Made by a program: the position numbers and the translations under genes
Shown here: positions 1-64,000 of the stretch, in pieces
Layout: each line of letters begins with the position of its first letter
Position numbering within the stretch: the stretch's first letter is position 1
Notes under the pieces: generated by a model
What the model saw: only the letters and a program-made list of their open reading frames with translations
Told to the model about the DNA's origin: nothing
The model's database searches: none
From: Micromonospora echinaurantiaca
GTDB lineage: Bacteria; Actinomycetota; Actinomycetes; Mycobacteriales; Micromonosporaceae
Direction: 5' to 3'
Length of the DNA: 64,000 bases
Assembly (NCBI RefSeq): GCF_900090235.1
Contig: NZ_LT607750.1
Location: 3,897,001-3,961,000 of the forward strand

Positions 1-551
1 TCCGGGGCGACGGTCGAGATCACCGGGATCCGGCCGGCCGCGATCAGGTCGGTGACCGCCGAGACGTCGACCGACTCCACGTCGCCGACCTGCCCGACGT
101 CGACCGGCTGGCCGTCGACGTACGCGGGCCGGCGCACCGCGGTGAACAGCCCGGCGTCCTCGCCGGAGAGGCCGACCGCGAACGGGCCGTGCGCGTTGAT
201 CAGCCCGACCAGTTCCCGGCCGACCTGGCCGACCAGCACCATCCGGACGACGTCCATCGCCTCCGGGGTGGTGACCCGCAGGCCGCCGCGGAACTCGCTG
301 TCGATGCCGAGCCGGCCGAGCATGGCGGAGATCTGCGGCCCGCCGCCGTGCACCACGACCGGCTTCAGGCCGGCGTAGCGGAGGAAGACCATGTCCGCGG
401 CGAAGGCGCGTTGCAGCTCGGGGTCGACCATGGCGTTGCCGCCGTACTTGACCACGACGGTGGAGCCGGAGAAGCGGGCCAGCCAGGGCAGCGCCTCGAT
501 CAGCGTGGCGGCCTTGGCCTGGGCGCGGGTGAGGTCGGTGGTGAGGCTCAT
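1..551 (-). CDS. argB: Acetylglutamate kinase, C-terminus cut by window edge
   Basis: This kinase phosphorylates N-acetylglutamate, the second step of the acetylated arginine pathway in the cytoplasm. About 183 N-terminal codons are present; a typical family member is near 300 residues, so the C-terminal third is outside the window. The N-terminus carries the VVKYGGNAM glycine-rich phosphate loop of the amino-acid kinase fold. The ATG at 551 overlaps the argJ stop in an ATGA arrangement, which fixes the start and implies translational coupling in an argC-argJ-argB operon. Confidence 0.93.
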
Positions 552-1720
552 GTCGAGTAGGCCGAGTTCTCGTGCACGTACGCGTGGGAGAGGTCGTTGG
601 TCCAGATGGTGGCCGCGGCGTCGCCGGCGTGCAGGTCGATCCGGATGGTGACGTCCCGTCCGCTGAGGTCGACCTTCGAGCGGTCCTCGGCGGCGGCGCC
701 GGAGCGGCACACCCAGACCTCGTTGACCGCGACGTCGATCCCGTCCGGCTCGAAGGCGGCGTCGGTGGTGCCGACGGCGGCGAGGATCCGGCCCCAGTTC
801 GGGTCGTTGCCGAACAGCGCGGTCTTGACCAGGTTGTTGCGGGCCACCGCCCGGCCGACCTCGACCGCGTCGTCCTCGCTGGCCGCGCCGACCACCTCGA
901 CCGCGATCTGCTTGGTGGCGCCCTCGGCGTCGGCGACGAGCTGCTGGGCCAGGTCGTGGGCGGCCGCGGTGACCGCCGCGGTCAGCTCGGCCACGCCGGG
1001 CGTGATGCCGCTGGCACCGCTGGCCAGCAGCAGCACGGTGTCGTTGGTGGACATGCAGCCGTCGGAGTCGACCCGGTCGAAGGTGACCCGGCACGCCTCG
1101 CGCAGCGCGGCGTCGAGCACCTCCGGCCCGGCCACCGCGTCGGTTGTCAGCACGCAGAGCATGGTGGCCAGCCCGGGGGCCAGCATGCCGGCGCCCTTGG
1201 CCATCCCGCCGACGGTCCAGCCGCTGCCCTGGGCCACCGCGGTCTTCGGCCGGGTGTCGGTGGTCATGATGGCCTCGGCGGCGGGGGCGCCACCGTCGCG
1301 GGACAGCCCGCGCACCGCCTTGTTGACGCCGGAGAGCAGCGCGGCCATGGGCAGCCGCTCGCCGATCAGGCCGGTGGAGCAGACCGCCACCTCGCCGGCG
1401 CCCAGCATCAGCCGGGCGTTGGCGGCGCTGAGCGCGCCGGCGGTGTGTTCGGCGGTGGCGTGGGTGTCCTGGAAGCCGGCGGGGCCGGTGCAGGCGTTGG
1501 CGCCGCCGGAGTTGAGCACCACGGCGCGGACCACCCCGCCCCGGACCACCTGCTGGGTCCAGAGCACCGGTGCCGCCTTGACCCGGTTGGCGGTGAACAC
1601 CCCGGCCACACCGGCGTCCGGGCCGTCGTTGACCACCAGCGCCACGTCACTGGCGCCGCTGGCCTTCAGCCCGGCCGCGACGCCGGCGGCCCGGAATCCA
1701 CGGGGAACGGTGACGGTCAC
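548..1720 (-). CDS. argJ: Bifunctional ornithine acetyltransferase / N-acetylglutamate synthase
   Basis: ArgJ moves the acetyl group from N-acetylornithine to glutamate, making the arginine pathway cyclic. The 390-residue product has the KGAGML..ATML segment in which the precursor cleaves itself before the nucleophilic Thr186, giving alpha and beta chains. Start is GTG at 1720. The stop overlaps the argB start by four bases. It lies 55 nt behind argC and is presumably transcribed from the argC promoter under ArgR control. Confidence 0.96.
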
Positions 1721-1775
1721 GGCGCCATCCCTTCGTTCGTGACTGCGGGGCTCTGCTGCGCCGCACTCCGCGCGC

Positions 1776-2777
1776 TCACGGCGCGACCCCCCAGACGGAC
1801 AGGCCGGTGCTCTCGGGCAGGCCGAGCATCAGGTTGGCGCACTGCACGGCCTGGCCGGCCGCACCCTTGCCGAGGTTGTCCAGCGCGCTGACCACGACCG
1901 TCCGGCGGGAGTCGACGTCGACGGTGGCCTGCAGGTGGCAGGAGTTGGAGCCGAGGGTGGCCGCGGTGTGCGGCCACTGCCCCTCTTGCAGCACGTGCAC
2001 GAACGGCGCGTCCGCGTACGCCTCGGCGAGCACCGCCTGCGGGTCGACGCCGCGGGCCGGCACGGCGGTGACCGTGGCCAGGATGCCGCGCGGCATCGGC
2101 GCGAGGACCGGGGTGAAGGAGAGGCTGGTGGCGCCGGTGGCCTGCTTGATCTCCGGCACGTGCTGGTGGGTGCCGACGCGGTAGGGCGACAGGTCGCCCA
2201 TCACCTCGCTGCCGAGCAGGTGCGGCTTGGCCGCCTTCCCGGCGCCCGAGGTGCCGGAGGCGGCCACCACGACCACGTCGGCCGGCTCGGCGGCGCCGGC
2301 GGCGATCAGCGGGGCCAGGGCGAGGGTGATGGCCGCCGCGTAGCAGCCGGTGTTGGCGACCCGGGTGGAGCCGGCGATCGCGGCCCGCTGCCCGGGCAGC
2401 TCCGGCAGGCCGTAGGTCCACCGGCCGGCGTGGGTGCCGCCGTAGTACTGCGCCCAGTCGTACGGGTCGGCCAGCCGGTGGTCGGCGCCGAGGTCGACCA
2501 CCCGCACCTCGTCCGGAAGCTGGCTGGCCAGGGCCGCCGACTCGCCGTGCGGCAGGGCCAGGAAGACCAGGTCCGCGTCGGCCAGCGTCGCCGGGTCGGT
2601 CTCGGCGAGCACCAGGTCGAGCCCGGCGAGCTGCGGGTGGACGGCGTCGACCCGGTGCCCGGCCTGGCTGTGCGCGGTGGCCGCGACCAGCTCGAACTCC
2701 GGGTGCCCGGCGACCAGGCGGAGCAGCTCGCCGCCGGCGTAGCCGCTGGCCCCCGCGACCGCGACTCGGATACCCAT
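1776..2777 (-). CDS. argC: N-acetyl-gamma-glutamyl-phosphate reductase
   Basis: This NADPH-dependent reductase makes N-acetylglutamate semialdehyde, the third arginine step. The 333-residue protein opens with a Rossmann loop ([13 protein letters not shown]) and has the catalytic Cys in NTGCYAA. The ATG at 2777 is preceded by GGAGGTGA. An in-frame extension to 2813 would read through the promoter and ARG-box region and is rejected. It is the first gene of the arginine operon on the minus strand. Confidence 0.96.
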
Positions 2778-2787
2778 ACTCACCTCC

Positions 2788-2801
2788 GCATGACTATGCA
2801 T
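2788..2801. promoter_or_regulatory. ARG-box-like operator, promoter-downstream
   Basis: GCAT-GACT-ATGC is an inverted repeat located over the expected transcription start and just before the argC ribosome-binding site. It resembles half of the ATGCAT-rich ArgR/AhrC boxes of actinobacteria. Taken with the stronger palindrome at 2834-2857 it suggests repression by an arginine repressor encoded elsewhere. Confidence 0.5.
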
Positions 2802-2803
2802 CA

Positions 2804-2832
2804 ACGCTAGCAATGATGATCGCTCGCTGCAA
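2804..2832 (-). promoter_or_regulatory. Predicted promoter of the arg operon
   Basis: On the minus strand TTGCAG (2832-2827) and TAGCGT (2809-2804) are separated by exactly 17 nt, a good match to vegetative actinobacterial promoters. Transcription would start near 2797, about 20 nt before the argC ATG. ARG-box-like palindromes lie on both sides. Confidence 0.55.
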
Positions 2833-2833
2833 G

Positions 2834-2857
2834 TTCATGCAGCCCAATGCATGAGAA
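2834..2857. promoter_or_regulatory. ARG-box-like operator, upstream of the -35
   Basis: TCATGCA (2835-2841) and TGCATGA (2848-2854) are perfect 7-bp inverted arms around a 6-bp spacer, directly upstream of the predicted argC -35. The sequence and placement fit an ArgR operator. It is 190 bp from the divergent coiled-coil gene, so regulation of that gene is less likely. Confidence 0.6.
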
Positions 2858-3045
2858 TGGGACGTGACGCCGGTCACAGTCAGTCGCCCCGACCTCACTC
2901 GGTCGACACCCACGCAACCGGCGCGAAGAGGTGGGTGGGGTGGGACCGCGGGCCGTACCGGGCGGCGGTAGCGTTGCGCCACATTCGTCGCCGGTGGGCG
3001 GTCAGCCGTCGGCGGAACCGCTCGGGATCGTACGGAGGATGGCGC

Positions 3046-4848
3046 ATGTCCCACGGCGAAGAGCCGCACCCGGTGCGCGATGAGCCGGCCGGGCGGCCGG
3101 GGTTCGAGACCGCCCTGCGCGGCTACGACAAGCGGCAGGTCGATCGCTACGTCGAGCAGGTCGACGGCCGGCTCGCGGCGCTGACCGCCGAGCGGGAACA
3201 GGCCACCGCCGAGATCCGGGCGCTCGATGCGCAGCTGCAGCGGCTCCGCGCCGAGCTGACCGAGGTGCGCCAGCGCCCGGCACAGCCGGAGCGGGCCTCC
3301 TTCAGCGACCTCGGGCCGATGGTCGAGCAGATCCTCGGGCTGGCCGAGAAGCAGGCCGAGGCGATCACCGGCGCTGCCGAGCAACGCGCCGGGGAGCTGC
3401 GGGCGGAGGCCGAGTCGGTGCTGGCGGCGGCCCGGGAGCGGGTCGCCGAGGCGCTGCGGACCCTGGAGGAGGAGACCGCCGCCCGCCGCGCCGAGCAGGA
3501 ACAGGCGTACGCGGAACGGCAGGCGGCGGCCGAGGCGGAGCTGGCCGAGACCCGTGCGGCCGCCGAGCAGGCCCGGGCCGAGGGCGAGGCCGCCCACCAG
3601 CACGCGATGCAGGAGGCGCAGCGGCTCAACGAGCAGAGCGCGCAGCAGGTCGAGCAGGCCCGCAACGCCGCCGAGGCGCTGACCAAGGCCGCCCGTACCC
3701 AGATCCAGCAGGAGGTCCAGGCGGCCCGCGCCCGCGGCCAGCAGGAGCTGACCCAGTGGCGGGCCGGCGTGGAGCGGGAACTCACCGAGCGCCGGGCCGC
3801 GGTCGAGCAGGAGCTGGCCGACCAGCGCGCGGCCGTCGAGGAGGAGCTGACGTCGCTGATCGCCGAGTCCCAGCAGTACGCCACCGAGCTGCGCGAGCAC
3901 GCCGACGAGCAGGACGCCGCGCACGCCGAACAGCTCGCCGCCGTCCAGCGGGAGATCACCGAGCGGCGGGAGGCGCTGGCTCAGCTCCGCGCCGAGCTGG
4001 AGACCGCCCAGCAGCAGCTCGCCCGGGCCCGCCAGGACTGCGCGGGCGCGGAGCGGGAGCTGGTGCAGCTGCAGCGGCGGCTCAGCGAGGTGCAGCGGGA
4101 ACTGGCCGACGAGGCGGCCCGGCTGGACGCGGCCCGGCAGGCCGCGGAGGCCGCCGAGCAGCACGCCCGGGAGGTCCGCGCCCGGGTGCGCCGCGAGGCC
4201 AAGCGGGTGGCCGACCTGGCAGCGGCTGCGGTGATGGCGGCGGCCGCGGGCGGCACCGAGACCGCGGAGTTCCCGGTGGTGGCGCCCCGCCGCGGCGACG
4301 CCGCCGCCCGGCCGGCCGGCGTGGACTCGACCGCACCGGAGCCGGCCGCCCCGGACCCGATCGCGGCGGAGCCGACCGAATCGGAGGATGAAGGGACGGC
4401 GGTCACCGCGGTGATGCCGGAGGCCGAGCGGCCGACCTCGGCGACCAGCGCGGTGGACGACGAGCCGGCCCACCGGGCCACCGTGGCGGCTGGCCGGACG
4501 GGTGCCGGCGACGCCGAGCCGGCCGCGGCGCAGGCGGACGCCGAGCCGGCCGCGGCCCAAGCCGGCGCCACGCCGGACGCCGGGCAGAGGGGCGCCGCAG
4601 CGGCCGGCGTGGCCGCCCCGGACGCCGGGTGGGGACTCACCGCCGTGGCGGGGCGGACCGGCGCCGGAGGGTGGGGGGCCGGCGACGACCGGCAGCCCGC
4701 CGACCACGGCGGCCGGGCCGACGGCGACGGGGGGTCGCCCGTGGAGTGGTTCCCCCGGCCCGCGGGCCCGGTGGCCGAGGGCCACGACCGGCGCCCGGAC
4801 GACGGTGCCGACCAGCGGCGCGACGGCGAGCCGGTGGTCACCGCCTGA
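3046..4848 (+). CDS. DivIVA-domain coiled-coil protein
   Basis: A 600-residue protein. Residues about 16-45 form a DivIVA-like N-terminal segment (FETALRGYDKRQVDRYVEQV), followed by roughly 330 residues of Ala/Glu/Arg/Gln-rich heptads predicted as long coiled coil. The last 200 residues are Pro/Ala/Glu-rich, disordered, and contain a duplicated DAEPAAAQA unit. There is no signal peptide or membrane segment. Family knowledge links such proteins to polar growth or filament-like scaffolds (Wag31, Scy, FilP); which of these it matches functionally cannot be told. The ATG at 3046 follows GGAGG; an upstream in-frame start at 2851 would run through the arg control region. Confidence 0.8.
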   Translation: MSHGEEPHPVRDEPAGRPGFETALRGYDKRQVDRYVEQVDGRLAALTAEREQATAEIRALDAQLQRLRAELTEVRQRPAQPERASFSDLGPMVEQILGLAEKQAEAITGAAEQRAGELRAEAESVLAAARERVAEALRTLEEETAARRAEQEQAYAERQAAAEAELAETRAAAEQARAEGEAAHQHAMQEAQRLNEQSAQQVEQARNAAEALTKAARTQIQQEVQAARARGQQELTQWRAGVERELTERRAAVEQELADQRAAVEEELTSLIAESQQYATELREHADEQDAAHAEQLAAVQREITERREALAQLRAELETAQQQLARARQDCAGAERELVQLQRRLSEVQRELADEAARLDAARQAAEAAEQHAREVRARVRREAKRVADLAAAAVMAAAAGGTETAEFPVVAPRRGDAAARPAGVDSTAPEPAAPDPIAAEPTESEDEGTAVTAVMPEAERPTSATSAVDDEPAHRATVAAGRTGAGDAEPAAAQADAEPAAAQAGATPDAGQRGAAAAGVAAPDAGWGLTAVAGRTGAGGWGAGDDRQPADHGGRADGDGGSPVEWFPRPAGPVAEGHDRRPDDGADQRRDGEPVVTA

Positions 4849-4865
4849 GCGCCGGCCGGCGGGGT

Positions 4866-4886
4866 GGCGCCTCGGTCAGAGGCGCC
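4866..4886. terminator. Bidirectional hairpin between convergent genes
   Basis: GGCGCCTC and GAGGCGCC form a perfect 8-bp stem with a 5-nt loop. The stop codon of the minus-strand epimerase lies in the loop, and the plus-strand coiled-coil gene ends 17 nt away, so the hairpin can serve both. Confidence 0.6.
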
Positions 4887-5901
4887 CCTCCTCGACCGCG
4901 CGGGTCACCCAGGGGATGACCTCGTCCAGCATCTCGTCCAGCGAGGTGGTGGCGGTGAAGCCGAGCACCTCCCGGGACTTCGTCACGTCCGGCACCCGCT
5001 TCTGCACGTCGTACCGGTAAGGCTCGTCGGAGACGTACCGGAACGGCACGTCCGGACCCTTGATCTTGTGCCAGATCAGCTCGGCCAGTTCGAGGACGCT
5101 GGTCGACTCCGGGGTGGAGAGGTTGAAGTCCTCGTTGCGGGCCGCCGGGTGCTCGATCGCGGTGGCGATGCCGCGGGCCAGGTCACCGCCGTAGGTGTAG
5201 TGCCGCACCTGGTTGCCCTCGCCGAGGATGTGCAGCGGGTCCTGCCCCTTGACGATCTTCTGCACCAGATCGGGCACCACGTGCGACATGGCCAGCTTGA
5301 CGTTGCCGGAGAGCACCTCGGCCTGGCCGAGCGCCCGCCCCTCCCCCACGCCGACGCAGTTGAACGGCCGGACGATGGTGTAGGGCAGCTGGTACTGCTC
5401 CCAGGCGGCCCGCGCGTAGTACTCCACGGCCAGCTTCTGGAAGCCGTACGACGACAGCGGCGGCGGGATGCGCCGCTCGTCCCCCTCGCGGCTGGGCCAG
5501 TGCTCGGTGGACTCGAACACCATCGAGGACGACAGGTAGGTGACCTTGGCCAGCCGGCCCTCCCGGTGTGCCCGGATCGCCGCGTCGCAGGTGGCCGCCA
5601 TGATCCGCTCGTTGGTGGCGAGCAGGTCGTAGGCGTACGCGTGGAAGTAGGAGATGCCGCCGATCATCGCCGCGCCGGCCACCAGGTGGTCGCACCCGTC
5701 GAGCAGCTCGGTGAGCAGGTCGACGTCGCGGGCGTCGCCCTCGACGAAGCGGAACCGTGGGTGGTCGTCGTAGCTGTGGGTGACCGGGCCGTACTTGGAG
5801 AAGTTGTCGATCCCGACCACCTCGTGGCCGCGCCCGAGCAGTTCCTCCACCAGGTAGCCGCCGATGAAACCGGCCGAACCAGTCACCAGGACCTTCGCCA
5901 C
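4876..5901 (-). CDS. NAD-dependent nucleotide-sugar epimerase/dehydratase
   Basis: A 341-residue extended short-chain dehydrogenase. The N-terminal GSAGFIGG loop binds NAD, and SSS...YGFQK supplies the Ser/Tyr/Lys catalytic set. Closest named types are UDP-glucuronate decarboxylase or GDP-mannose 3,5-epimerase relatives; the substrate is not readable. The GTG at 5901 sits 8 nt after the glycosyltransferase stop. With the two upstream genes it forms a sugar-activation and transfer operon. The terminator hairpin overlaps its stop. Confidence 0.82.
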   Translation of the reverse strand: MAKVLVTGSAGFIGGYLVEELLGRGHEVVGIDNFSKYGPVTHSYDDHPRFRFVEGDARDVDLLTELLDGCDHLVAGAAMIGGISYFHAYAYDLLATNERIMAATCDAAIRAHREGRLAKVTYLSSSMVFESTEHWPSREGDERRIPPPLSSYGFQKLAVEYYARAAWEQYQLPYTIVRPFNCVGVGEGRALGQAEVLSGNVKLAMSHVVPDLVQKIVKGQDPLHILGEGNQVRHYTYGGDLARGIATAIEHPAARNEDFNLSTPESTSVLELAELIWHKIKGPDVPFRYVSDEPYRYDVQKRVPDVTKSREVLGFTATTSLDEMLDEVIPWVTRAVEEGRL

Positions 5902-5909
5902 GTGCGCTC

Positions 5910-6701
5910 CTATCCAGTCTTCTCGTACTCGGTGCTGCCCCGGGGGTCCGGCTGGCGCGGCACGGCGACGGCGCCCGTCCGCGCGGCCAGCTTCTCCCGG
6001 CTCAGCCGTCGACCGTAGGCGAAGAAGTACCACCGCAGGTAACCGGGGAGGAAGCGGCCCAGGTCGAAGTGGGACTCCCCGAGCGGACGGTCCAGCCAGA
6101 TGGTCGGGATCTCGGCCACCGGCAGCCGCAACCGGTTGGCCTTGGCGGTCAGCTCCAGGCCGATCTCGAAGCCGGTGCGGGACTCGATCCCCACCTCCCG
6201 GACGAAGGCCGCGTCGTACGCCTTGAAGCTGTTGGTGGCGTCGCGGGTGCCGACCCGGGCGAACGTGTAGAGGGTGCGGCCGGCCCAGCGCGACAGCAGC
6301 CGCTTCAGCCGGGGGCCGCCGACCTGCTGCCCGCCGGGCATGTAACGGGACGCCGCCGCGACCACCACCCCCCGGTCGACCAGCCGGGCCAGCTCGTCGA
6401 TTTGGCGCGGGTCGTCGCAGCCGTCGGCCATGGTCACCACCACCACCGGGGCCCGGGCGGCGTCGATGCCGAACCGGATCGCGTTCGCCGGCCCGCGGCC
6501 GTACGTGTTGAGCACGGTGCGCACCCGCGGGTCGGTGCGAGCCACCTCCTCGGCGTACGGGACGGTGGTGTCGTCGGGCATGTCGTGCACGATGAGCACC
6601 TCGGCGGGGAGCAGCACCTCCCGCAGCATCCGCTCCAGGCAGCGCAGGATCGCCGCGCCCTCGTTGTAGACCGGGACGATCACCGAGACGCGCGGCTTCA
6701 C
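5910..6701 (-). CDS. Family 2 glycosyltransferase, polyprenol-phosphate-sugar type
   Basis: A 263-residue GT-A glycosyltransferase. It starts with RVSVIVPVYNEG, has a DGCDD metal/nucleotide-binding segment, and resembles dolichol-phosphate mannosyltransferases without C-terminal membrane helices. It probably moves an activated sugar to a lipid carrier or other acceptor at the inner membrane face. The GTG at 6701 overlaps the stop of the upstream dehydrogenase (GTGA), implying coupling. Acceptor and donor are unknown. Confidence 0.8.
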   Translation of the reverse strand: MKPRVSVIVPVYNEGAAILRCLERMLREVLLPAEVLIVHDMPDDTTVPYAEEVARTDPRVRTVLNTYGRGPANAIRFGIDAARAPVVVVTMADGCDDPRQIDELARLVDRGVVVAAASRYMPGGQQVGGPRLKRLLSRWAGRTLYTFARVGTRDATNSFKAYDAAFVREVGIESRTGFEIGLELTAKANRLRLPVAEIPTIWLDRPLGESHFDLGRFLPGYLRWYFFAYGRRLSREKLAARTGAVAVPRQPDPRGSTEYEKTG

Positions 6702-7903
6702 ACCCGCACCCCCTGCCCGGTCAGCCCCCACATGTCGATCACCGGTTTGTCGGTCTCCAGCCGGGCGTACTGCTCGTGCGGTGCGGCGATGACCAGCAGG
6801 TCGGCGCGGCGCAGCACCTCGTCGAGGTCGACCAGCCGCTCGTCGGCCACGTACGGGTCGGTGCAGAGCGTCTCGCGGGTCTTCAGCGCCAGGATCTTGC
6901 GCAGCTTGTACGCCAGGCTCTCCCGCGGGTCGTCGCTGCCGCCCTTGAACGCCATGCCGAGGATGCCCACGGTCAGCTCGGACAGGTCGAACCGGTCCTC
7001 CAGCCGGGACACCAGGTAGAGCGGCAGCCCTTCGTTGATCAGCATCGCCGAGTGGCCGAGCACGAAGTTGTTCCGGTTGAACGCGGCCAGCTGCATGGTG
7101 TCCTTGAACAGGCACGGCCCGGCGGCGAAGCCGGGCATCGGCAGGTCCGCCGCGCGCGGGTAGTCGAACGCCACCGCGTGCCGGATCCGGGCGAAGTCCA
7201 GCCCGAAGTCGTTGGCCATCATCCAGAACTGGTTGGCGGTGGCGAACTTGATGTACCGCCAGGTGTTGGTGAACAGCTTCGCCAGCTCGGCCTCCTCCGG
7301 CTCGAGCGGCACGATCTGCTCGGTCAGGTGCCGGAACAGCTTCTCCGCCCGGGCCAGCGCCGCCGGCGTACGCGCCGCGACGATCTGCGGCAGCGCGAAG
7401 AGCTCGGTCATCGCCCGACCCTCGGCGATCCGCTCCGGGCAGAACGCCACGTCCACCCGGATGCCCTTGCCGGCCAGCAGCTTCTCGGTCAGCGCGGTGA
7501 CGCCCGGGTAGACGGTGCTGCGCAGCACCACGAGCTGGCCGTCGCGCAGGTGCTCGGCGCAGCGATCCAGCGCCCGTGGCACGGCGGAGAGGTCCGGGTT
7601 GAGGTGCTCGTCGACCGGGGTGCCGACGACCACGACGAGGTGCTCGGAGACGCCGACGCTGGCCGGGTCGGTGGTCGCCCGCAGCCGGCCGGAGGCCACC
7701 GCCTCGGCCAGCGGCTCGGCCGCCCCCGGCTCGGCGAAGGGCAGCCTCGCCGCGTTCACCGTGGCGACCGCGTCGGCGTTGATGTCGTACAGCACCACCG
7801 AGAGCCCGCGCGCGGCGAACGCGATGCCCAGCGGCAGGCCGACCCGGCCACAGCCGCCCACGATGCAGACATCGACCGTGCTGACCGGCGGATCCTCGGA
7901 CAT
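6698..7903 (-). CDS. Nucleotide-sugar (UDP-glucose/UDP-ManNAc type) dehydrogenase
   Basis: A 401-residue NAD-dependent dehydrogenase that oxidises a nucleotide sugar to the uronate in two steps. It has an N-terminal Rossmann domain (VGGCGRVGLPLG), the catalytic Cys in GPCLFKD, and a C-terminal UDP-binding domain. The family includes Ugd, GDP-mannose dehydrogenase and WecC; I cannot choose among them. It is first in the minus-strand sugar operon and divergent from the AfsR-like regulator across 232 bp. Confidence 0.85.
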   Translation of the reverse strand: MSEDPPVSTVDVCIVGGCGRVGLPLGIAFAARGLSVVLYDINADAVATVNAARLPFAEPGAAEPLAEAVASGRLRATTDPASVGVSEHLVVVVGTPVDEHLNPDLSAVPRALDRCAEHLRDGQLVVLRSTVYPGVTALTEKLLAGKGIRVDVAFCPERIAEGRAMTELFALPQIVAARTPAALARAEKLFRHLTEQIVPLEPEEAELAKLFTNTWRYIKFATANQFWMMANDFGLDFARIRHAVAFDYPRAADLPMPGFAAGPCLFKDTMQLAAFNRNNFVLGHSAMLINEGLPLYLVSRLEDRFDLSELTVGILGMAFKGGSDDPRESLAYKLRKILALKTRETLCTDPYVADERLVDLDEVLRRADLLVIAAPHEQYARLETDKPVIDMWGLTGQGVRV

Positions 7904-8135
7904 GTTCTCGACTCCCGTGGGGGTGGCGGGGGTGTGGTTCCGGCGTCAGCCGGAATCCAAGCAGGTTATCCGCTGGAATGTGACTCGTGGGTAACCGAAC
8001 ATGCCGTCGCCGCTGACCTTTCGGCCGATGCGCGCGCTCACGAGGGGAGCCGCGAGCCATACATCGACTGGCATAATTACCTCGGCGGTGGTGTGGGGCC
8101 GACGACGGCCCGCGGGGGCACACAGCGGAGGTCGC

Positions 8136-10022
8136 ATGGGGCTGTCGTTCCAGATCCTCGGCCCGGTCCGGGTCCTCCGCGACGGCCGCCCGCTGCGGTT
8201 GCCGGCCGGCCGGCCGACCGCGCTGCTGGTCACCCTGCTGCTGCACGCCGGCGTGGCGGTCCCGGTGGAGCGGCTGCGCCAGGAGCTGTGGGGCGGGCAG
8301 GCCCCCGCCTCCGCGGTGGCGAACCTGCGCAGCCACGCCAGCCAGCTCCGACACCTGCTCAGCGGTCCCGGCGAACCGGTGCGGCTGCACGCCGAGGGCG
8401 GCGGCTACCGGCTCCGGGTGGCGCCGGGTGAGCTGGACGCCACCGAGTTCGAGCGGCTGGTCACCGAGGGCCAGGCGGCCCGCGCCCGCGGCGAGCCGGC
8501 CGTCGCGGCCAACCTGCTGGAGCGGGCGCTGGCGCTCTGGTCGGAGACCGAGCCGCCGCCGGCGTACGGGGCGGTGACGGCGGCCGCGTTCGACCGGCTG
8601 CGCGAGCGCCGGGCCGGCGCCCGGGAGGCGTACGCCGGGTGCCGGCTGGAACTGGGCGACCCCGGCAGCCCCGCGCTGCTGGCCCTGCTCCGCGCCCACC
8701 TGACCGAGTACCCGTTGCGGGAGCCGGCCTGGGCGCTGCTGATGACCGCCCAGTGTCGGGCCGGCGACCAGGCTGCGGCGGTGCAGACGTACCGGAGCGC
8801 GTGCCGGGCGCTCGCCGGGGAGCTGGGCGTCTCCCCCGGCCCCGAGCTGGCCGAGCTGTACCGCTCGGTACGCCGGCACGACCCGCGGCTGCTGCCGGCC
8901 GGCAGCCGCGCCCGCCCGCGCGCCCGCGGCCGGCCCACCGGCCCCGGCCCGGCGGCGGTGCCGCACGAGCTGCCCTGCGCCACCGCGCCCTTCGTCGGCC
9001 GGCACGCCGAACTGGCCCGCCTCGGTGCCGCGCTGGCCGGCGCCGGCGAGCGTCCGGTCACGGTGTCGGTCTACGGCATGGCCGGCACCGGCAAGTCGGC
9101 CCTCGCGCTGCGGGCTGCGGCCGCGGCGCTGGACGCCTTCCCCGACGGCCAGCTCCACCTCGACCTGGGCGGCTCGGTCGCGGACGCCCTGCTGCCGCCG
9201 ATCCAGGTGGCCAACCGGGTGCTCCGGTCGCTCTGCCCGACCTGCCGGCCGGAGCCGCCCAGCCTCGCCGAGGCCCGGGCCCGGATCCGGTCCCTGCTGT
9301 TCAACCGGCGGGTGCTGCTGGTGCTCGACAACGCCGCCGACGCCGCCCAGGTCGACGGTCTGCTGCCGGTACGCGGCGGCTGCGCGCTGCTGGTGACCAG
9401 CCGCACCCCGGTGCTCGACGGGGCGGACCGGCCGCTGCGGCTGGATCCGCTTCCCCCGGCGGACGGGCTCGCCCTGCTCCGGGCGGCGGCCGGCAACCGC
9501 CGGGTGAACGAGGAGCCGGAGGCCGCCGGCGCGGTGGTGGCGCTCTGCGAGGGGCTGCCGCTGGCGCTGCGTACCGCCGCCCGCCGGCTCGCCGAGGGGC
9601 CGCACTGGTCGCTGGGCCGGCTGGCCCGGTTGCTGCGCGACGAGCGCTACCGGCTCGCGGAGACCGGGCTGCGGCCCCGGCTGACCGCCAGCTACCGCCG
9701 GCTCGGGTCGGCCGCTCCGGTGTTCCGGCGGTTGGGCCGGGCCCGGCCGGGGCCGGTCACCGCCGAGCTGGCCGCCGCGCTGACCGGCCAGCCGCCCGAG
9801 GAGGCCGCGCGGGCCCTGGACCGGCTGGTGGCCGCGCAGCTCGCCGAGCCGGCCGGGCCGGGCCGGTTCCGCATCGGCGACCTGGTCCGGCTCTTCGCCG
9901 CCGAACTCGCCGCCGCTGAGCAGCCCGACCCCGGTCCCGACGCGGAGCGGCCCGGCCCGGACGACGGGCGGGCCGGACCGACCGTGCCAGGCCAGCGGCG
10001 CGCCACCGACCTGAGCGGCTGA
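8136..10022 (+). CDS. AfsR/SARP-type transcriptional activator with NTPase domain
   Basis: A 628-residue regulator. Residues 1-95 form an OmpR-like winged helix, 100-255 a bacterial transcriptional-activation (BTAD) domain, and 285-600 a STAND/NB-ARC-type ATPase with Walker A GMAGTGKS (314-321) and Walker B LLVLDNAAD (Asp398). The C-terminal TPR array of full AfsR is absent. SARP proteins bind direct heptamer repeats placed 8 bp from the -10; such sites occur at 13129-13218, which makes it the likely activator of the cysteine-rich-peptide genes. The ATG at 8136 follows GGAGGTC. Confidence 0.88.
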   Translation: MGLSFQILGPVRVLRDGRPLRLPAGRPTALLVTLLLHAGVAVPVERLRQELWGGQAPASAVANLRSHASQLRHLLSGPGEPVRLHAEGGGYRLRVAPGELDATEFERLVTEGQAARARGEPAVAANLLERALALWSETEPPPAYGAVTAAAFDRLRERRAGAREAYAGCRLELGDPGSPALLALLRAHLTEYPLREPAWALLMTAQCRAGDQAAAVQTYRSACRALAGELGVSPGPELAELYRSVRRHDPRLLPAGSRARPRARGRPTGPGPAAVPHELPCATAPFVGRHAELARLGAALAGAGERPVTVSVYGMAGTGKSALALRAAAAALDAFPDGQLHLDLGGSVADALLPPIQVANRVLRSLCPTCRPEPPSLAEARARIRSLLFNRRVLLVLDNAADAAQVDGLLPVRGGCALLVTSRTPVLDGADRPLRLDPLPPADGLALLRAAAGNRRVNEEPEAAGAVVALCEGLPLALRTAARRLAEGPHWSLGRLARLLRDERYRLAETGLRPRLTASYRRLGSAAPVFRRLGRARPGPVTAELAAALTGQPPEEAARALDRLVAAQLAEPAGPGRFRIGDLVRLFAAELAAAEQPDPGPDAERPGPDDGRAGPTVPGQRRATDLSG

Positions 10023-10099
10023 CGCGCCGAGACGCGCGCGGCCCGACGACGGGCGGACCGCCGGCGGTGTCCCGCGCGGAACCCCGGCGGGCGACCCGC

Positions 10100-11944
10100 T
10101 CAGGCCGGGGTGGCGCTCTGCTCGCGGTAGCCGCGCGCCTGGAGGGTGAACAACCGGGCGTAGCCCCCGCCGGCGGCGAGCAGCTCGTCGTGGCCGCCGT
10201 GCTCGGCGATCCGGCCGTCGGCCAGCACCACTATGCTGTCGGCGTCGCGCACCGCGTTCAGCCGGTGCGAGATGAGCAGGCTGGTCCGGCCGGCGCGCAG
10301 CCGGCGCAGCCGGGCGTGCAGGTCGTGCTCGGCCTCCGCGTCCAGGCCGGAGCTGGGCTCGTCGAGCACGAGCAGGTCGCGGTCGGCCCGCAGGAAGCCG
10401 CGGGCCAGCGCGATCCGCTGCCACTGGCCGCCGGAGAGGACCACGCCGGCCCGCGGGTCGTCCCGGTCCGGCCCGTCGAAGAAGATCCGGGTGAGCAGGG
10501 TGTCGTAGCCGCGGGGCAGGGCGGTGAGGGCGTCGTCGATGCCGGCGTGCCGGGCGGCGGCGCGCAGCCGGGCCCGGTCGTCCCGGGCGGCCAGGTCGCC
10601 GACCGCGATGTTCTCCCCGGCACTGAGGTCGTACGGCATGAAGTCCTGGAACACCGCGCCCAGCCGCTCCCGCAGCGCCGCCGGGTCGAACTCGCGCAGG
10701 TCCACCCCGTCCCAGCTGATCGAGCCGCGCTGCGGGTCGTAGAACCGGCAGAGCAGCTTCACCAGGGTGCTCTTGCCGGCGCCGTTGAGCCCGACCAGCG
10801 CGGTGGTCGACCCGGCGGGCAGGACCAGATCCACCCCGCGCAGCACCCACGGGTGCTCCGGCGAGTACCGGAACCACACGTCGCGCAGCTCGATCCCGCG
10901 CCGCAGCGGCGGCACCGGGCGGGGCGCGGCCGGCACCGGCAGGTCCGGCTCGGCGCGGATCACCTCGTCGTAGTGGTCGAACAGCAGCAGCGCCTGGTGG
11001 ATCGCGCCGAGCTGCCCGACCAGGCTGCCCAGCGCACCCTGCACCCCCGGCACGGCGGCCAGGTAGACCGCGACGTCGCCGGGGGTCAGCCCGCCGGCGG
11101 CGGCGCGGGTGACCACGTAGACCACGCCGGCCCCGGCCACCCCGGCGCCGAGCAGGCCGAGCAGCGCCTGCGCGCGGACCTCCCGGCGGTCCAGTCGCTG
11201 CTCCACCCGGTGCATGCCGCGCAGCTCGTCGAGCATCCGGTCGCCGAAGAACCGGCCGAGGCCGAACAGCCGCACCTCCTTGGCGGCGGGCAGCCCCACC
11301 AGCAACTGGGCGAAGAACAGGTCGCGCCGCTGGAAGTGTTCCAGGTGCAGGATCATCGCCGCGCGGGCCCGGTTGAGCCGTAGCTGCATCCAGAGCGTGG
11401 GCAGCGCCGCCACCAGCACCAGCAGCCCCACCACCGGGCTGAGCACCAGCAGCACGCCGAGGAAGCCGACGGCCACGATCACGCTCTGCACCCCGGCCAG
11501 CGCGCTGCCGGTCAGCTGGACGGGGCCGAGGTGCCCGGTCTGCTGGGCGGCCTGCAACCGGTCCTGGAACGCCGGGTCCTCCAACCGGGCGAGCCCGCCG
11601 AGGCGCTGCACGGCCGCGTACAGGTGGGCCCGGACCAGTCGGCTCACCGCCCGGGTCCGCTCGGCCTCCACGTACCGGCGCAGGTGCGGCAGGAGCACGC
11701 TGGTGGCGGCCACCACCGCCAGCCCGACCCCGAGCACGGCCAGCGGCACGGCCGGCCCCCGGCCGGTGGTCAGCTTGTCCAGCACCAGCTTGGTCAGCGC
11801 CGCGACGAGCACCGGCGCCAGGCCGCCGACCACCGCGAGCAGCAGGTCCGCGAACGTGCCCCCGGGCGCCGCCCGCCAGGTCAGGCCGACGGCCTGCCGG
11901 GCGTGCCGGGCGGCGCGCCGGGGCGAGAGCCGGGGACCGGTCAC
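10100..11944 (-). CDS. ABC transporter, fused membrane and ATPase domains
   Basis: A 614-residue half-transporter. The first ~330 residues contain about six transmembrane helices of the type-1 exporter fold. The ATPase domain follows, with GLNGAGKST (Walker A), LSGGQWQR (signature), LLVLDEP (Walker B) and an H-loop ISHRL. There is no N-terminal C39 peptidase domain, so it would export without cleaving a leader. The GTG at 11944 overlaps the redoxin stop (GTGA). Context suggests export of the 71-residue cysteine-rich peptide; a substrate cannot be assigned from sequence. Confidence 0.88.
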   Translation of the reverse strand: MTGPRLSPRRAARHARQAVGLTWRAAPGGTFADLLLAVVGGLAPVLVAALTKLVLDKLTTGRGPAVPLAVLGVGLAVVAATSVLLPHLRRYVEAERTRAVSRLVRAHLYAAVQRLGGLARLEDPAFQDRLQAAQQTGHLGPVQLTGSALAGVQSVIVAVGFLGVLLVLSPVVGLLVLVAALPTLWMQLRLNRARAAMILHLEHFQRRDLFFAQLLVGLPAAKEVRLFGLGRFFGDRMLDELRGMHRVEQRLDRREVRAQALLGLLGAGVAGAGVVYVVTRAAAGGLTPGDVAVYLAAVPGVQGALGSLVGQLGAIHQALLLFDHYDEVIRAEPDLPVPAAPRPVPPLRRGIELRDVWFRYSPEHPWVLRGVDLVLPAGSTTALVGLNGAGKSTLVKLLCRFYDPQRGSISWDGVDLREFDPAALRERLGAVFQDFMPYDLSAGENIAVGDLAARDDRARLRAAARHAGIDDALTALPRGYDTLLTRIFFDGPDRDDPRAGVVLSGGQWQRIALARGFLRADRDLLVLDEPSSGLDAEAEHDLHARLRRLRAGRTSLLISHRLNAVRDADSIVVLADGRIAEHGGHDELLAAGGGYARLFTLQARGYREQSATPA

Positions 11945-12480
11945 CGCGCCACCGGCAGGTCCAACCGGGCGATGCCGAACGAGTTGGCGGCCACCACGCC
12001 GTGCTCGTCGAGCAGACCGAACGCCGGGAAGCCCTTGACCCCGAAGGCGAGCGGCAGCGGGCCGGTGCCCGGCTCGACGAAGACGGTGGCCACGTCGGCG
12101 AAGCGGGCCGCGTACGGCTCGGTCTCCGGGCCCTTGCCGACCACCACCACCCAGACGTGCTCCGCCCCGCCCGGCATCTCCCGGGCCCGGTCCAGCAGGT
12201 CCGGGATCTGCGCCTCGCACAGGTCGCAGGCCGGCGAGAGGAACGCCACCAGGGTCATCGGCGGCAGGTCGGCGCGGGTGTGGGTGCGCCCGCGCAGGTC
12301 GGTGGCGACGAACTCGCCGGGCACCGAGCCGGGCTCCAGCATGGACTCCGGCAGGGTGGACTGCTTGTCGCCGAGCAGCTCGGTGTGCTCGCGCAGCCGG
12401 CGGATCACGCCGAGCGTCAGCACCAGGTTCAACAGGCCGAGGACGATGGCGACGACGACGGCGGCGGACAGGTACCACAT
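11941..12480 (-). CDS. Membrane-anchored TlpA/MauD-like thiol-disulfide protein
   Basis: A 179-residue protein with one N-terminal transmembrane helix (about residues 4-24) and a thioredoxin-like domain outside the membrane. The active site is C85-D-L-C88 within LSPACDLCEAQ. The order MauE then TlpA/MauD matches methylamine dehydrogenase clusters, where MauD and MauE are needed for disulfide formation in the small subunit. Here the neighbouring disulfide-rich candidate is the peptide at 13253. It shares an operon with the ABC exporter and MauE-like gene. Confidence 0.85.
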   Translation of the reverse strand: MWYLSAAVVVAIVLGLLNLVLTLGVIRRLREHTELLGDKQSTLPESMLEPGSVPGEFVATDLRGRTHTRADLPPMTLVAFLSPACDLCEAQIPDLLDRAREMPGGAEHVWVVVVGKGPETEPYAARFADVATVFVEPGTGPLPLAFGVKGFPAFGLLDEHGVVAANSFGIARLDLPVAR

Positions 12481-12521
12481 GGCGCACTCCTAGGTCGACG
12501 GACGGCGGGACGCGGGACGGC

Positions 12522-13094
12522 TCATCCCCGGCGGCGACCGGCGACGGGCGCGGCCGGCGACCGGCGGGACGGGGTGGGGGCGAACAGGGCGGCGAGGTCG
12601 TCGAAGCGGATCACCAGGGCGGCGACCGGCACCGCCGCGGCCAGGCCGAGCAGCAGCCCGGCGGGGCGCAGCGGCTCCGGCGGGGCCAGCGCGAGCACCG
12701 CCCAGCCGAACCCGGCGACCGCCAGCAGCACCGCGTTGCGCAGCACGTGCCGGGCGCCGAGCGGGGCACCGCCGGCGCCGAAGCAGCGGCACGCGGGACG
12801 GCGACCCCGGCGGACGGCCGCGACGATCGCCGCGCTGAGCACGCCGAGCAGGCCGGTCGCCACGGCGTAGCCGGCGCGCACCGTCGCCGGCACCGCGAGC
12901 AGCCCGACGACCGCCGCCTCCGCCGCCACGGCGAGGTACGCGGCCGCCGTGGCCCACGCCCGGGGCAGCAGGCCGAACTGGTCGACGGAGCGGGCGAACT
13001 CGGCGAACGCCGCCCGGCCGCGCACCTTGCCGACGACCGCCGCCAGGAACACCAGCGCCAGCGTCAGCCGGCCGGCGACCTCGACGTACCGCAT
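12522..13094 (-). CDS. MauE/DoxX-like redox-associated membrane protein
   Basis: A 190-residue integral membrane protein with about four helices. The C102-R-C104-F-G motif between helices is typical of the MauE family, which is thought to pass oxidising equivalents to a partner thioredoxin. The ATG at 13094 follows GGGAGG; a longer start at 13154 would cross the operator region. It is first in the mauE-tlpA-ABC operon and is read from the heptamer-controlled promoter at 13129-13161. Confidence 0.82.
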   Translation of the reverse strand: MRYVEVAGRLTLALVFLAAVVGKVRGRAAFAEFARSVDQFGLLPRAWATAAAYLAVAAEAAVVGLLAVPATVRAGYAVATGLLGVLSAAIVAAVRRGRRPACRCFGAGGAPLGARHVLRNAVLLAVAGFGWAVLALAPPEPLRPAGLLLGLAAAVPVAALVIRFDDLAALFAPTPSRRSPAAPVAGRRRG

Positions 13095-13128
13095 CGGCGC
13101 CTCCCTGCGCTCGGATCGGGCAGGGCAC

Positions 13129-13161
13129 ACGGTAGGGGCCGGTGATACAGCCACGGATACA
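13129..13161 (-). promoter_or_regulatory. SARP-type operator/promoter for the mauE-tlpA-ABC operon
   Basis: On the minus strand TGTATCC (13161-13155) and TGTATCA (13149-13143) are direct repeats 12 bp apart. Exactly 8 nt separate the second repeat from TACCGT (13134-13129), a -10 hexamer with no good -35. This is the operator layout known for SARP activators (heptamer repeats about 11 bp apart, 8 bp from the -10). Confidence 0.65.
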
Positions 13162-13187
13162 TCCGCGACCGGCGTCGGGCGGCACGA

Positions 13188-13218
13188 TGTATCCCGCTGT
13201 AACCGCCCGTCGTACGGT
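13188..13218 (+). promoter_or_regulatory. SARP-type operator/promoter for the cysteine-rich peptide gene
   Basis: TGTATCC (13188-13194) and TGTAACC (13198-13204) are direct repeats 10 bp apart. Exactly 8 nt separate the second from TACGGT (13213-13218). Transcription would begin near 13225, with the strong GGGAGGTGAT ribosome site and ATG at 13253. The layout mirrors the divergent promoter at 13129-13161; the two outer elements also form a 9-bp inverted repeat (13155-13163 and 13186-13194). Confidence 0.65.
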
Positions 13219-13252
13219 CCGTCGCATCCGACGCGGCGAGGGAGGTGATCAG

Positions 13253-13468
13253 ATGTTTCGTCGGCTGGAAAACCTGGGCGAGCGCATGCTCGGCCTGTTC
13301 GTGCCGAAGGTGACCGCGGCTGCGGGCTGCCCGCCGGACCCGTGGTGCGCGCTGTGCGGGATGTGCCACTTCAAGCGGTGCAGCTACACCCCGTCGTGCG
13401 GCACGACCTGCGGCTCGTGCGGCTACTACTGCTCCGCGGGCGCCACCACGATGACCTCGCTGTGCTGA
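13253..13468 (+). CDS. 71-residue cysteine-rich peptide, putative precursor
   Basis: No family was recognised. Residues 1-25 look like a leader: charged start (MFRRLENLGER), a hydrophobic LGLFVPKV stretch and a small-residue TAAAG end. Residues 26-71 hold ten cysteines (26, 32, 35, 38, 43, 49, 53, 56, 60, 71) with CxxC spacings, two Trp/Tyr-rich turns and little charge, which fits a multi-disulfide or crosslinked peptide. The start is set by GGGAGGTGAT. It faces MauE/TlpA redox genes and an ABC exporter, and a type I-like signal peptidase follows on the other strand. It vaguely recalls the cysteine-rich methylamine dehydrogenase small subunit but is too short to be one. Confidence 0.8.
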   Translation: MFRRLENLGERMLGLFVPKVTAAAGCPPDPWCALCGMCHFKRCSYTPSCGTTCGSCGYYCSAGATTMTSLC

Positions 13469-13502
13469 GTGGGGTCGGGCGCGCCGCGGGGCCGGACTCC
13501 GG

Positions 13503-13985
13503 TCACGCGGCGCGCCGCTGCCGCGGCAGCCGGGGCCGCACCACCACGCCGAGCAGGTCGGCCGCCGGGATGTACCCGCACTCGCGCGAGTCGTAGCTGT
13601 ACGGCGGGTTGTCGCCGAGCACCACCAGGCGCCCCGGCGGCACCACCGGGTCGGCGCCCCCGCGCAGCAGCGGCACCCGGTCGATCGGGACCGGGTCGCC
13701 GGGCACCGCGTACGCCCGCTTGATCAGCAGCCCCGGGCCGGCGTCGCCGGGCCGGCCGGGATGCCCGGCGGTCATCGCCGCCGGGGCGGCCACCACGACC
13801 ACGTCGCCGGGGCGGACCCGCTCCACCGGCACCCGCCGGGCCAGCACCCGGTCGCCGGCCCGCAACGTGGGCTCCATGCTGCGCCCCACCACCGACACCA
13901 GCAACAGGTGCCGGCGCGCCCACCACAGCCCGGCGGTGGCCGACGCGAGCGCGCCGGCCACCGCGAGCCAGCCGAGCAGCGGCAC
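13503..13985 (-). CDS. S26-family signal peptidase
   Basis: A 160-residue membrane-anchored serine protease. One N-terminal hydrophobic helix (about 3-32) precedes the catalytic Ser36 in GRSMEPTL and the general-base Lys89 in IKRAYAVPGD; VVLGDNPPYSYDSR is the conserved box of the family. It is shorter than housekeeping LepB and resembles dedicated accessory peptidases. GTG at 13985 begins 4 nt after the pheT stop, so it may ride on pheST transcription. Position next to the cysteine-rich peptide suggests it removes that leader; this is inference. Confidence 0.85.
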   Translation of the reverse strand: MPLLGWLAVAGALASATAGLWWARRHLLLVSVVGRSMEPTLRAGDRVLARRVPVERVRPGDVVVVAAPAAMTAGHPGRPGDAGPGLLIKRAYAVPGDPVPIDRVPLLRGGADPVVPPGRLVVLGDNPPYSYDSRECGYIPAADLLGVVVRPRLPRQRRAA

Positions 13986-13989
13986 CGGC

Positions 13990-16536
13990 TCAGGCGCCGC
14001 GCAGGACGGCGCCGAACCGCTCCGCGGCGCGGGCCACCGCCGCGTCCCGGGCGGCCACCGCCTCCTCCACGGTCAGCGTCCGGTCCGGAGCCCGGAAGGT
14101 GAGCTTGTACGCCAGCGACTTGCGGCCCGCGCCGAGCTGCTCGGAGGCGTACACGTCGAACAACCGCACCCCCTCCAGCAGCTCGCCGGCGCCCTCGACC
14201 AGGGCCCGCTGCACCTGAGCGGCGGGCACCGACTCGTCGACCACCAGCGCCACGTCGATCAGCGCCGGCGGGAAGCCGGAGACCGTCGGCGCGGGCGCCA
14301 CCGGGGCCGGCGGCAGCGCGTCGAGGTCCAGCTCCATCGCGCTGGTGCGCCGGGGCAGATCCAGCGCCGCCACCACCGCCGGGTGCAGCTCACCGGCGTG
14401 CCCGACCACCTCACCGTCGACCAGCAGCTCGGCGCAGCGGCCCGGGTGCCACGGGGCGTACTCGGCGGCCCGCACCTCGATCCGGTGCTCCGGGATGTCG
14501 GCGGCGGCGAGCACATCCCGGCCGGCCTGGACCGCGTCCGCCCAGCCGGCCGCCCGCCCGGCGCCCCACCAGCCGGCCGGCTCGACGTCACCGGTGAGCA
14601 CCACCGCGACGTGCCGGGGCTGGTGCGGCAGCACCGCGTCGGCGGCGGCGAACTCGGCCTCGGTGGGCCGGTGCTCCACCCCCATCGCGGGTGGGCGGCC
14701 GGCGCCCGGACGCGGCTGGAAGACCGTGCCGATCTCGTAGAGCGCCAGGTCGCGCTGGCCCCGGCCGAGGTTGCGCTTGACGATGCCGAGCAGCGGCCCG
14801 AGCAGTGTGGTGCGCAGCAGCGGCTCCTCCTCCGACAGCGGGTTGGCCAGCCGCACCGCCCGCCGCCGCGGGTCGTCGGCCGGCAGGCCGAGCAGGTCGG
14901 GCAGCTCGGGGGCGACGAACGGGTGCGCGAGCACCTCGACGTACCCGCGCTCGGCCAGCGACCGGGAGACCGCCCGGCGGCGCCGCTGCTGCCAGGTCAG
15001 CCCGCGGCCGGCGGGCGCCAGCGGCAGCACCGACGGCACCCGGTCGTACCCGTCGAGCCGGACCACCTCCTCGACCAGGTCGGCCGGGTGCAGCAGGTCC
15101 GGCCGCCAGCTCGGCGGGGTGACGGTCAGCGCCGCCGGACCGCCGGCCGGTACGCCGACCTCGCCCGGGTCCTCGGCCAGCCGGTCGGTGCCCTGCAGCA
15201 CGGTGCAGCCGACCTGCTCCAGCAGGGCGACCACCCGCGCCGGCGGGTACGTCACGCCGACCCGCCGGCTGGGCAGGTCGACCGGCAGCACCACCGGGCG
15301 GGGCGGCTGGACGTGGTCGATGTCCAGGATCTCCGCGCCGGCGGTCCCGCCACCGAGCTCGGTGAGCAGCCGGACCGCCCGCTCCAGGGCGACCAGCGGC
15401 AGCGCCGGGTCGACGCCCCGCTCCCAGCGCTTCGCGGCCTCGCTGAACAGCTTGTGCCGGCGGGCGGTGCGACCGACCATCACCGGGTCCCAGTGGGCGG
15501 CCTCGAGGAGCACGTTGGTGGTGCTCGCCACCACCTCGCTGGTCTCGCCGCCCATCACCGCGGCGAGCGAGACGGGACCGGTGTCGTCGCAGATGACCAT
15601 GTCCTCGGCGGTGAGGACCCGGTTCACGCCGTCCAGCGTGGTCAGCTTCTCGCCCGGCTCGGCGCGGCGCACCACCAGCGGACCGGTGATCCGGTCGGCG
15701 TCGAAGGCGTGCATCGGCTGGCCCAGTTCGAGCATCACGTAGTTGGTGATGTCGACGGCCAGCGAGATGGCGCGCACGCCGGCCTGGGTGAGCCGGCGCT
15801 GCATCCACTCCGGGCTCTGCGCGGTCGGGTCGACGCCGCGCACCATCCGGGCGGCGAACCGGTCGCAGCCGACCGTGTCGCGCACCTGGACCGGGTACGC
15901 CGGCGCCTCGGTGCCGCCGGGCGCGGGCGCCAGACCCGGGTCGCGGAACGGCACGCCGAGCGCGTGCGACAGCTCCCGCGCCAGGCCGCGCACGCTCAGC
16001 GCGTACCCCCGGTCCGGGGTGATCTCCACCTCGACCACGACGTCGTCGAGCCCCACCACGGGCCGCGCGTCGTCACCCGGCTTGGCCGGGCTGTCCGGCG
16101 GCAGCACCAGGATGCCCGAGTGGTCGTCGCCGAGCCCCAGCTCCCGGGCCGAGCAGATCATGCCGTTGGAGTTGCGGCCGTAGGTCTTGCGGGCGCCGAT
16201 GGCGAAGCCGCCGGGCAGCACGCCGCCGGGAAGGATCACCACGACCCGGTCGCCAGGGGCGAAGTTGGTCGCCCCGCAGACGATCTCCTGTGGCTCCCCG
16301 GTGCCGTTGGCGTCCCCGACGTCGACCCGGCAGAACCGGATCGGCTTCTTGAAGCCGGTCAGCTCCTCAATCTCGCGGACCTCACCGACCACCAGCGGGC
16401 CGGTGACGGTCTCCCGCAGGTCCACCACGGACTCGACCTCGATGCCGAGGTCGACCAGGGCCTGCTCCAGGTCGCCGGTGGGCAGGTCGGCGGGGAGGTC
16501 GACGTACTCCCGCAGCCAACTGACAGAAACTCGCAT
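13990..16536 (-). CDS. pheT: Phenylalanyl-tRNA synthetase beta subunit
   Basis: The 848-residue beta subunit pairs with PheS to charge tRNA-Phe. It shows the N-terminal MRVSVSWLREYVDLP motif, an EMAP-like tRNA-binding domain (about 40-160), the B3/B4 editing region, B5, the catalytic-like core and the C-terminal ferredoxin-fold anticodon-binding domain ending near FRAPDRTLT. Length is normal. It follows pheS by 40 nt and is followed at 4 nt by the S26 peptidase gene. Confidence 0.97.
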   Translation of the reverse strand: MRVSVSWLREYVDLPADLPTGDLEQALVDLGIEVESVVDLRETVTGPLVVGEVREIEELTGFKKPIRFCRVDVGDANGTGEPQEIVCGATNFAPGDRVVVILPGGVLPGGFAIGARKTYGRNSNGMICSARELGLGDDHSGILVLPPDSPAKPGDDARPVVGLDDVVVEVEITPDRGYALSVRGLARELSHALGVPFRDPGLAPAPGGTEAPAYPVQVRDTVGCDRFAARMVRGVDPTAQSPEWMQRRLTQAGVRAISLAVDITNYVMLELGQPMHAFDADRITGPLVVRRAEPGEKLTTLDGVNRVLTAEDMVICDDTGPVSLAAVMGGETSEVVASTTNVLLEAAHWDPVMVGRTARRHKLFSEAAKRWERGVDPALPLVALERAVRLLTELGGGTAGAEILDIDHVQPPRPVVLPVDLPSRRVGVTYPPARVVALLEQVGCTVLQGTDRLAEDPGEVGVPAGGPAALTVTPPSWRPDLLHPADLVEEVVRLDGYDRVPSVLPLAPAGRGLTWQQRRRRAVSRSLAERGYVEVLAHPFVAPELPDLLGLPADDPRRRAVRLANPLSEEEPLLRTTLLGPLLGIVKRNLGRGQRDLALYEIGTVFQPRPGAGRPPAMGVEHRPTEAEFAAADAVLPHQPRHVAVVLTGDVEPAGWWGAGRAAGWADAVQAGRDVLAAADIPEHRIEVRAAEYAPWHPGRCAELLVDGEVVGHAGELHPAVVAALDLPRRTSAMELDLDALPPAPVAPAPTVSGFPPALIDVALVVDESVPAAQVQRALVEGAGELLEGVRLFDVYASEQLGAGRKSLAYKLTFRAPDRTLTVEEAVAARDAAVARAAERFGAVLRGA

Positions 16537-16576
16537 GACTCAGACCACCGTCTCCGTAACTCGTACCCGCATCGCC

Positions 16577-17773
<1,197 letters not shown>

Positions 17774-17784
17774 TCAGGCCCGCC

Positions 17785-17804
17785 GCCCGCCGACACCGGC
17801 GGGC
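17785..17804 (-). terminator. Hairpin after the rRNA methyltransferase gene
   Basis: Minus-strand GCCCGCCG-GTGT-CGGCGGGC forms a perfect 8-bp stem with a 4-nt loop, 26 nt past the methyltransferase stop. No T-tract follows, as is common in these genomes. A role as a pheS leader hairpin is possible but it is 120 nt from pheS. Confidence 0.45.
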
Positions 17805-17829
17805 TGGCTAAACGAACGCCGTGGCGCGT

Positions 17830-18678
17830 TCATGGGCGGACGCTCTCCCCTGCGGTCTGTGCCTCGGGCGGCCGTCCCGGCCGCCGCTGTGCTCTCGCTG
17901 AAGCGTACAGGCAGACGGCCGCGGCCGCAGCCAGGTTGAGGCTCTCCGCGCGCCCGTGCAGCGGCACCCGTACCCGGGCGTCGGCGGCGGCGGTGAGCGC
18001 CTCGGGCAGCCCGTGCGCCTCGGAGCCGAAGAGCCAGGCGGTGGGCGCGGCGAGCCGGCCGGCGTCGGCGAGGTCGTCCAGGTCGTCCTCGCCGTAGCCG
18101 GTGGTGGCGAGGACGGTGAGCCCGGCGTCGCGCAGCGCCGCGACCACCGCCGACGGGTCGGCCGCGCGGACCACGTCGACGTGGAACAGGCTGCCGGCGG
18201 AGGCCCGCACACACTTGCCGTTGTACGGGTCGACGGCGTCGCCGGCGAAGACCACCGCGCCGGCCCCGGCGGCGTCGGCGGTGCGCAGCACGGTGCCGGC
18301 GTTACCCGGGTCGCGGATCTCGGCGAGCACGGCGACCAGCCGGGGCGCGGCGGCCAGCGCCCGGTCCAGCGACACGTCGAGGTGTCGGCAGACCGCCACC
18401 AGGCCCTGCGGGGCGACGGTCTCGGCGAGCGCGGTGAGCGCGTCCTCGGTCACCGGGGAGACCGGCACGCCGCCGCCGGTGGCCAGGGCGACCAGGTCGG
18501 CGTGCCGGTCCAGCGTGGTCGGGGTGCCGAACAGCTCGGTGACCACGCCGGGCCGGGCCAGGGCCTCGCGGACCGCCTGCGGCCCCTCGGCCAGGAACCG
18601 GCCGGTGGCCTCGCGGTCCCGGCGGCGGTGCAACCGGCGGGCGGCCACCACCCGGGGCGTACGCGGGGTGAAGAGCAT
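17830..18678 (-). CDS. TrmH/SpoU-family 2'-O RNA methyltransferase
   Basis: A 282-residue SPOUT methyltransferase, probably acting on rRNA. It has an N-terminal substrate-binding domain (about 1-105) and the knot motifs EIRDPGNAGTVLRTAD, WLFGSEAHGLP and PLHGRAESLNLAAAAA. The ATG at 18678 follows GAGGA. An alternative ATG at 18693 lies 5 nt from the terminator hairpin and lacks a ribosome site. It follows rplT, a usual position for this family; the methylated site is not known. Confidence 0.85.
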   Translation of the reverse strand: MLFTPRTPRVVAARRLHRRRDREATGRFLAEGPQAVREALARPGVVTELFGTPTTLDRHADLVALATGGGVPVSPVTEDALTALAETVAPQGLVAVCRHLDVSLDRALAAAPRLVAVLAEIRDPGNAGTVLRTADAAGAGAVVFAGDAVDPYNGKCVRASAGSLFHVDVVRAADPSAVVAALRDAGLTVLATTGYGEDDLDDLADAGRLAAPTAWLFGSEAHGLPEALTAAADARVRVPLHGRAESLNLAAAAAVCLYASARAQRRPGRPPEAQTAGESVRP

Positions 18679-18697
18679 GATGTCCTCAGGCATCGAC

Positions 18698-18730
18698 GAG
18701 GCGCCCCCGTCTCGTCGACAGGGGCGCCTC
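18698..18730 (-). terminator. Terminator of the infC-rpmI-rplT operon
   Basis: A perfect 10-bp stem (GAGGCGCCCC with GGGGCGCCTC) and 13-nt loop lies 18 nt past the rplT stop. It leaves the following methyltransferase gene to partial readthrough or its own promoter. Confidence 0.7.
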
Positions 18731-18747
18731 GCTCAGCTGCCGGTGGA

Positions 18748-19140
18748 TCAGGCGGCCTGGGCCGCCGCGCCGCCGGTGCCCTCGGCCGCGACCGCGGCCC
18801 GGGCGACCTCGACGATCCCCGCGAACGCGGCGGCGTCGTTGACGGCCAGGTCGGCGAGGATCTTGCGGTCGACCTCGACGCCGGCCAGCTTCAGACCCTG
18901 GATCAGGCGGTTGTAGGTCATCCCGTTGGCCCGGGCGCCCGCGTTGATCCGCTGGATCCACAGCTGCCGGAAGTCGCCCTTGCGGTCGCGACGGTCCCGG
19001 TAGGCGTACTGCATCGAGTGCAGCACCTGCTCCTTGGCCTTGCGGTACAGGCGGGAGCGCTGACCGCGGTAGCCGCTCGCGGTCTCCAGCAGGGTACGGC
19101 GCTTCTTCTGGGCGTTCACAGCCCGCTTGACGCGTGCCAT
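18748..19140 (-). CDS. rplT: 50S ribosomal protein L20
   Basis: A 130-residue L20. The N-terminal [15 protein letters not shown] tail and [16 protein letters not shown] helix are diagnostic. The C-terminus has a short Ala/Gly extension. L20 is an early assembly protein of the large subunit. It is last in infC-rpmI-rplT and 31 nt from rpmI. Confidence 0.98.
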
Positions 19141-19171
19141 CTCAACTCCTTCTTACGTCAGGTGGCGCGCG

Positions 19172-19366
19172 TCAGCGGCCGAGCAGCTTCTTGATGCGCT
19201 TCACGTCGGCCTTGGCCAGCTCGACGGTGCCGGTCAGCCGGCGGGTCCGGGTGGAGGGCTTCTTCTCCAGGTTGTGCCGGAGGCCGGCCTGCTGGGCAAC
19301 GACCTTGCCCTTGCCGGTCAGCCGGACCCGCTTGCCCATCCCCGTGTGGCTCTTCATCTTCGGCAT
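19172..19366 (-). CDS. rpmI: 50S ribosomal protein L35
   Basis: A 64-residue L35 with the family start MPKMKSHTGMGKRVRLTGKG and basic middle, normal length. It lies between infC and rplT, with 20 nt to infC. Confidence 0.98.
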   Translation of the reverse strand: MPKMKSHTGMGKRVRLTGKGKVVAQQAGLRHNLEKKPSTRTRRLTGTVELAKADVKRIKKLLGR

Positions 19367-19386
19367 GTGGAACGTCTTCTCCCCTG

Positions 19387-20016
19387 TTACTCGCCGGTGG
19401 TCCCGGCGGGCCCGGCCTCGGCCGGCGGCGCCGCCTCGGGGGCGCCGGATTCCCGCTCGCCCCGCGGAAGCGCGCTACCGCGGGCCGCCGTCGCGGCGGC
19501 CTTGGTGGCGCGGTGCGGTGCGAGCACCATGATCATGTTTCGGCCGTCCTGCTTCGGCGCGGCCTCGACGTACCCCAGCTCCGAGATCTCCGACTCGAGC
19601 CGACGCAGGAGCCGGTAGCCCAGCTCCGGGCGGCTCTGCTCGCGACCGCGGAACATGATCGTCACCTTGACCTTGTCGCCGGCCTTGAGGAACCGCACCA
19701 CGTGACCCTTCTTGGTCTCGTAGTCGTGCGGGTCGATCTTCGGCCGGAGCTTCATCTCCTTGATGACGGTCTGCTGCTGGTTACGCCGCGCTTCGCGCGC
19801 CTTCAGTGCGCTCTCGTACTTGAACTTGCCGAAGTCCATGAGCTTGCACACCGGCGGGCGCGCCATCGGCGCAACCTCGACCAGGTCCAGGTCGACGTCC
19901 GCGGCCAGCTGAAGGGCGCGCTCCAGCGGGACGATGCCCACCTGCTCACCCTCAGGGCCGACCAGTCGGACCTCACGTGCCCGGATCTGCTCGTTCACGC
20001 GTGGTTCGACGCTGAT
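19387..20016 (-). CDS. infC: Translation initiation factor IF-3, non-canonical ATC start
   Basis: IF-3 keeps the 30S subunit free and checks the start codon. The 209-residue protein has both IF-3 domains ([12 protein letters not shown]...; [35 protein letters not shown]) and an Ala/Glu-rich tail. A GTG exists at 19998, but family members begin S-x-EPR-[IV]-N, and reading up six codons gives SVEPRVN after an ATC at 20016, with GAGGAGG 4 nt before it. Rare AUU/AUC starts let IF-3 repress its own translation, so I take ATC as the start. Confidence 0.92.
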
Positions 20017-20090
20017 GGGGCCTCCTCGAGTCGAGAATCTGCTGCTGCCGACCCCGCGGCTCCCGGGTGGGAACCGACCCGGAAAGCAGA

Positions 20091-20114
20091 AGGCCCCGGC
20101 GCATGCCAGGGCCT
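20091..20114 (-). terminator. Attenuator-like hairpin in the infC leader
   Basis: Minus-strand AGGCCCTGGC-ATGC-GCCGGGGCCT forms a 10-bp stem (one T-G pair) with a 4-nt loop, followed by TCTGCTTT. It lies 75 nt before the infC start and over 300 nt after the preceding gene, so it looks like a leader attenuator rather than that gene's terminator. The rest of the 418-bp gene-free stretch 20017-20434 holds a 7-bp hairpin at 20339-20355 and presumably the infC promoter; nothing else was seen. Confidence 0.5.
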
Positions 20115-20434
20115 GCTCGACCGGTCGGCACGATCACATGATCGCGCATCCGGAACCGGGACGTGCCCGGAACCGGTGACCGGACCCGGCCACCGTCGCG
20201 GCGACTCGGGTGGGAGCAGGCGCTCCACTTTCATGGCCACCCGCGCACACGCGGACAGCCTGGTCGACTCGACAACACTACACCCTGCGCCGACCCGCCC
20301 CCAAACCGGACGCCCCACCCCTCCCGGGAGGCGGTCCGCTCGTTCGGAGAACGAGTCGCCATCCGGGGCGGAACAGGCGCTCTTTCAGCGAACGAGCGCG
20401 GATCTCGGGGGCGAGGTCCGGGCTGCCGGGCGGG

Positions 20435-20908
20435 TCAGGAGCCGGCGGTGCGCTCGGCGAGGCGGGCCTGGTGCGCCTGGTGCAGCCGGCGCAGGGCGCG
20501 CACCCCCTCGACGGCCAGTTCCTTGTCCGCGGCCTGCAGGGCCACCATCGGGACCAGGTCGTCGTCGTGCAGCTCCAGGCTGGCCCAGGGGGCGCCCCGG
20601 TCGAACCGGACGCCCCGGACGACCTCCCACGGCAGGTCGTACGAGCCGAGGACGTTGCGCACCCGCACCCCGCGCGCGTCGGCCTCCACCCGGGGCCGGG
20701 TGAAGAGCAGGAAGCCGAGCGCGCCGAACACGCCGAGACCGATCATGGCGACCTGGTCGCCCCGCTGGAACGTGCCGTAGCCGTCGCCGGTCGGGCCGCT
20801 CAGCGAGGTGGCCACCAGGCTGAAGACGATCAGCAGCAGGGCCGCCGACGTCCAGCAGACCAGCCGGATGCGGCGGGGCCGGAGACGGATCAGCTCAGTG
20901 TCGCTCAC
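20435..20908 (-). CDS. PH-like domain membrane protein
   Basis: A 157-residue protein with two transmembrane helices (about 16-36 and 52-70) followed by a cytosolic bacterial PH-like domain (RPRVEADARGVRVRNVLGSYDLPWEVVRGVRF). Such proteins are common in actinobacteria near translation genes; no function is established. The start is GTG at 20908, and the gene runs towards infC in the same direction. Confidence 0.7.
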   Translation of the reverse strand: MSDTELIRLRPRRIRLVCWTSAALLLIVFSLVATSLSGPTGDGYGTFQRGDQVAMIGLGVFGALGFLLFTRPRVEADARGVRVRNVLGSYDLPWEVVRGVRFDRGAPWASLELHDDDLVPMVALQAADKELAVEGVRALRRLHQAHQARLAERTAGS

Positions 20909-21050
20909 CCCACCAGTCTGCCACCCGCCCCGGGCGGGTGCTCCGCCGCCGCACGCGGCGCGGATCGCCGACCCCCGGTCACCCCGCGAGCGCGGCTCGC
21001 CGCCCCAGCCCGGGGCCAGGTCGCGGCACCGCCGCGCTGGCCATGGCCGC

Positions 21051-21206
21051 TCAGCCCACGCGGCGACCCTGGCCGGTCAGCCCACGCGGCGACCGTGGCC
21101 GCTCAGCCCACGCGGCGACCGTGGCCGGTCAGCCCACGCGGCGGCCCTGGCCGCTCAGCCCGCGCGGCGGCCCTGGCCGCTCAGCCCACGGGGCGGCCGT
21201 GGTGCC
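21051..21206. repeat. 26-bp tandem repeat, six copies
   Basis: Copies of TCAGCCCACGCGGCGACC plus 8 nt start at 21051, 21077, 21103, 21129, 21155 and 21181, exactly 26 bp apart, with one to four differences. The copy at 21181 is the 3' end of the minus-strand DMT permease gene including its stop codon, so the array consists of extra copies of that gene end (each with its own in-frame-type TGA). The stretch 20909-21180 holds no gene. Confidence 0.9.
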
Positions 21207-22362
21207 GGGCGGACCGGCGGGGTGCGCGGCCGGCCACCACGACCGCGAGCAGGGTCAGCGCCGCGCCGGCCAGCACCGCCGGCCGGGCACCGGGACCGCC
21301 CGGCAGCAGGGCGTCCAGCAGCAGCGCCCCGCCGAGCTGCCCGGCGACCAGGGCCAACCCGGTACGCAGCACCCCCGCCGCCCGGACCCCGACCACCAGC
21401 CCGGCGACGATGGCCACCCCGAGCAGCCCACCGGTGTAGAGGTACCAGGCGGTGGGCCAGCCGGAGTCCGGCCCGGCGAGAGCGCCGGCGAGGGCGGCGA
21501 CCAGCAGCACGGCCGGGGTGGCGACCGCGAAGTTGACCGCCACGCCGGCGGCGGCCGAGCTGGCGGCGGAGATCCGGCCGTTGAGCGCGGTCTGCAGCGC
21601 CACGGCCACCCCGCCGGCGACGGCGAGCAGGACCAGGCCGACGGCCAGTTCGCCGACCGGCTGGCCGAGCTGGGCCAGCGCCACCGCCGCCACGCCGATG
21701 AGCCCGCCGGCGATCCGGGGACCGGTGAGCGCGAGCCGGCCGACCGGGGCCAGCCCGGCCCGGTCCACCGCCAGCCCGCCGAGGCTCCCCCCGGCGACCT
21801 GCGCGATGGTGAACACCGCGACCCCGAGCGCCGGCACCAGGTACGCGCCGAGCACCACGATCGCCGCCCCGCCGAGCCCACCCAGGTAGGACCACCAGGG
21901 CAGCCGCTGGCGCCGCAGCGCGGCCAGCCCGGTCCGCATGGACGGCAGGACGGCCAGCCCGAGGACGACCAGCAGGGTGCCGCCGAGGTTGTTGACCACC
22001 GCGGCCAGCGTGGCGTGCCCGACCCGGGTGCCCAACTCCCCGTTGGCCGCCCCCTGCGCCGCCGAGGCGACCCCGGCCAGGGTGACCAGGGCGAGCGCCA
22101 GCCACGGCGGCATCGGTCGGCGCACCGCCCCCGGGGGTGCCGGCCGCGGCGTACCGCGTTGCGGGGGAACGGCCGCGCCCGCGGCCCGGTCGGACGAGAC
22201 CGGCCCTGACGATCCGGCGGCCACCGGCGGCCCGGACCCGGCCGGCGCGGACGACCCGTCGGCCGGCGCGCCGGACGGGGCCGGCGCCGACGGCGTGGCG
22301 GCCGTCGGCTCGCCGGCGGGGTGGGCGGGACGGTTACCGGGCGGCGGGGCCGGCCGGGTCAC
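21181..22362 (-). CDS. DMT-superfamily (YdcZ/DUF606) permease
   Basis: A 393-residue membrane protein. The first ~83 residues are Pro/Ala/Gly-rich and disordered; the rest is two repeated five-helix units of the drug/metabolite type, the DUF606 branch (NNLGGTLLVVLGLA; LNGRISAASSAAAGVAVNFAV). Substrate unknown. GTG at 22362 overlaps the hisG stop (GTGA); an internal ATG at 22113 would remove the disordered extension and is a real alternative. The gene's last 26 bp are repeated downstream. Confidence 0.8.
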   Translation of the reverse strand: MTRPAPPPGNRPAHPAGEPTAATPSAPAPSGAPADGSSAPAGSGPPVAAGSSGPVSSDRAAGAAVPPQRGTPRPAPPGAVRRPMPPWLALALVTLAGVASAAQGAANGELGTRVGHATLAAVVNNLGGTLLVVLGLAVLPSMRTGLAALRRQRLPWWSYLGGLGGAAIVVLGAYLVPALGVAVFTIAQVAGGSLGGLAVDRAGLAPVGRLALTGPRIAGGLIGVAAVALAQLGQPVGELAVGLVLLAVAGGVAVALQTALNGRISAASSAAAGVAVNFAVATPAVLLVAALAGALAGPDSGWPTAWYLYTGGLLGVAIVAGLVVGVRAAGVLRTGLALVAGQLGGALLLDALLPGGPGARPAVLAGAALTLLAVVVAGRAPRRSARHHGRPVG

Positions 22363-23204
22363 AGCCGGCAGGCGTGGATGTTGGTGACCAGGATGGCGCG
22401 GGCGCCGAGCTCGTACAGCTCGTCCATGATCCGGTGCACGTCGTCGCGGAGCACCATCGCCTGCACCGCGACCCAGCCCTCCCGGTGCAGCGGGGAGACG
22501 GTCGGCGACTCGATGCCCGGGGTCAGCGAGCTGGCCCGGTCGAGCAGCCCGGCCGGCACGTCGTACGCCAGCATCACGTAGCGGCGGGCGACCAGCACCC
22601 CGTGCAGCCGGCGCAGCAGCTGCTCGGCCTGCGGGTGGGCGGCGGCGCCGGCGCGGCGGACCAGCACCGCCGAGGAGCGCAGCAGCGGCTCACCGAAGAC
22701 CACCAGCCCGGCCTGGCGCAGCGTGGCGCCGGTCTCCACCACATCGGCCACCACGTCGGCGACGCCGAGCCGGACGGCGTTCTCCACCGCACCGTCCAGG
22801 CGGATCACGTCCGCCTTGACGCCCAGGTCGCCGAGGTGCCGCTCGACCAGACCGGGGTACGCGGTGGCGATCCGATGCCCACCCAACTCCTGCACCGAGT
22901 CGATGTCGTCGGGGCGGGCGGCGAACCGGAAGGTGGCCCGGCCGAAGGCCAGGTCGACCACCTCCTCGGCCGGTGCCCCGGAGTCGATCAGCAGGTCCCG
23001 GCCGGTGATGCCGAGGTCGAGGTCACCGGAGCCGACGTAGGTGGCGATGTCCTTCGGGCGCAGGTAGAAGAATTCGAGATCGTTGGGCTCGTCCCGGCAG
23101 ACCAGGTCCTTCGGGTCGGTGCGCTGGCGGTAGCCCGCCTCGCGCAGCATCTGGGCGGCCGGCTCGGCCAGGGTGCCCTTGTTGGGTACGGCGACACGCA
23201 GCAT
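22359..23204 (-). CDS. hisG: ATP phosphoribosyltransferase
   Basis: HisG condenses ATP and PRPP, the committed and feedback-controlled step of histidine synthesis. The 281-residue long form has MLRVAVPNKGTLAEPAAQML, the PRPP loop DVVADVVETGATLRQAGL and a C-terminal ACT-like regulatory domain, so no HisZ is needed. It follows hisE by 46 nt. Confidence 0.97.
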   Translation of the reverse strand: MLRVAVPNKGTLAEPAAQMLREAGYRQRTDPKDLVCRDEPNDLEFFYLRPKDIATYVGSGDLDLGITGRDLLIDSGAPAEEVVDLAFGRATFRFAARPDDIDSVQELGGHRIATAYPGLVERHLGDLGVKADVIRLDGAVENAVRLGVADVVADVVETGATLRQAGLVVFGEPLLRSSAVLVRRAGAAAHPQAEQLLRRLHGVLVARRYVMLAYDVPAGLLDRASSLTPGIESPTVSPLHREGWVAVQAMVLRDDVHRIMDELYELGARAILVTNIHACRL

Positions 23205-23250
23205 GACGGAGTGCTCCTAGCAGTCGATTCGGATCAACGACGGGGCGCAC

Positions 23251-23514
23251 TCACAGATGTCGGTAGACGTCCTTGAGGTCGAGACCGGTGGCGAGCATCA
23301 GCACCTGGGTCTGGTAGAGCAGCTGGGAGATCTCCTCGGCGGCCCGCTCCCGGCCCTCGTGCTCGGCGGCCATCCACGACTCGGCCGCCTCCTCGACGAC
23401 CTTCTTGCCGATGAAGTGCACCCCCCGCTCGAGCGCGGCGACCGTGCCCGAGCCCGGGGTGCCGGCGGCGGCCTTGGCCTGCAGCTCGGCGAACAACTCC
23501 TCGAACGTCTTCAC
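23251..23514 (-). CDS. hisE: Phosphoribosyl-ATP pyrophosphatase
   Basis: This 87-residue MazG-like enzyme hydrolyses phosphoribosyl-ATP, the second histidine step. The [21 protein letters not shown] segment carries the metal-binding acidic residues. GTG at 23514 (VKTFEELF) fits the family; an upstream ATG at 23547 adds eleven unlike residues. It pairs with hisG downstream. Confidence 0.95.
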
Positions 23515-23596
23515 GCCGCGATTCTTCCAGCCGCCCCACCAGGGCACGTGCGCCGGGTCAGCCTCCGCTCACCGAACGGGACCGTCCGGGGCCGGG

Positions 23597-24097
23597 TCAG
23601 CCGCCGAAGCCGACCCGGTGCCCGGTGCCGGCGACCAGGCCGCGGATGGCCAGCGCCGCGTCGAGCGCGGCGACGGTGGCCGCCCAGCCCTTGTCCTCGG
23701 CCGAGCCGGGCAGCCCGGCCCGGTCCCGGGCCTGCTCGATGGTGTCCACGGTGAGCACCCCGTGCGCGACCGGCTTCCCCTCGTCCAGCGCCACCCGGGT
23801 CAGCCCGTCGGTGACCGAGCGGCAGACGTAGTCGAAGTGCGCGGTGGCGCCGCGTACCACCACGCCGAGCGCGACCACCACGTCGCACCGGCGGGCGAGG
23901 GCCTGGGCCACCACCGGCAGCTCCACCGAGCCGGCCACCCGGGCCACCACGGCCCGCGCCCCGCACGCCTCGGCGGCGGCCACCGCCCGGTCGAGCATGT
24001 GGTCGGTCAGCTCGCCGTGCCACCGCGCGGCGACCACGCCCACGGTCATCCCGGCCGCGTCCACCACGCCCACCCCGGGCTCGCCGAATCCCGCCAT
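23597..24097 (-). CDS. ribH: 6,7-dimethyl-8-ribityllumazine synthase
   Basis: RibH joins the pyrimidine and the four-carbon phosphate in riboflavin synthesis and forms icosahedral shells. The 166-residue product has VARVAGSVELPVVAQ, the catalytic His region ATAHFDYVC and the C-terminal core. It begins 2 nt after ribBA and ends the riboflavin operon. Confidence 0.97.
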   Translation of the reverse strand: MAGFGEPGVGVVDAAGMTVGVVAARWHGELTDHMLDRAVAAAEACGARAVVARVAGSVELPVVAQALARRCDVVVALGVVVRGATAHFDYVCRSVTDGLTRVALDEGKPVAHGVLTVDTIEQARDRAGLPGSAEDKGWAATVAALDAALAIRGLVAGTGHRVGFGG

Positions 24098-24099
24098 CG

Positions 24100-25368
24100 C
24101 TACGCTCCGATCTCGTCGCCCGAGGCCAGCCGGCTCGCCGGCGCCTCGGTCACCTCGTCCAACTCGTCGAGCAGGTGCCCCATCCGGTCCCGCTTGGTCC
24201 GCAGGTAGCGCACGTTCTCCGGGTGCGGCCGGATGGGCAGGCCCTCGCGCCCGGTGATGGTCAGCCCGTAGCCCTCCAGCCCGGCGCGCTTGGCCGGGTT
24301 GTTGGTGAGTAGCCGCATCGACCGCACGCCCAGGTCGTAGAGGATCTGCGCGCCGGTGCCGTAGTCCCGGGCGTCGGCGGGCAGGCCGAGGTCGAGGTTG
24401 GCGTCGACGGTGTCCCGCCCCAGGTCCTGCAGCTGGTACGCCTGCAGCTTGTGCAGCAGGCCGATGCCCCGCCCCTCGTGCCCGCGCACGTAGAGCACCA
24501 CGCCCCGGCCCTCCGCGGCCACCCGGGCCAGCGCGGCGTTCAACTGCGGACCGCAGTCACAGCGCAGCGAGCCGAACACGTCCCCGGTGAGGCACTCGGA
24601 GTGCACCCGCACCAGCACGTCCTGCCCGTCGCCGAGGTCGCCGTAGACCATCGCGACGTGCTCGGCCGGGTCGTGTTCGCTGCGGTAGCCGAGCGCCCGG
24701 AACACCCCGTGCTCGGTGGGCATCCGGGCCTCGGCGACCAGCTCCACCTGCTTCTCGGTGCGTCGCCGGTAGGCGATCAGGTCGGCGATGGTGATCAGGG
24801 TCAGCGAGTGCTCGGCGCAGAACTTCTCCAGGTCCGGCACGCGCATCATGGTGCCGTCGTCGTTGACCAGCTCGCAGAGCACGCCGGCCGGGCGCAGGCC
24901 GGCCAGCCGGGTCAGGTCGACCGCGGCCTCGGTGTGCCCGGGCCGGCGCAGCACGCCGCCCTCGCGGGCGCGCAGCGGCACCACGTGCCCCGGTCGGGCC
25001 AGGTCGGTCGGGCCGGTGCCGGCATCGGCGAGCAGCCGGATGGTGTGCGCCCGGTCGGCCGCCGAGATGCCGGTGCTCACCCCCTCCCGGGCGTCCACGG
25101 TCACCGTGTAGGCGGTGCCGCGCCGGTCCTGGTTGGTGTGGTGCATCGGCGGTAGGTCCAGCCGGTCGCACTCGCTCTCGGTCAGCGGCACGCAGATGTA
25201 GCCGGAGGTGTACCGGACCATGAACGCGACCAGCTCGGTGGTGGCCAGTTCGGCGGCGAAGATCAGGTCGCCCTCGTTCTCCCGGTCGGCGTCGTCGACC
25301 ACGACGACGGGCCGCCCGGCGGCGATGTCCGCCACCGCCTGCTCGATGCTGGCGAAGGTGGTGGTCAT
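24100..25368 (-). CDS. ribBA: Bifunctional DHBP synthase / GTP cyclohydrolase II
   Basis: A 422-residue fusion making both riboflavin precursors. Residues 1-205 are the RibB half ([11 protein letters not shown] acidic metal site); 206-422 the RibA half with zinc ligands in [17 protein letters not shown] and the GHEGRGIGL motif. The start overlaps the ribM stop (ATGA). Confidence 0.97.
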
Positions 25369-26063
25369 GCGACGGCCTCCGAGTAGTTCGACGGGATCGG
25401 GGCGGCGGCCGGCCGGAGCGCCCGCGAGGTGCGCCACCAGCTGACCAGGCCCCAGGCGCAGAACGCGCCGTAGACGAGATACATGGCCGCCGACGGGTAG
25501 AAGCCGCCGCGCAGCAGCAGCGGCACGCCGACCGCGTCGACGGCGATCCAGATCAGCCAGAAGTCCACCCAGCCACGGGCCATGCCGTAGGTGGCGAGCA
25601 GGCTGCCGGTGAGGATCCAGGCGTCCGGCAGCGGCCCCCAGGAGCCGAGCGCGGCGAGCACCGGGTAGGCGGCGGCGGTGCCGAGCACGGCGGCGGCCAG
25701 CAGGCCGGCCCGTTCCCGGGCGGTGGCCCAGCGCGGGGCGACCGCTGTGCGGTCGGGCGCGGCGCCCAGCCGGCGGGTTCGCGACCAGCGCCACCAGCCG
25801 TACAGGCTGACCGCGAAGAAGAAGACCTGCCGGCCGGCCTGCCCGTACAGGTCGTGTGCCTGCGGGGTGGCGAACGCCCCGCCGAGGAAGACGGTGAACA
25901 GCAGCGCGTTGCCGATCATGCCGACCGGCCAGGCCCAGACCAGCCGGCGCAGCCCGAACAGCGCCGAGGCGAGTCCGAAGCCGTTGCCGACGATCTCCCG
26001 GACCAGCACCGGCGACCCGGCGATGCTCACCTGCGCGTCCAGCAGCCAGTGCAGCGCGTCCAT
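25365..26063 (-). CDS. ribM: PnuC-family transporter, likely riboflavin importer RibM/PnuX
   Basis: A 232-residue protein with about seven helices and the PnuC-family [15 protein letters not shown] and WFDFW-like ([13 protein letters not shown]) motifs. PnuC members carry nicotinamide riboside, but in actinobacteria the members inside FMN-riboswitch operons (RibM of Streptomyces davaonensis, PnuX of Corynebacterium) import riboflavin. Position between ribE (TGATG overlap) and ribBA (ATGA overlap) supports the latter. Confidence 0.82.
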
Positions 26064-26749
26064 CAGGCCACCCCGCCCGCCGTCGCGGCGCCGGCGGTCC
26101 CGTCCACCGGTGCGGTCCCGGCGGTCCCGGGCCCGCTCGGCAGGCCGGTACCCGGCAGCCGGTCGCCGAGCAGCCGCTCGACGTACTTGGCCAACACGTC
26201 CACCTCGAGGTTGACCGGTTCGCCGACGCCCCGGGCGCCGAGCGTGGTCAGCTTCAGCGTGGTCGGGATGAGCCCGACGGCGAACCAGTCCGGGCCGGCG
26301 TCGGCGACGGTCAGCGAGACCCCGTCGACGGTGATCGAGCCCTTCTCCACCACGTACCGGGCGAGCGCGGGCGGCAGGGCGAAGCGGACGGTCTCCCACT
26401 GCGGCGCCGGTTCCCGGGAGAGCACCTCGCCGACGCCGTCGACGTGGCCCTGCACCAGGTGCCCGCCGAGCCGGCTGCCGAGTGCGGCGGCCCGCTCCAG
26501 GTTGACCGGGTCGCCGGGGCGCAGCGCGCCGAGCGCGGAGCGGCGCAGCGTCTCCCCCATCACGTCGGCGGTGAAGATCCCGTCGGAGACGTCGACCACG
26601 GTCAGGCAGACGCCGTTGACCGCGATGGAGTCGCCGTGCCGGGCGTCGGAGGTGACCAGCGGGCCGCGGACCGCGACCAGCGCGGAGTCGCCCGCCGTCT
26701 CGGTCACCCGGACGACCTCGCCCAACTCCTCGACGATGCCGGTGAACAT
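26063..26749 (-). CDS. ribE: Riboflavin synthase alpha subunit
   Basis: The enzyme dismutates two lumazines to riboflavin. The 228-residue protein is two tandem lumazine-binding barrels beginning [12 protein letters not shown] and containing VNGVCLTV and GVSLTVAD. The Ala/Gly/Pro tail is extra. It starts 1 nt past ribD. Confidence 0.97.
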
Positions 26750-26750
26750 G

Positions 26751-27812
26751 TCAGCCCTCCCTCTTTCGGGGCAGCGCGGTGATCCGCAGATCGGGACCGA
26801 TCTGGGTAACGTCGGTGAGCTCCAGGTCGATGGCCTCGGCGATGGTCGTCACACCGGCGTCGACCAGCGCGGCCGGGCCGGCGCCGAGCAGCCGGGGCGC
26901 GACGTAGCCGACGATCTTGTCGACCAGGCCGGCGGCGAGGAACGCCCCGGCCAGTTGAGGGCCGCCCTCCAGCAGCACCGCTCGGATCCCGCGGCTGTGC
27001 AACGCGGCGAGCAGCGCGGGCAGGTCGACCCGGCCGTCCGGGCCGGCCCCGACCTCGTCGGCGGTGGCGATCCAAGTCCGGGCGGCGCCGTCGCGGACCC
27101 GGGCGTCGGCCGGGGTACGCCCGGCGCTGTCCACCACCACCCGCAGCGGCTGCCGGATGGCCAGGGTGCCGTCGCGCAGGTTGCGGGCGGTGAGCCGGGG
27201 GTCGTCGGCGAGCACGGTGCCCACCCCGACCAGCACCGCGTCCACGGTGCCGCGCAGCGCGTGCACGTCCATCCGGGCCGCCTCGGAGGTGATCCACATG
27301 CTGGTGCCGTCGGCCGCGGCGGAGCGGCCGTCCAGGGTCGCGGCGTACTTCCAGATCACGTACGGCCAGCCGCGGCGCATCGAGGTGAGCCAGGCCACGT
27401 TGCCGGCCTCCGCCTCGGCGGCCCGTACGCCCAGGTCGACCTGGATGCCGGCGGCGCGCAGGGTGGCGGCGCCGCCGGAGGCGACCGGGTTCGGGTCGGG
27501 CACCGCGATCACCACCCGGGCCACGCCGGCCTGGATCAGCGCGGTGCTGCAGGGGCCGGTGCGACCGGTGTGGTCGCAGGGTTCCAGGGTGACCACCGCG
27601 GTGCCGCCGCGGGCCCGCTCCCCCGCCTGGGCGAGCGCGACGATCTCGGCGTGCGGCCCGCCGGCGTACGCGTGGAAGCCCTCCCCGACGACCGCGCCGG
27701 CGGCGTCGAGCAGCACGCAGCCGACCACCGGGTTGGGACTGGTCGTGCCGAGCCCGCGCGCGGCGAGTTCGATCGCGCGACGCATCGCCTCGTCGACGGA
27801 GACGCCCGTCAT
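26751..27812 (-). CDS. ribD: Bifunctional pyrimidine deaminase/reductase
   Basis: A 353-residue two-domain enzyme for the second and third riboflavin steps. The deaminase half has the zinc set HAEIVAL and PCDHTGRTGPC; the reductase half has the NADPH site and LLEGGPQLAG. First gene after the FMN riboswitch. Confidence 0.97.
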   Translation of the reverse strand: MTGVSVDEAMRRAIELAARGLGTTSPNPVVGCVLLDAAGAVVGEGFHAYAGGPHAEIVALAQAGERARGGTAVVTLEPCDHTGRTGPCSTALIQAGVARVVIAVPDPNPVASGGAATLRAAGIQVDLGVRAAEAEAGNVAWLTSMRRGWPYVIWKYAATLDGRSAAADGTSMWITSEAARMDVHALRGTVDAVLVGVGTVLADDPRLTARNLRDGTLAIRQPLRVVVDSAGRTPADARVRDGAARTWIATADEVGAGPDGRVDLPALLAALHSRGIRAVLLEGGPQLAGAFLAAGLVDKIVGYVAPRLLGAGPAALVDAGVTTIAEAIDLELTDVTQIGPDLRITALPRKREG

Positions 27813-27981
27813 CGCCCCTGCCCTGCCCTCTCACTCGCCGGTCCGCGCGCGGGCGGTTCGGGAGGCATCGGCCGGGTGGCCGCAGGCAGGCGGCGGCGGA
27901 GATCCGGGTACGGCGCAGCCGACCCGGGGGGCGGGCACGGCACGCCGAAGTCGGCGGCCGGGCACGGCCCATCCGTCCCGC

Positions 27982-28148
27982 GCGCTGTCTCCCATCCGGA
28001 CTGTCTGGGAGCGGGCGTGCCCGCACCCAACCGTCGGCCCCGGATTCTCACCAGGTCCACCGGGCGGCAGAGCCGTCCGGGTCGCGGGCTTACCACGGAA
28101 AGCCGTGGATCACCGCCGGTTCGGAATTACACCGAGTCCCGCCAGCGC
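27982..28148 (-). ncRNA. FMN riboswitch (RFN element)
   Basis: Minus-strand sequence contains the conserved RFN core: GTGTAATTCCGAACCGGCGG, GATCC..., GGTGAGAATCCGGGGCCGAC and AGTCCGGATGGGAGA. GCGCTG (28148-28143) pairs with CAGCGC (27987-27982) as the closing helix. It lies 170 nt upstream of ribD, in the 394-bp gene-free stretch 27813-28206; the 27813-27981 part probably holds the expression platform and includes a CCGACTTCGG hairpin. FMN binding would switch off ribD-ribE-ribM-ribBA-ribH. Confidence 0.93.
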
Positions 28149-28206
28149 GTGGTGGGTACCTCCGCAGTCTTACACGCTGGGCGGGGCCTGTCGCCACCGA
28201 GGCGAG

Positions 28207-29184
28207 CTACTTCACATGACGGTGGGGGTCGCTCACCCCACGGCGCCGGTCGACCGCCACGTACGACCCCGGTTGGCTCTTCGCCACCGACTTCATCTCC
28301 GAGGCGACCGCGATCGCCTCCAACGGGCTGGTGAAGCGCTTGCCGGCGTCCGAGACGCAGACGCCGATGGAGAGGGTGACCAGGGCGGCCCGCCGGATGT
28401 TGCCCCGGCGGTCCTTCAGCTCGACGTAGCCCCGGGCGGCGTCGTCCGGGTCGTAGAGCGCGTCGGCGGCCCGCTCGAAGTCGGTGGAGACCTTCGAGGT
28501 CAGCGGCAGGACCTGCTCGGGGGTGCAGACGATGACGAAGTCGTCGCCGCCGACGTGGCCGAGGAAGGCAGGCGGCAGGCCGACCGAGACCACTGCCCGG
28601 TGCAGGCAGCGGGCCAGCGCCGAGATGAAGTCGTCGCCGCGGACGAAGCCGTACCGGTCGTTGACGCTCTTGAACCGGTCGATGTCGATGTAGCCGACGG
28701 CGTAGTCGGCCCCGCTGCGTACCCGGTCGGCGATCTCCCGGCGGATCCGGCTGTTGCCGGGCAGCCCGGTCAGCGGCGAGACCTCGCGGAACTCCTTGTT
28801 GCGCCGCAGCGTGGAGCTGACCCGGGCGACCAGCTCGGCGGTGTCGAACGGTTTGACCAGGTAGTCGTCGGCGCCGGCGCTGAGGCCGTTGACCTTGTCC
28901 GAGGTCATCCCCTTGGCGGTCAGCATGATCACCGGCAGGGCCGAGGTCATCGGGTCGGCGCGCAGCCGGCGGGTCAGCTCCAGGCCGTCGACCCGGGGCA
29001 TCATCAGGTCCACCACCGCCAGGTCGGGCCGCTGCCGCTCGATCACCTCGAGCGCCTCCTGGCCGTCGCTGGCATGCAGCACCTCGAAGCCGTGCAGGCG
29101 GAGGTTGAACTCGACGAAGCGCGCGATGTCCTCGTCGTCGTCGACGACGAGGATGACGTCCGGTCGCTCCTCCGCCGGGTCCAC
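28207..29184 (-). CDS. Response regulator with GGDEF-like output domain
   Basis: A 325-residue protein. Receiver domain residues about 9-125 with phospho-acceptor Asp59 (VVDLMMPR), acidic DDDED and Lys111. GGDEF domain about 134-310 with LTGLPGN and the signature GGDDF (212-216) in place of GG[DE]EF. Asp for the fourth-position Glu could weaken or abolish cyclic-di-GMP synthesis. GTG at 29184 begins just past the rpe stop, so the two are co-transcribed. No sensor kinase is adjacent. Confidence 0.85.
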   Translation of the reverse strand: MDPAEERPDVILVVDDDEDIARFVEFNLRLHGFEVLHASDGQEALEVIERQRPDLAVVDLMMPRVDGLELTRRLRADPMTSALPVIMLTAKGMTSDKVNGLSAGADDYLVKPFDTAELVARVSSTLRRNKEFREVSPLTGLPGNSRIRREIADRVRSGADYAVGYIDIDRFKSVNDRYGFVRGDDFISALARCLHRAVVSVGLPPAFLGHVGGDDFVIVCTPEQVLPLTSKVSTDFERAADALYDPDDAARGYVELKDRRGNIRRAALVTLSIGVCVSDAGKRFTSPLEAIAVASEMKSVAKSQPGSYVAVDRRRGVSDPHRHVK

Positions 29185-29185
29185 G

Positions 29186-29866
29186 TCAGGCCTCGGGGGC
29201 GGCGCGTTCCGCGAGGGCCCGCAGCTGGCGTACCGCCTCGGCGGGGTCGGCCGCGCCGTAGACGGCGGTGCCGGCGACGAAGGCGTCGGCACCGGCGGCG
29301 GCGGCCTGCTCGATGGTGTCGGCGGCGATCCCGCCGTCGACCTCGATCCGCAGCTCCAGGTGGCCGGCGGCCACGTGCCGGCGCGCGGCGCGGACCTTGT
29401 CCAGCAGCTGCGGGATGAACCGCTGACCGCCGAAGCCCGCCTTGATCGTCATGATCAGCAGGGTGTCGAAGCTCGGCAGCAGGTCCAGGTACGGCTCGAT
29501 CGGGGTGTCCCGGTCGATGGCCAGCCCGGCCTTGGCGCCGGCCGCGCGCAGGTCCTTGGCCAGCGCCACCGGGTCGTCGCACGCCTCGGCGTGGAAGGTG
29601 ACGTTGTACGCACCGGCGTCGGCGTAGCCCGGGGCCCACCGCCGCGGATCCTCGATCATCAGGTGCACGTCGAACGGCAGCTCGGTGGCGGCCCGCAGGC
29701 TCTGCACCACGGGCAGGCCGATGGTCAGGTTCGGCACGAAGTGGTTGTCCATCACGTCGACGTGCAACCAGTCCGCGGCGTTCTCCACGGCGCGGACCTC
29801 TTCGGCGAGGCGGGCGAAATCGGCGGCCAGGATGCTCGGCGCGACGATCGGCGGCGGTACGGTCAC
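29186..29866 (-). CDS. rpe: Ribulose-phosphate 3-epimerase
   Basis: The enzyme interconverts ribulose-5- and xylulose-5-phosphate. The 226-residue TIM barrel has [34 protein letters not shown] and VDGGI. GTG at 29866. It is followed immediately by the response-regulator gene; 29867-30115 is a divergent promoter region with no gene. Confidence 0.96.
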
Positions 29867-30115
29867 GGGGCCAGTGTACGAACGCGGCCATCAGCCGCCC
29901 GCAGCGCGGCACCATGCGGGACACCCCGTGACCCGGCGGTGACCAATGGTGCAGAATTGGCCACCCCGGTCCGGGAAACCGGACGAAGAGCCATTCGCGA
30001 CTGGCCGAACGACGGAAACGCGGCAAGACTCCATCAGGGACGGTGACGCGAGCCGCCCGTCCCCCGGCACGGCGCCGGCGCACGGGCGGCCGTCAGCTCC
30101 CGGAAAGGGCGGACG

Positions 30116-31003
30116 ATGCGACGGTGGCTGCTGGCACTGACGCTGGCCGGCACGGCGGTGGCGCTGCTGGCCGGTTGCGTTCGGCCGGGCGGGTCGGACG
30201 GCGACCTCACCGACGACTGGCCGGCGCTGCGGCCGCCGCAGACGTTCGTCCCGGCCAGCGGCGCGTGCCTGCCCCGGATCACCGCGATCGTGCAGGCGAG
30301 CACCTACGAGACGGTGGACTGCTCGCGCAACCACCTGGCCGAGGCGATCCACGTCGGCACCTTCACCGGATCGGCCGCCGAGGGTGACCGGCCGGAGCCG
30401 GGCTCGCCGGCGCTGGGCACCGCCCGCCAGGAGTGTGACGAGCGGGTCCGCGAGGTGCTCGGCGGCGACTGGCACGCCGCCCGGCTGACGCTGAACATCG
30501 CGCTGCCCTCCGTCCCCGCCTGGCGCGGCGGCGCCCGCTGGTTCCGCTGCGATCTCAGCGAGACCGACAGCATCGACAACACCCGGCCGGTCAACCGCAC
30601 CGGGAGCCTGCGCGGCGCGATGATCGGCGACTCCCCGCTGGTGCACCGCTGCTTCGACCCGAAGCTGATCGGCGAGAACCTCAACTACATGGCGCCGGTG
30701 CTGTGCACCGAGCCGCACCGGGCCGAGTTCGTCGGGGTCTACGTCGAGCGGGACATGTCCTGGGCGGAGTTCACCCGGAACGCCCCGCAGGCGCACCGGC
30801 GCTGCATGGCGCTGATCGCCGCCTTCGCCGACGTGCCCAACAACAGCGACCTGCCGTACCGCGCGGGATCGATCTTCTACCCGCCGTCGCAGCGCGAGTG
30901 GGAGGAGGGCGACCGGGGCGTGCGCTGCTTCCTGTGGAGCGACGACCGGAAGCTGACCCGGTCCATGCGGGGCGTCGGCCCGAAGGGCCTACCGGCGATC
31001 TGA
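30116..31003 (+). CDS. Secreted lipoprotein, septum-formation-like family, copy 1
   Basis: A 295-residue protein with a signal peptide ending in the lipobox LLAGC (Cys near residue 21), so it is anchored outside the membrane. The mature part has regularly placed cysteines and two halves that each contain a 'C..PH/NH..E' segment as in proteins annotated septum formation (PF13845-like). Function unknown. The paralogue at 31216 shares order and many motifs (LTDDWPA, ARWFRCD, GSLRGA, HRAEFVGV). Confidence 0.75.
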   Translation: MRRWLLALTLAGTAVALLAGCVRPGGSDGDLTDDWPALRPPQTFVPASGACLPRITAIVQASTYETVDCSRNHLAEAIHVGTFTGSAAEGDRPEPGSPALGTARQECDERVREVLGGDWHAARLTLNIALPSVPAWRGGARWFRCDLSETDSIDNTRPVNRTGSLRGAMIGDSPLVHRCFDPKLIGENLNYMAPVLCTEPHRAEFVGVYVERDMSWAEFTRNAPQAHRRCMALIAAFADVPNNSDLPYRAGSIFYPPSQREWEEGDRGVRCFLWSDDRKLTRSMRGVGPKGLPAI

Positions 31004-31215
31004 GCGCACCGGCCACCAGCCTCCGCCGATCAGGCCGCCGCTGCACCGCGCCCGTGGGCCGCCGGCAGCTCCCCGCCCGCCGAGTCCGCCGGCTGCTTCG
31101 CGCCCGTCGGCCGAAGGGAGCGCCCGCGACCCGGGCGCGTGGCGTATGCTGCCGCACCGTGGCGCACCGGCCGGTCGGCGAGCCGGTGGCGGACCACGAT
31201 CGGGGGAGGTCGGCG

Positions 31216-32106
31216 ATGCGACGGTGGTGGACGGCGGTCGCGCTGGGCGCGGTGACGGCCCTGGCGCTGACCGGGTGCGGCGCACCGGCCGGAGTGGACG
31301 GAAACCTCACCGACGACTGGCCGGCCCCGGCCGCGCCGCAGGCGTTCGTCCCGGCCGCCGACGCCTGCCACGCCGCCTTCCAGGCGGTCGGCTACCTCAG
31401 CGGCTACAACCCGGTGGACTGCGGCGCGTCGCACCGGGTGGAGACGCTGCACGTGGGCACCCTGTCCGGCCCCGACGCCGAGCGCAGCACGCCGCCGAAG
31501 GCCGGCTCGGTGGGCATGCGGACGGCCCACGCCGAGTGCGGCAAGGCGGTCAACGAGGCGATCGGCGGCGACTGGCGATCCGGCCGGCTCGGCCTCACCG
31601 TGGTGTTCCCGTCGCCACCGGCCTGGACCGGCGGGGCACGCTGGTTCCGCTGCGACGTCAGCGAGATCCAGAGCCTCGACGACACCTCCGTCGACGCCCG
31701 CACGGGCAGCCTGCGCGGCGCGCTGCGCGGTGACTCCGCGCTGGCCTACCGGTGCTTCTCCCCCAAGCTGGAGAAGGACCAGATCACGGAGATGCGGCCG
31801 GTGTCCTGCACCAGCAAGCACCGCGCCGAGTTCGTCGGCGTCTGGCACGCCCCCGACATCAGCTACGCCGAGTTCCGGCGCACCAGCAAGCGGGCGCACC
31901 GGGCCTGCCGCACGCTGATCGCCAAGTACGCGAAGGTGCCGGACGACGGCAACCTGCAGTACCGGGCCGGGACGATCTTCTACCACCCGTTCGAGCGGGA
32001 CTGGCAGAACGGCAACCGCGGCGTGCAGTGCTTCCTCTGGGTCAGCGACCGCACCCTCACCCGGTCGGTGAAGGGCACCGGCAACAAGGGCCTGCCGATC
32101 ACCTGA
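31216..32106 (+). CDS. Secreted lipoprotein, septum-formation-like family, copy 2
   Basis: A 296-residue paralogue of the preceding gene, with lipobox ALTGC and the same conserved segments. The pair arose by tandem duplication. The 212-bp gap before it contains a GCGCCCG/CGGGCGC hairpin (31123-31141 area) and a TATGCT -10-like hexamer, so it probably has its own promoter. Start ATG 31216 after GGGGAGG. Confidence 0.75.
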   Translation: MRRWWTAVALGAVTALALTGCGAPAGVDGNLTDDWPAPAAPQAFVPAADACHAAFQAVGYLSGYNPVDCGASHRVETLHVGTLSGPDAERSTPPKAGSVGMRTAHAECGKAVNEAIGGDWRSGRLGLTVVFPSPPAWTGGARWFRCDVSEIQSLDDTSVDARTGSLRGALRGDSALAYRCFSPKLEKDQITEMRPVSCTSKHRAEFVGVWHAPDISYAEFRRTSKRAHRACRTLIAKYAKVPDDGNLQYRAGTIFYHPFERDWQNGNRGVQCFLWVSDRTLTRSVKGTGNKGLPIT

Positions 32107-32194
32107 CCGGGTGGCCGGCACAAACTGGCACATCCACGAGCGCCGCGAGCCGGGCTACCCCGGGGCACCGGCACCGGCCGCCGCCGTCAGCCGG

Positions 32195-33052
32195 TCAGCG
32201 CGCCCGGGCGTACCGCAGCGACGAGGCGCCGTCGCGGTCGAGGCGGGTCAGCGTGCAGAAGTCGCTGTAGAGGGTGGCCTGGGCGACCGGGTCGGCGGAG
32301 ACGCCCGCCCAGCGCAGGCCGTGGCCGAACCAGGCCATGCCCACCGCGTTCTGCCCCCGCTGCATCCGCAGCCGCCCGGCGAGCTGGGCGTATCCGGCGG
32401 CGAGCCGCAACAGGCTCTGCGGCGGCCGGCCCGCCGCGTGCACCGCCTCCGCCCAACTCGTGACCAGGTGCAGGATGCGTTCGATGGATCCCACGATGTC
32501 GGTCGAGACCTGCTCCATGGTGGCCTGCGTGTAGCCCGGCAGCAGCGCGGCCAACCCGTGCACGAGGTCGGTGACCGGTTCGGTGGGCAACTCCGCCGGA
32601 CCGCGCCGGACCAGCCGCGCGATGGTGGTCAGCACGTCGCCCGGGGCGGGGACCGCGCAACCGACGTCGCCGTGCAGCGGGCAGGCGATGCCGGCGTACG
32701 GCAGCCGGGTGGGCCAGACCGGGACGCCCGGCGGGGTCACGCCGTCCGCGGTGAGGACGCCGGGGGCGGCGAACAACGTCGGGTCGCCCGCCGGTGCGGC
32801 GGCGTCACGCAGCCCCCGGCCGGCCCCGAGTGCGGCCAGCGCGCCGTTGGTGGCCAGCACGTCGTCGAGCCGGCGGGCCAGCCCGGCCGGCGCCTCGCGC
32901 AGCCCGCTCTCCACCCGGCTGATCACGCTGTGGTGGTAGCCCACCCGCTGGCCGAGCTGCGACTGGGTGAGGCCGGCGGCCCGCCGCCACCACCGCAGCT
33001 CCCGCCCGAACTCCACCCACGACCGCGCCGCTCCGGCCCCCTCGGCGTCCAT
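32195..33052 (-). CDS. XRE-family helix-turn-helix regulator
   Basis: A 285-residue cytoplasmic protein. Residues about 12-70 form a Cro/C1-type helix-turn-helix (RWWRRAAGLTQSQLGQRVGYHHSVISRVESG). The rest is helical and probably a ligand- or TPR-like sensing region, typical of actinobacterial XRE proteins. The ATG at 33052 follows GGAGGGG. An upstream start at 33133 would cross its promoter. Target genes unknown; the convergent lipoproteins are nearest. Confidence 0.82.
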   Translation of the reverse strand: MDAEGAGAARSWVEFGRELRWWRRAAGLTQSQLGQRVGYHHSVISRVESGLREAPAGLARRLDDVLATNGALAALGAGRGLRDAAAPAGDPTLFAAPGVLTADGVTPPGVPVWPTRLPYAGIACPLHGDVGCAVPAPGDVLTTIARLVRRGPAELPTEPVTDLVHGLAALLPGYTQATMEQVSTDIVGSIERILHLVTSWAEAVHAAGRPPQSLLRLAAGYAQLAGRLRMQRGQNAVGMAWFGHGLRWAGVSADPVAQATLYSDFCTLTRLDRDGASSLRYARAR

Positions 33053-33104
33053 CAGCCCCTCCCGTGCCCGTCCCGGACCGCCCCCCCGGTTCTGGTGGTG
33101 CAGC

Positions 33105-33133
33105 ACTATAGGAGCGGGAACGGCCCTGGTCAA
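33105..33133 (-). promoter_or_regulatory. Strong vegetative-type promoter for the XRE gene
   Basis: Minus-strand TTGACC (33133-33128), 17-nt spacer, TATAGT (33110-33105). This is close to consensus, gives a 5' leader of about 45 nt and supports the start at 33052. Confidence 0.7.
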
Positions 33134-33176
33134 CGCGGTCCGACGCGGTCCGCACCGGACGGTCCACCCGGGACGG

Positions 33177-34688
33177 TCAACCCCGGCGGAGCACCGCGAG
33201 GAACATCGCGTCGGTGCCGTGCCGGTGCGGCCACAGCTGCACCGTCGGCCCGTCGCCGAGCCCGGGCATCCCCGCCGGCAGCAGTGGACGGGCGTCGACG
33301 AAGTCGACCGGCACCCCGGCGCGCCGCGCCGACTCGGTGACCGTCACGTGCGTCTCGACGGTGTGCGGCGAGCACGTCACGTACGCGACCACGCCGCCCG
33401 GGCGGACCGCGCGCAGCGCCGCGGCGAGCAGCTCACGCTGCAACCGGGTCAGCGGCGGCAGATCGGACGGCTGCCGCCGCCAGCGCGACTCCGGCCGGCG
33501 GCGCAGCGCGCCCAGCCCGGTGCACGGCGCGTCGACCAGCACCCGGTCGAAGTGGTCCACCGGCAGCTTCGGGTGGTCGCCGACCGCGCGCCCGTCGGTG
33601 TTCAGCACGGTCACCGGCAGATCGCGGGTCGCCTGGGCCACCAGCCGGGCGCGGTGCTCGGCCACCTCGACCGCGGTGAGTCGACCGCCGCGCTCCGCGA
33701 CCAGCGCGCCGAGCAGCCCGGACTTGCCGCCCGGCCCGGCGCACAGGTCGAGCCAGCGCCCGTCCGGGCCGTCCAGCGGGGCCTCCGCCAGCGCGTTGGC
33801 CACCAGCTGGGAGCCCTCGTCCTGCACGTGCGCCCGCCCCTGCGCCAGCGCCGGCAGGTCGCCGGGCGCCCCGCCCGAGAGGTAGACGGCGTACGGCGAG
33901 AAGGCGCCCGGGGCGCCGCCGACCTCGTCGGCCAGCTCCACCGGGTCGGCCAGCCCGGGCCGGGCGCACAGGTGCACCGGCGGGCGCTCATTGTCCTCGA
34001 TCAGCAGCCGGGTGGTCTCGCCCAGGTCACCGCCGAGCGCCTCGGCGAAGGCCCGCACGATCCACTGCGGGTGGCTGTACGCCAGCGCGAGGTGCCCGAT
34101 CGGGTCGCTCTCCATCGGTGGGGCGAGCTGCCGCACCCAGGCGTCGGCGTCCTTGCCCGCCACCTCGCGCAGCACCGCGTTGGCGAACCCGGTGGCGCCC
34201 GGCCCGACCGCGCGGACCAGGTCGACCGTCGAGGAGACCGCCGCGTGCGCGGGCACCCGGGTGTACAGCAGCTGGTACGCGCCGAGCCGCAGCGCGTCGC
34301 GTACCGGCGGGTCGATCCGCTGCACGTCGCGCCCGGCGGCGGCGGTGAGGATTGCGTCCAGGGTGCCGAGGTGGCGCAGCGTGCCGTAGGTCAGCTCGGT
34401 GGCGAACGCCGCGTCCCGGCCGGTCAGCCCGGCGTCACGCAGGATGGTCGGCAGCACCAGGTTGGCGTACGCGTCGTCGCGGTGCACCGCCGCGACGGCC
34501 TCGTACGCCGCGTACCGCGGCAGGTCCACCGCTGACCGCGGCGACCGGCCGCCGCCGCCGCGCGTGGGTCGGTCGGTGCGCCGGCCGGCCGGAGGCCGCG
34601 GACCGCGCTCGCCGCCGCCGGCCCGACCCGCGCCGGATCGCTCCTCGCGTCGCCCCTCCGTCGCGGGTCGCTCGGCCGGCCCCGTCAC
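33177..34688 (-). CDS. rsmB: 16S rRNA m5C967 methyltransferase
   Basis: A 503-residue protein: a disordered Arg/Gly-rich N-tail (1-52), a NusB-like RNA-binding domain (about 55-185), then the methyltransferase with SAM site [12 protein letters not shown] and the two catalytic cysteines in VDAPCTGLG and VTCSPH. GTG at 34688 overlaps the fmt stop (GTGA). Part of def-fmt-rsmB. Confidence 0.95.
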
Positions 34689-35611
34689 GCCAGCACCTCG
34701 CCGGCGGCGACCCGGGCGCCGCGCGCCCAGTCGCTCGCCGGCATGGCCCGCTTGCCCGCCGCGCGCACCTCGCCGAGCGCCACCGGCACGGTGGCCGTGC
34801 CGGCGAGCACCCGGGACTTCTCCACCAGCAGCTCGCCGGGCTTCAGCTCGGGTCCGTTGGCCACCGGGGTGACCGGGCCGAGCTTGACCCGCTCACCGCG
34901 GAAGGTGGTCCACGGGCCGGGCGCCGGGGTGCAGGCCCGCACCCGGCGGTCCACCGCGAACGCCGGCTCCGACCAGCGCACCCGGGCGTCCTCCACGGTG
35001 AGCTTCGGCGCCAGCGACACCCCGTCGGCGGGCTGCGGCTCGGCCCGGGCGGTGCCGTCGTCGATGGCGTCCAGCACCGCCACCAGCAGGCCCGCGCCGG
35101 AGTGGGCGAGCCGCTCCAGCAGGTCGCCGGAGGTGTCGGTGGGGCGGATCTCGTCGGTCAGCGTGCCGTAGACCGGGCCGGTGTCCAGCCCCTCCTCCAA
35201 CTGGAAGACGCTGGCCCCGGTGAGCTCGTCGCCGTGCAGCACGGCGTGCTGAACGGGCGCCGCGCCGCGCCAGGCGGGCAGCAACGAGAAGTGCAGGTTG
35301 ACCCAGCCGTGCCGGGGGATCTCCAGCGCGGCCGGCGGCACCAGCGCGCCGTAGGCCACCACGGGTACGCAGTCCGGCGCCAGCTCGCGCAGCCGGTCGA
35401 GGAACTCCGGCTCGCGCGGCCGGGCCGGAGTGAGCACCGGCACGCCCTGCTCGTCCGCCCACGCGCCGACCGGGGACCGGACCAGGCCCCGGCCCCGGCC
35501 GGCGGGCGCGTCCGGCCGGGTGACCACGGCCACCAGTTCGTGGCGGGACGCGGCCACCGCGGCCAGGGCCGGGACGGCGACGGCCGGCGTGCCAGCGAAG
35601 ATCACCCGCAC
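34685..35611 (-). CDS. fmt: Methionyl-tRNA formyltransferase
   Basis: It formylates initiator Met-tRNA. The 308-residue protein has [16 protein letters not shown], the catalytic [17 protein letters not shown] segment and the C-terminal tRNA-binding barrel. It starts 7 nt after def and overlaps rsmB. Confidence 0.97.
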
Positions 35612-35618
35612 CGGCCGC

Positions 35619-36185
35619 TCACCGACCCAGGCCGAAGGGGCTGCTGCTGCCGGCGGCGTGCGGGCTGAGCTTGACCGTCGGCGGCGCGGCCGGGTCGTAC
35701 CACTCGGCCTGGCGGATCGCCTTCATCGCCTCCTTGCGCCCGGCCTGGTCGAGCCGGTCGACGAAGAGCACCCCGTCGAGGTGGTCGGTCTCGTGCTGCA
35801 CGCAGCGGGCCATCAGGCCGGTGCCGACGATCTGCAACGGGTCGCCGTAGCCGTTGAACCCCTTGGCGATCACGTTCTGCCGGCGCTTGGTGTCGAAGTA
35901 GAGCCCGGGGATGGACAGGCAGCCCTCCGGGCCGTCCTGTTCCTCCTCGTCGGGGAACTCCAGGACCGGGTTGACCAGGTGGCCGAGCACATCGTCCACG
36001 TCGAAGGTGAACACCCGCAGCCCCACGCCGAGCTGCGGCGCGGCGAGGCCGGCGCCGTTCTGCTCGCGCATGGTGTCGGTCAGGTCGGCGATGAGCTTGC
36101 GCAGCTCGGCGTCGAAGTCGACCACCGGATCGGCCGGCGTGCGCAGCACCGGGTCGCCGAACAGACGGATGGGCTGGACGGTCAC
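35619..36185 (-). CDS. def: Peptide deformylase
   Basis: It removes the N-formyl group from new proteins. All three signature motifs are present: [17 protein letters not shown] (metal Cys) and QHETDHLDG (metal His pair). GTG at 36185 gives 188 residues and has AAGGAG upstream; an in-frame GTG at 36203 has no ribosome site. Operon with fmt and rsmB. Confidence 0.96.
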
Positions 36186-36230
36186 GCGGGGTGGCTCCTT
36201 CACGGGTGGGACGAACTGGGCCGTACCAGT

Positions 36231-37502
36231 CTACGGAGTGCCGGGACGGCGCCCGGCCGGCGTACCGCGATCGGTGCCCGGCGCCACCGCCCCGACCCGC
36301 ACCGGCAGGGTGTCGTAGCCGCGCAGGGTCAGCCGGGTGCGGTGCCGCGGCTCGCCGGCCAGGGCCAGGTCGGGCAGCCGGCGCAGCAGCAGCGGGAAGG
36401 CGACCTGGGCCTCCAGCCGGGCCAGCCCGGCGCCGAGGCAGTAGTGCGGGCCGGCCCCGAACGACAGCGGCTGCTGCTGCGCCCGCCACGGGTCGAAACG
36501 GGCCGGCTCCGGGTAGCGCCGGGGATCCCGGTTGGCCGCGCCGAGCAGCAGCAGCGCCCAGCTGCCGGCCGGCAGCTCGACCCCGCCGACGGTCGCCGGC
36601 GCGGTGCCCAGCCGGCTGGTGAGCTGCACCGGCGAGTCGTAGCGCAGCACCTCCTCGACATAGCCGGGCGCGAGGTCGGGCCGGGCGCGCAGGGCGTCGG
36701 CCTGGCCCGGGTGGCGCAGCAGCACCACCAGGCCGTTGCCGAGCAGGTTGGTGGTGGTCTCGAAGCCGGCGACCAGCAGCACCACCAGGTTGGCCAGCAG
36801 CTCGTCGCCGGAGAGCCGGGCGCCGTCGGCGTCGTGCGCCTGCACCAGCGCGGTGGTCAGGTCGTCGGCCGGGACCCGGCGGCGGGCCGTTACCAGCTCC
36901 GCGAAGTACGCGCTGAGCTCGCCCGCGCCCCGGTCGGCGACGGCCAGCTCGGCCGGGGTGATCTCCGGCTCCAGCACCCCGGTCAGGTCCGCCGCCCAGC
37001 GGCGGAACAGCGGCCGGTCGGCGGCCGGCACGCCGAGCAGCGCGCAGATCACCCCGACCGGCAGCGGGTAGGCGAACTCGGTCATGAAGTCGACGGGCTC
37101 ACCGGCGCGGCCCCGCTCGCACATCGCGTCGACCAGCTCGCCGGCCTGCGCGGCGACCACCTCACGCAGCGCGGCGACCCGGCGCGGGGTGAACGCGCCG
37201 GAGGCGAGCCGGCGCATCCGGCTGTGGTCCGGCGGGTTGGTCCGCAGCATCGACCGGGAGATCGAGGTCACCGCCGGGCTCTCCCGCCAGCCGGGCCAGA
37301 ACTGGTCGCGCAGCGCGTCGTCGAGCACCCCGAACCGCGGGTCGCGGAGGATCTCGTCGGCCTCGGCGTAGCCGGTCACCACGTAGTACGCCGGGGCCGC
37401 CTCGATCACCGGACCGTACCCGCGCAGCCGCTCGTAGGTCGGGTACGGGTCGACGCGCCCCCGCGGTGACATCAGCAGCGTCAGCGCCTCGGCAGCGTCC
37501 AT
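36231..37502 (-). CDS. Cytochrome P450
   Basis: A 423-residue soluble bacterial P450. I-helix AGFETT, K-helix EEVLR, and the haem loop FGAGPHYCLGAG with ligand Cys355. Such enzymes hydroxylate small molecules with ferredoxin partners; none is adjacent and the substrate is unknown. It starts the accessory insert between def and priA and lies 45 nt upstream of def, so it may lead into that operon. Confidence 0.9.
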   Translation of the reverse strand: MDAAEALTLLMSPRGRVDPYPTYERLRGYGPVIEAAPAYYVVTGYAEADEILRDPRFGVLDDALRDQFWPGWRESPAVTSISRSMLRTNPPDHSRMRRLASGAFTPRRVAALREVVAAQAGELVDAMCERGRAGEPVDFMTEFAYPLPVGVICALLGVPAADRPLFRRWAADLTGVLEPEITPAELAVADRGAGELSAYFAELVTARRRVPADDLTTALVQAHDADGARLSGDELLANLVVLLVAGFETTTNLLGNGLVVLLRHPGQADALRARPDLAPGYVEEVLRYDSPVQLTSRLGTAPATVGGVELPAGSWALLLLGAANRDPRRYPEPARFDPWRAQQQPLSFGAGPHYCLGAGLARLEAQVAFPLLLRRLPDLALAGEPRHRTRLTLRGYDTLPVRVGAVAPGTDRGTPAGRRPGTP

Positions 37503-37530
37503 GGCCGGCCTCCCCGATCGACGGACCTCA

Positions 37531-38385
37531 TCATCCTCCCGATCCGCCCGGCGGACCATCCGCCGGCGCCGGGCGGAGCAGCTCGACCCGGTGCACCAGC
37601 CGTGGCTCCGCCAGCGCCACCCCGACCAGGTCGGCGTGGGCCCGCACCACCCCGGCCGGGAGCACGGCCAGCCCGTGCCCGGCGGCCACCACCGCCAGCA
37701 GGCCCGCGACGTCCGCGCCGAGGTAGCGCACGGCGGCGCGGAACCCGTCCGCGCCGGTGACCGCGCGCAGTTGCGTCAGCGGGGCGGCGACCTCCGGCGC
37801 GTCGACCCAGCGGGCGAGGGCCAGGTCCGCGAGCCCGAGGGCGCGGCGGGCGGCCAGCGGATGGGTTCGGGGCAGCGCCACCACCACCGGCTCCACGCCC
37901 TGCACCTCGACCCGGATCGGTCCGAGGTCGGCGCCGGGCAGCGGATCGTTGGGGGCGGCGAACCCGTCGCGCAGCCCGAGGTCGAGCTCGTCCGTCGCGA
38001 CCCGGCGCGGCAGGTCGGCGCGGGTGGTGACGTGCAGCGTCAGCGCGCCGTCCCGCCCGCCTTCGGCGAGCCGGGCCGCCGCGGCCACCACCAGCGGGGT
38101 GGCGCCGACCCGCAGCGGCCCCGGTCGCGGGGCGGCCAGCCGGGTCAGGTCGGCCCGCGCCGCGGCGAGCCGGAGGAGGATCGGCTCGGCGTACCCGAGC
38201 AGCCGGATCCCGGCGGCCGTCGGCGCCACCGGCCGGCGGTCCAGCAGGCGTACGCCGAGATCGGCCTCCAGGGCGGCGATGTGCTGGCTGACCGCCGACT
38301 GGGTGTAGCCGAGTTCCGCGGCGGCCGCCGAGAAGGACCGGAGGCGGGCGACCACGGTGAAGGTGCGCAGCAGGTGCGGGTCCAC
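37531..38385 (-). CDS. LysR-family transcriptional regulator
   Basis: A 284-residue regulator with an N-terminal winged helix (LRTFTVVARLRSFSAAAAELGYTQSAVSQHI) and a two-lobed effector domain. GTG at 38385. It is 28 nt upstream of the P450 on the same strand and divergent from the amidotransferase-like gene at 38464, the classic arrangement for a LysR target. Confidence 0.88.
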   Translation of the reverse strand: MDPHLLRTFTVVARLRSFSAAAAELGYTQSAVSQHIAALEADLGVRLLDRRPVAPTAAGIRLLGYAEPILLRLAAARADLTRLAAPRPGPLRVGATPLVVAAAARLAEGGRDGALTLHVTTRADLPRRVATDELDLGLRDGFAAPNDPLPGADLGPIRVEVQGVEPVVVALPRTHPLAARRALGLADLALARWVDAPEVAAPLTQLRAVTGADGFRAAVRYLGADVAGLLAVVAAGHGLAVLPAGVVRAHADLVGVALAEPRLVHRVELLRPAPADGPPGGSGG

Positions 38386-38463
38386 GGCGGATAAGTGTTC
38401 CTGATCGGGCCAGTACGGATCATCGTTGGACGTGATCAGCCGGGGACGGCCACCATGGGCGGC

Positions 38464-39186
38464 ATGACCGCCGCCGTTGCCCGGCTCGCCCTCGTCGGCG
38501 ACCGCTCCCCCGCCGTCCGCTCGCACGTCCGGGTGCCCGCCCTGCTGACCGCCCTGCGCGACCGGCACGGCATCGACCTGGAGGCGTACTGGGTCCCCAC
38601 CGAGGAGGCGGCGGCGAGCCGGCTCGCCGACTTCGACGGGATCTGGCTGCTGCCGGGCAGCCCCTACCGCAGCGAGGCGGGGGCGCTGCACGCCGTGCGC
38701 CGCGCCCGCATCGGCGGCATCCCGCTGCTGGCGACCTGCGGCGGGTTCCAGCACACCCTGCTGGAGTACGCCCGCGCGGTCTGCGGCCTGACCGACGTCG
38801 CCCACGGCGAGAACGCGCCGGACGCCGGGGAGCTGCTGATCGAGCCGCTGGCCTGCGCGCTGCACGGCCACGAGGGCCCGGTGGTCTTCACCGCCGGTTC
38901 GCTGGCGCAGCGCAGCACGGGCGTCGACCGCAGCACCGAGCGCTACCAGTGCGGCTACGGGCTGAACCCGCGCTACCTGGCCACCCTGGTCGAGCACGGC
39001 ATCCGGTTCACCGGGCACGACCCGCAGGGGCAGGTACGCGTCGCCGAGCTGCCCGGCCACCCGTTCTTCCTGGCCACCCTCTTCCAGCCGGAGCTGGCCG
39101 GCGACGGCGACGAGCCGCACCCGATGGTGCGGGCCTTCGCGACCGCGGTGGCAGCCCGGCGGTCACCGACGGTCACCCCGGCCTGA
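38464..39186 (+). CDS. Class I glutamine amidotransferase-like protein
   Basis: A 240-residue protein resembling the glutaminase half of CTP synthase. FDGIWLLPGSPYRSEAG and the nucleophile elbow LLATCGGFQHTLLEYAR (Cys) are visible; the His-Glu pair may be FQPEL near the end, where a His is replaced by Gln, so activity is uncertain. It stands alone without a synthase domain. ATG 38464 chosen; ATG 38455 is possible. Divergent from the LysR gene. Confidence 0.72.
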   Translation: MTAAVARLALVGDRSPAVRSHVRVPALLTALRDRHGIDLEAYWVPTEEAAASRLADFDGIWLLPGSPYRSEAGALHAVRRARIGGIPLLATCGGFQHTLLEYARAVCGLTDVAHGENAPDAGELLIEPLACALHGHEGPVVFTAGSLAQRSTGVDRSTERYQCGYGLNPRYLATLVEHGIRFTGHDPQGQVRVAELPGHPFFLATLFQPELAGDGDEPHPMVRAFATAVAARRSPTVTPA

Positions 39187-39215
39187 GCCCGGCTCGCCGG
39201 TCGGCCGGACGACCC

Positions 39216-39238
39216 GACCGACCGGTCGCCGGTCGGTC
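39216..39238. terminator. Bidirectional hairpin
   Basis: GACCGACCGG-TCG-CCGGTCGGTC is a perfect 10-bp stem with a 3-nt loop, between the convergent genes ending at 39186 and 39302. Confidence 0.6.
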
Positions 39239-39301
39239 CCGGACCGTCGATCGGCGGGATCGCCGCCGGCCCGCCCGTCGGTCGGGTCACGCCGGTGGGG
39301 C

Positions 39302-40285
39302 TCAGGCGCCCGCGCCCGGCTCCCCGGCCAGCACCGCGTCGCCGGCGTGCCGGGCGTGCTCCGGCAGCGGCAGCTCGATCTTGTGGGCGGCCTCCCAGTC
39401 GTAGACCACACCGGGCCGGACCTGGGCGGTGAAGTAGTCCACCGCGCTCATCCCGCCGACCACCGGCTCGTCGACCTCGGCGACCAGCTGCGCCGGCACC
39501 AGGTGGAAGCCGTTCTGCAGGGCGGCGCTGAGCCGGCGGTGCCCGTCGACGACGAAGAAGTACTCGCCGGTGTAGCCGATCTTCAGCGGCTCCAGCGCCT
39601 CGTCCCCGGCCGAGGCGACGTCCCCGACGAACTCGGAGTCCCAGAGGCCGCGCAGGGTGGCGATGTCCTCGGTCGGGTAGACCCGGGCCGGGTCGAGCAG
39701 CAGCAGCGGCGGCGCGTCGCGCAGCACGTCCGCGCCGAGCCGGCCCTCGTACGCGTCGATGATGTGCTCGACCACCTCGGCGGCGGACGCCCGGGTGGTG
39801 TCGCAGATCAGGTCGTAGTTGCGCAGCCGGGCCTTGTCCACCCCGTAGCGGACCAGGAACCGGCTCCGCTCGCTCTCGCTGCGCTCCTTCAGCTTGGCCC
39901 GGGCCTCCTCCAGCGAGGTGTAGCTCTCCGCCGGGCCGGACGGGCGGGCCAGCACCCGGCGGGCCGCCTCGGTCGGCTCGGTGATCATGTGCACCTTGAC
40001 CGCGTCGGTGAAGAAGTGCCAGGCCAGCCGGGAGTCCATGACCAGGCGCTCGCCCGACGCCGCGATGTCCCGCTGGAGCTGGTCGACGTAGCCGTCGACC
40101 GCCTGGTCGAGCTCGGCGTGCAGGTTGAGCTGCAGCGCGGTCATCTGCCGCTGCTGCGCCATCTCGCGGTAGAGGTCGCCGACGCTGACCCGGCGCAGCC
40201 CCAACCGCTTGGCGATCTCCACCGACACCGTGCTCTTGCCGCTGCCGAGGTCACCGTTGAAGACGATCGACTGACGAACGGTCAC
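39302..40285 (-). CDS. Cytidylate-kinase-like / ParB-like domain fusion
   Basis: A 327-residue protein of two parts. Residues 1-190 resemble nucleoside-monophosphate kinases (CMP kinase type) with P-loop GDLGSGKST (11-19) and VMDSRLAW. Residues about 200-300 carry VVDGHRRLSAAL (245-256), the core motif of ParB/Srx-fold proteins including free serine kinases. The combination is unusual and the substrate unknown. GTG 40285 chosen over GTG 40306. Monocistronic. Confidence 0.65.
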   Translation of the reverse strand: MTVRQSIVFNGDLGSGKSTVSVEIAKRLGLRRVSVGDLYREMAQQRQMTALQLNLHAELDQAVDGYVDQLQRDIAASGERLVMDSRLAWHFFTDAVKVHMITEPTEAARRVLARPSGPAESYTSLEEARAKLKERSESERSRFLVRYGVDKARLRNYDLICDTTRASAAEVVEHIIDAYEGRLGADVLRDAPPLLLLDPARVYPTEDIATLRGLWDSEFVGDVASAGDEALEPLKIGYTGEYFFVVDGHRRLSAALQNGFHLVPAQLVAEVDEPVVGGMSAVDYFTAQVRPGVVYDWEAAHKIELPLPEHARHAGDAVLAGEPGAGA

Positions 40286-40551
40286 GACTGGTCCACCCCT
40301 GATCACCGGCTGTTAGAGATCCCGACACCGCGCCGACCGACGCTTCGGCGCCACCGTCGCGCCGTCCTGCGGCAGGTCCAGCTCGGCGCGCCTGACGCCG
40401 CGCCGCGACCTGGAGCCGTCGTACGCCCGGGCATGACGGGCGATGCTATCACCTCATGGCCAGCGGTTTCCCGGACACCGGGTGCGACGGAAGCCCGGTG
40501 GCGCCCCGGATCCGCGGCCCGGCCGCCGGCGGCACGCCCGGGTCGGGGCAC

Positions 40552-42648
40552 TCAGAACAGGGCCAGCGGGTCGACCTGGAGGCGGACCGGATCGGCGGCC
40601 TTGCGCGCGGTCCGCACCCCGGCGGCGGAGTGCAGCGCCTCGGCCAGCGCGGCGGCCCGGGCCCGGGGCACCCGGACCAGCATCCGCTCCCGCTCTGCGT
40701 CCGCCGGCACCGGCCCGAGCAGCTCGGCCTCGGCGGGCAGCCGCGCCTCGGCCAGCAGGTCGGCCACCGCCGCCGGCTGGCCGGTCACGCTGGCCATCCG
40801 CACCGCCGGCGGGAAGCCCAGTTCACGCCGCTCGGCCAGCTCCCGTTCGGCGAACCAGGCCGCGTCCCAGCGCAGCAGCGCCTGCACCGGGGCGAGCGCG
40901 CCGTCGGCGACGACCACCACCCGGCCGCCGGCCGGCCCCGGGCGGGCCAGCGCGGCGGCGGCCAGCCAGCGGCGCAGCGCCTCCTCCCCGGCCCGCAGGT
41001 CGGCCCGGGTGAGCAGGGCCCAGGAGTCGAGCAGCAGCACGGCGCCGTAGCCGCCGTCGGCGACCGGTTCGGCGCCCGGGGTGGCGATCACCAGTCCGGC
41101 GCCGCCGGGCACTGCGGCGAGCACCTCCTCCCGCCCCGAGGTGCGCACCGGCACGCCCGGGAACGCCCGCCCCAGCTCCTCGGCGGTACGCCGGGCGCCG
41201 GTGACCGAGGCGCGCAGCCGCCGTCCGCCGCAGTGCGGGCAGGCGTACGCGGCGGCGACCCGGCCGCACCAGCGGCAGGCGGGCGTGCCGGCGGCCGACG
41301 GCAGGGCGAGCGGGCCGGCGCAGTGCGGGCAGCGCGCCGGGCTCCGGCAGTCGGCGCAGGCCACCGCGGGCAGGTAGCCGCGCCGGGGCACCTGGACCAG
41401 CACCGGCCGGTCCGCCCGCAGCGCGTCCCGCGCGGTGGTCCAGGCCAGGCTGGGCAGCCGGGCGGTGGCGGCCTGCGGGTCACGCGCCAACTGAGGATCG
41501 TCGCCGGTCGGCGCTATCGCCGGCATCCGCGCCCGCACGGTGGCCCGGTCGGCCACCACCTCGCGGGCCCAGCCCGTCTCCACCAGCAGCTGCGCCTCGG
41601 CGGTGCGGGCGTACCCGCCGACCAGGGCGGCCGCCGCACCGAGCTGGGCGCGGGTGAGCAGCACCTCCCGGGCGTGCGGGTAGGGCGCCCGGGGCTCGGC
41701 GTGCAGGTCGTCGCCGTCGTCCCAGATGGCGACCAGGCCGAGCCGGTCGACCGGGGCGAACATCGCCGCCCTCGTGCCGATCACCACCGGCACGTCGCCG
41801 CGCCGGGCGGCGAGGAACGCCCGGTAGCGCCGGGCGGGACCGAGGGCGGCGGAGAGGCAGACGTGCCGGCCGGCGCCCAGGGTGGCGGTCAGCGCGGCGT
41901 CGAGGCGGTCCAGGTCGCGGTTGTCGGCGACCACCACCAGCGCGCCCCGGCCGCCGGCCACGGTCGCGGCGACCGCCTCGGCGTAGCGGGCGGGCCAGTC
42001 CTCCCCCGGCAGCGCCGACCAGACCGCCCGCGGCGCCCGGCCCTCGGTCAACGCCCGGAGCAGGGCCGGCCCGGCCGGGTAGTCCCGCCAGCCGTGCGGG
42101 TCGGGCGGGGCCACCGGGCCGGCGCTCTCTCCCCCGGCGCCGGGACCGGCCGGCTCCGCCTCGGCGACCGAGGCAGCCGATGCCGCCACGGCAGCCGAGG
42201 CGGCCGGTGGCGTGACCTCCGGACCGGCCGGGTCCGATGCCGCGTCCGGGCCGCTGCCGGGCGTCGGCGGAGCGGCCGGGCCGTCGCCGCCCGCCCCGGC
42301 GGCCCCGGCCTCAGCGGCGCGGGCGCGGACGTCCTTCTCCACCCGGGCGTGCCGGGGCGGCACGGCCAGCCGGAGCACGTCGGCGAGGCTGCCGGCGTAC
42401 CGGTCGGCGACCGCGCGGGCCAACCGGGCCACCTCGGGCGCCAGCACCGGCTCCGGCGAAACCACCTTCTCCAGGTACGCCAGCCGCCCGGTGTGCCCGG
42501 AGTCGTCGCCCCGGGACAGCAGCCAGCCGTCCACCAGTTGGCCGGCGAAGCGGACCTTCACCCGCACCCCGGGCGTCGCGTCCGCGTTCAGCTCGGCCGG
42601 CACCAGGTAGTCGAAGGGCCGGTCCAGGTGGGCCAGCGGCACGTCCAC
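40552..42648 (-). CDS. priA: Replication restart protein PriA, actinobacterial type
   Basis: A 698-residue protein with the N-terminal DNA-binding domain (DVPLAHLDRPFDYLVP), an Ala/Pro-rich linker (about 105-185), and zinc ligands CADCRSPARCPHC, CRWC, CPHC. The Walker A and DEAH motifs of true PriA helicases are missing, as in other actinobacteria, so it is probably a restart scaffold without helicase activity. The GTG at 42648 lies inside a conserved ARVxVDVPLAHLD stretch; an in-frame CTG at 42711 overlapping the metK stop would add 21 residues and may be the true start. Confidence 0.88.
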   Translation of the reverse strand: MDVPLAHLDRPFDYLVPAELNADATPGVRVKVRFAGQLVDGWLLSRGDDSGHTGRLAYLEKVVSPEPVLAPEVARLARAVADRYAGSLADVLRLAVPPRHARVEKDVRARAAEAGAAGAGGDGPAAPPTPGSGPDAASDPAGPEVTPPAASAAVAASAASVAEAEPAGPGAGGESAGPVAPPDPHGWRDYPAGPALLRALTEGRAPRAVWSALPGEDWPARYAEAVAATVAGGRGALVVVADNRDLDRLDAALTATLGAGRHVCLSAALGPARRYRAFLAARRGDVPVVIGTRAAMFAPVDRLGLVAIWDDGDDLHAEPRAPYPHAREVLLTRAQLGAAAALVGGYARTAEAQLLVETGWAREVVADRATVRARMPAIAPTGDDPQLARDPQAATARLPSLAWTTARDALRADRPVLVQVPRRGYLPAVACADCRSPARCPHCAGPLALPSAAGTPACRWCGRVAAAYACPHCGGRRLRASVTGARRTAEELGRAFPGVPVRTSGREEVLAAVPGGAGLVIATPGAEPVADGGYGAVLLLDSWALLTRADLRAGEEALRRWLAAAALARPGPAGGRVVVVADGALAPVQALLRWDAAWFAERELAERRELGFPPAVRMASVTGQPAAVADLLAEARLPAEAELLGPVPADAERERMLVRVPRARAAALAEALHSAAGVRTARKAADPVRLQVDPLALF

Positions 42649-42707
42649 ACAGACGCGAGCGACCGGCGACCCGTCCGCGGGCCGCCGGTCGCTACGCCTG
42701 GTGCCGG

Positions 42708-43901
42708 TCAGGCTCCCGCGGCCGACTTGAGGTCGGCGGCCCGGTCGGTGCTCTCCCAGGTCAGGTCGGGCAGTTCCCGGCCGAAGTGGCCGTACGCCGC
42801 GGTCTGCCGGTAGATCGGGCGGAGCAGGTTGAGGTCCCGGATGATGGCGGCCGGGCGGAGGTCGAACACCTCGGTCACCGCCTTCTCGATCGAGGTGACC
42901 GGCACCGTCTCGGTGCCGAACGTCTCGATGAAGAGGCTGACCGGGTGCGCCTTGCCGATCGCGTACGCGACCTGCGCCTCGCAGCGCTCGGCCAGGCCGG
43001 CGGCCACCACGTTCTTGGCCACCCAGCGCATCGCGTACGCCGCCGAGCGGTCCACCTTCGACGGGTCCTTGCCGGAGAACGCGCCGCCGCCGTGCCGGGC
43101 GTAGCCGCCGTAGGTGTCGACGATGATCTTGCGGCCGGTCAGACCGGCGTCACCCATCGGGCCACCGATCTCGAACCGGCCGGTCGGGTTGACCAGCAGC
43201 CGGTAGCCCTCGGTGTCCAGCCCGAGGCTCTCCAGCTCCGGGGCGATGACGTGCTCGCGCACGTCCGGGGTGAGCAGCGACTCCAGCGAGATGTCCGCGG
43301 CGTGCTGGCTGGACACGACCACCGTGTTGAGCCGCACCGGGCGCAGCCCGTCGTACTCGATGGTGACCTGGGTCTTGCCGTCCGGCCGCAGGTAGGGGAT
43401 GGTGCCGTCCTTGCGTACGGCGGCGAGGCGGCGGGCCAGCCGGTGCGCGAGCGCGATCGGCAGCGGCATCAGTTCCGGCGTCTCCGAGCAGGCGAAGCCG
43501 AACATCATGCCCTGGTCACCGGCGCCCTGCGCGTCCAGGGCGCTCTCCGAGGCGCCGGTGCGCAGCTCGAAGGCGTTGTCGACGCCCTGGGCGATGTCCG
43601 GGGACTGGTTGCCGATGGAGACGCTCACGCCGCACGAGGCCCCGTCGAAGCCCTTCTTCGACGAGTCGTAGCCGATCCCGAGGATGGTCTCCCGGACGAT
43701 GGTCGGGATGTCGGCGTACGCCTTGGTGGTGACCTCGCCGGCCACGTGCACCTGGCCGGTGGTGATGAGGGTCTCCACCGCGACCCGGCTGTGCGGGTCC
43801 TGGCTGAGCAGCGCGTCCAGGATCCCGTCGCTGATCTGGTCGGCGATCTTGTCCGGGTGGCCTTCCGTGACCGATTCGGACGTGAAGAGGCGGCGTGTCA
43901 C
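42708..43901 (-). CDS. metK: S-adenosylmethionine synthetase
   Basis: The 397-residue enzyme makes SAM from methionine and ATP. It has [22 protein letters not shown] and the P-loop-like [19 protein letters not shown] at 43901. It follows coaBC after 90 nt and overlaps or abuts priA. Confidence 0.98.
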
Positions 43902-43991
43902 GGCACTCCTAAGTTATGGAAAAGTCGTTCCGCGGCAGTGTAGTCACCACCGTCCGCGCAGCGCGCGCTGGTCAGTGTTCGGTACCACCCG

Positions 43992-45200
43992 TCAGGAGGG
44001 ACCGGCCAGCCGGGTCACCACGAGGTCCCAGACGCCGTCGGCCAGGTCCTCCTTCGACTGCTCGGGCATCCGGCTGACCGAGCCGTCCGCGCCGATGACG
44101 GTCGCCGCGTTGGTCTCGGCGCCGAAGACCTTGTCCGGCCCGACCTCGTTGATCACGATGAGGTCGGCTCGCTTGCGGGCGAGCTTGGCCCGGCCGTTGG
44201 CCTCGGCGTCGCCGGTCTCGGCGGCGAACACCACCAGCACCTGCTCCGGCCGACGGCGCTGGCCCAGCTCGGCGGCGATGTCCGGGTTGGTGACCAGCTC
44301 GATGGTGGGCGCGCTGCCGTCGTCCGGCTTCTTGATTTTGCCAGTCGCGTAGGTCGCCGGCCGGAAATCGGCCGGAGCGGCCGCCATCACCACCGCGTCG
44401 GCCGCCTCGGCCGCGGCGAGGGTGGCCTGGCGCAGCTCCTCGGTGGTGCCGACCCGGACCAGGTCCACGCCGGCCGGATCCGGTAACGCCACGTTGGCCG
44501 AGATCAGGGTGACCTGGGCGCCCCGGGCGACGGCGGTGCGGGCGAACGCGTAGCCCTGCTTGCCGGAGGACCGGTTGCCCAGGAAGCGGACCGGGTCCAG
44601 CGGCTCCCGGGTGCCGCCGGCGGTGACCACCACCCGGCGGCCGGCCAGGTCGGCCGGGGCGGCGACGCCACGGGTGAGGGCCCGGCGGGCGACCGCGAAG
44701 ATCTCCGCCGGGTCGGGCAGCCGGCCCTTGCCGGTGTCCGCGCCGGTGAGCCGGCCGACGGCGGGTTCGATCACCCGCACACCGCGCCCGCGCAGCGTGG
44801 CCACGTTGGCGACGGTCGCCGGGTGCTCCCACATCTCGGTGTGCATGGCGGGCGCCAGCACCACCGGGCAGCGGGCGGTGAGCAGGGTGTTGGTGAGCAG
44901 GTCGTCGGCGAGGCCGTGGGCGGCCTTGGCGAGCAGGTCGGCGGTGGCCGGCGCGACCACCACCAGGTCGGCCTGCTGGCCGAGGCGCACGTGCGGCACC
45001 TCGTGCACGTCGGACCAGACCTCGTCGGCGACCGGCTGGCCGGAGAGCGCCGCCCAGGTCGGCGCCCCGACGAAGCGGAGCGCCGACGCGGTCGGCACGA
45101 CCCGGACCCGATGGCCGGACTCGGTGAACAGCCGCAGCAGCTCGCACGCCTTGTAGGCGGCGATGCCGCCACCGACCCCGAGGACGATCCGGGCGGACAT
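43992..45200 (-). CDS. coaBC: Bifunctional phosphopantothenoylcysteine synthetase/decarboxylase
   Basis: A 402-residue enzyme for two steps of coenzyme A synthesis. The flavin decarboxylase half has GGGIAAYKACELLR, the catalytic His in PHVRLG and PAMHTEMW; the synthetase half begins near 190 (VVTAGGTREPLDPVRFLGN, NRSSGKQG) and needs CTP. It begins 14 nt after rpoZ. Confidence 0.97.
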   Translation of the reverse strand: MSARIVLGVGGGIAAYKACELLRLFTESGHRVRVVPTASALRFVGAPTWAALSGQPVADEVWSDVHEVPHVRLGQQADLVVVAPATADLLAKAAHGLADDLLTNTLLTARCPVVLAPAMHTEMWEHPATVANVATLRGRGVRVIEPAVGRLTGADTGKGRLPDPAEIFAVARRALTRGVAAPADLAGRRVVVTAGGTREPLDPVRFLGNRSSGKQGYAFARTAVARGAQVTLISANVALPDPAGVDLVRVGTTEELRQATLAAAEAADAVVMAAAPADFRPATYATGKIKKPDDGSAPTIELVTNPDIAAELGQRRRPEQVLVVFAAETGDAEANGRAKLARKRADLIVINEVGPDKVFGAETNAATVIGADGSVSRMPEQSKEDLADGVWDLVVTRLAGPS

Positions 45201-45214
45201 CGGCGCGGGGCGGG

Positions 45215-45481
45215 TTACGGCTGGTCGGTCGGCTCGGCGGTGAGCAGGCCCGCGTTGATCTCGCGCATGGCGATGGAGAGCGGCTTCTCCTGCGGGGTGG
45301 TCTCGACCAGCGGGCCGACGTACTCCAGCAGGCCCTCGCCGAGCTGGCTGTAGTAGGCGTTGACCTGCCGCGCGCGCTTGGCGGCGAAGATGACCAGGGC
45401 GTACTTCGACGTCGTCTTCTCGAGGAGCTCGTCGATCGGCGGGTTGGTGATGCCCTCGGGGTTGGTGGCGATGGATCCCAC
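45215..45481 (-). CDS. rpoZ: RNA polymerase omega subunit
   Basis: An 88-residue omega with the typical [20 protein letters not shown] and [10 protein letters not shown] segments, which latch the beta-prime subunit. Standard place between gmk and coaBC. Confidence 0.97.
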
Positions 45482-45519
45482 GAATTAACCTCTGCGTCTG
45501 GAGAACCGCTCGGACGCGG

Positions 45520-46062
45520 CTACGTCGCCCGACCGCTCAGCGGCGACCGGGCCGGAGCCGGTAATGAAGAACCGAGCAAGCCTACCAGCTCGGTGACCGC
45601 CCGCTCGGTCAGGTCGTGCACCACGACGGCGTCGGTCTCCGCCAGGGTGGCCGGCGCCGGCTGGAATCCGGGCGGCACGAGCAGGACCAGGCGGGCGTCG
45701 GGAAGCACTGCCCGGACGCCGATCGCGCCGGGCAGGTCGAGCGGGAGCAGCACCGGCTGCCCGGCGGCCAGCCGGGCGCGTACCTGCGCCGCGGGCGTGC
45801 CGCGCGCGTACGGGCCGATCCGGCTCCACTCCAGCAGCTCGCCGGCGGCGGCCATCCGGTCGAACTCGACCGGGTCGCAGAAGAGCCGGTCGGTGCCGGG
45901 CCGTTCGCCCGCGCGGGGTGGGCGGGTGGTGGCCGGCACCGGCGTCCACACGGCGGGAGAACGCGCCCGGACCAGCTCGACGACACTCTCCCGGCCGGTG
46001 CCCGAAGGTCCGGCCAGGACAGTGAGCCGAGCCGCCGGGCGCGCCTCACCTTCCGTGCTCAC
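45520..46062 (-). CDS. gmk: Guanylate-kinase-like protein, active site degraded
   Basis: At the canonical gmk locus and clearly homologous (LTVLAGPSGTG, TTRPPRAGERPG, GELLEWSRIG, PVLLPLDLPGA), but the P-loop reads GPSGTGRES instead of GPSGxGKS[ST]: the ATP-binding Lys is Arg and the following Ser is Glu. The lid segment with its arginines is missing, shortening the protein to 180 residues versus about 200. The Tyr that binds GMP after GERPG is also replaced. Reading frame and codon use are intact, so this looks like a maintained pseudoenzyme rather than a decaying gene. GTG start at 46062. Confidence 0.8.
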   Translation of the reverse strand: MSTEGEARPAARLTVLAGPSGTGRESVVELVRARSPAVWTPVPATTRPPRAGERPGTDRLFCDPVEFDRMAAAGELLEWSRIGPYARGTPAAQVRARLAAGQPVLLPLDLPGAIGVRAVLPDARLVLLVPPGFQPAPATLAETDAVVVHDLTERAVTELVGLLGSSLPAPARSPLSGRAT

Positions 46063-46087
46063 TGCTTGTTTCTACACGCCGCCACGC

Positions 46088-46405
46088 TCAGTTGGCGGAG
46101 AACTCTCCAAGCAGTGCCTTGCGCTGCTGCTCGCCGAGACCGCGCAGGCGACGGCTGTCGGCGATCTTGAGCTTCTCCATGATCTGGGTGGCCCGGATCT
46201 TGCCGATACCCGGCATCGCCTGCAGGACGGCGGACACCTTGAGCTTGCCGACGACGTCGTCGGACTCGGCCCGCTCAAGGACGGCTCCGAGGGTGGTCTT
46301 GCCCTGCTTGAGCTGCTCCTTCAGCTCAGCGCGGGCCTTGCGGATCTCCGCAGCCTTCTCGAGCGCGGCTGCGCGCTGCTCGGGGGTCAGTGACGGGAGC
46401 GGCAC
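46088..46405 (-). CDS. mihF: Integration host factor, actinobacterial type
   Basis: A 105-residue helical DNA-binding protein (mIHF/sIHF) with MPLPSLTPEQRAAALEKAAE and the helix-two-turn-helix LQAMPGIGKIRATQIMEKLKI. It shapes the nucleoid and affects topology and secondary metabolism in streptomycetes. GTG at 46405. The 178-bp gap upstream holds no gene and probably its own promoter. Confidence 0.96.
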   Translation of the reverse strand: MPLPSLTPEQRAAALEKAAEIRKARAELKEQLKQGKTTLGAVLERAESDDVVGKLKVSAVLQAMPGIGKIRATQIMEKLKIADSRRLRGLGEQQRKALLGEFSAN

Positions 46406-46583
46406 CAGTTCTCCTCAGGTCCCTATCGCGACGGGCGGGACGCACCGCCGCATCTGTGAAACGTGGTGTCGCTGTGAACCAAGGGGTCCGTGGTTCCCAG
46501 CGCGGGGAAAACTAGCGGTCAACGGAGCTTTCGGCAACGTGGGCGCGCCATGATCACCACAAAGTGACCGACCCGTCAGTCAG

Positions 46584-47420
46584 TCAACGGGCAGCCAGGG
46601 CGGCCCGGCAGTCGGCCAGCGCCCGGTCCGCGGCGGCCCGCAGCGCGTCGACGTCGGGGCCCGCGCCCAGCACCTCCCGGGAGTACGAGGGCAGCACCGT
46701 GGGCAGGCTGGAGCCGAAGACCAGGCGCAGGTCGGCCGGGGTGGCGCCCTGCGCGCCGAGGCCCGGCGAGAGCAGCGGACCGTTCACCGCGGACAGGTCG
46801 TGACCGGTGTCGCCGATGGTCGCCCCGACCACCAGACCGAAGCTGCCGAGCGGCTCCGCACCCGCGTTGAGCTGGGAAATCTCGTCGATCACGGTCTGCG
46901 CCACGGTCCGCCCGTCGGCCGCGCGGGCGCGCTGCACGGCGGCCCCCTCGGGGTTGGAGGTGAGCGCCAGCACGAAGACTCCACCGCCGTGCGCGGCGGC
47001 CAGCTCGAACATCGGAGCGAGCGAACCGACGCCGAGATACGGGCTGGCGGTGACCGCGTCGACATACAAGGGGCTGGATGGGTCGAGGTACGCGGCGGCG
47101 TACGCGGCGACCGTCGAGCCGATGTCCCCGCGCTTGACGTCAAGCAGAACGAGCGAGCCGGAATCCCGTAACTGTCGGATAGTTGACTCAAGAATTTCGA
47201 CCCCGCGCGCGCCGAACCGCTCGAAGAAGGCCGACTGGGGCTTGATCACCGCAACCCGGTCACCGAGCGCTTCCACGACGGTCCGGGCGAACCGGTCGAG
47301 CCCGGTGACGTCGTCGGGCAGCCCCCAGCGGGCCAGCAGCCCCGGGTGCGGGTCGATGCCCACGCAGAGCGGGCCCCGTTCGGTCACGGCCCGGTGCAGG
47401 CGGGCGCCGAAAGTCTCCAC
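46584..47420 (-). CDS. pyrF: Orotidine-5'-phosphate decarboxylase
   Basis: The last UMP step. The 278-residue enzyme is of the type-2 (actinobacterial) branch with CVGIDPHPGLL, KPQSAFFERFG and the catalytic LLDVKRGDIGSTV. GTG at 47420, 76 nt past bioA. It ends the pyr operon. Confidence 0.96.
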   Translation of the reverse strand: METFGARLHRAVTERGPLCVGIDPHPGLLARWGLPDDVTGLDRFARTVVEALGDRVAVIKPQSAFFERFGARGVEILESTIRQLRDSGSLVLLDVKRGDIGSTVAAYAAAYLDPSSPLYVDAVTASPYLGVGSLAPMFELAAAHGGGVFVLALTSNPEGAAVQRARAADGRTVAQTVIDEISQLNAGAEPLGSFGLVVGATIGDTGHDLSAVNGPLLSPGLGAQGATPADLRLVFGSSLPTVLPSYSREVLGAGPDVDALRAAADRALADCRAALAAR

Positions 47421-47496
47421 GTGTCGTCCTCTCCTCGCTCCTCGCGCGGGCCGCGTCGGCCGCCCGCGTACCCGGCCGTGGGTTCCCGGACCGGGC

Positions 47497-48771
47497 TCAG
47501 CCGGCCGCCACCGCCGCCGCCACGCCGGCCGCGATCCGGGCCAGGTCGGCGTCGTCGGTGACGTACGGCGGCATGGTGTAGACCAGGTCGCGGAACGGGC
47601 GCAGCCAGACGCCCCGCTCCGCCGCGGCGACGGTGGCGGCGGGCAGGTCCACCTCGTGGTCCAGTTGCACCACGCCGATCCCGCCCAGCACCCGCACGTC
47701 AACCACCCCCGGCGCGCCGCGCAGCGGCTCCAGGCCGGCCCGCAGCCCCGCCTGGAGCCTCGCCACCTGCCCCGCCCAGTCTCCGGCCCGCAGCAGCCCG
47801 ATGGAAGCGTTGGCGACCGCACAGGCCAGCGGGTTGCCCATGAACGTCGGGCCGTGCGCCAGCACGCCGGCCGCCGAGATGCCCCGGGCGATCTCCGAGG
47901 TGCACAGCGCGGCGGCCAGGGTGAGGTAGCCGCCGGTGAGCGCCTTGCCCACGCACATCACGTCCGGCGCCACCCCGGCGTGCTCGGCGGCGAACATGGT
48001 GCCGGTCCGGCCGAAGCCGGTGGCGATCTCGTCGAAGACCAGCAGCACCCCGTGCTCCCGGGTCACCTCGCGCAGCACCCGCAGGTAGTGCGGGTGGTGG
48101 AAGCGCATCCCGCCGGCGCCCTGGACCACCGGCTCGACGATCACCGCGGCCAGTTCGTGGGCGTGCCGCTCGACCGCGTCGACCAGCGCCGCCTCGTAGG
48201 TCGGGTCGGGCGGGGTGTCGAACCCCCCCGGCGGCGCTGGGGCGAAGACCTGGCGGGGCAGCACGTCGCCCCAGAGGTGGTGCATGCCGCCCTCGGGGTC
48301 GCAGACGCTCATCGGGTGGAACGTGTCGCCGTGGTAGCCGCCCCGCCAGGTGCCCAGCCGGCGGCGCTCCGGCCGGCCGGTGGCCCGCTGGTACTGCAGG
48401 CACATCTTCACCGCGACCTCGACGCTCACCGAGCCCGAGTCGCAGAGGAAGACGTGTTCCAACCCGTCCGGGGCCAGCTCGACCAGGGTCTGCGCCAGCC
48501 GTACCGCCGGGGCGTGGGTGAGCCCGCCGAACATCACGTGGCTCATCCGGCCGAGCTGGTCGGTCACCGCCGCGTCCAGCACCGGGTGCCGGTAGCCGTG
48601 GATCGCCGCCCACCACGACGACATCCCGTCGACGAGTTCCCGCCCGTCCGCCAGCCGCAGCCGCACCCCCTCCGCGCCCTCGACCACGTAGGGCGGGCTG
48701 GCCGGCGGGAGCGCCGCATACGGATGCCACACGTGCGCCCGGTCCCCGGCCAGGATCTCCTCGGGTGTCAC
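47497..48771 (-). CDS. bioA: Adenosylmethionine-8-amino-7-oxononanoate aminotransferase
   Basis: A 424-residue PLP enzyme that makes diaminopelargonate for biotin. [13 protein letters not shown], the [10 protein letters not shown] substrate loop and the PLP Lys in GKALTGGY fit BioA rather than other class III aminotransferases. GTG 48771 with GGGAG upstream. It sits between pyrD (139-nt gap) and pyrF (76 nt), an unusual place for a biotin gene; no other bio gene is in the window. Confidence 0.9.
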
Positions 48772-48910
48772 GTGCGCTCCCTCGTAGCCTCGTCGAACGC
48801 GCTGCCAGTGGTCCCGACCTCGCGCGGGTTCCGCCCGGTCGGTCCCGCCGCCCGCCGGGCCCGGCCGGCCGACTCCGCCGCGCCCGGTCGGACGCCGCCG
48901 GGACGGCGGC

Positions 48911-49950
48911 TCACCGGCTCGCGGTCCCGGCCGGGGCCGGGGCGGCGGCCGACGCGCGGGCGGCGGCGCGGACCAGGGCCGGGCCGCGGTAGATGAAGCC
49001 GGTGTAGAGCTGGACCAGGCTGGCGCCGGCGTCGAACATCCGGGCCGCGCCGTCCGGGTCGACGATGCCGCCGACGCCGACGATCGGCAGCCGGCCACCG
49101 GTCTCGCGGTGCACGAAGCCGACCACCTGCCGGGCCCGGTCGGCGAGCGGCCGGCCGGAGAGCCCGCCGGCCTCCGCGCCCCGCGCCCGATCCGCCGGGG
49201 CCAGCCCGTCCCGGGCCAGGGTGGTGTTGGTGGCGATCACCCCGGCGGCGCCCCGGGCCAGGCAGACCTCCAGCAACTCCGCGATGGCCGGCTCGGTCAG
49301 GTCCGGGGCGATCTTCACCAGCACCGGCTTCTCCCCCACCAGCGCCGCGAGCAGCGCGTCCAGGTGCGCCCGGTCCTGCAACGCCCGCAGGCCGGGGGTG
49401 TTCGGCGAGGAGACGTTGACAGCGAAGTAGTCACCGTGCCCGCGCAGCGCCCGGTAGGAGGCCTGGTAGTCCGCCACCGCCCCGTCCAGCGGGGTCACCT
49501 TGGACTTGCCCAGCGAGATGCCCAGCGGCACGCCCAGCGGCCGGGGCAGCGCCGCCAGCCGGGCGGCGAGGGCCTCCGCGCCGGCGTTGTTGAAGCCCAT
49601 CCGGTTGACCACGGCCTCGCTGTCGCGCAGCCGGAACAGCCGGGGCCGGGGATTGCCCGGCTGCGGGTGCGCGGTGACCGTGCCGACCTCCACGAAGCCG
49701 AAGCCGAGCGCCGGCCAGGCGGACAGCGCGACGCCGTTCTTGTCCATCCCAGCGGCCAGCCCGACCGGGTTGGGGAACTCGACGCCGAACACCGTGCGCG
49801 GCGCCGCGACGGCGTACCGGGCGCGCAGCGCGGCCAGCGCCGCCGGCCGGCCGGAGAGGCCGGCCAGCCGGCGCAGCGTCCACTCGTGCGCCGCCTCGGC
49901 GTCCCCGCCCCCGATCCGGAACAGCCCCGGCCGCACCACCCGCTCGAAGA

Positions 49951-49954
<4 letters not shown>
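48911..49954 (-). CDS. pyrD: Dihydroorotate dehydrogenase, quinone-dependent
   Basis: A class 2 membrane-associated flavoenzyme of 347 residues. [23 protein letters not shown] and the catalytic-Ser [11 protein letters not shown] are present. GTG at 49954 overlaps the carB stop. It oxidises dihydroorotate to orotate with the quinone pool. Confidence 0.97.
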
Positions 49955-53323
<3,369 letters not shown>

Positions 53324-53331
<8 letters not shown>

Positions 53332-54469
53332 CGGTGCGCCCCTCGATGAGTTCGGCGAAGCGGTCGAACAGGTAGTCCGCGTCGTGCGGGCCGGCCGCCG
53401 CCTCCGGGTGGTACTGGACGGTGAAGGCGGGCACGTCCTTCGCCCGCAGCCCCTCGACCACGTTGTCATTGAGGCAGACGTGACTGACCTGGACGCCACC
53501 GAACTCGGTCTCGATCACCTGGTCGGGTACGACAGCGCCCTGCCGTGCCCCCGGCACCTCGACGGCGAAGCCGTGGTTGTGGCTGGTCACCTCGACCTTG
53601 CCGGTGGCCCGGTCGAGCACCGGCTGGTTGATCCCCCGGTGGCCGTAGCCGAGCTTGTAGGTGCCGAAGCCCAGCGCCCGGCCGAGGATCTGGCTGCCGA
53701 AGCAGATGCCGAACAGCGGGATCTCGCGGCGCAGCACCTCCCGGGCCAGCGCGACCGGGCCGTCGGCGGTGGCCGGGTCGCCCGGGCCGGGCGAGAAGAA
53801 GACCGCGTCGGCGCCGGTGGCCAGCAGGTCGTCGATGGTGGAGCCGGCGGGCAGCACGTGCGTGGTGACCCCGCGCGCGGCCAGCCGGCGCGGCACGTTG
53901 CGCTTGATACCCAGGTCCAGCGCGGCCACCGTGTACCGCTGCTCGCCCTCGGCCGCGACCACGTACGGCTTGGCGGTGGTCACCTCGGCGGAGAGGTCCG
54001 CGCCGACCATCGGCGGCGACTGCCGCACCCGGGCCAGCAGCGCCCGCGGGTCGGTCTCCACGCTGGAGACGCCGACCCGCATCGCGCCGCGCTCGCGCAG
54101 GTGCCGGGTCAGCGCCCGGGTGTCCAGCCCGCTGATGCCGACCACGCCCTCGGTGGCGAGCCGGTCCTCCAGCCCGCCGGTGGCCCGCCAGTTGGAGCCG
54201 ATCCGGGCCGGGTCACGCACCACGTAGCCGGCCACCCAGATCCGGTCGGACTCGTCGTCCTCGCCGTTGACGCCGGTGTTGCCGATGTGCGGGGCGGTCT
54301 GCACCACCACCTGCCGGTGGTAGGACGGGTCGGTCAGGGTCTCCTGGTAGCCGGTCATGCCGGTGTTGAAGACCGCCTCGCCGAAGGTCTCCCCGACGCT
54401 GCCGTACGCCTCGCCGTGGAAGGTCCGTCCGTCCTCGAGAACGAGGATCGCCGATCGTCTGCGGGTCAC
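53324..54469 (-). CDS. carA: Carbamoyl-phosphate synthase small subunit
   Basis: A 381-residue glutamine amidotransferase supplying ammonia to CarB. The N-terminal CPSase domain ([18 protein letters not shown]) precedes the class I amidotransferase with nucleophile Cys in [13 protein letters not shown] and the His/Glu in [14 protein letters not shown] 54469 overlaps the pyrC stop. Confidence 0.98.
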
Positions 54470-55743
54470 TTGACAGCCTTTCCGTCCAGGACCGTCGGCT
54501 CGCCGCGCAGGAAGGTCGCCACGATGCGACCCGGCAGCGTCATGCGGGCGTACGGGGTGTTGCGACTGCGGCTGGCCAGCTCGGCCGGCTCGATCACCCG
54601 GCGGGCGGCCGGGTCGACCAGGGTCAGGTTGGCCGGCACGCCGGGCGCCGGGTCGAGGCCGTGCCCCTCCAGCCCGGCGATCCGGGCCGGGGTGCGGGAC
54701 ATCCGCTCGGCGATCAGGTCCCACTCGGGGCCGAGCACGTCGAGCGCGATGGACAGCGCCGTCTCCAGGCCGAGCATGCCCGGCCGGGCGTACGCCCACT
54801 CGCACTCCTTGTCCTCCACCGCGTGCGGGGCGTGGTCGGTGGCGACGATGTCGATCACGCCGTCGACCAGCGCGGCGCGCAGCGCGGCAATGTCGGCGGC
54901 GGTGCGCAGCGGCGGGTTGACCTTGTAGACCGGGTCGTAGGTCGCCGCCCGCTCGTCGGTGAGCAGCAGGTGGTGCGGGGTCACCTCGGCGGTGACCCGG
55001 ACCCCGCGGGCCTTGGCCTGCCGGAGCACCTCGACGCTGCCGGCGGTGGAGACGTGGCAGACGTGCAGCCGGCTGCCGACGTGCTCGGCCAGCAGCACGT
55101 CCCGGGCGATGATCGCCTCCTCGGCGACCGCCGGCCAGCCGGTCAGCCCGAGCCGGGTGGAGACCTCACCCTCGTGCATCTGCGCGCCCTCGGTGAGCCG
55201 GGGCTCCTCGGCGTGCTGGGCGATGATCCCGTCGAACGCCTTGACGTACTCCAGCGCCCGGCGCATCAGCTTCGGGTCGGCCACGCAGTGCCCGTCGTCG
55301 GAGAAGATCCGCACCCGGGCCGCCGAGTCGGCCATCGCGCCGAGTTCGGCCAGCCGCTCGCCGGCCAGCCCGACGGTGACCGCGCCGATCGGCTGCACGT
55401 CGACCAGCCCGGCCTCCCGGCCGAGCCGCCAGACCTGTTCGACCACGCCGGCGGTGTCGGCCACTGGCGAGGTGTTGGCCATCGCGCAGACCGCCGTGTA
55501 GCCGCCCAGGGCGGCGGCCCGCGAGCCGGACTCGACGGTCTCGGCGTCCTCCCGGCCCGGCTCGCGCAGGTGGGTGTGCAGGTCGACCAGGCCGGGCAGG
55601 GCCACCAGGCCGGTGGCGTCGAGCACGGTGGCGCCGGCGGCGGTCAGGCCGGCGCCGACCTCGGCCACGACGCCGTCGCGGATCAGCAGGTCGGTCGGCG
55701 CGGCCCCCACCACGCTGACCCCCTTGACCAGGTACGCGGTCAT
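54466..55743 (-). CDS. pyrC: Dihydroorotase
   Basis: A 425-residue class I metal-dependent dihydroorotase. [11 protein letters not shown] gives two metal His ligands; further ligands in CHVSTAG and [10 protein letters not shown] 55743 overlaps the pyrB stop; its stop overlaps carA. Confidence 0.97.
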
Positions 55744-56666
55744 GAGTTGTTCCCCCCGAGCAGCAGGTAGAGGACGGCCATCCGGACGGAGACCCCGTTG
55801 GCGACCTGTTCGACGATGGTGGAGCGGGGCGAGTCGGCCACCTCGGGCGTGATCTCCATGCCCCGGTTCATCGGGCCGGGGTGCATGACGATCGCGTGCT
55901 CGGGCAGCCGGCGCATCCGCGGGCCGTCCAGGCCGTAGCGGCGGGCGTACTCGCGGGCGGACGGGAAGTAGGAGTCGTTCATGCGCTCGCGCTGCACCCG
56001 CAGCATCATCACCACGTCGGAGGTGGGCAGCACGGTGTCCAGGTCGTAGCAGACCCCGGTGCCGGGCGCGAGCGCCTGCGCGATGTCGACCGGGATCAGC
56101 GTCGGCGGCCCGACCAGGGTCACCTTGGCGCCGAGGGTGGACAGCAGCAGCACGTTGGAGCGGGCCACCCGGCTGTGCAGCACGTCCCCGACCACCGCGA
56201 CCGACAGGCCGGCCAGCCGGCCCAGCCGGGCCCGCATGGTGTACGCGTCCAGCAGCGCCTGGGTGGGGTGTTCGTGGGTGCCGTCGCCGGCGTTGACCAC
56301 CGAGCCGTCGACCCAGTTGGCGAGCCGGTGCGCGGCGCCGGAGGCGGGGTGGCGCACCACCACCGCGTCGGCGCCCATCGCCTGCAGGGTCAGCGCGGTG
56401 TCCTTCAGGCTCTCGCCCTTGGCGACGCTGGACCCCTTGGCGGAAAAGTTGATCACGTCGGCGCTGAGCCGCTTCGCCGCCGCCTCGAACGAGATCCGGG
56501 TCCGGGTGGAGTCCTCGTAGAAGAGGTTGACCACGGTCCGGCCGCGCAACGCGGGGAGCTTCTTGACCTCGCGGCCGGCGACGGTGGCCATCTCGGCGGC
56601 GGTGTCCAGGATCTGGGTGGCGGTGGCGGCGTCCAGGTCGCCGCCGGAGAGCAGGTGCCTGATCAC
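55740..56666 (-). CDS. pyrB: Aspartate carbamoyltransferase catalytic subunit
   Basis: A 308-residue enzyme. The carbamoyl-phosphate loop [21 protein letters not shown] and HPGPMNRG are diagnostic. GTG 56666 overlaps the pyrR stop. No pyrI regulatory subunit is seen, as is usual in Gram-positives. Confidence 0.98.
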
Positions 56667-57247
56667 GCGGGGGTCCCCCCGTACAGCTTGACCTCGTCGG
56701 CGCCGTCGGTCTCGGCGAGGGTGACCTTGACGCTCTCGGCGAGCGAGGTCGGAATGTTCTTGCCGACGTAGTCGGCGCGGATCGGCAGCTCCCGGTGGCC
56801 GCGGTCGACCAGGACGGCGAGCTGCACCGAGGCGGGGCGGCCGACGTCGTTGAGCGCGTCCAGGGCGGCCCGCACGGTACGGCCGGAGAAGAGCACGTCG
56901 TCGACGAGGACGACCCGCTTGCCGTCGATGCCGCCGGCCGGCAGCTGGGTGGGGCCGACCGCGCGGGTGGCGTGCCGGCGCAGGTCGTCGCGGTAGAGGG
57001 TGATGTCCAGCACGCCGACCGGGACGGTCACGTCCTCGAAGGTGCTGATCCGGGCGGCCAGGCGCTTCGCGAGCGGGGCGCCCCGGGTGGGTATGCCGAG
57101 CAGGACGGTGTCGGCGGCGCCCTGGGTCTTCTCCAGGATCTGGTGGGCGATCCGGTCGACCACCCGCTGGACGTCGGCGCTGGTGAGGATCACCTTCACC
57201 GAGGGTTGTCGGGCGGTCGGCGACTGGGCAGCCGGTGGGTAGGCCAC
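56663..57247 (-). CDS. pyrR: PyrR, pyr-operon RNA-binding regulator / uracil phosphoribosyltransferase
   Basis: A 194-residue protein that binds pyr leader RNA when UMP is high. Type I PRTase core with [19 protein letters not shown] (PRPP loop). GTG 57247 has AAGGAGG 5 nt upstream; a longer in-frame start at 57304 would include the regulatory hairpin. It heads the operon and sits directly behind a PyrR-binding-loop-like hairpin. Confidence 0.96.
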
Positions 57248-57261
57248 GGCGGACCTCCTTC

Positions 57262-57279
57262 CCCGCCTCACGGGACGGG
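57262..57279 (-). promoter_or_regulatory. PyrR-binding-loop-like hairpin at the pyrR ribosome site
   Basis: Minus-strand CCCGTC-CCGTGA-GGCGGG folds into a 6-bp stem whose top reads GUCCCGUGAGGC (57276-57265). The Bacillus PyrR loop reads GUCCAGAGAGGC, identical except at two variable positions. The stem ends 2 nt before the AAGGAGG of pyrR, so bound PyrR would block initiation, as shown for Mycobacterium smegmatis. Confidence 0.7.
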
Positions 57280-57436
57280 TCGTTAAAGGACGTCGGATCC
57301 ACACGCCGGACCGGGTCCGGCCCGGCGCGGGCTCCAGCCACGTTACCAGTGGTCACGGGCCGGACCGCCGGCGGCCACTGAGCACCTGGTCAGCCCGGCG
57401 AAATGGGGATAACTCCCCCGGCGTACCCAACGGGAA

Positions 57437-57477
57437 GGTCACGACCACTTGACCAGGTGTCGCAATCCCCGTACCGT
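57437..57477 (+). promoter_or_regulatory. bldD promoter with overlapping inverted repeat
   Basis: TTGACC (57449-57454), 17-nt spacer, TACCGT (57472-57477) precede bldD, giving a leader of about 47 nt. GGTCA (57437-57441) and TGACC (57450-57454) form an inverted repeat across the -35, a candidate site for autorepression by BldD. Confidence 0.5.
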
Positions 57478-57530
57478 CACGCTCCGTAGCGATAGCTGGG
57501 AGAACCCCGAGCAGCACTGGGAGTGTCCGA

Positions 57531-58019
57531 ATGCCCTCTGAATACGCCAAGTCGCTGGGCGCCCGCCTGCGCTCCATCCGCCAGCAGCAGGGCCTGTCCC
57601 TGCAGGGGGTGGAGGAGAAGTCGAACGGGCGGTGGAAGGCGGTGGTGGTCGGCTCGTACGAGCGCGGCGACCGGGCCGTCACGGTGTCCCGGCTGGCCGA
57701 GCTGGCCGACTTCTACCGAGTTCCCGTCTCGGAGCTGCTGCCCGACGGCAGCGGGGTGCGCCACGAGCCGACCAGCAAGATCGTCCTGGACCTGGAGCGG
57801 CTCTACGACGAGGCCTCGGAGGACCTGGCCTACGTCGCCCGGTACGCCCGTGCCATCCAGCAGCAGCGCGGTGACTACAACGGCCGGGTGCTCTCCATCC
57901 GCGCCGACGACCTGCGCGCGCTGGCGATCGTCTACGACGCCTCGCCGTCCGGCCTGATCGAGCGGCTGACCGAGCACGGCGTGCTGGTCGCCGACCCGCG
58001 GGCGTTCTTCGCCTCCTGA
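57531..58019 (+). CDS. bldD: Developmental regulator BldD
   Basis: A 162-residue repressor of sporulation genes during vegetative growth. Residues 5-70 form the XRE-type DNA-binding domain (LGARLRSIRQQQGLSL). The C-terminal domain holds both halves of the cyclic-di-GMP site: Arg113-Gly-Asp115 and, eight residues on, Arg124-Ala-Asp-Asp127. Tetrameric cyclic-di-GMP bridges two BldD molecules in streptomycetes; the intact motif predicts the same here. ATG 57531, GGGAG upstream. Confidence 0.95.
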   Translation: MPSEYAKSLGARLRSIRQQQGLSLQGVEEKSNGRWKAVVVGSYERGDRAVTVSRLAELADFYRVPVSELLPDGSGVRHEPTSKIVLDLERLYDEASEDLAYVARYARAIQQQRGDYNGRVLSIRADDLRALAIVYDASPSGLIERLTEHGVLVADPRAFFAS

Positions 58020-58031
58020 CCGCTGTCGCAC

Positions 58032-58067
58032 CGAAAGGGCCCGTGCCGTCCGGCACGGGCCCTTTCG
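58032..58067. terminator. Bidirectional terminator between bldD and nusB
   Basis: A perfect 16-bp stem (58032-58047 with 58052-58067) and GTCC loop, with A-rich and T-rich ends on both strands. It is 12 nt past bldD and 40 nt past the minus-strand nusB. Confidence 0.9.
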
Positions 58068-58107
58068 TGGTCGGTGTCGCTCTACGCGGGCGGCGGACCG
58101 GCCGCGC

Positions 58108-58542
58108 TCAGCGGGTGGCGTACTCGGCGATCCGGCCGAGCAGACCGTTGAGGAAGCGCGGCGAGTCGTCGGTCGACATCTGCCGGGCCAGCTCCACCGC
58201 CTCGCTGATCGCCACCGGGTCGTCGATCTCGTCGACGTAGAGCAGCTCGTAGACGGCGATCCGGGCCAGGTTGCGGTCGACCGCCGGCATCCGGTCGAGC
58301 GTCCAGCCCTCGGCGTAGCTGGCGATCAGCTCGTCGATCCGGTCGAGGTGGTCGGCGACGCCCTCGACCAGGCTCACCGCGTAGCCGAGGTGCTCCGGCC
58401 GGGGCTTCTCGATCCGCTCGAGGTAGCCCGCGAGCACCTCCACCGGCGGCCGGTCACGCAGGTCGGCCTCGTAGAGCACGTCCAGTGCCCGCTTGCGCGC
58501 CTTGCGGCGCGCCGGCATCTGCTGTTTGGGACCCTCGGCCAT
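58108..58542 (-). CDS. nusB: Transcription antitermination factor NusB
   Basis: A 144-residue helical protein that binds boxA RNA with NusE. KARKRALDVLYEADLR and NEAVELAR-type (ISEAVELARQM) motifs; ends RIAEYATR. Start overlaps the efp stop by one base (TGATG). Confidence 0.97.
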   Translation of the reverse strand: MAEGPKQQMPARRKARKRALDVLYEADLRDRPPVEVLAGYLERIEKPRPEHLGYAVSLVEGVADHLDRIDELIASYAEGWTLDRMPAVDRNLARIAVYELLYVDEIDDPVAISEAVELARQMSTDDSPRFLNGLLGRIAEYATR

Positions 58543-59099
58543 CAGGCGCGGCCGAGGTAACGGCCGTCGCGGGTGTCGACCTTGATCTTCTCGCCGGTGG
58601 TGATGAAGAGCGGCACCTGCACGGTCGCGCCGGTCTCGACGGTGGCCGGCTTGTTGCCGCCGGTGGAGCGGTCGCCCTGCAGGCCCGGCTCGGTGTAGGT
58701 GATCTCGAGCACGACGCTGGTGGGCAGTTCCACGTAGAGCGGGACGCTCTCGTGGGTGGCCACCGTCGCCTCGGCCTCGGGCAGCAGGTAGTTGGCCGCC
58801 TCGCCCACGGTGCCGCCGGGCACGGTGATCTGGTCGAAGGTCTCCAGATCCATGAAGACGTAGTCCTCGCCGTCGGCGTAGAGATACTGCATGGTGCGCT
58901 TGTCGACGGTCGCGGTCTCGACCTTGGTGCCCGCGTTGAAGGTCTTGTCGACGACCTTGCCGGAGAGCACGTTCTTCAGCGTGGTACGCACGAACGCACC
59001 ACCCTTACCGGGCTTGACGTGCTGGAACTCGACGACGGACCAGAGTTCCCCGTCGAGGTTGAGTACCAGGCCGTTCTTCAGGTCGTTGGTGGTGGCCAT
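58542..59099 (-). CDS. efp: Elongation factor P
   Basis: A 185-residue three-domain protein that rescues ribosomes at polyproline. The loop [12 protein letters not shown] carries the tip Lys position used for modification in some bacteria. ATG 59099. The 194-bp gap to aroQ holds no gene. Confidence 0.98.
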
Positions 59100-59293
59100 T
59101 TCCTGCCTTGATCATCAATTGGCGGACAGACCTGGAAAGTCTACTAGCTGCGCCGACCGCCGTCGCCCGCTGCCGCCCGCCGGCCCGCAGCCCCGCCCGC
59201 GGCCCTCGCCCGCGGCCCGGCAGCGCCGCATGGCCAAGCTCACCGACGGTGTCCGCCCACAGCCGCGCCGCCCGGCCGGAGCGGCCCGCTCCG

Positions 59294-59725
59294 TCAGCCG
59301 AGGCGACTGGCCAGGTGGTGCAGGGCCAGGCGGTAGCCGTCCACGCCCAGGCCGCAGATCACCCCGGTGGCCACCGCGGAGACCACCGAGTGGTGCCGGA
59401 ACTCCTCCCGGGCGTGGATGTTGGAGATGTGCACCTCGATCAGCGGCCCGCGCAGCATCGAGCACGCGTCCCGGACCGCGTACGAGTAGTGCGACCAGGC
59501 GGCCGGGTTGAGCACCACGGCGGCACCCTCGGCGGCGGCCGCGTGCAGCCAGCCAAGCAGCTCGTGCTCGGCGTCGGTCTGCCGGACCGTCACATCCAGG
59601 CCCAGGTCCCGGCCGGTCGCCTCGCAGAGCGCCACCAGGTCGGCGTAGGTGGTGGCCCCGTAGACCTCCGGCTCGCGGGTGCCGAGCCGCCCCAGGTTCG
59701 GCCCGTTCAGCACGTACACCTTCAT
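59294..59725 (-). CDS. aroQ: 3-dehydroquinate dehydratase, type II
   Basis: A 143-residue dodecameric enzyme of the shikimate pathway: [19 protein letters not shown], the catalytic Tyr, NPAAWSHYS and [14 protein letters not shown]. Start overlaps aroB (ATGA). Confidence 0.97.
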
Positions 59726-60798
59726 CGGGAGACCTCGCGGTAGGCGGCGTGCAGCAGCTCGTCGTCGGGGCCCTCGAGGATCGCCGGGCGGGCCAGCCCG
59801 TCCAGCACCACGAAGCGCAGCTTGTCGCCCCGGGCCTTCTTGTCCACCCGCATCGTCGCCAGCAGCTCCGGCCAGGCGTCCGCCCGGTAGCCGGTGGGCA
59901 GACCGAGCGCCGCCACGGCGGAGCGGTGCCGCCGGGCGGTGGCCTCGTCGAGCCGGCCGGCGAGCCGGGCCAGCTCGCCGGCGTAGACCAGGCCGACGGC
60001 GACCGCGTGCCCGTGCCGCCAGCGGTAGCCCTCCACCTTCTCGATGGCGTGGGCCAGGGTGTGGCCGTAGTTGAGCACCTCGCGCACCCCGGACTCGCGC
60101 AGGTCGCCGGAGACCACGTCGGCCTTGACCCGGACCGCCCGCTCGATCAGCTCGCGGGCCACCGGGCCGGTCGGGTCGACGGCGGTCGCCGGGTCCCGCT
60201 CCACGAGTTCCAGGATCACCGGGTCGGCGATGAACCCGCACTTGACCACCTCGGCCATCCCGGCGGCCAGCTCGGCCGGCGGCAGGCTGTCCAGGGTGGA
60301 CAGGTCGCAGATCACCCCGGCCGGCGGGTGGAAGGCGCCGACCAGGTTCTTGCCGGCCGCCGTGTTGATCCCGGTCTTGCCACCCACCGCGGCGTCGACC
60401 ATGCCGAGCAGCGAGGTGGCCACCGGCACCCAGCGGACCCCCCGCAGCCAGCAGGCCGCGACGAAGCCGGCCAGGTCGGTGACCGCGCCGCCGCCGATCC
60501 CGATCACCCCGTCGTCCCGGGTGAACCCGGCCTCGCCCAGCCGGTCCCAGCAGGCGGCGGCCACCTCGACCCGCTTGGCCGCCTCGGCGTCCGGCACCTC
60601 GATCGGCAGCGGCCGCACGCCGGCGGCGCGCAGCCGCTCACCGAGCGCGTCGGCCAGCGCCTTGAGCGGGGGCGCGTACAGCAGGGCCACCCGGGTCGCG
60701 CCAGGCAGCAGCCGCGGCGGCGGATCGAGCAGGTCGCGTCCCACCAGTACGTCGTACGGGCGCTCGCCGCCGACCGGGATCCGGGTCACCTCGTCCAT
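59722..60798 (-). CDS. aroB: 3-dehydroquinate synthase
   Basis: A 358-residue NAD- and metal-dependent enzyme. [24 protein letters not shown] and [11 protein letters not shown] are the family motifs. ATG 60798 chosen; an extension to 60846 lacks support. The aroC and aroK genes that usually precede aroB are not at this place; a divergent membrane gene follows instead. Confidence 0.97.
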
Positions 60799-60928
60799 CG
60801 CCGGCAGCCTAGTCGAGCCACCCGGCCGCCGGCCCCGGCTGTCCACCAGGTGGCCGCCGATTCGTCCGCGCGTTTAGTCCGGTTCGCGGCGGGCAACGAG
60901 TGCCCAACCGGACCCACGGAGGTGCCCG

Positions 60929-61453
60929 ATGGCGAGAACCACCCTGGACGGCGCCGACATCCGGCTGCCCGCCACCGTCCTCGGCGTCGGGCTGGGCGGC
61001 TTCGTCGACGGCATCCTGCTGCACCAGGTGCTCCAGTGGCACCACCTGCTCAGCAGCACCGACACGGACAACGTCGGCATCCGGCCGTACCCGGTGGACA
61101 CCGTCCCGGGACTGGAGATGAACACCCTCTGGGACGGCATCTTCCACGTGGTGACCTGGGTGGCCGTGCTCGCCGGCCTGGCCATGCTGTACTCCCGGGT
61201 CACCCGCTCCCGGGGCCGGCTGTGGCGCTCGCCGGTGCTGTGGGGCTGGGCACTGATCGGCTGGGGCCTGTTCAACCTGGTCGAGGGGATCGTCGACCAC
61301 CACCTGCTCGGCATCCACCACGTCCGCACCGGCCCGCACCAGCTCTGGTGGGACCTCGGCTTCCTGGCCCTCGGGCTGGCGCTGATCGTGCTCGGCTGGC
61401 TGGTGCAGCGGCGGGGCACGGTGGTGGACCTCTGCGCCGACAACCGGCGATGA
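60929..61453 (+). CDS. DUF2243 membrane protein
   Basis: A 174-residue protein with four transmembrane helices and conserved His pairs (LLHQVLQWHHL, EGIVDHHLLGIHHV) that could bind metal or haem. Function is unknown. Its stop overlaps the start of the CtaG-like gene (ATGA), and this pairing suggests a role near respiratory-oxidase biogenesis. Confidence 0.82.
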   Translation: MARTTLDGADIRLPATVLGVGLGGFVDGILLHQVLQWHHLLSSTDTDNVGIRPYPVDTVPGLEMNTLWDGIFHVVTWVAVLAGLAMLYSRVTRSRGRLWRSPVLWGWALIGWGLFNLVEGIVDHHLLGIHHVRTGPHQLWWDLGFLALGLALIVLGWLVQRRGTVVDLCADNRR

Positions 61454-62256
61454 GCCCCGAGCACGCCGGTCACGGGCTCGCCGTCGGGCCGCTGCTGCTC
61501 GTACCGCCGCTGCTCTTCTGGAGCTACCTGGCCGCGGCCCTGCGCGAGCGGGCCGCCGACCGCCCCGGGTGGAGCCACTGGCGGACGGCGAGCTTCGGCG
61601 CGGGCACGGCGGCGGCCGCCGTCGCGCTGGCGCTGCCCGGCCACGGCCTCGCCGCGCACATGTGGCAGCACCTGCTGCTGGGCATGCTCGCGCCGCTCGG
61701 GCTGGTGCTCGGCGCGCCGGCCAGCCTGGCGCTGCGGGTCGCCGACCGGCGCACCGGACGCGCGGTCGTCCGCCTGCTGCGCCGCCCGGCGGTGGGCGTG
61801 CTCACCCACCCGGTGACCGGCCTGGCGCTGACCGTGGGCGGGCTCTACGTGCTGTACCTGACCCCGTTGTACCGGGCCACCCTCACCAACCCGGTCCTGC
61901 ACCACCTGGTGCTGCTGCACTTCCTGCTCAGCGGCTACCTCTTCACCTGGGCGATCGCCGGCCCAGACCCGGGTCCGCAGCGCCCGCGGGTGCCGGTCCG
62001 GCTGGTGGTTCTGGGCGTGGCGGTGGCCGGGCACGCCACCCTCGCCCAGCTCCTCCACGCCGGCCTGCTGGTCGACGTCACCGCCCCGGCGGCCGAACTG
62101 CGCGCCGCCGCGACGGTCATGTACTACGGCGGTGACCTGGCCGAGCTCCTGCTCGCCCTGGCGCTGCTGGTCACCTGGCGGCCGGAGCCGCGGCGCGCGC
62201 GGCAGGCCGACGAGCCGACGCCCGGCACCGCTGCCCTGCCGGCCTCAGCCGGCTGA
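61450..62256 (+). CDS. CtaG-like cytochrome c oxidase assembly membrane protein
   Basis: A 268-residue protein with about seven helices and the caa3_CtaG-type His-rich motifs (HMWQHLLLGMLAPLGL, HHLVLLHFLLSGYLF). In Bacillus the family is needed for caa3 oxidase, probably for copper delivery. The 3' end overlaps the convergent WYL gene by 12 nt. Confidence 0.82.
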   Translation: MSPEHAGHGLAVGPLLLVPPLLFWSYLAAALRERAADRPGWSHWRTASFGAGTAAAAVALALPGHGLAAHMWQHLLLGMLAPLGLVLGAPASLALRVADRRTGRAVVRLLRRPAVGVLTHPVTGLALTVGGLYVLYLTPLYRATLTNPVLHHLVLLHFLLSGYLFTWAIAGPDPGPQRPRVPVRLVVLGVAVAGHATLAQLLHAGLLVDVTAPAAELRAAATVMYYGGDLAELLLALALLVTWRPEPRRARQADEPTPGTAALPASAG

Positions 62257-63210
62257 CCGCCCGGCCCAATCGGCCAGCCGGCGGGCGTGCTCGGCCACCG
62301 CGTCCCGCAGCGCGTCCGGCCGCAGCACGGTGAACGGCCAGCCCAGCCCGGCGAGCAGCTGGGCCATCCCGTCCAGCCGCTCCGCCCGGGTACGCAGCAG
62401 CACCCCGTCGGCGGTCGGGGTCAGCTCGCCCACGCTGGGCGGGATCCGGCGTCGGGCGGTGTCCGGATCGGTCTCCAGCAGCACCTCGACGTCGTGCGCG
62501 TACGGCACCCCGGCCAGCGAGCGGGTCACCTGGGCCACCGGGTCGAACCCGGCCGGCACCTCGAAGGTCTCCGCCTCGGTCACCACCTCGCCGATCCGGT
62601 CCAGCCGGAAGGTGCGCACCTCGCCGCGGAGGTGGTCGTGACCGGTGACGTACCAGCGGCCGGCGTGGAAGACCAGCCCGTACGGGTCCAGCCGGCGGCG
62701 CGACGCGGCGCCGGCGAAGGAGCGGTAGTCCAGCCGCACCCGGCGCCGCTGCCGGGCCGCCGCTGCCAGGGTGAGCAGCGTCCCGGTGGCCGGCCGGACG
62801 GCGGGGTCGGCGCGGCGCAGGGTGAAGCCGAGGTGCTCCTGCACGGCCGCCAGCCGGTCGGCGAGCGCTGGTGGCAGCACCCGGCGGATCTTGGCCAGGG
62901 CGGTGGCGGTGGCCGGTTCCTCGGTGCCCAGCCCGAGCCGTTCGGCGGCGACCAGGCCGAGCAGCACGGCCACCGCCTCGTCGTCGGTGAGCATCAGCGG
63001 CGGGAGCTTGTAGCCGGGGCGCAGCCGGTAGCCGCCATAGCGGCCCCGGTCGGCGGTCACCGGGATGCCGAGCTCGGCCAGGGTGGTGGCGTAGCGGCGC
63101 ACGGTCCGCTCGTCGACGCCGAGGCGGGCGGCGAGCTCGACGCCGGTCAGCCGGTGGTGGCTCTGCAACAGCTCCAGCAGCCCGAGCACCCGACCGGCGG
63201 GATGTGACAC
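62245..63210 (-). CDS. WYL-domain helix-turn-helix regulator
   Basis: A 321-residue YafY-type regulator: an N-terminal winged helix (LLELLQSHHRLTGVELAARLGVDERTVRRY), a WYL ligand-sensing domain (GRWYVTGHD) and a C-terminal WCX domain. GTG 63210. It is divergent from the hydrolase at 63291 across 80 bp, which it probably controls. Confidence 0.88.
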   Translation of the reverse strand: MSHPAGRVLGLLELLQSHHRLTGVELAARLGVDERTVRRYATTLAELGIPVTADRGRYGGYRLRPGYKLPPLMLTDDEAVAVLLGLVAAERLGLGTEEPATATALAKIRRVLPPALADRLAAVQEHLGFTLRRADPAVRPATGTLLTLAAAARQRRRVRLDYRSFAGAASRRRLDPYGLVFHAGRWYVTGHDHLRGEVRTFRLDRIGEVVTEAETFEVPAGFDPVAQVTRSLAGVPYAHDVEVLLETDPDTARRRIPPSVGELTPTADGVLLRTRAERLDGMAQLLAGLGWPFTVLRPDALRDAVAEHARRLADWAGRSAG

Positions 63211-63290
63211 GGGACACTCCTTTAAACCGGGCGGAAGTCGTCCGGATTTGATCGTACGGTATCCGGGAGCGACGAGAGAGGGAGATCCAG

Positions 63291-64000
63291 ATGGCGACGT
63301 TCGTGTTGGTGCCGGGGTTCTGGCTGGGTGGTTGGGCGTGGCGGGAGGTGGCCGCCACGCTGCGCGGCCAGGGCCACGAGGTCTACCCGGTGACGCTGAC
63401 CGGGGTGGCCGAACGGGCCCACCTGGCCGGGCCGGAGGTGGGCCTGGAGACGCACACCACCGACATCGTCCGGCTGATCGAGGTGGAGGACCAGCGCGAT
63501 GTGCTGCTGGTCGGGCACTCCGGCGGCGGCCTGCCGGTGACCCAGGCCGCGGACCGGATCCCGGACCGGATCGCCCGGGTGGTCTACGTGGAGAGCGGGC
63601 CGATGCCCGACGGCACGTCCCAGTTCGACTTCAACCCGCCGGAGGAGCAGGAGCGGCTGCGTGCGCAGGTCGGCGACGGGCACCTGCTGCCGCCGCCCGC
63701 CTGGGACCCGGCCGCCGACCCGGAGAACCTTGCCGGCCTGGACGACGCGGCGCTCGCGCTGCTGCGGACCCGGGCCACCGCGCACCCGCTGCGGGCCGCC
63801 ACCGACAAGGTCCGGCGCACCGGCGGGCGGGCGGTGCCGACCGCGTTGGTCGCCAGCACGTTCCCGCTGCCGATGGTGGAGGAGATGATCGCGCAGGGAC
63901 ACCCGTTCTTCGCCGGGCTGGCCGGTGGCCAACTGCACGCCCTGCCCACCGGGCACTGGCCGATGCTCAGCGAACCGAAGGGCCTCGCCACGGTGCTCGA
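63291..64000 (+). CDS. Alpha/beta hydrolase, C-terminus beyond the window
   Basis: About 236 residues are present. LVPGFWLGGWAW forms the oxyanion region, the nucleophile elbow is GHSGGG, and the catalytic His lies in TGHWPMLSEP close to the window end, so only a few residues are missing. It resembles esterases and salicylate-esterase-like hydrolases; substrate unknown. ATG 63291 after GAGGGAG. Confidence 0.85.
   Translation, partial: MATFVLVPGFWLGGWAWREVAATLRGQGHEVYPVTLTGVAERAHLAGPEVGLETHTTDIVRLIEVEDQRDVLLVGHSGGGLPVTQAADRIPDRIARVVYVESGPMPDGTSQFDFNPPEEQERLRAQVGDGHLLPPPAWDPAADPENLAGLDDAALALLRTRATAHPLRAATDKVRRTGGRAVPTALVASTFPLPMVEEMIAQGHPFFAGLAGGQLHALPTGHWPMLSEPKGLATVL

Follow-up and report, generated by a model that had tools for sequence, protein, structure and literature searches.

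A widespread actinobacterial gene cassette with predicted roles in the export, oxidation and cleavage of cysteine-rich leader peptides

The window analysed here comprises 64,000 nucleotides (positions 3,897,001 to 3,961,000) of NZ_LT607750.1, the single 7.2-Mb contig of the Micromonospora echinaurantiaca genome. A precursor peptide gene (13253..13468, plus strand), recognized by its coding signal and by orthologues in the same cassette, specifies 71 amino acids with ten cysteines in the core and is preceded by the ribosome binding site GGAGGTGAT (13241..13249, plus strand), with GGAGGTGA invariant in the alignment of upstream regions. Divergently transcribed are the genes for a MauE-like membrane protein of 190 amino acids with five hydrophobic segments and a CRCFG motif (12522..13094, minus strand; PF07291, hydropathy), a TlpA/MauD-like thioredoxin-fold protein with an N-terminal hydrophobic segment and a CDLC motif (11941..12480, minus strand; conserved residues, model, Foldseek), and an ABC exporter composed of a membrane domain and an ATPase (10100..11944, minus strand; PF00664 and PF00005 above the cut-off), the last two genes overlapping by 4 bases. 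The gene of an S26 signal-peptidase-like protease (13503..13985, minus strand; PF10502, motifs) converges on the peptide gene, from whose stop codon it is separated by 34 bases, and an AfsR/SARP-family regulator with BTAD and NB-ARC domains (8136..10022, plus strand; PF03704, PF00931, neighbourhood) is encoded at the other edge. All six genes had been placed correctly in the original prediction, which was made without database searches. The S26 gene starts 4 bases after pheT, outside the mauE operon, a position that was counted against the reading of these genes as one system. Where the ends of the convergent peptide and S26 genes face each other, folding reveals a strong hairpin (13479..13515; -43.2 kcal/mol, z -3.5, folded within 13455-13515). 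A consensus scan around it found no terminator, and there is no T run; the hairpin is possibly a terminator of a kind that lacks such a run.

The peptide and mauE genes are separated by 158 bases, which carry two divergent copies of a composite promoter-like motif, recognized by alignment and genome scan: TGTA-N6-TGTA-N11-TACGGT, directed towards the peptide gene (13188..13218, plus strand), and TGTA-N8-TGTA-N11-TACCGT, directed towards mauE-tlpA-ABC (13129..13161, minus strand). When the window was aligned with 11 orthologues (L058 was left out), the loose form TGTA-N6/8-TGT[AG]-N10/12-TA[GC]..T was present in 12/12 peptide-facing and 11/12 mauE-facing copies, a conservation that exists partly by construction, the pattern having been drawn from the same alignment. 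The strict form, TGTA-N6/8-TGTA-N11-TASSGT, occurs at only these two sites in the whole 7.2-Mb genome, and its backward control matched nowhere in that genome. The motif belongs to the orthologue group of the window, since even the loose form was not found in the two other cassettes of the same genome; among other divergent loci it was present in one of ten. A sigma-70 consensus scan of 13050-13560 revealed no site. Typical SARP operators are direct repeats of about 11 bases. The original prediction is corrected in this respect: the promoter-like elements that are conserved occupy 13129-13218.

Judged from its sequence, the peptide reading frame is a real gene and not a chance one. GC3 of the gene is 0.94, and pN/pS amounts to 0.12 in the leader versus 0.45 in the core (n = 11 sequences: that of the window and those of ten orthologues, with L057 and L058 excluded for their unequal length). 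The peptide begins with the leader MFRRLENLGERMLGLFVPKVTAAA, followed by a core that starts with GCPP, and all ten cysteines lie within residues 26-71. Alignment of 16 diverse peptides delimits a leader of 24 residues (13253..13324, plus strand) that ends in A22-A-A24 and in which P18, A22 and A24 are invariant, leaving by translation and structure model a core of 47 residues with the ten cysteines (13325..13465, plus strand). Pairwise identity is 40% in the leader, 27% in the core and 20% in the core without cysteines, and many of the weaker family matches have unrelated cores behind the common leader. In the 64-kb window the leader profiles match at a single place, and of 8458 reversed open reading frames from 42 other loci they match none. 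Cleavage is likely to occur after A24 rather than after residue 25, because signal peptidase I usually recognizes A-x-A and the cassette contains an S26 protease. The division into leader and core, as first predicted, is upheld, but the predicted leader length of 25 residues is not, as the invariant A22 and A24 favour a cut after 24. The hydrophobicity of the leader is modest, with a best 10-residue mean hydropathy of 1.4 (family mean 1.1). A conserved leader, a variable core and dedicated processing genes together constitute the layout of a RiPP.

The structure model of the peptide has a mean pLDDT of 72; residues 31-70 reach 80-87 and are beta-rich, and a leader helix is placed at residues 5-16 with low confidence. 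A Foldseek comparison of this moderately confident model with the PDB yielded no match below E 3.4, and the designation 'defensin-like' that had been suggested for the peptide is not supported. Neither Pfam nor NCBIfam has a family for the window peptide, and NCBIfam has none for the 16 diverse peptides, one chance match at E 0.16 aside. A profile match to PDB entry 9ngu (E 0.075) was also judged to be due to chance because it is the signal-peptide-like N-terminal stretch of that protein that aligns with the leader. Named relatives of the peptide occur in Micromonospora and Plantactinospora.

The number of cysteines in these peptides is nearly always even. Peptides were gathered by leader scans (length 45-110) and supplemented with separately collected proteins; none was removed for its cysteine number, and the second leader profile was made from peptides with at least 4 cysteines. 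Counted over the whole peptide, the number is even in 202 of 209 distinct peptides and in 118 of 124 clusters at 50% identity, whereas the eight other residues compared (Tyr, Ser, Thr, Gly, Arg, Pro, Lys and Trp), when counted from residue 25 onward, have even numbers in 49 to 73 of the 124 clusters. When cysteines are likewise counted from position 25 on, 105/124 clusters are even, a fixed cut that splits leaders of unequal length. The even counts observed are 4, 6, 8, 10 and 12, and the cysteines share no spacing pattern. Two of the seven odd-numbered peptides have an apparent reason in our reading, one being frame-shifted and the other having its odd cysteine in the leader. Even counts are what complete disulfide pairing predicts, although they do not give the exact pairing, and this sequence property is strong indirect evidence for disulfides. 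At locus L103 two convergent peptide genes encode 9 and 11 cysteines; their products could form a disulfide-linked pair.

The proteins encoded beside the peptide have the intact motifs of their families. MauE scores 87.5 bits against PF07291 (cut-off 27), and CxCFG is present in 63/63 MauE proteins of the collected loci. In the TlpA protein, C85, C88 and P152 are invariant among 32 sequences, and 87 of the 88 TlpA proteins of the collected loci contain CxxC; we read P152 as the cis-Pro position. The TlpA model (pLDDT 94) has thiol-disulfide oxidoreductases and thioredoxins as its best Foldseek matches, from E 7e-7, among them ResA, CcmG, StoA and TlpA, and with CxxC, the cis-Pro position and the fold the protein has the properties of a thioredoxin-fold oxidoreductase. 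It had no Pfam match at E <= 1, and with the MauD model TIGR02661 it scored 13.6 bits and its L087 homologue 19.5, under the cut-off of 188.6. Reductants are known among the proteins of the TlpA/ResA/CcmG type, which is why oxidation by TlpA is not certain. The S26 protein scores 69 bits with PF10502 (cut-off 22.9) and 70.3 with TIGR02227 (cut-off 47); the permissive motif, S-x-x-P and a downstream basic pair, is found in 75/75 S26 proteins and the strict form in 56/75. A simple hydropathy scan detected no 19-residue membrane segment above the cut-off in S26, and its membrane anchoring is unproven. In the ABC protein only ABC_tran and ABC_membrane exceed the cut-off. No C39 peptidase domain is seen, and the leader ends in AxA and is not of the GG type, so that the protein does not qualify as a C39-type exporter.

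In a set of 250 family genomes, the peptide is encoded at E <= 8e-16 by 12 genomes in addition to the genome of origin, and in all 12 of these closest orthologous loci S26, MauE, TlpA, ABC and SARP genes lie beside it, with pheT adjoining S26 in 11 of them. A small gene beside mauE-tlpA in relatives, for which the original prediction suggested a search, is consequently present in 12/12. The same genome contains two further cassettes, with peptides of 61 amino acids (L013) and 79 amino acids (L014), each with eight cysteines. A search with the ABC protein alone, in which five candidates per genome were scored so that counts per genome are lower bounds, gave matches at E <= 1e-130 in 104 of the 250 genomes. 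From its ranking the first 40 loci below the orthologues that had not yet been sampled were selected, excluding the own genome; eight end at contig ends, and the set includes near-copies. Within 7 kb of the ABC gene, TlpA was found in 39 of the 40, S26 in 33, MauE in 24, SARP in 26 and a leader-type peptide in 33. The peptides of these 33 loci represent 32 distinct sequences, 31 of them with an even number of cysteines. MauE, S26 and the peptide are each not strictly required locally, as they are missing within 7 kb in 16, 7 and 7 of the 40 loci, respectively. Two loci with a paralogous ABC gene have no MauE, TlpA, S26 or peptide. A looser inspection of 15 loci without a profile match disclosed candidate peptides in L220, which is one of the seven ABC-selected loci lacking a peptide, and in L286; both were left out of the counts.

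Peptide and exporter also occur together at the level of genomes. Of the 37 genomes whose peptide match reaches E <= 1e-3, a threshold chosen after the search, 36 contain the cassette ABC gene, versus 68/213 of the others (Fisher 7e-15); at E <= 0.1 the figures are 69/121 versus 35/129 (Fisher 1.8e-6), both p-values being nominal because related genomes are not independent. In the one exception (G178), the peptide match covers only residues 17-48. S26 (E <= 1e-10) is present in 5/5 genomes of the same genus with an orthologous cassette versus 1/20 without the ABC gene; that one genome (G138) has S26 beside pheT and no other cassette gene in the 3.4 kb covered. Throughout the phylum, a search with the peptide profile, in which 16 candidates were scored in most genomes, matched 6/396 genomes at E <= 0.01, the own genome included, and the ABC protein was taken as anchor instead. 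An ABC alignment scan of named genomes confirmed at least 584 relatives, of which the best 80 were analysed; this set overlaps the earlier ones, for example in L256 and L138. Among these best 80 of 584, which come from Streptomyces, Nonomuraea, Actinomadura, Lentzea, Nocardia, Nocardiopsis, Amycolatopsis, Catellatospora, Stackebrandtia and other genera, TlpA accompanies the ABC gene in 75, S26 in 71, MauE in 53, SARP in 35 and a leader-type peptide in 59. Similar cassettes with very different peptides exist in many actinobacteria, so that secreted peptides knotted by disulfides appear to be made here by a route that is widespread but little studied.

In some genomes precursors greatly outnumber the cassettes that were found, and most are dispersed, with 10-15 per genome. 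A Stackebrandtia genome (G083) has leader-type peptides in 13 of 16 sampled stretches, 14 in all, and 15 distinct peptides together with that of the cassette itself, along with one cassette-type ABC gene (a lower bound) and a second MauE-TlpA-S26 set without ABC (L145). In G007, 13 peptides were found in 7/8 sampled stretches and longer loci; it has one cassette ABC gene (a lower bound) at a locus without TlpA, and TlpA genes elsewhere. G026 has 10 peptides, in 8/12 stretches and one longer locus, and two ABC genes (a lower bound). Another Stackebrandtia genome (G046) matched neither TlpA nor, at E <= 0.1, the Stackebrandtia peptide; with the window peptide it gave three weak matches, the best at E 0.022. 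This distribution suggests that dispersed precursors are processed in trans, for which the prochlorosins are a precedent. That the peptides form an actinobacteria-wide, leader-guided class in which one line of oxidation, export and cleavage serves dispersed, unrelated cores in trans is a proposal for and against which we see the balance as even; if it is true, the shared leader would act as a plug-in with which any cysteine-rich core could be folded.

It is probable, in our estimation, that the genes form a dedicated biosynthetic cassette in which ABC-mediated export, oxidation by TlpA/MauE and cleavage by S26 produce a disulfide-rich peptide. The one-system reading, already contained in the original prediction, is supported by the conserved neighbourhood and its recurrence, the even cysteine numbers, the shared promoter-like motif and the intact motifs, namely CxxC and the cis-Pro position of TlpA, CxCFG of MauE and those of S26. 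The gene content, the leader/core split, the active-site motifs, the cysteine parity and the shared motif are observed, and the biochemical steps, their order, the direction of oxidation, the control by SARP and the activity of the peptide are inferred. Of the two divergent promoters that the SARP protein probably switches on, one would serve the peptide and the other mauE-tlpA-ABC. The helical leader, which has no Sec-like hydrophobic stretch, would address the precursor to the ABC exporter of the cassette. Outside the membrane, TlpA, oxidized through MauE, would pair the cysteines of the precursor, and S26 would cut after A22-A-A24 to release a knotted peptide of 47 residues. As leader and machinery are constant and the core is free, one line could make many different peptides. 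The products are probably antagonistic, in the manner of bacteriocins, or serve as signals.

The same genes can be read in other ways. MauE and TlpA might keep the cysteines reduced, the peptide being a secreted metal-binding protein, for copper for instance, or a structural protein of the cell surface. MauE proteins do match the HvfX model of copper-RiPP maturation, weakly, with 11.3 and 15 bits against 80, and the reductants CcmG and ResA are among the Foldseek matches of TlpA; however, the HvfX scores are far under the cut-off, the cores are hypervariable, and even counts of 4-12 without common spacing are more readily explained by pairing than by a fixed metal site, which makes a metal-binding or structural role unlikely. 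We consider it slightly less likely again that the peptide is a RiPP whose cysteines undergo a different chemistry (thioether, lanthionine or the like) through an enzyme encoded elsewhere. Such a product would agree with the RiPP-like division into leader and core and with the leader helix and dedicated exporter, which are common in RiPP clusters, but none of the six window proteins analysed matched a RiPP cyclase above the cut-off in Pfam or NCBIfam, and lanthionine chemistry does not favour even cysteine numbers (118/124). The peptide might, lastly, be an ordinary small protein secreted by Sec and cut by a plain signal peptidase, with ABC, TlpA and MauE as unrelated neighbours. Against this, a strongly hydrophobic stretch is lacking in the leader, unrelated loci show the same neighbourhood again, only the peptide gene and the mauE operon have the strict promoter-like motif in common, and the presence of S26 tracks the cassette; although A-x-A ahead of the core is a normal signal peptidase I motif and S26 begins 4 bases past pheT, simple Sec secretion seems very improbable.

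To our knowledge, only a few bacterial pathways are dedicated to the folding of disulfide-rich peptides. With a recognizable leader, a probable cut site and 124 peptide clusters in the part sampled, the cassette offers a direct handle for mining genomes for secreted knotted peptides and possibly a generic leader for the secretion of oxidized peptides from actinomycetes. MauE, in addition, would gain a small, tractable substrate with which its role can be tested.

Among characterized systems, sublancin and other glycocins employ Bdb oxidoreductases, a peptidase-containing ABC transporter, a GG leader and a glycosyltransferase. The cassette resembles them in having a dedicated oxidoreductase and an exporter for a disulfide peptide and differs in its separate S26 protease and A-x-A leader. 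Actifensin clusters of Actinomyces are similar in their cysteine-rich leader peptide, ABC transporters and variable homologues, and three disulfides inferred from mass and a defensin-like structure are described for actifensin (PMC6989792). These clusters contain a subtilisin-like protease and LuxR where S26 and SARP are found here; the words thioredoxin, peptidase and SARP did not occur in the searched text of that paper (PMC6989792), and the defensin-like fold was not matched by the moderately confident model of the window peptide. In the mau cluster, MauE and the thioredoxin-fold MauD likewise act with a cysteine-rich small protein, as cited in PMC7794033; here the proposed target is a hypervariable peptide, and TlpA is far under the MauD cut-off. 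PF02975 and PF06433, the methylamine dehydrogenase subunits, had no match in the own genome and equally none in control genomes, and mau catalytic genes are likely absent.

The closest counterparts are three candidate RiPP families of Streptomyces listed by decRiPPter in 2020, all with mauE and one also with mauD; each precursor contains eight or more cysteines, and the sections seen report no other mau orthologues (PMC7794033). That paper argues for an action of mauE and mauD in RiPP modification, citing van der Palen 1997 for both, and states that the role of MauE has so far been a matter of speculation; its clusters were filtered for a transporter, a peptidase and a regulator (PMC7794033). 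Our literature searches (open-licence papers, without bioRxiv preprints) found no experimental work on the decRiPPter mauE families. Judged by their description, the families appear to resemble the present cassettes, and Streptomyces viridosporus NRRL 2414, of the same species as one decRiPPter strain, has a cassette whose peptide contains six cysteines (L301). The word 'undescribed', which the original prediction offered as a possibility, is only partly true of the system, because mauE candidate RiPP clusters had been listed (PMC7794033). The decRiPPter account, as far as seen, is a computational listing without a leader family, A-x-A, a role of S26, cysteine parity or dispersed precursors (PMC7794033). 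To a predicted kind of system that was already known, the present analysis adds a family of leaders, the logic that links A-x-A to S26, the evidence from cysteine parity, the private pair of promoter-like motifs, the breadth of occurrence and the dispersed precursors.

The genome to which the window belongs contains two further cassettes, at 1666000-1682000 (locus L013) and 1633000-1648000 (L014), each of which carries the genes for a leader-type peptide, MauE, TlpA, the ABC exporter, the S26 protease and the SARP regulator, in differing gene orders. MauE-type matches occur at five other sites of this genome (5080545, 1861528, 1820486, 5548719 and 6652771), and the three of these loci that were scanned (L015, L016 and L017) lack a leader-type peptide. 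In the window, the peptide gene and the S26 gene converge, and between them lies a very stable hairpin (13455-13515), which overlaps the 3' end of the S26 gene.

The same-genus genome G138, which is devoid of the cassette ABC gene, retains an S26 gene adjoining pheT (L381), perhaps the remnant of a lost cassette. A MauE-TlpA-S26 set in Stackebrandtia (L145, G083:C2:681000-697000), separate from the full cassette, is missing the ABC gene. A paralogous type of ABC exporter, with 38-39% identity to that of the window, is encoded at L153, L154, G004:C1:709725-711500 and G066:C137:16547-18334; inspection of L153 and L154 revealed a SARP gene at both and MauE, TlpA, S26 and a leader peptide at neither.

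A cassette sub-type with two TlpA genes is represented by L254 and L255, in which the profile detected no leader-type peptide, and by L087, the peptide of which has a more divergent leader. Two precursor genes converge within one cassette, L103, and the number of cysteines is odd in each (11 in the product of 7559-7777, plus strand; 9 in that of 7863-8075, minus strand). The two peptides may form a pair linked by intermolecular disulfides.
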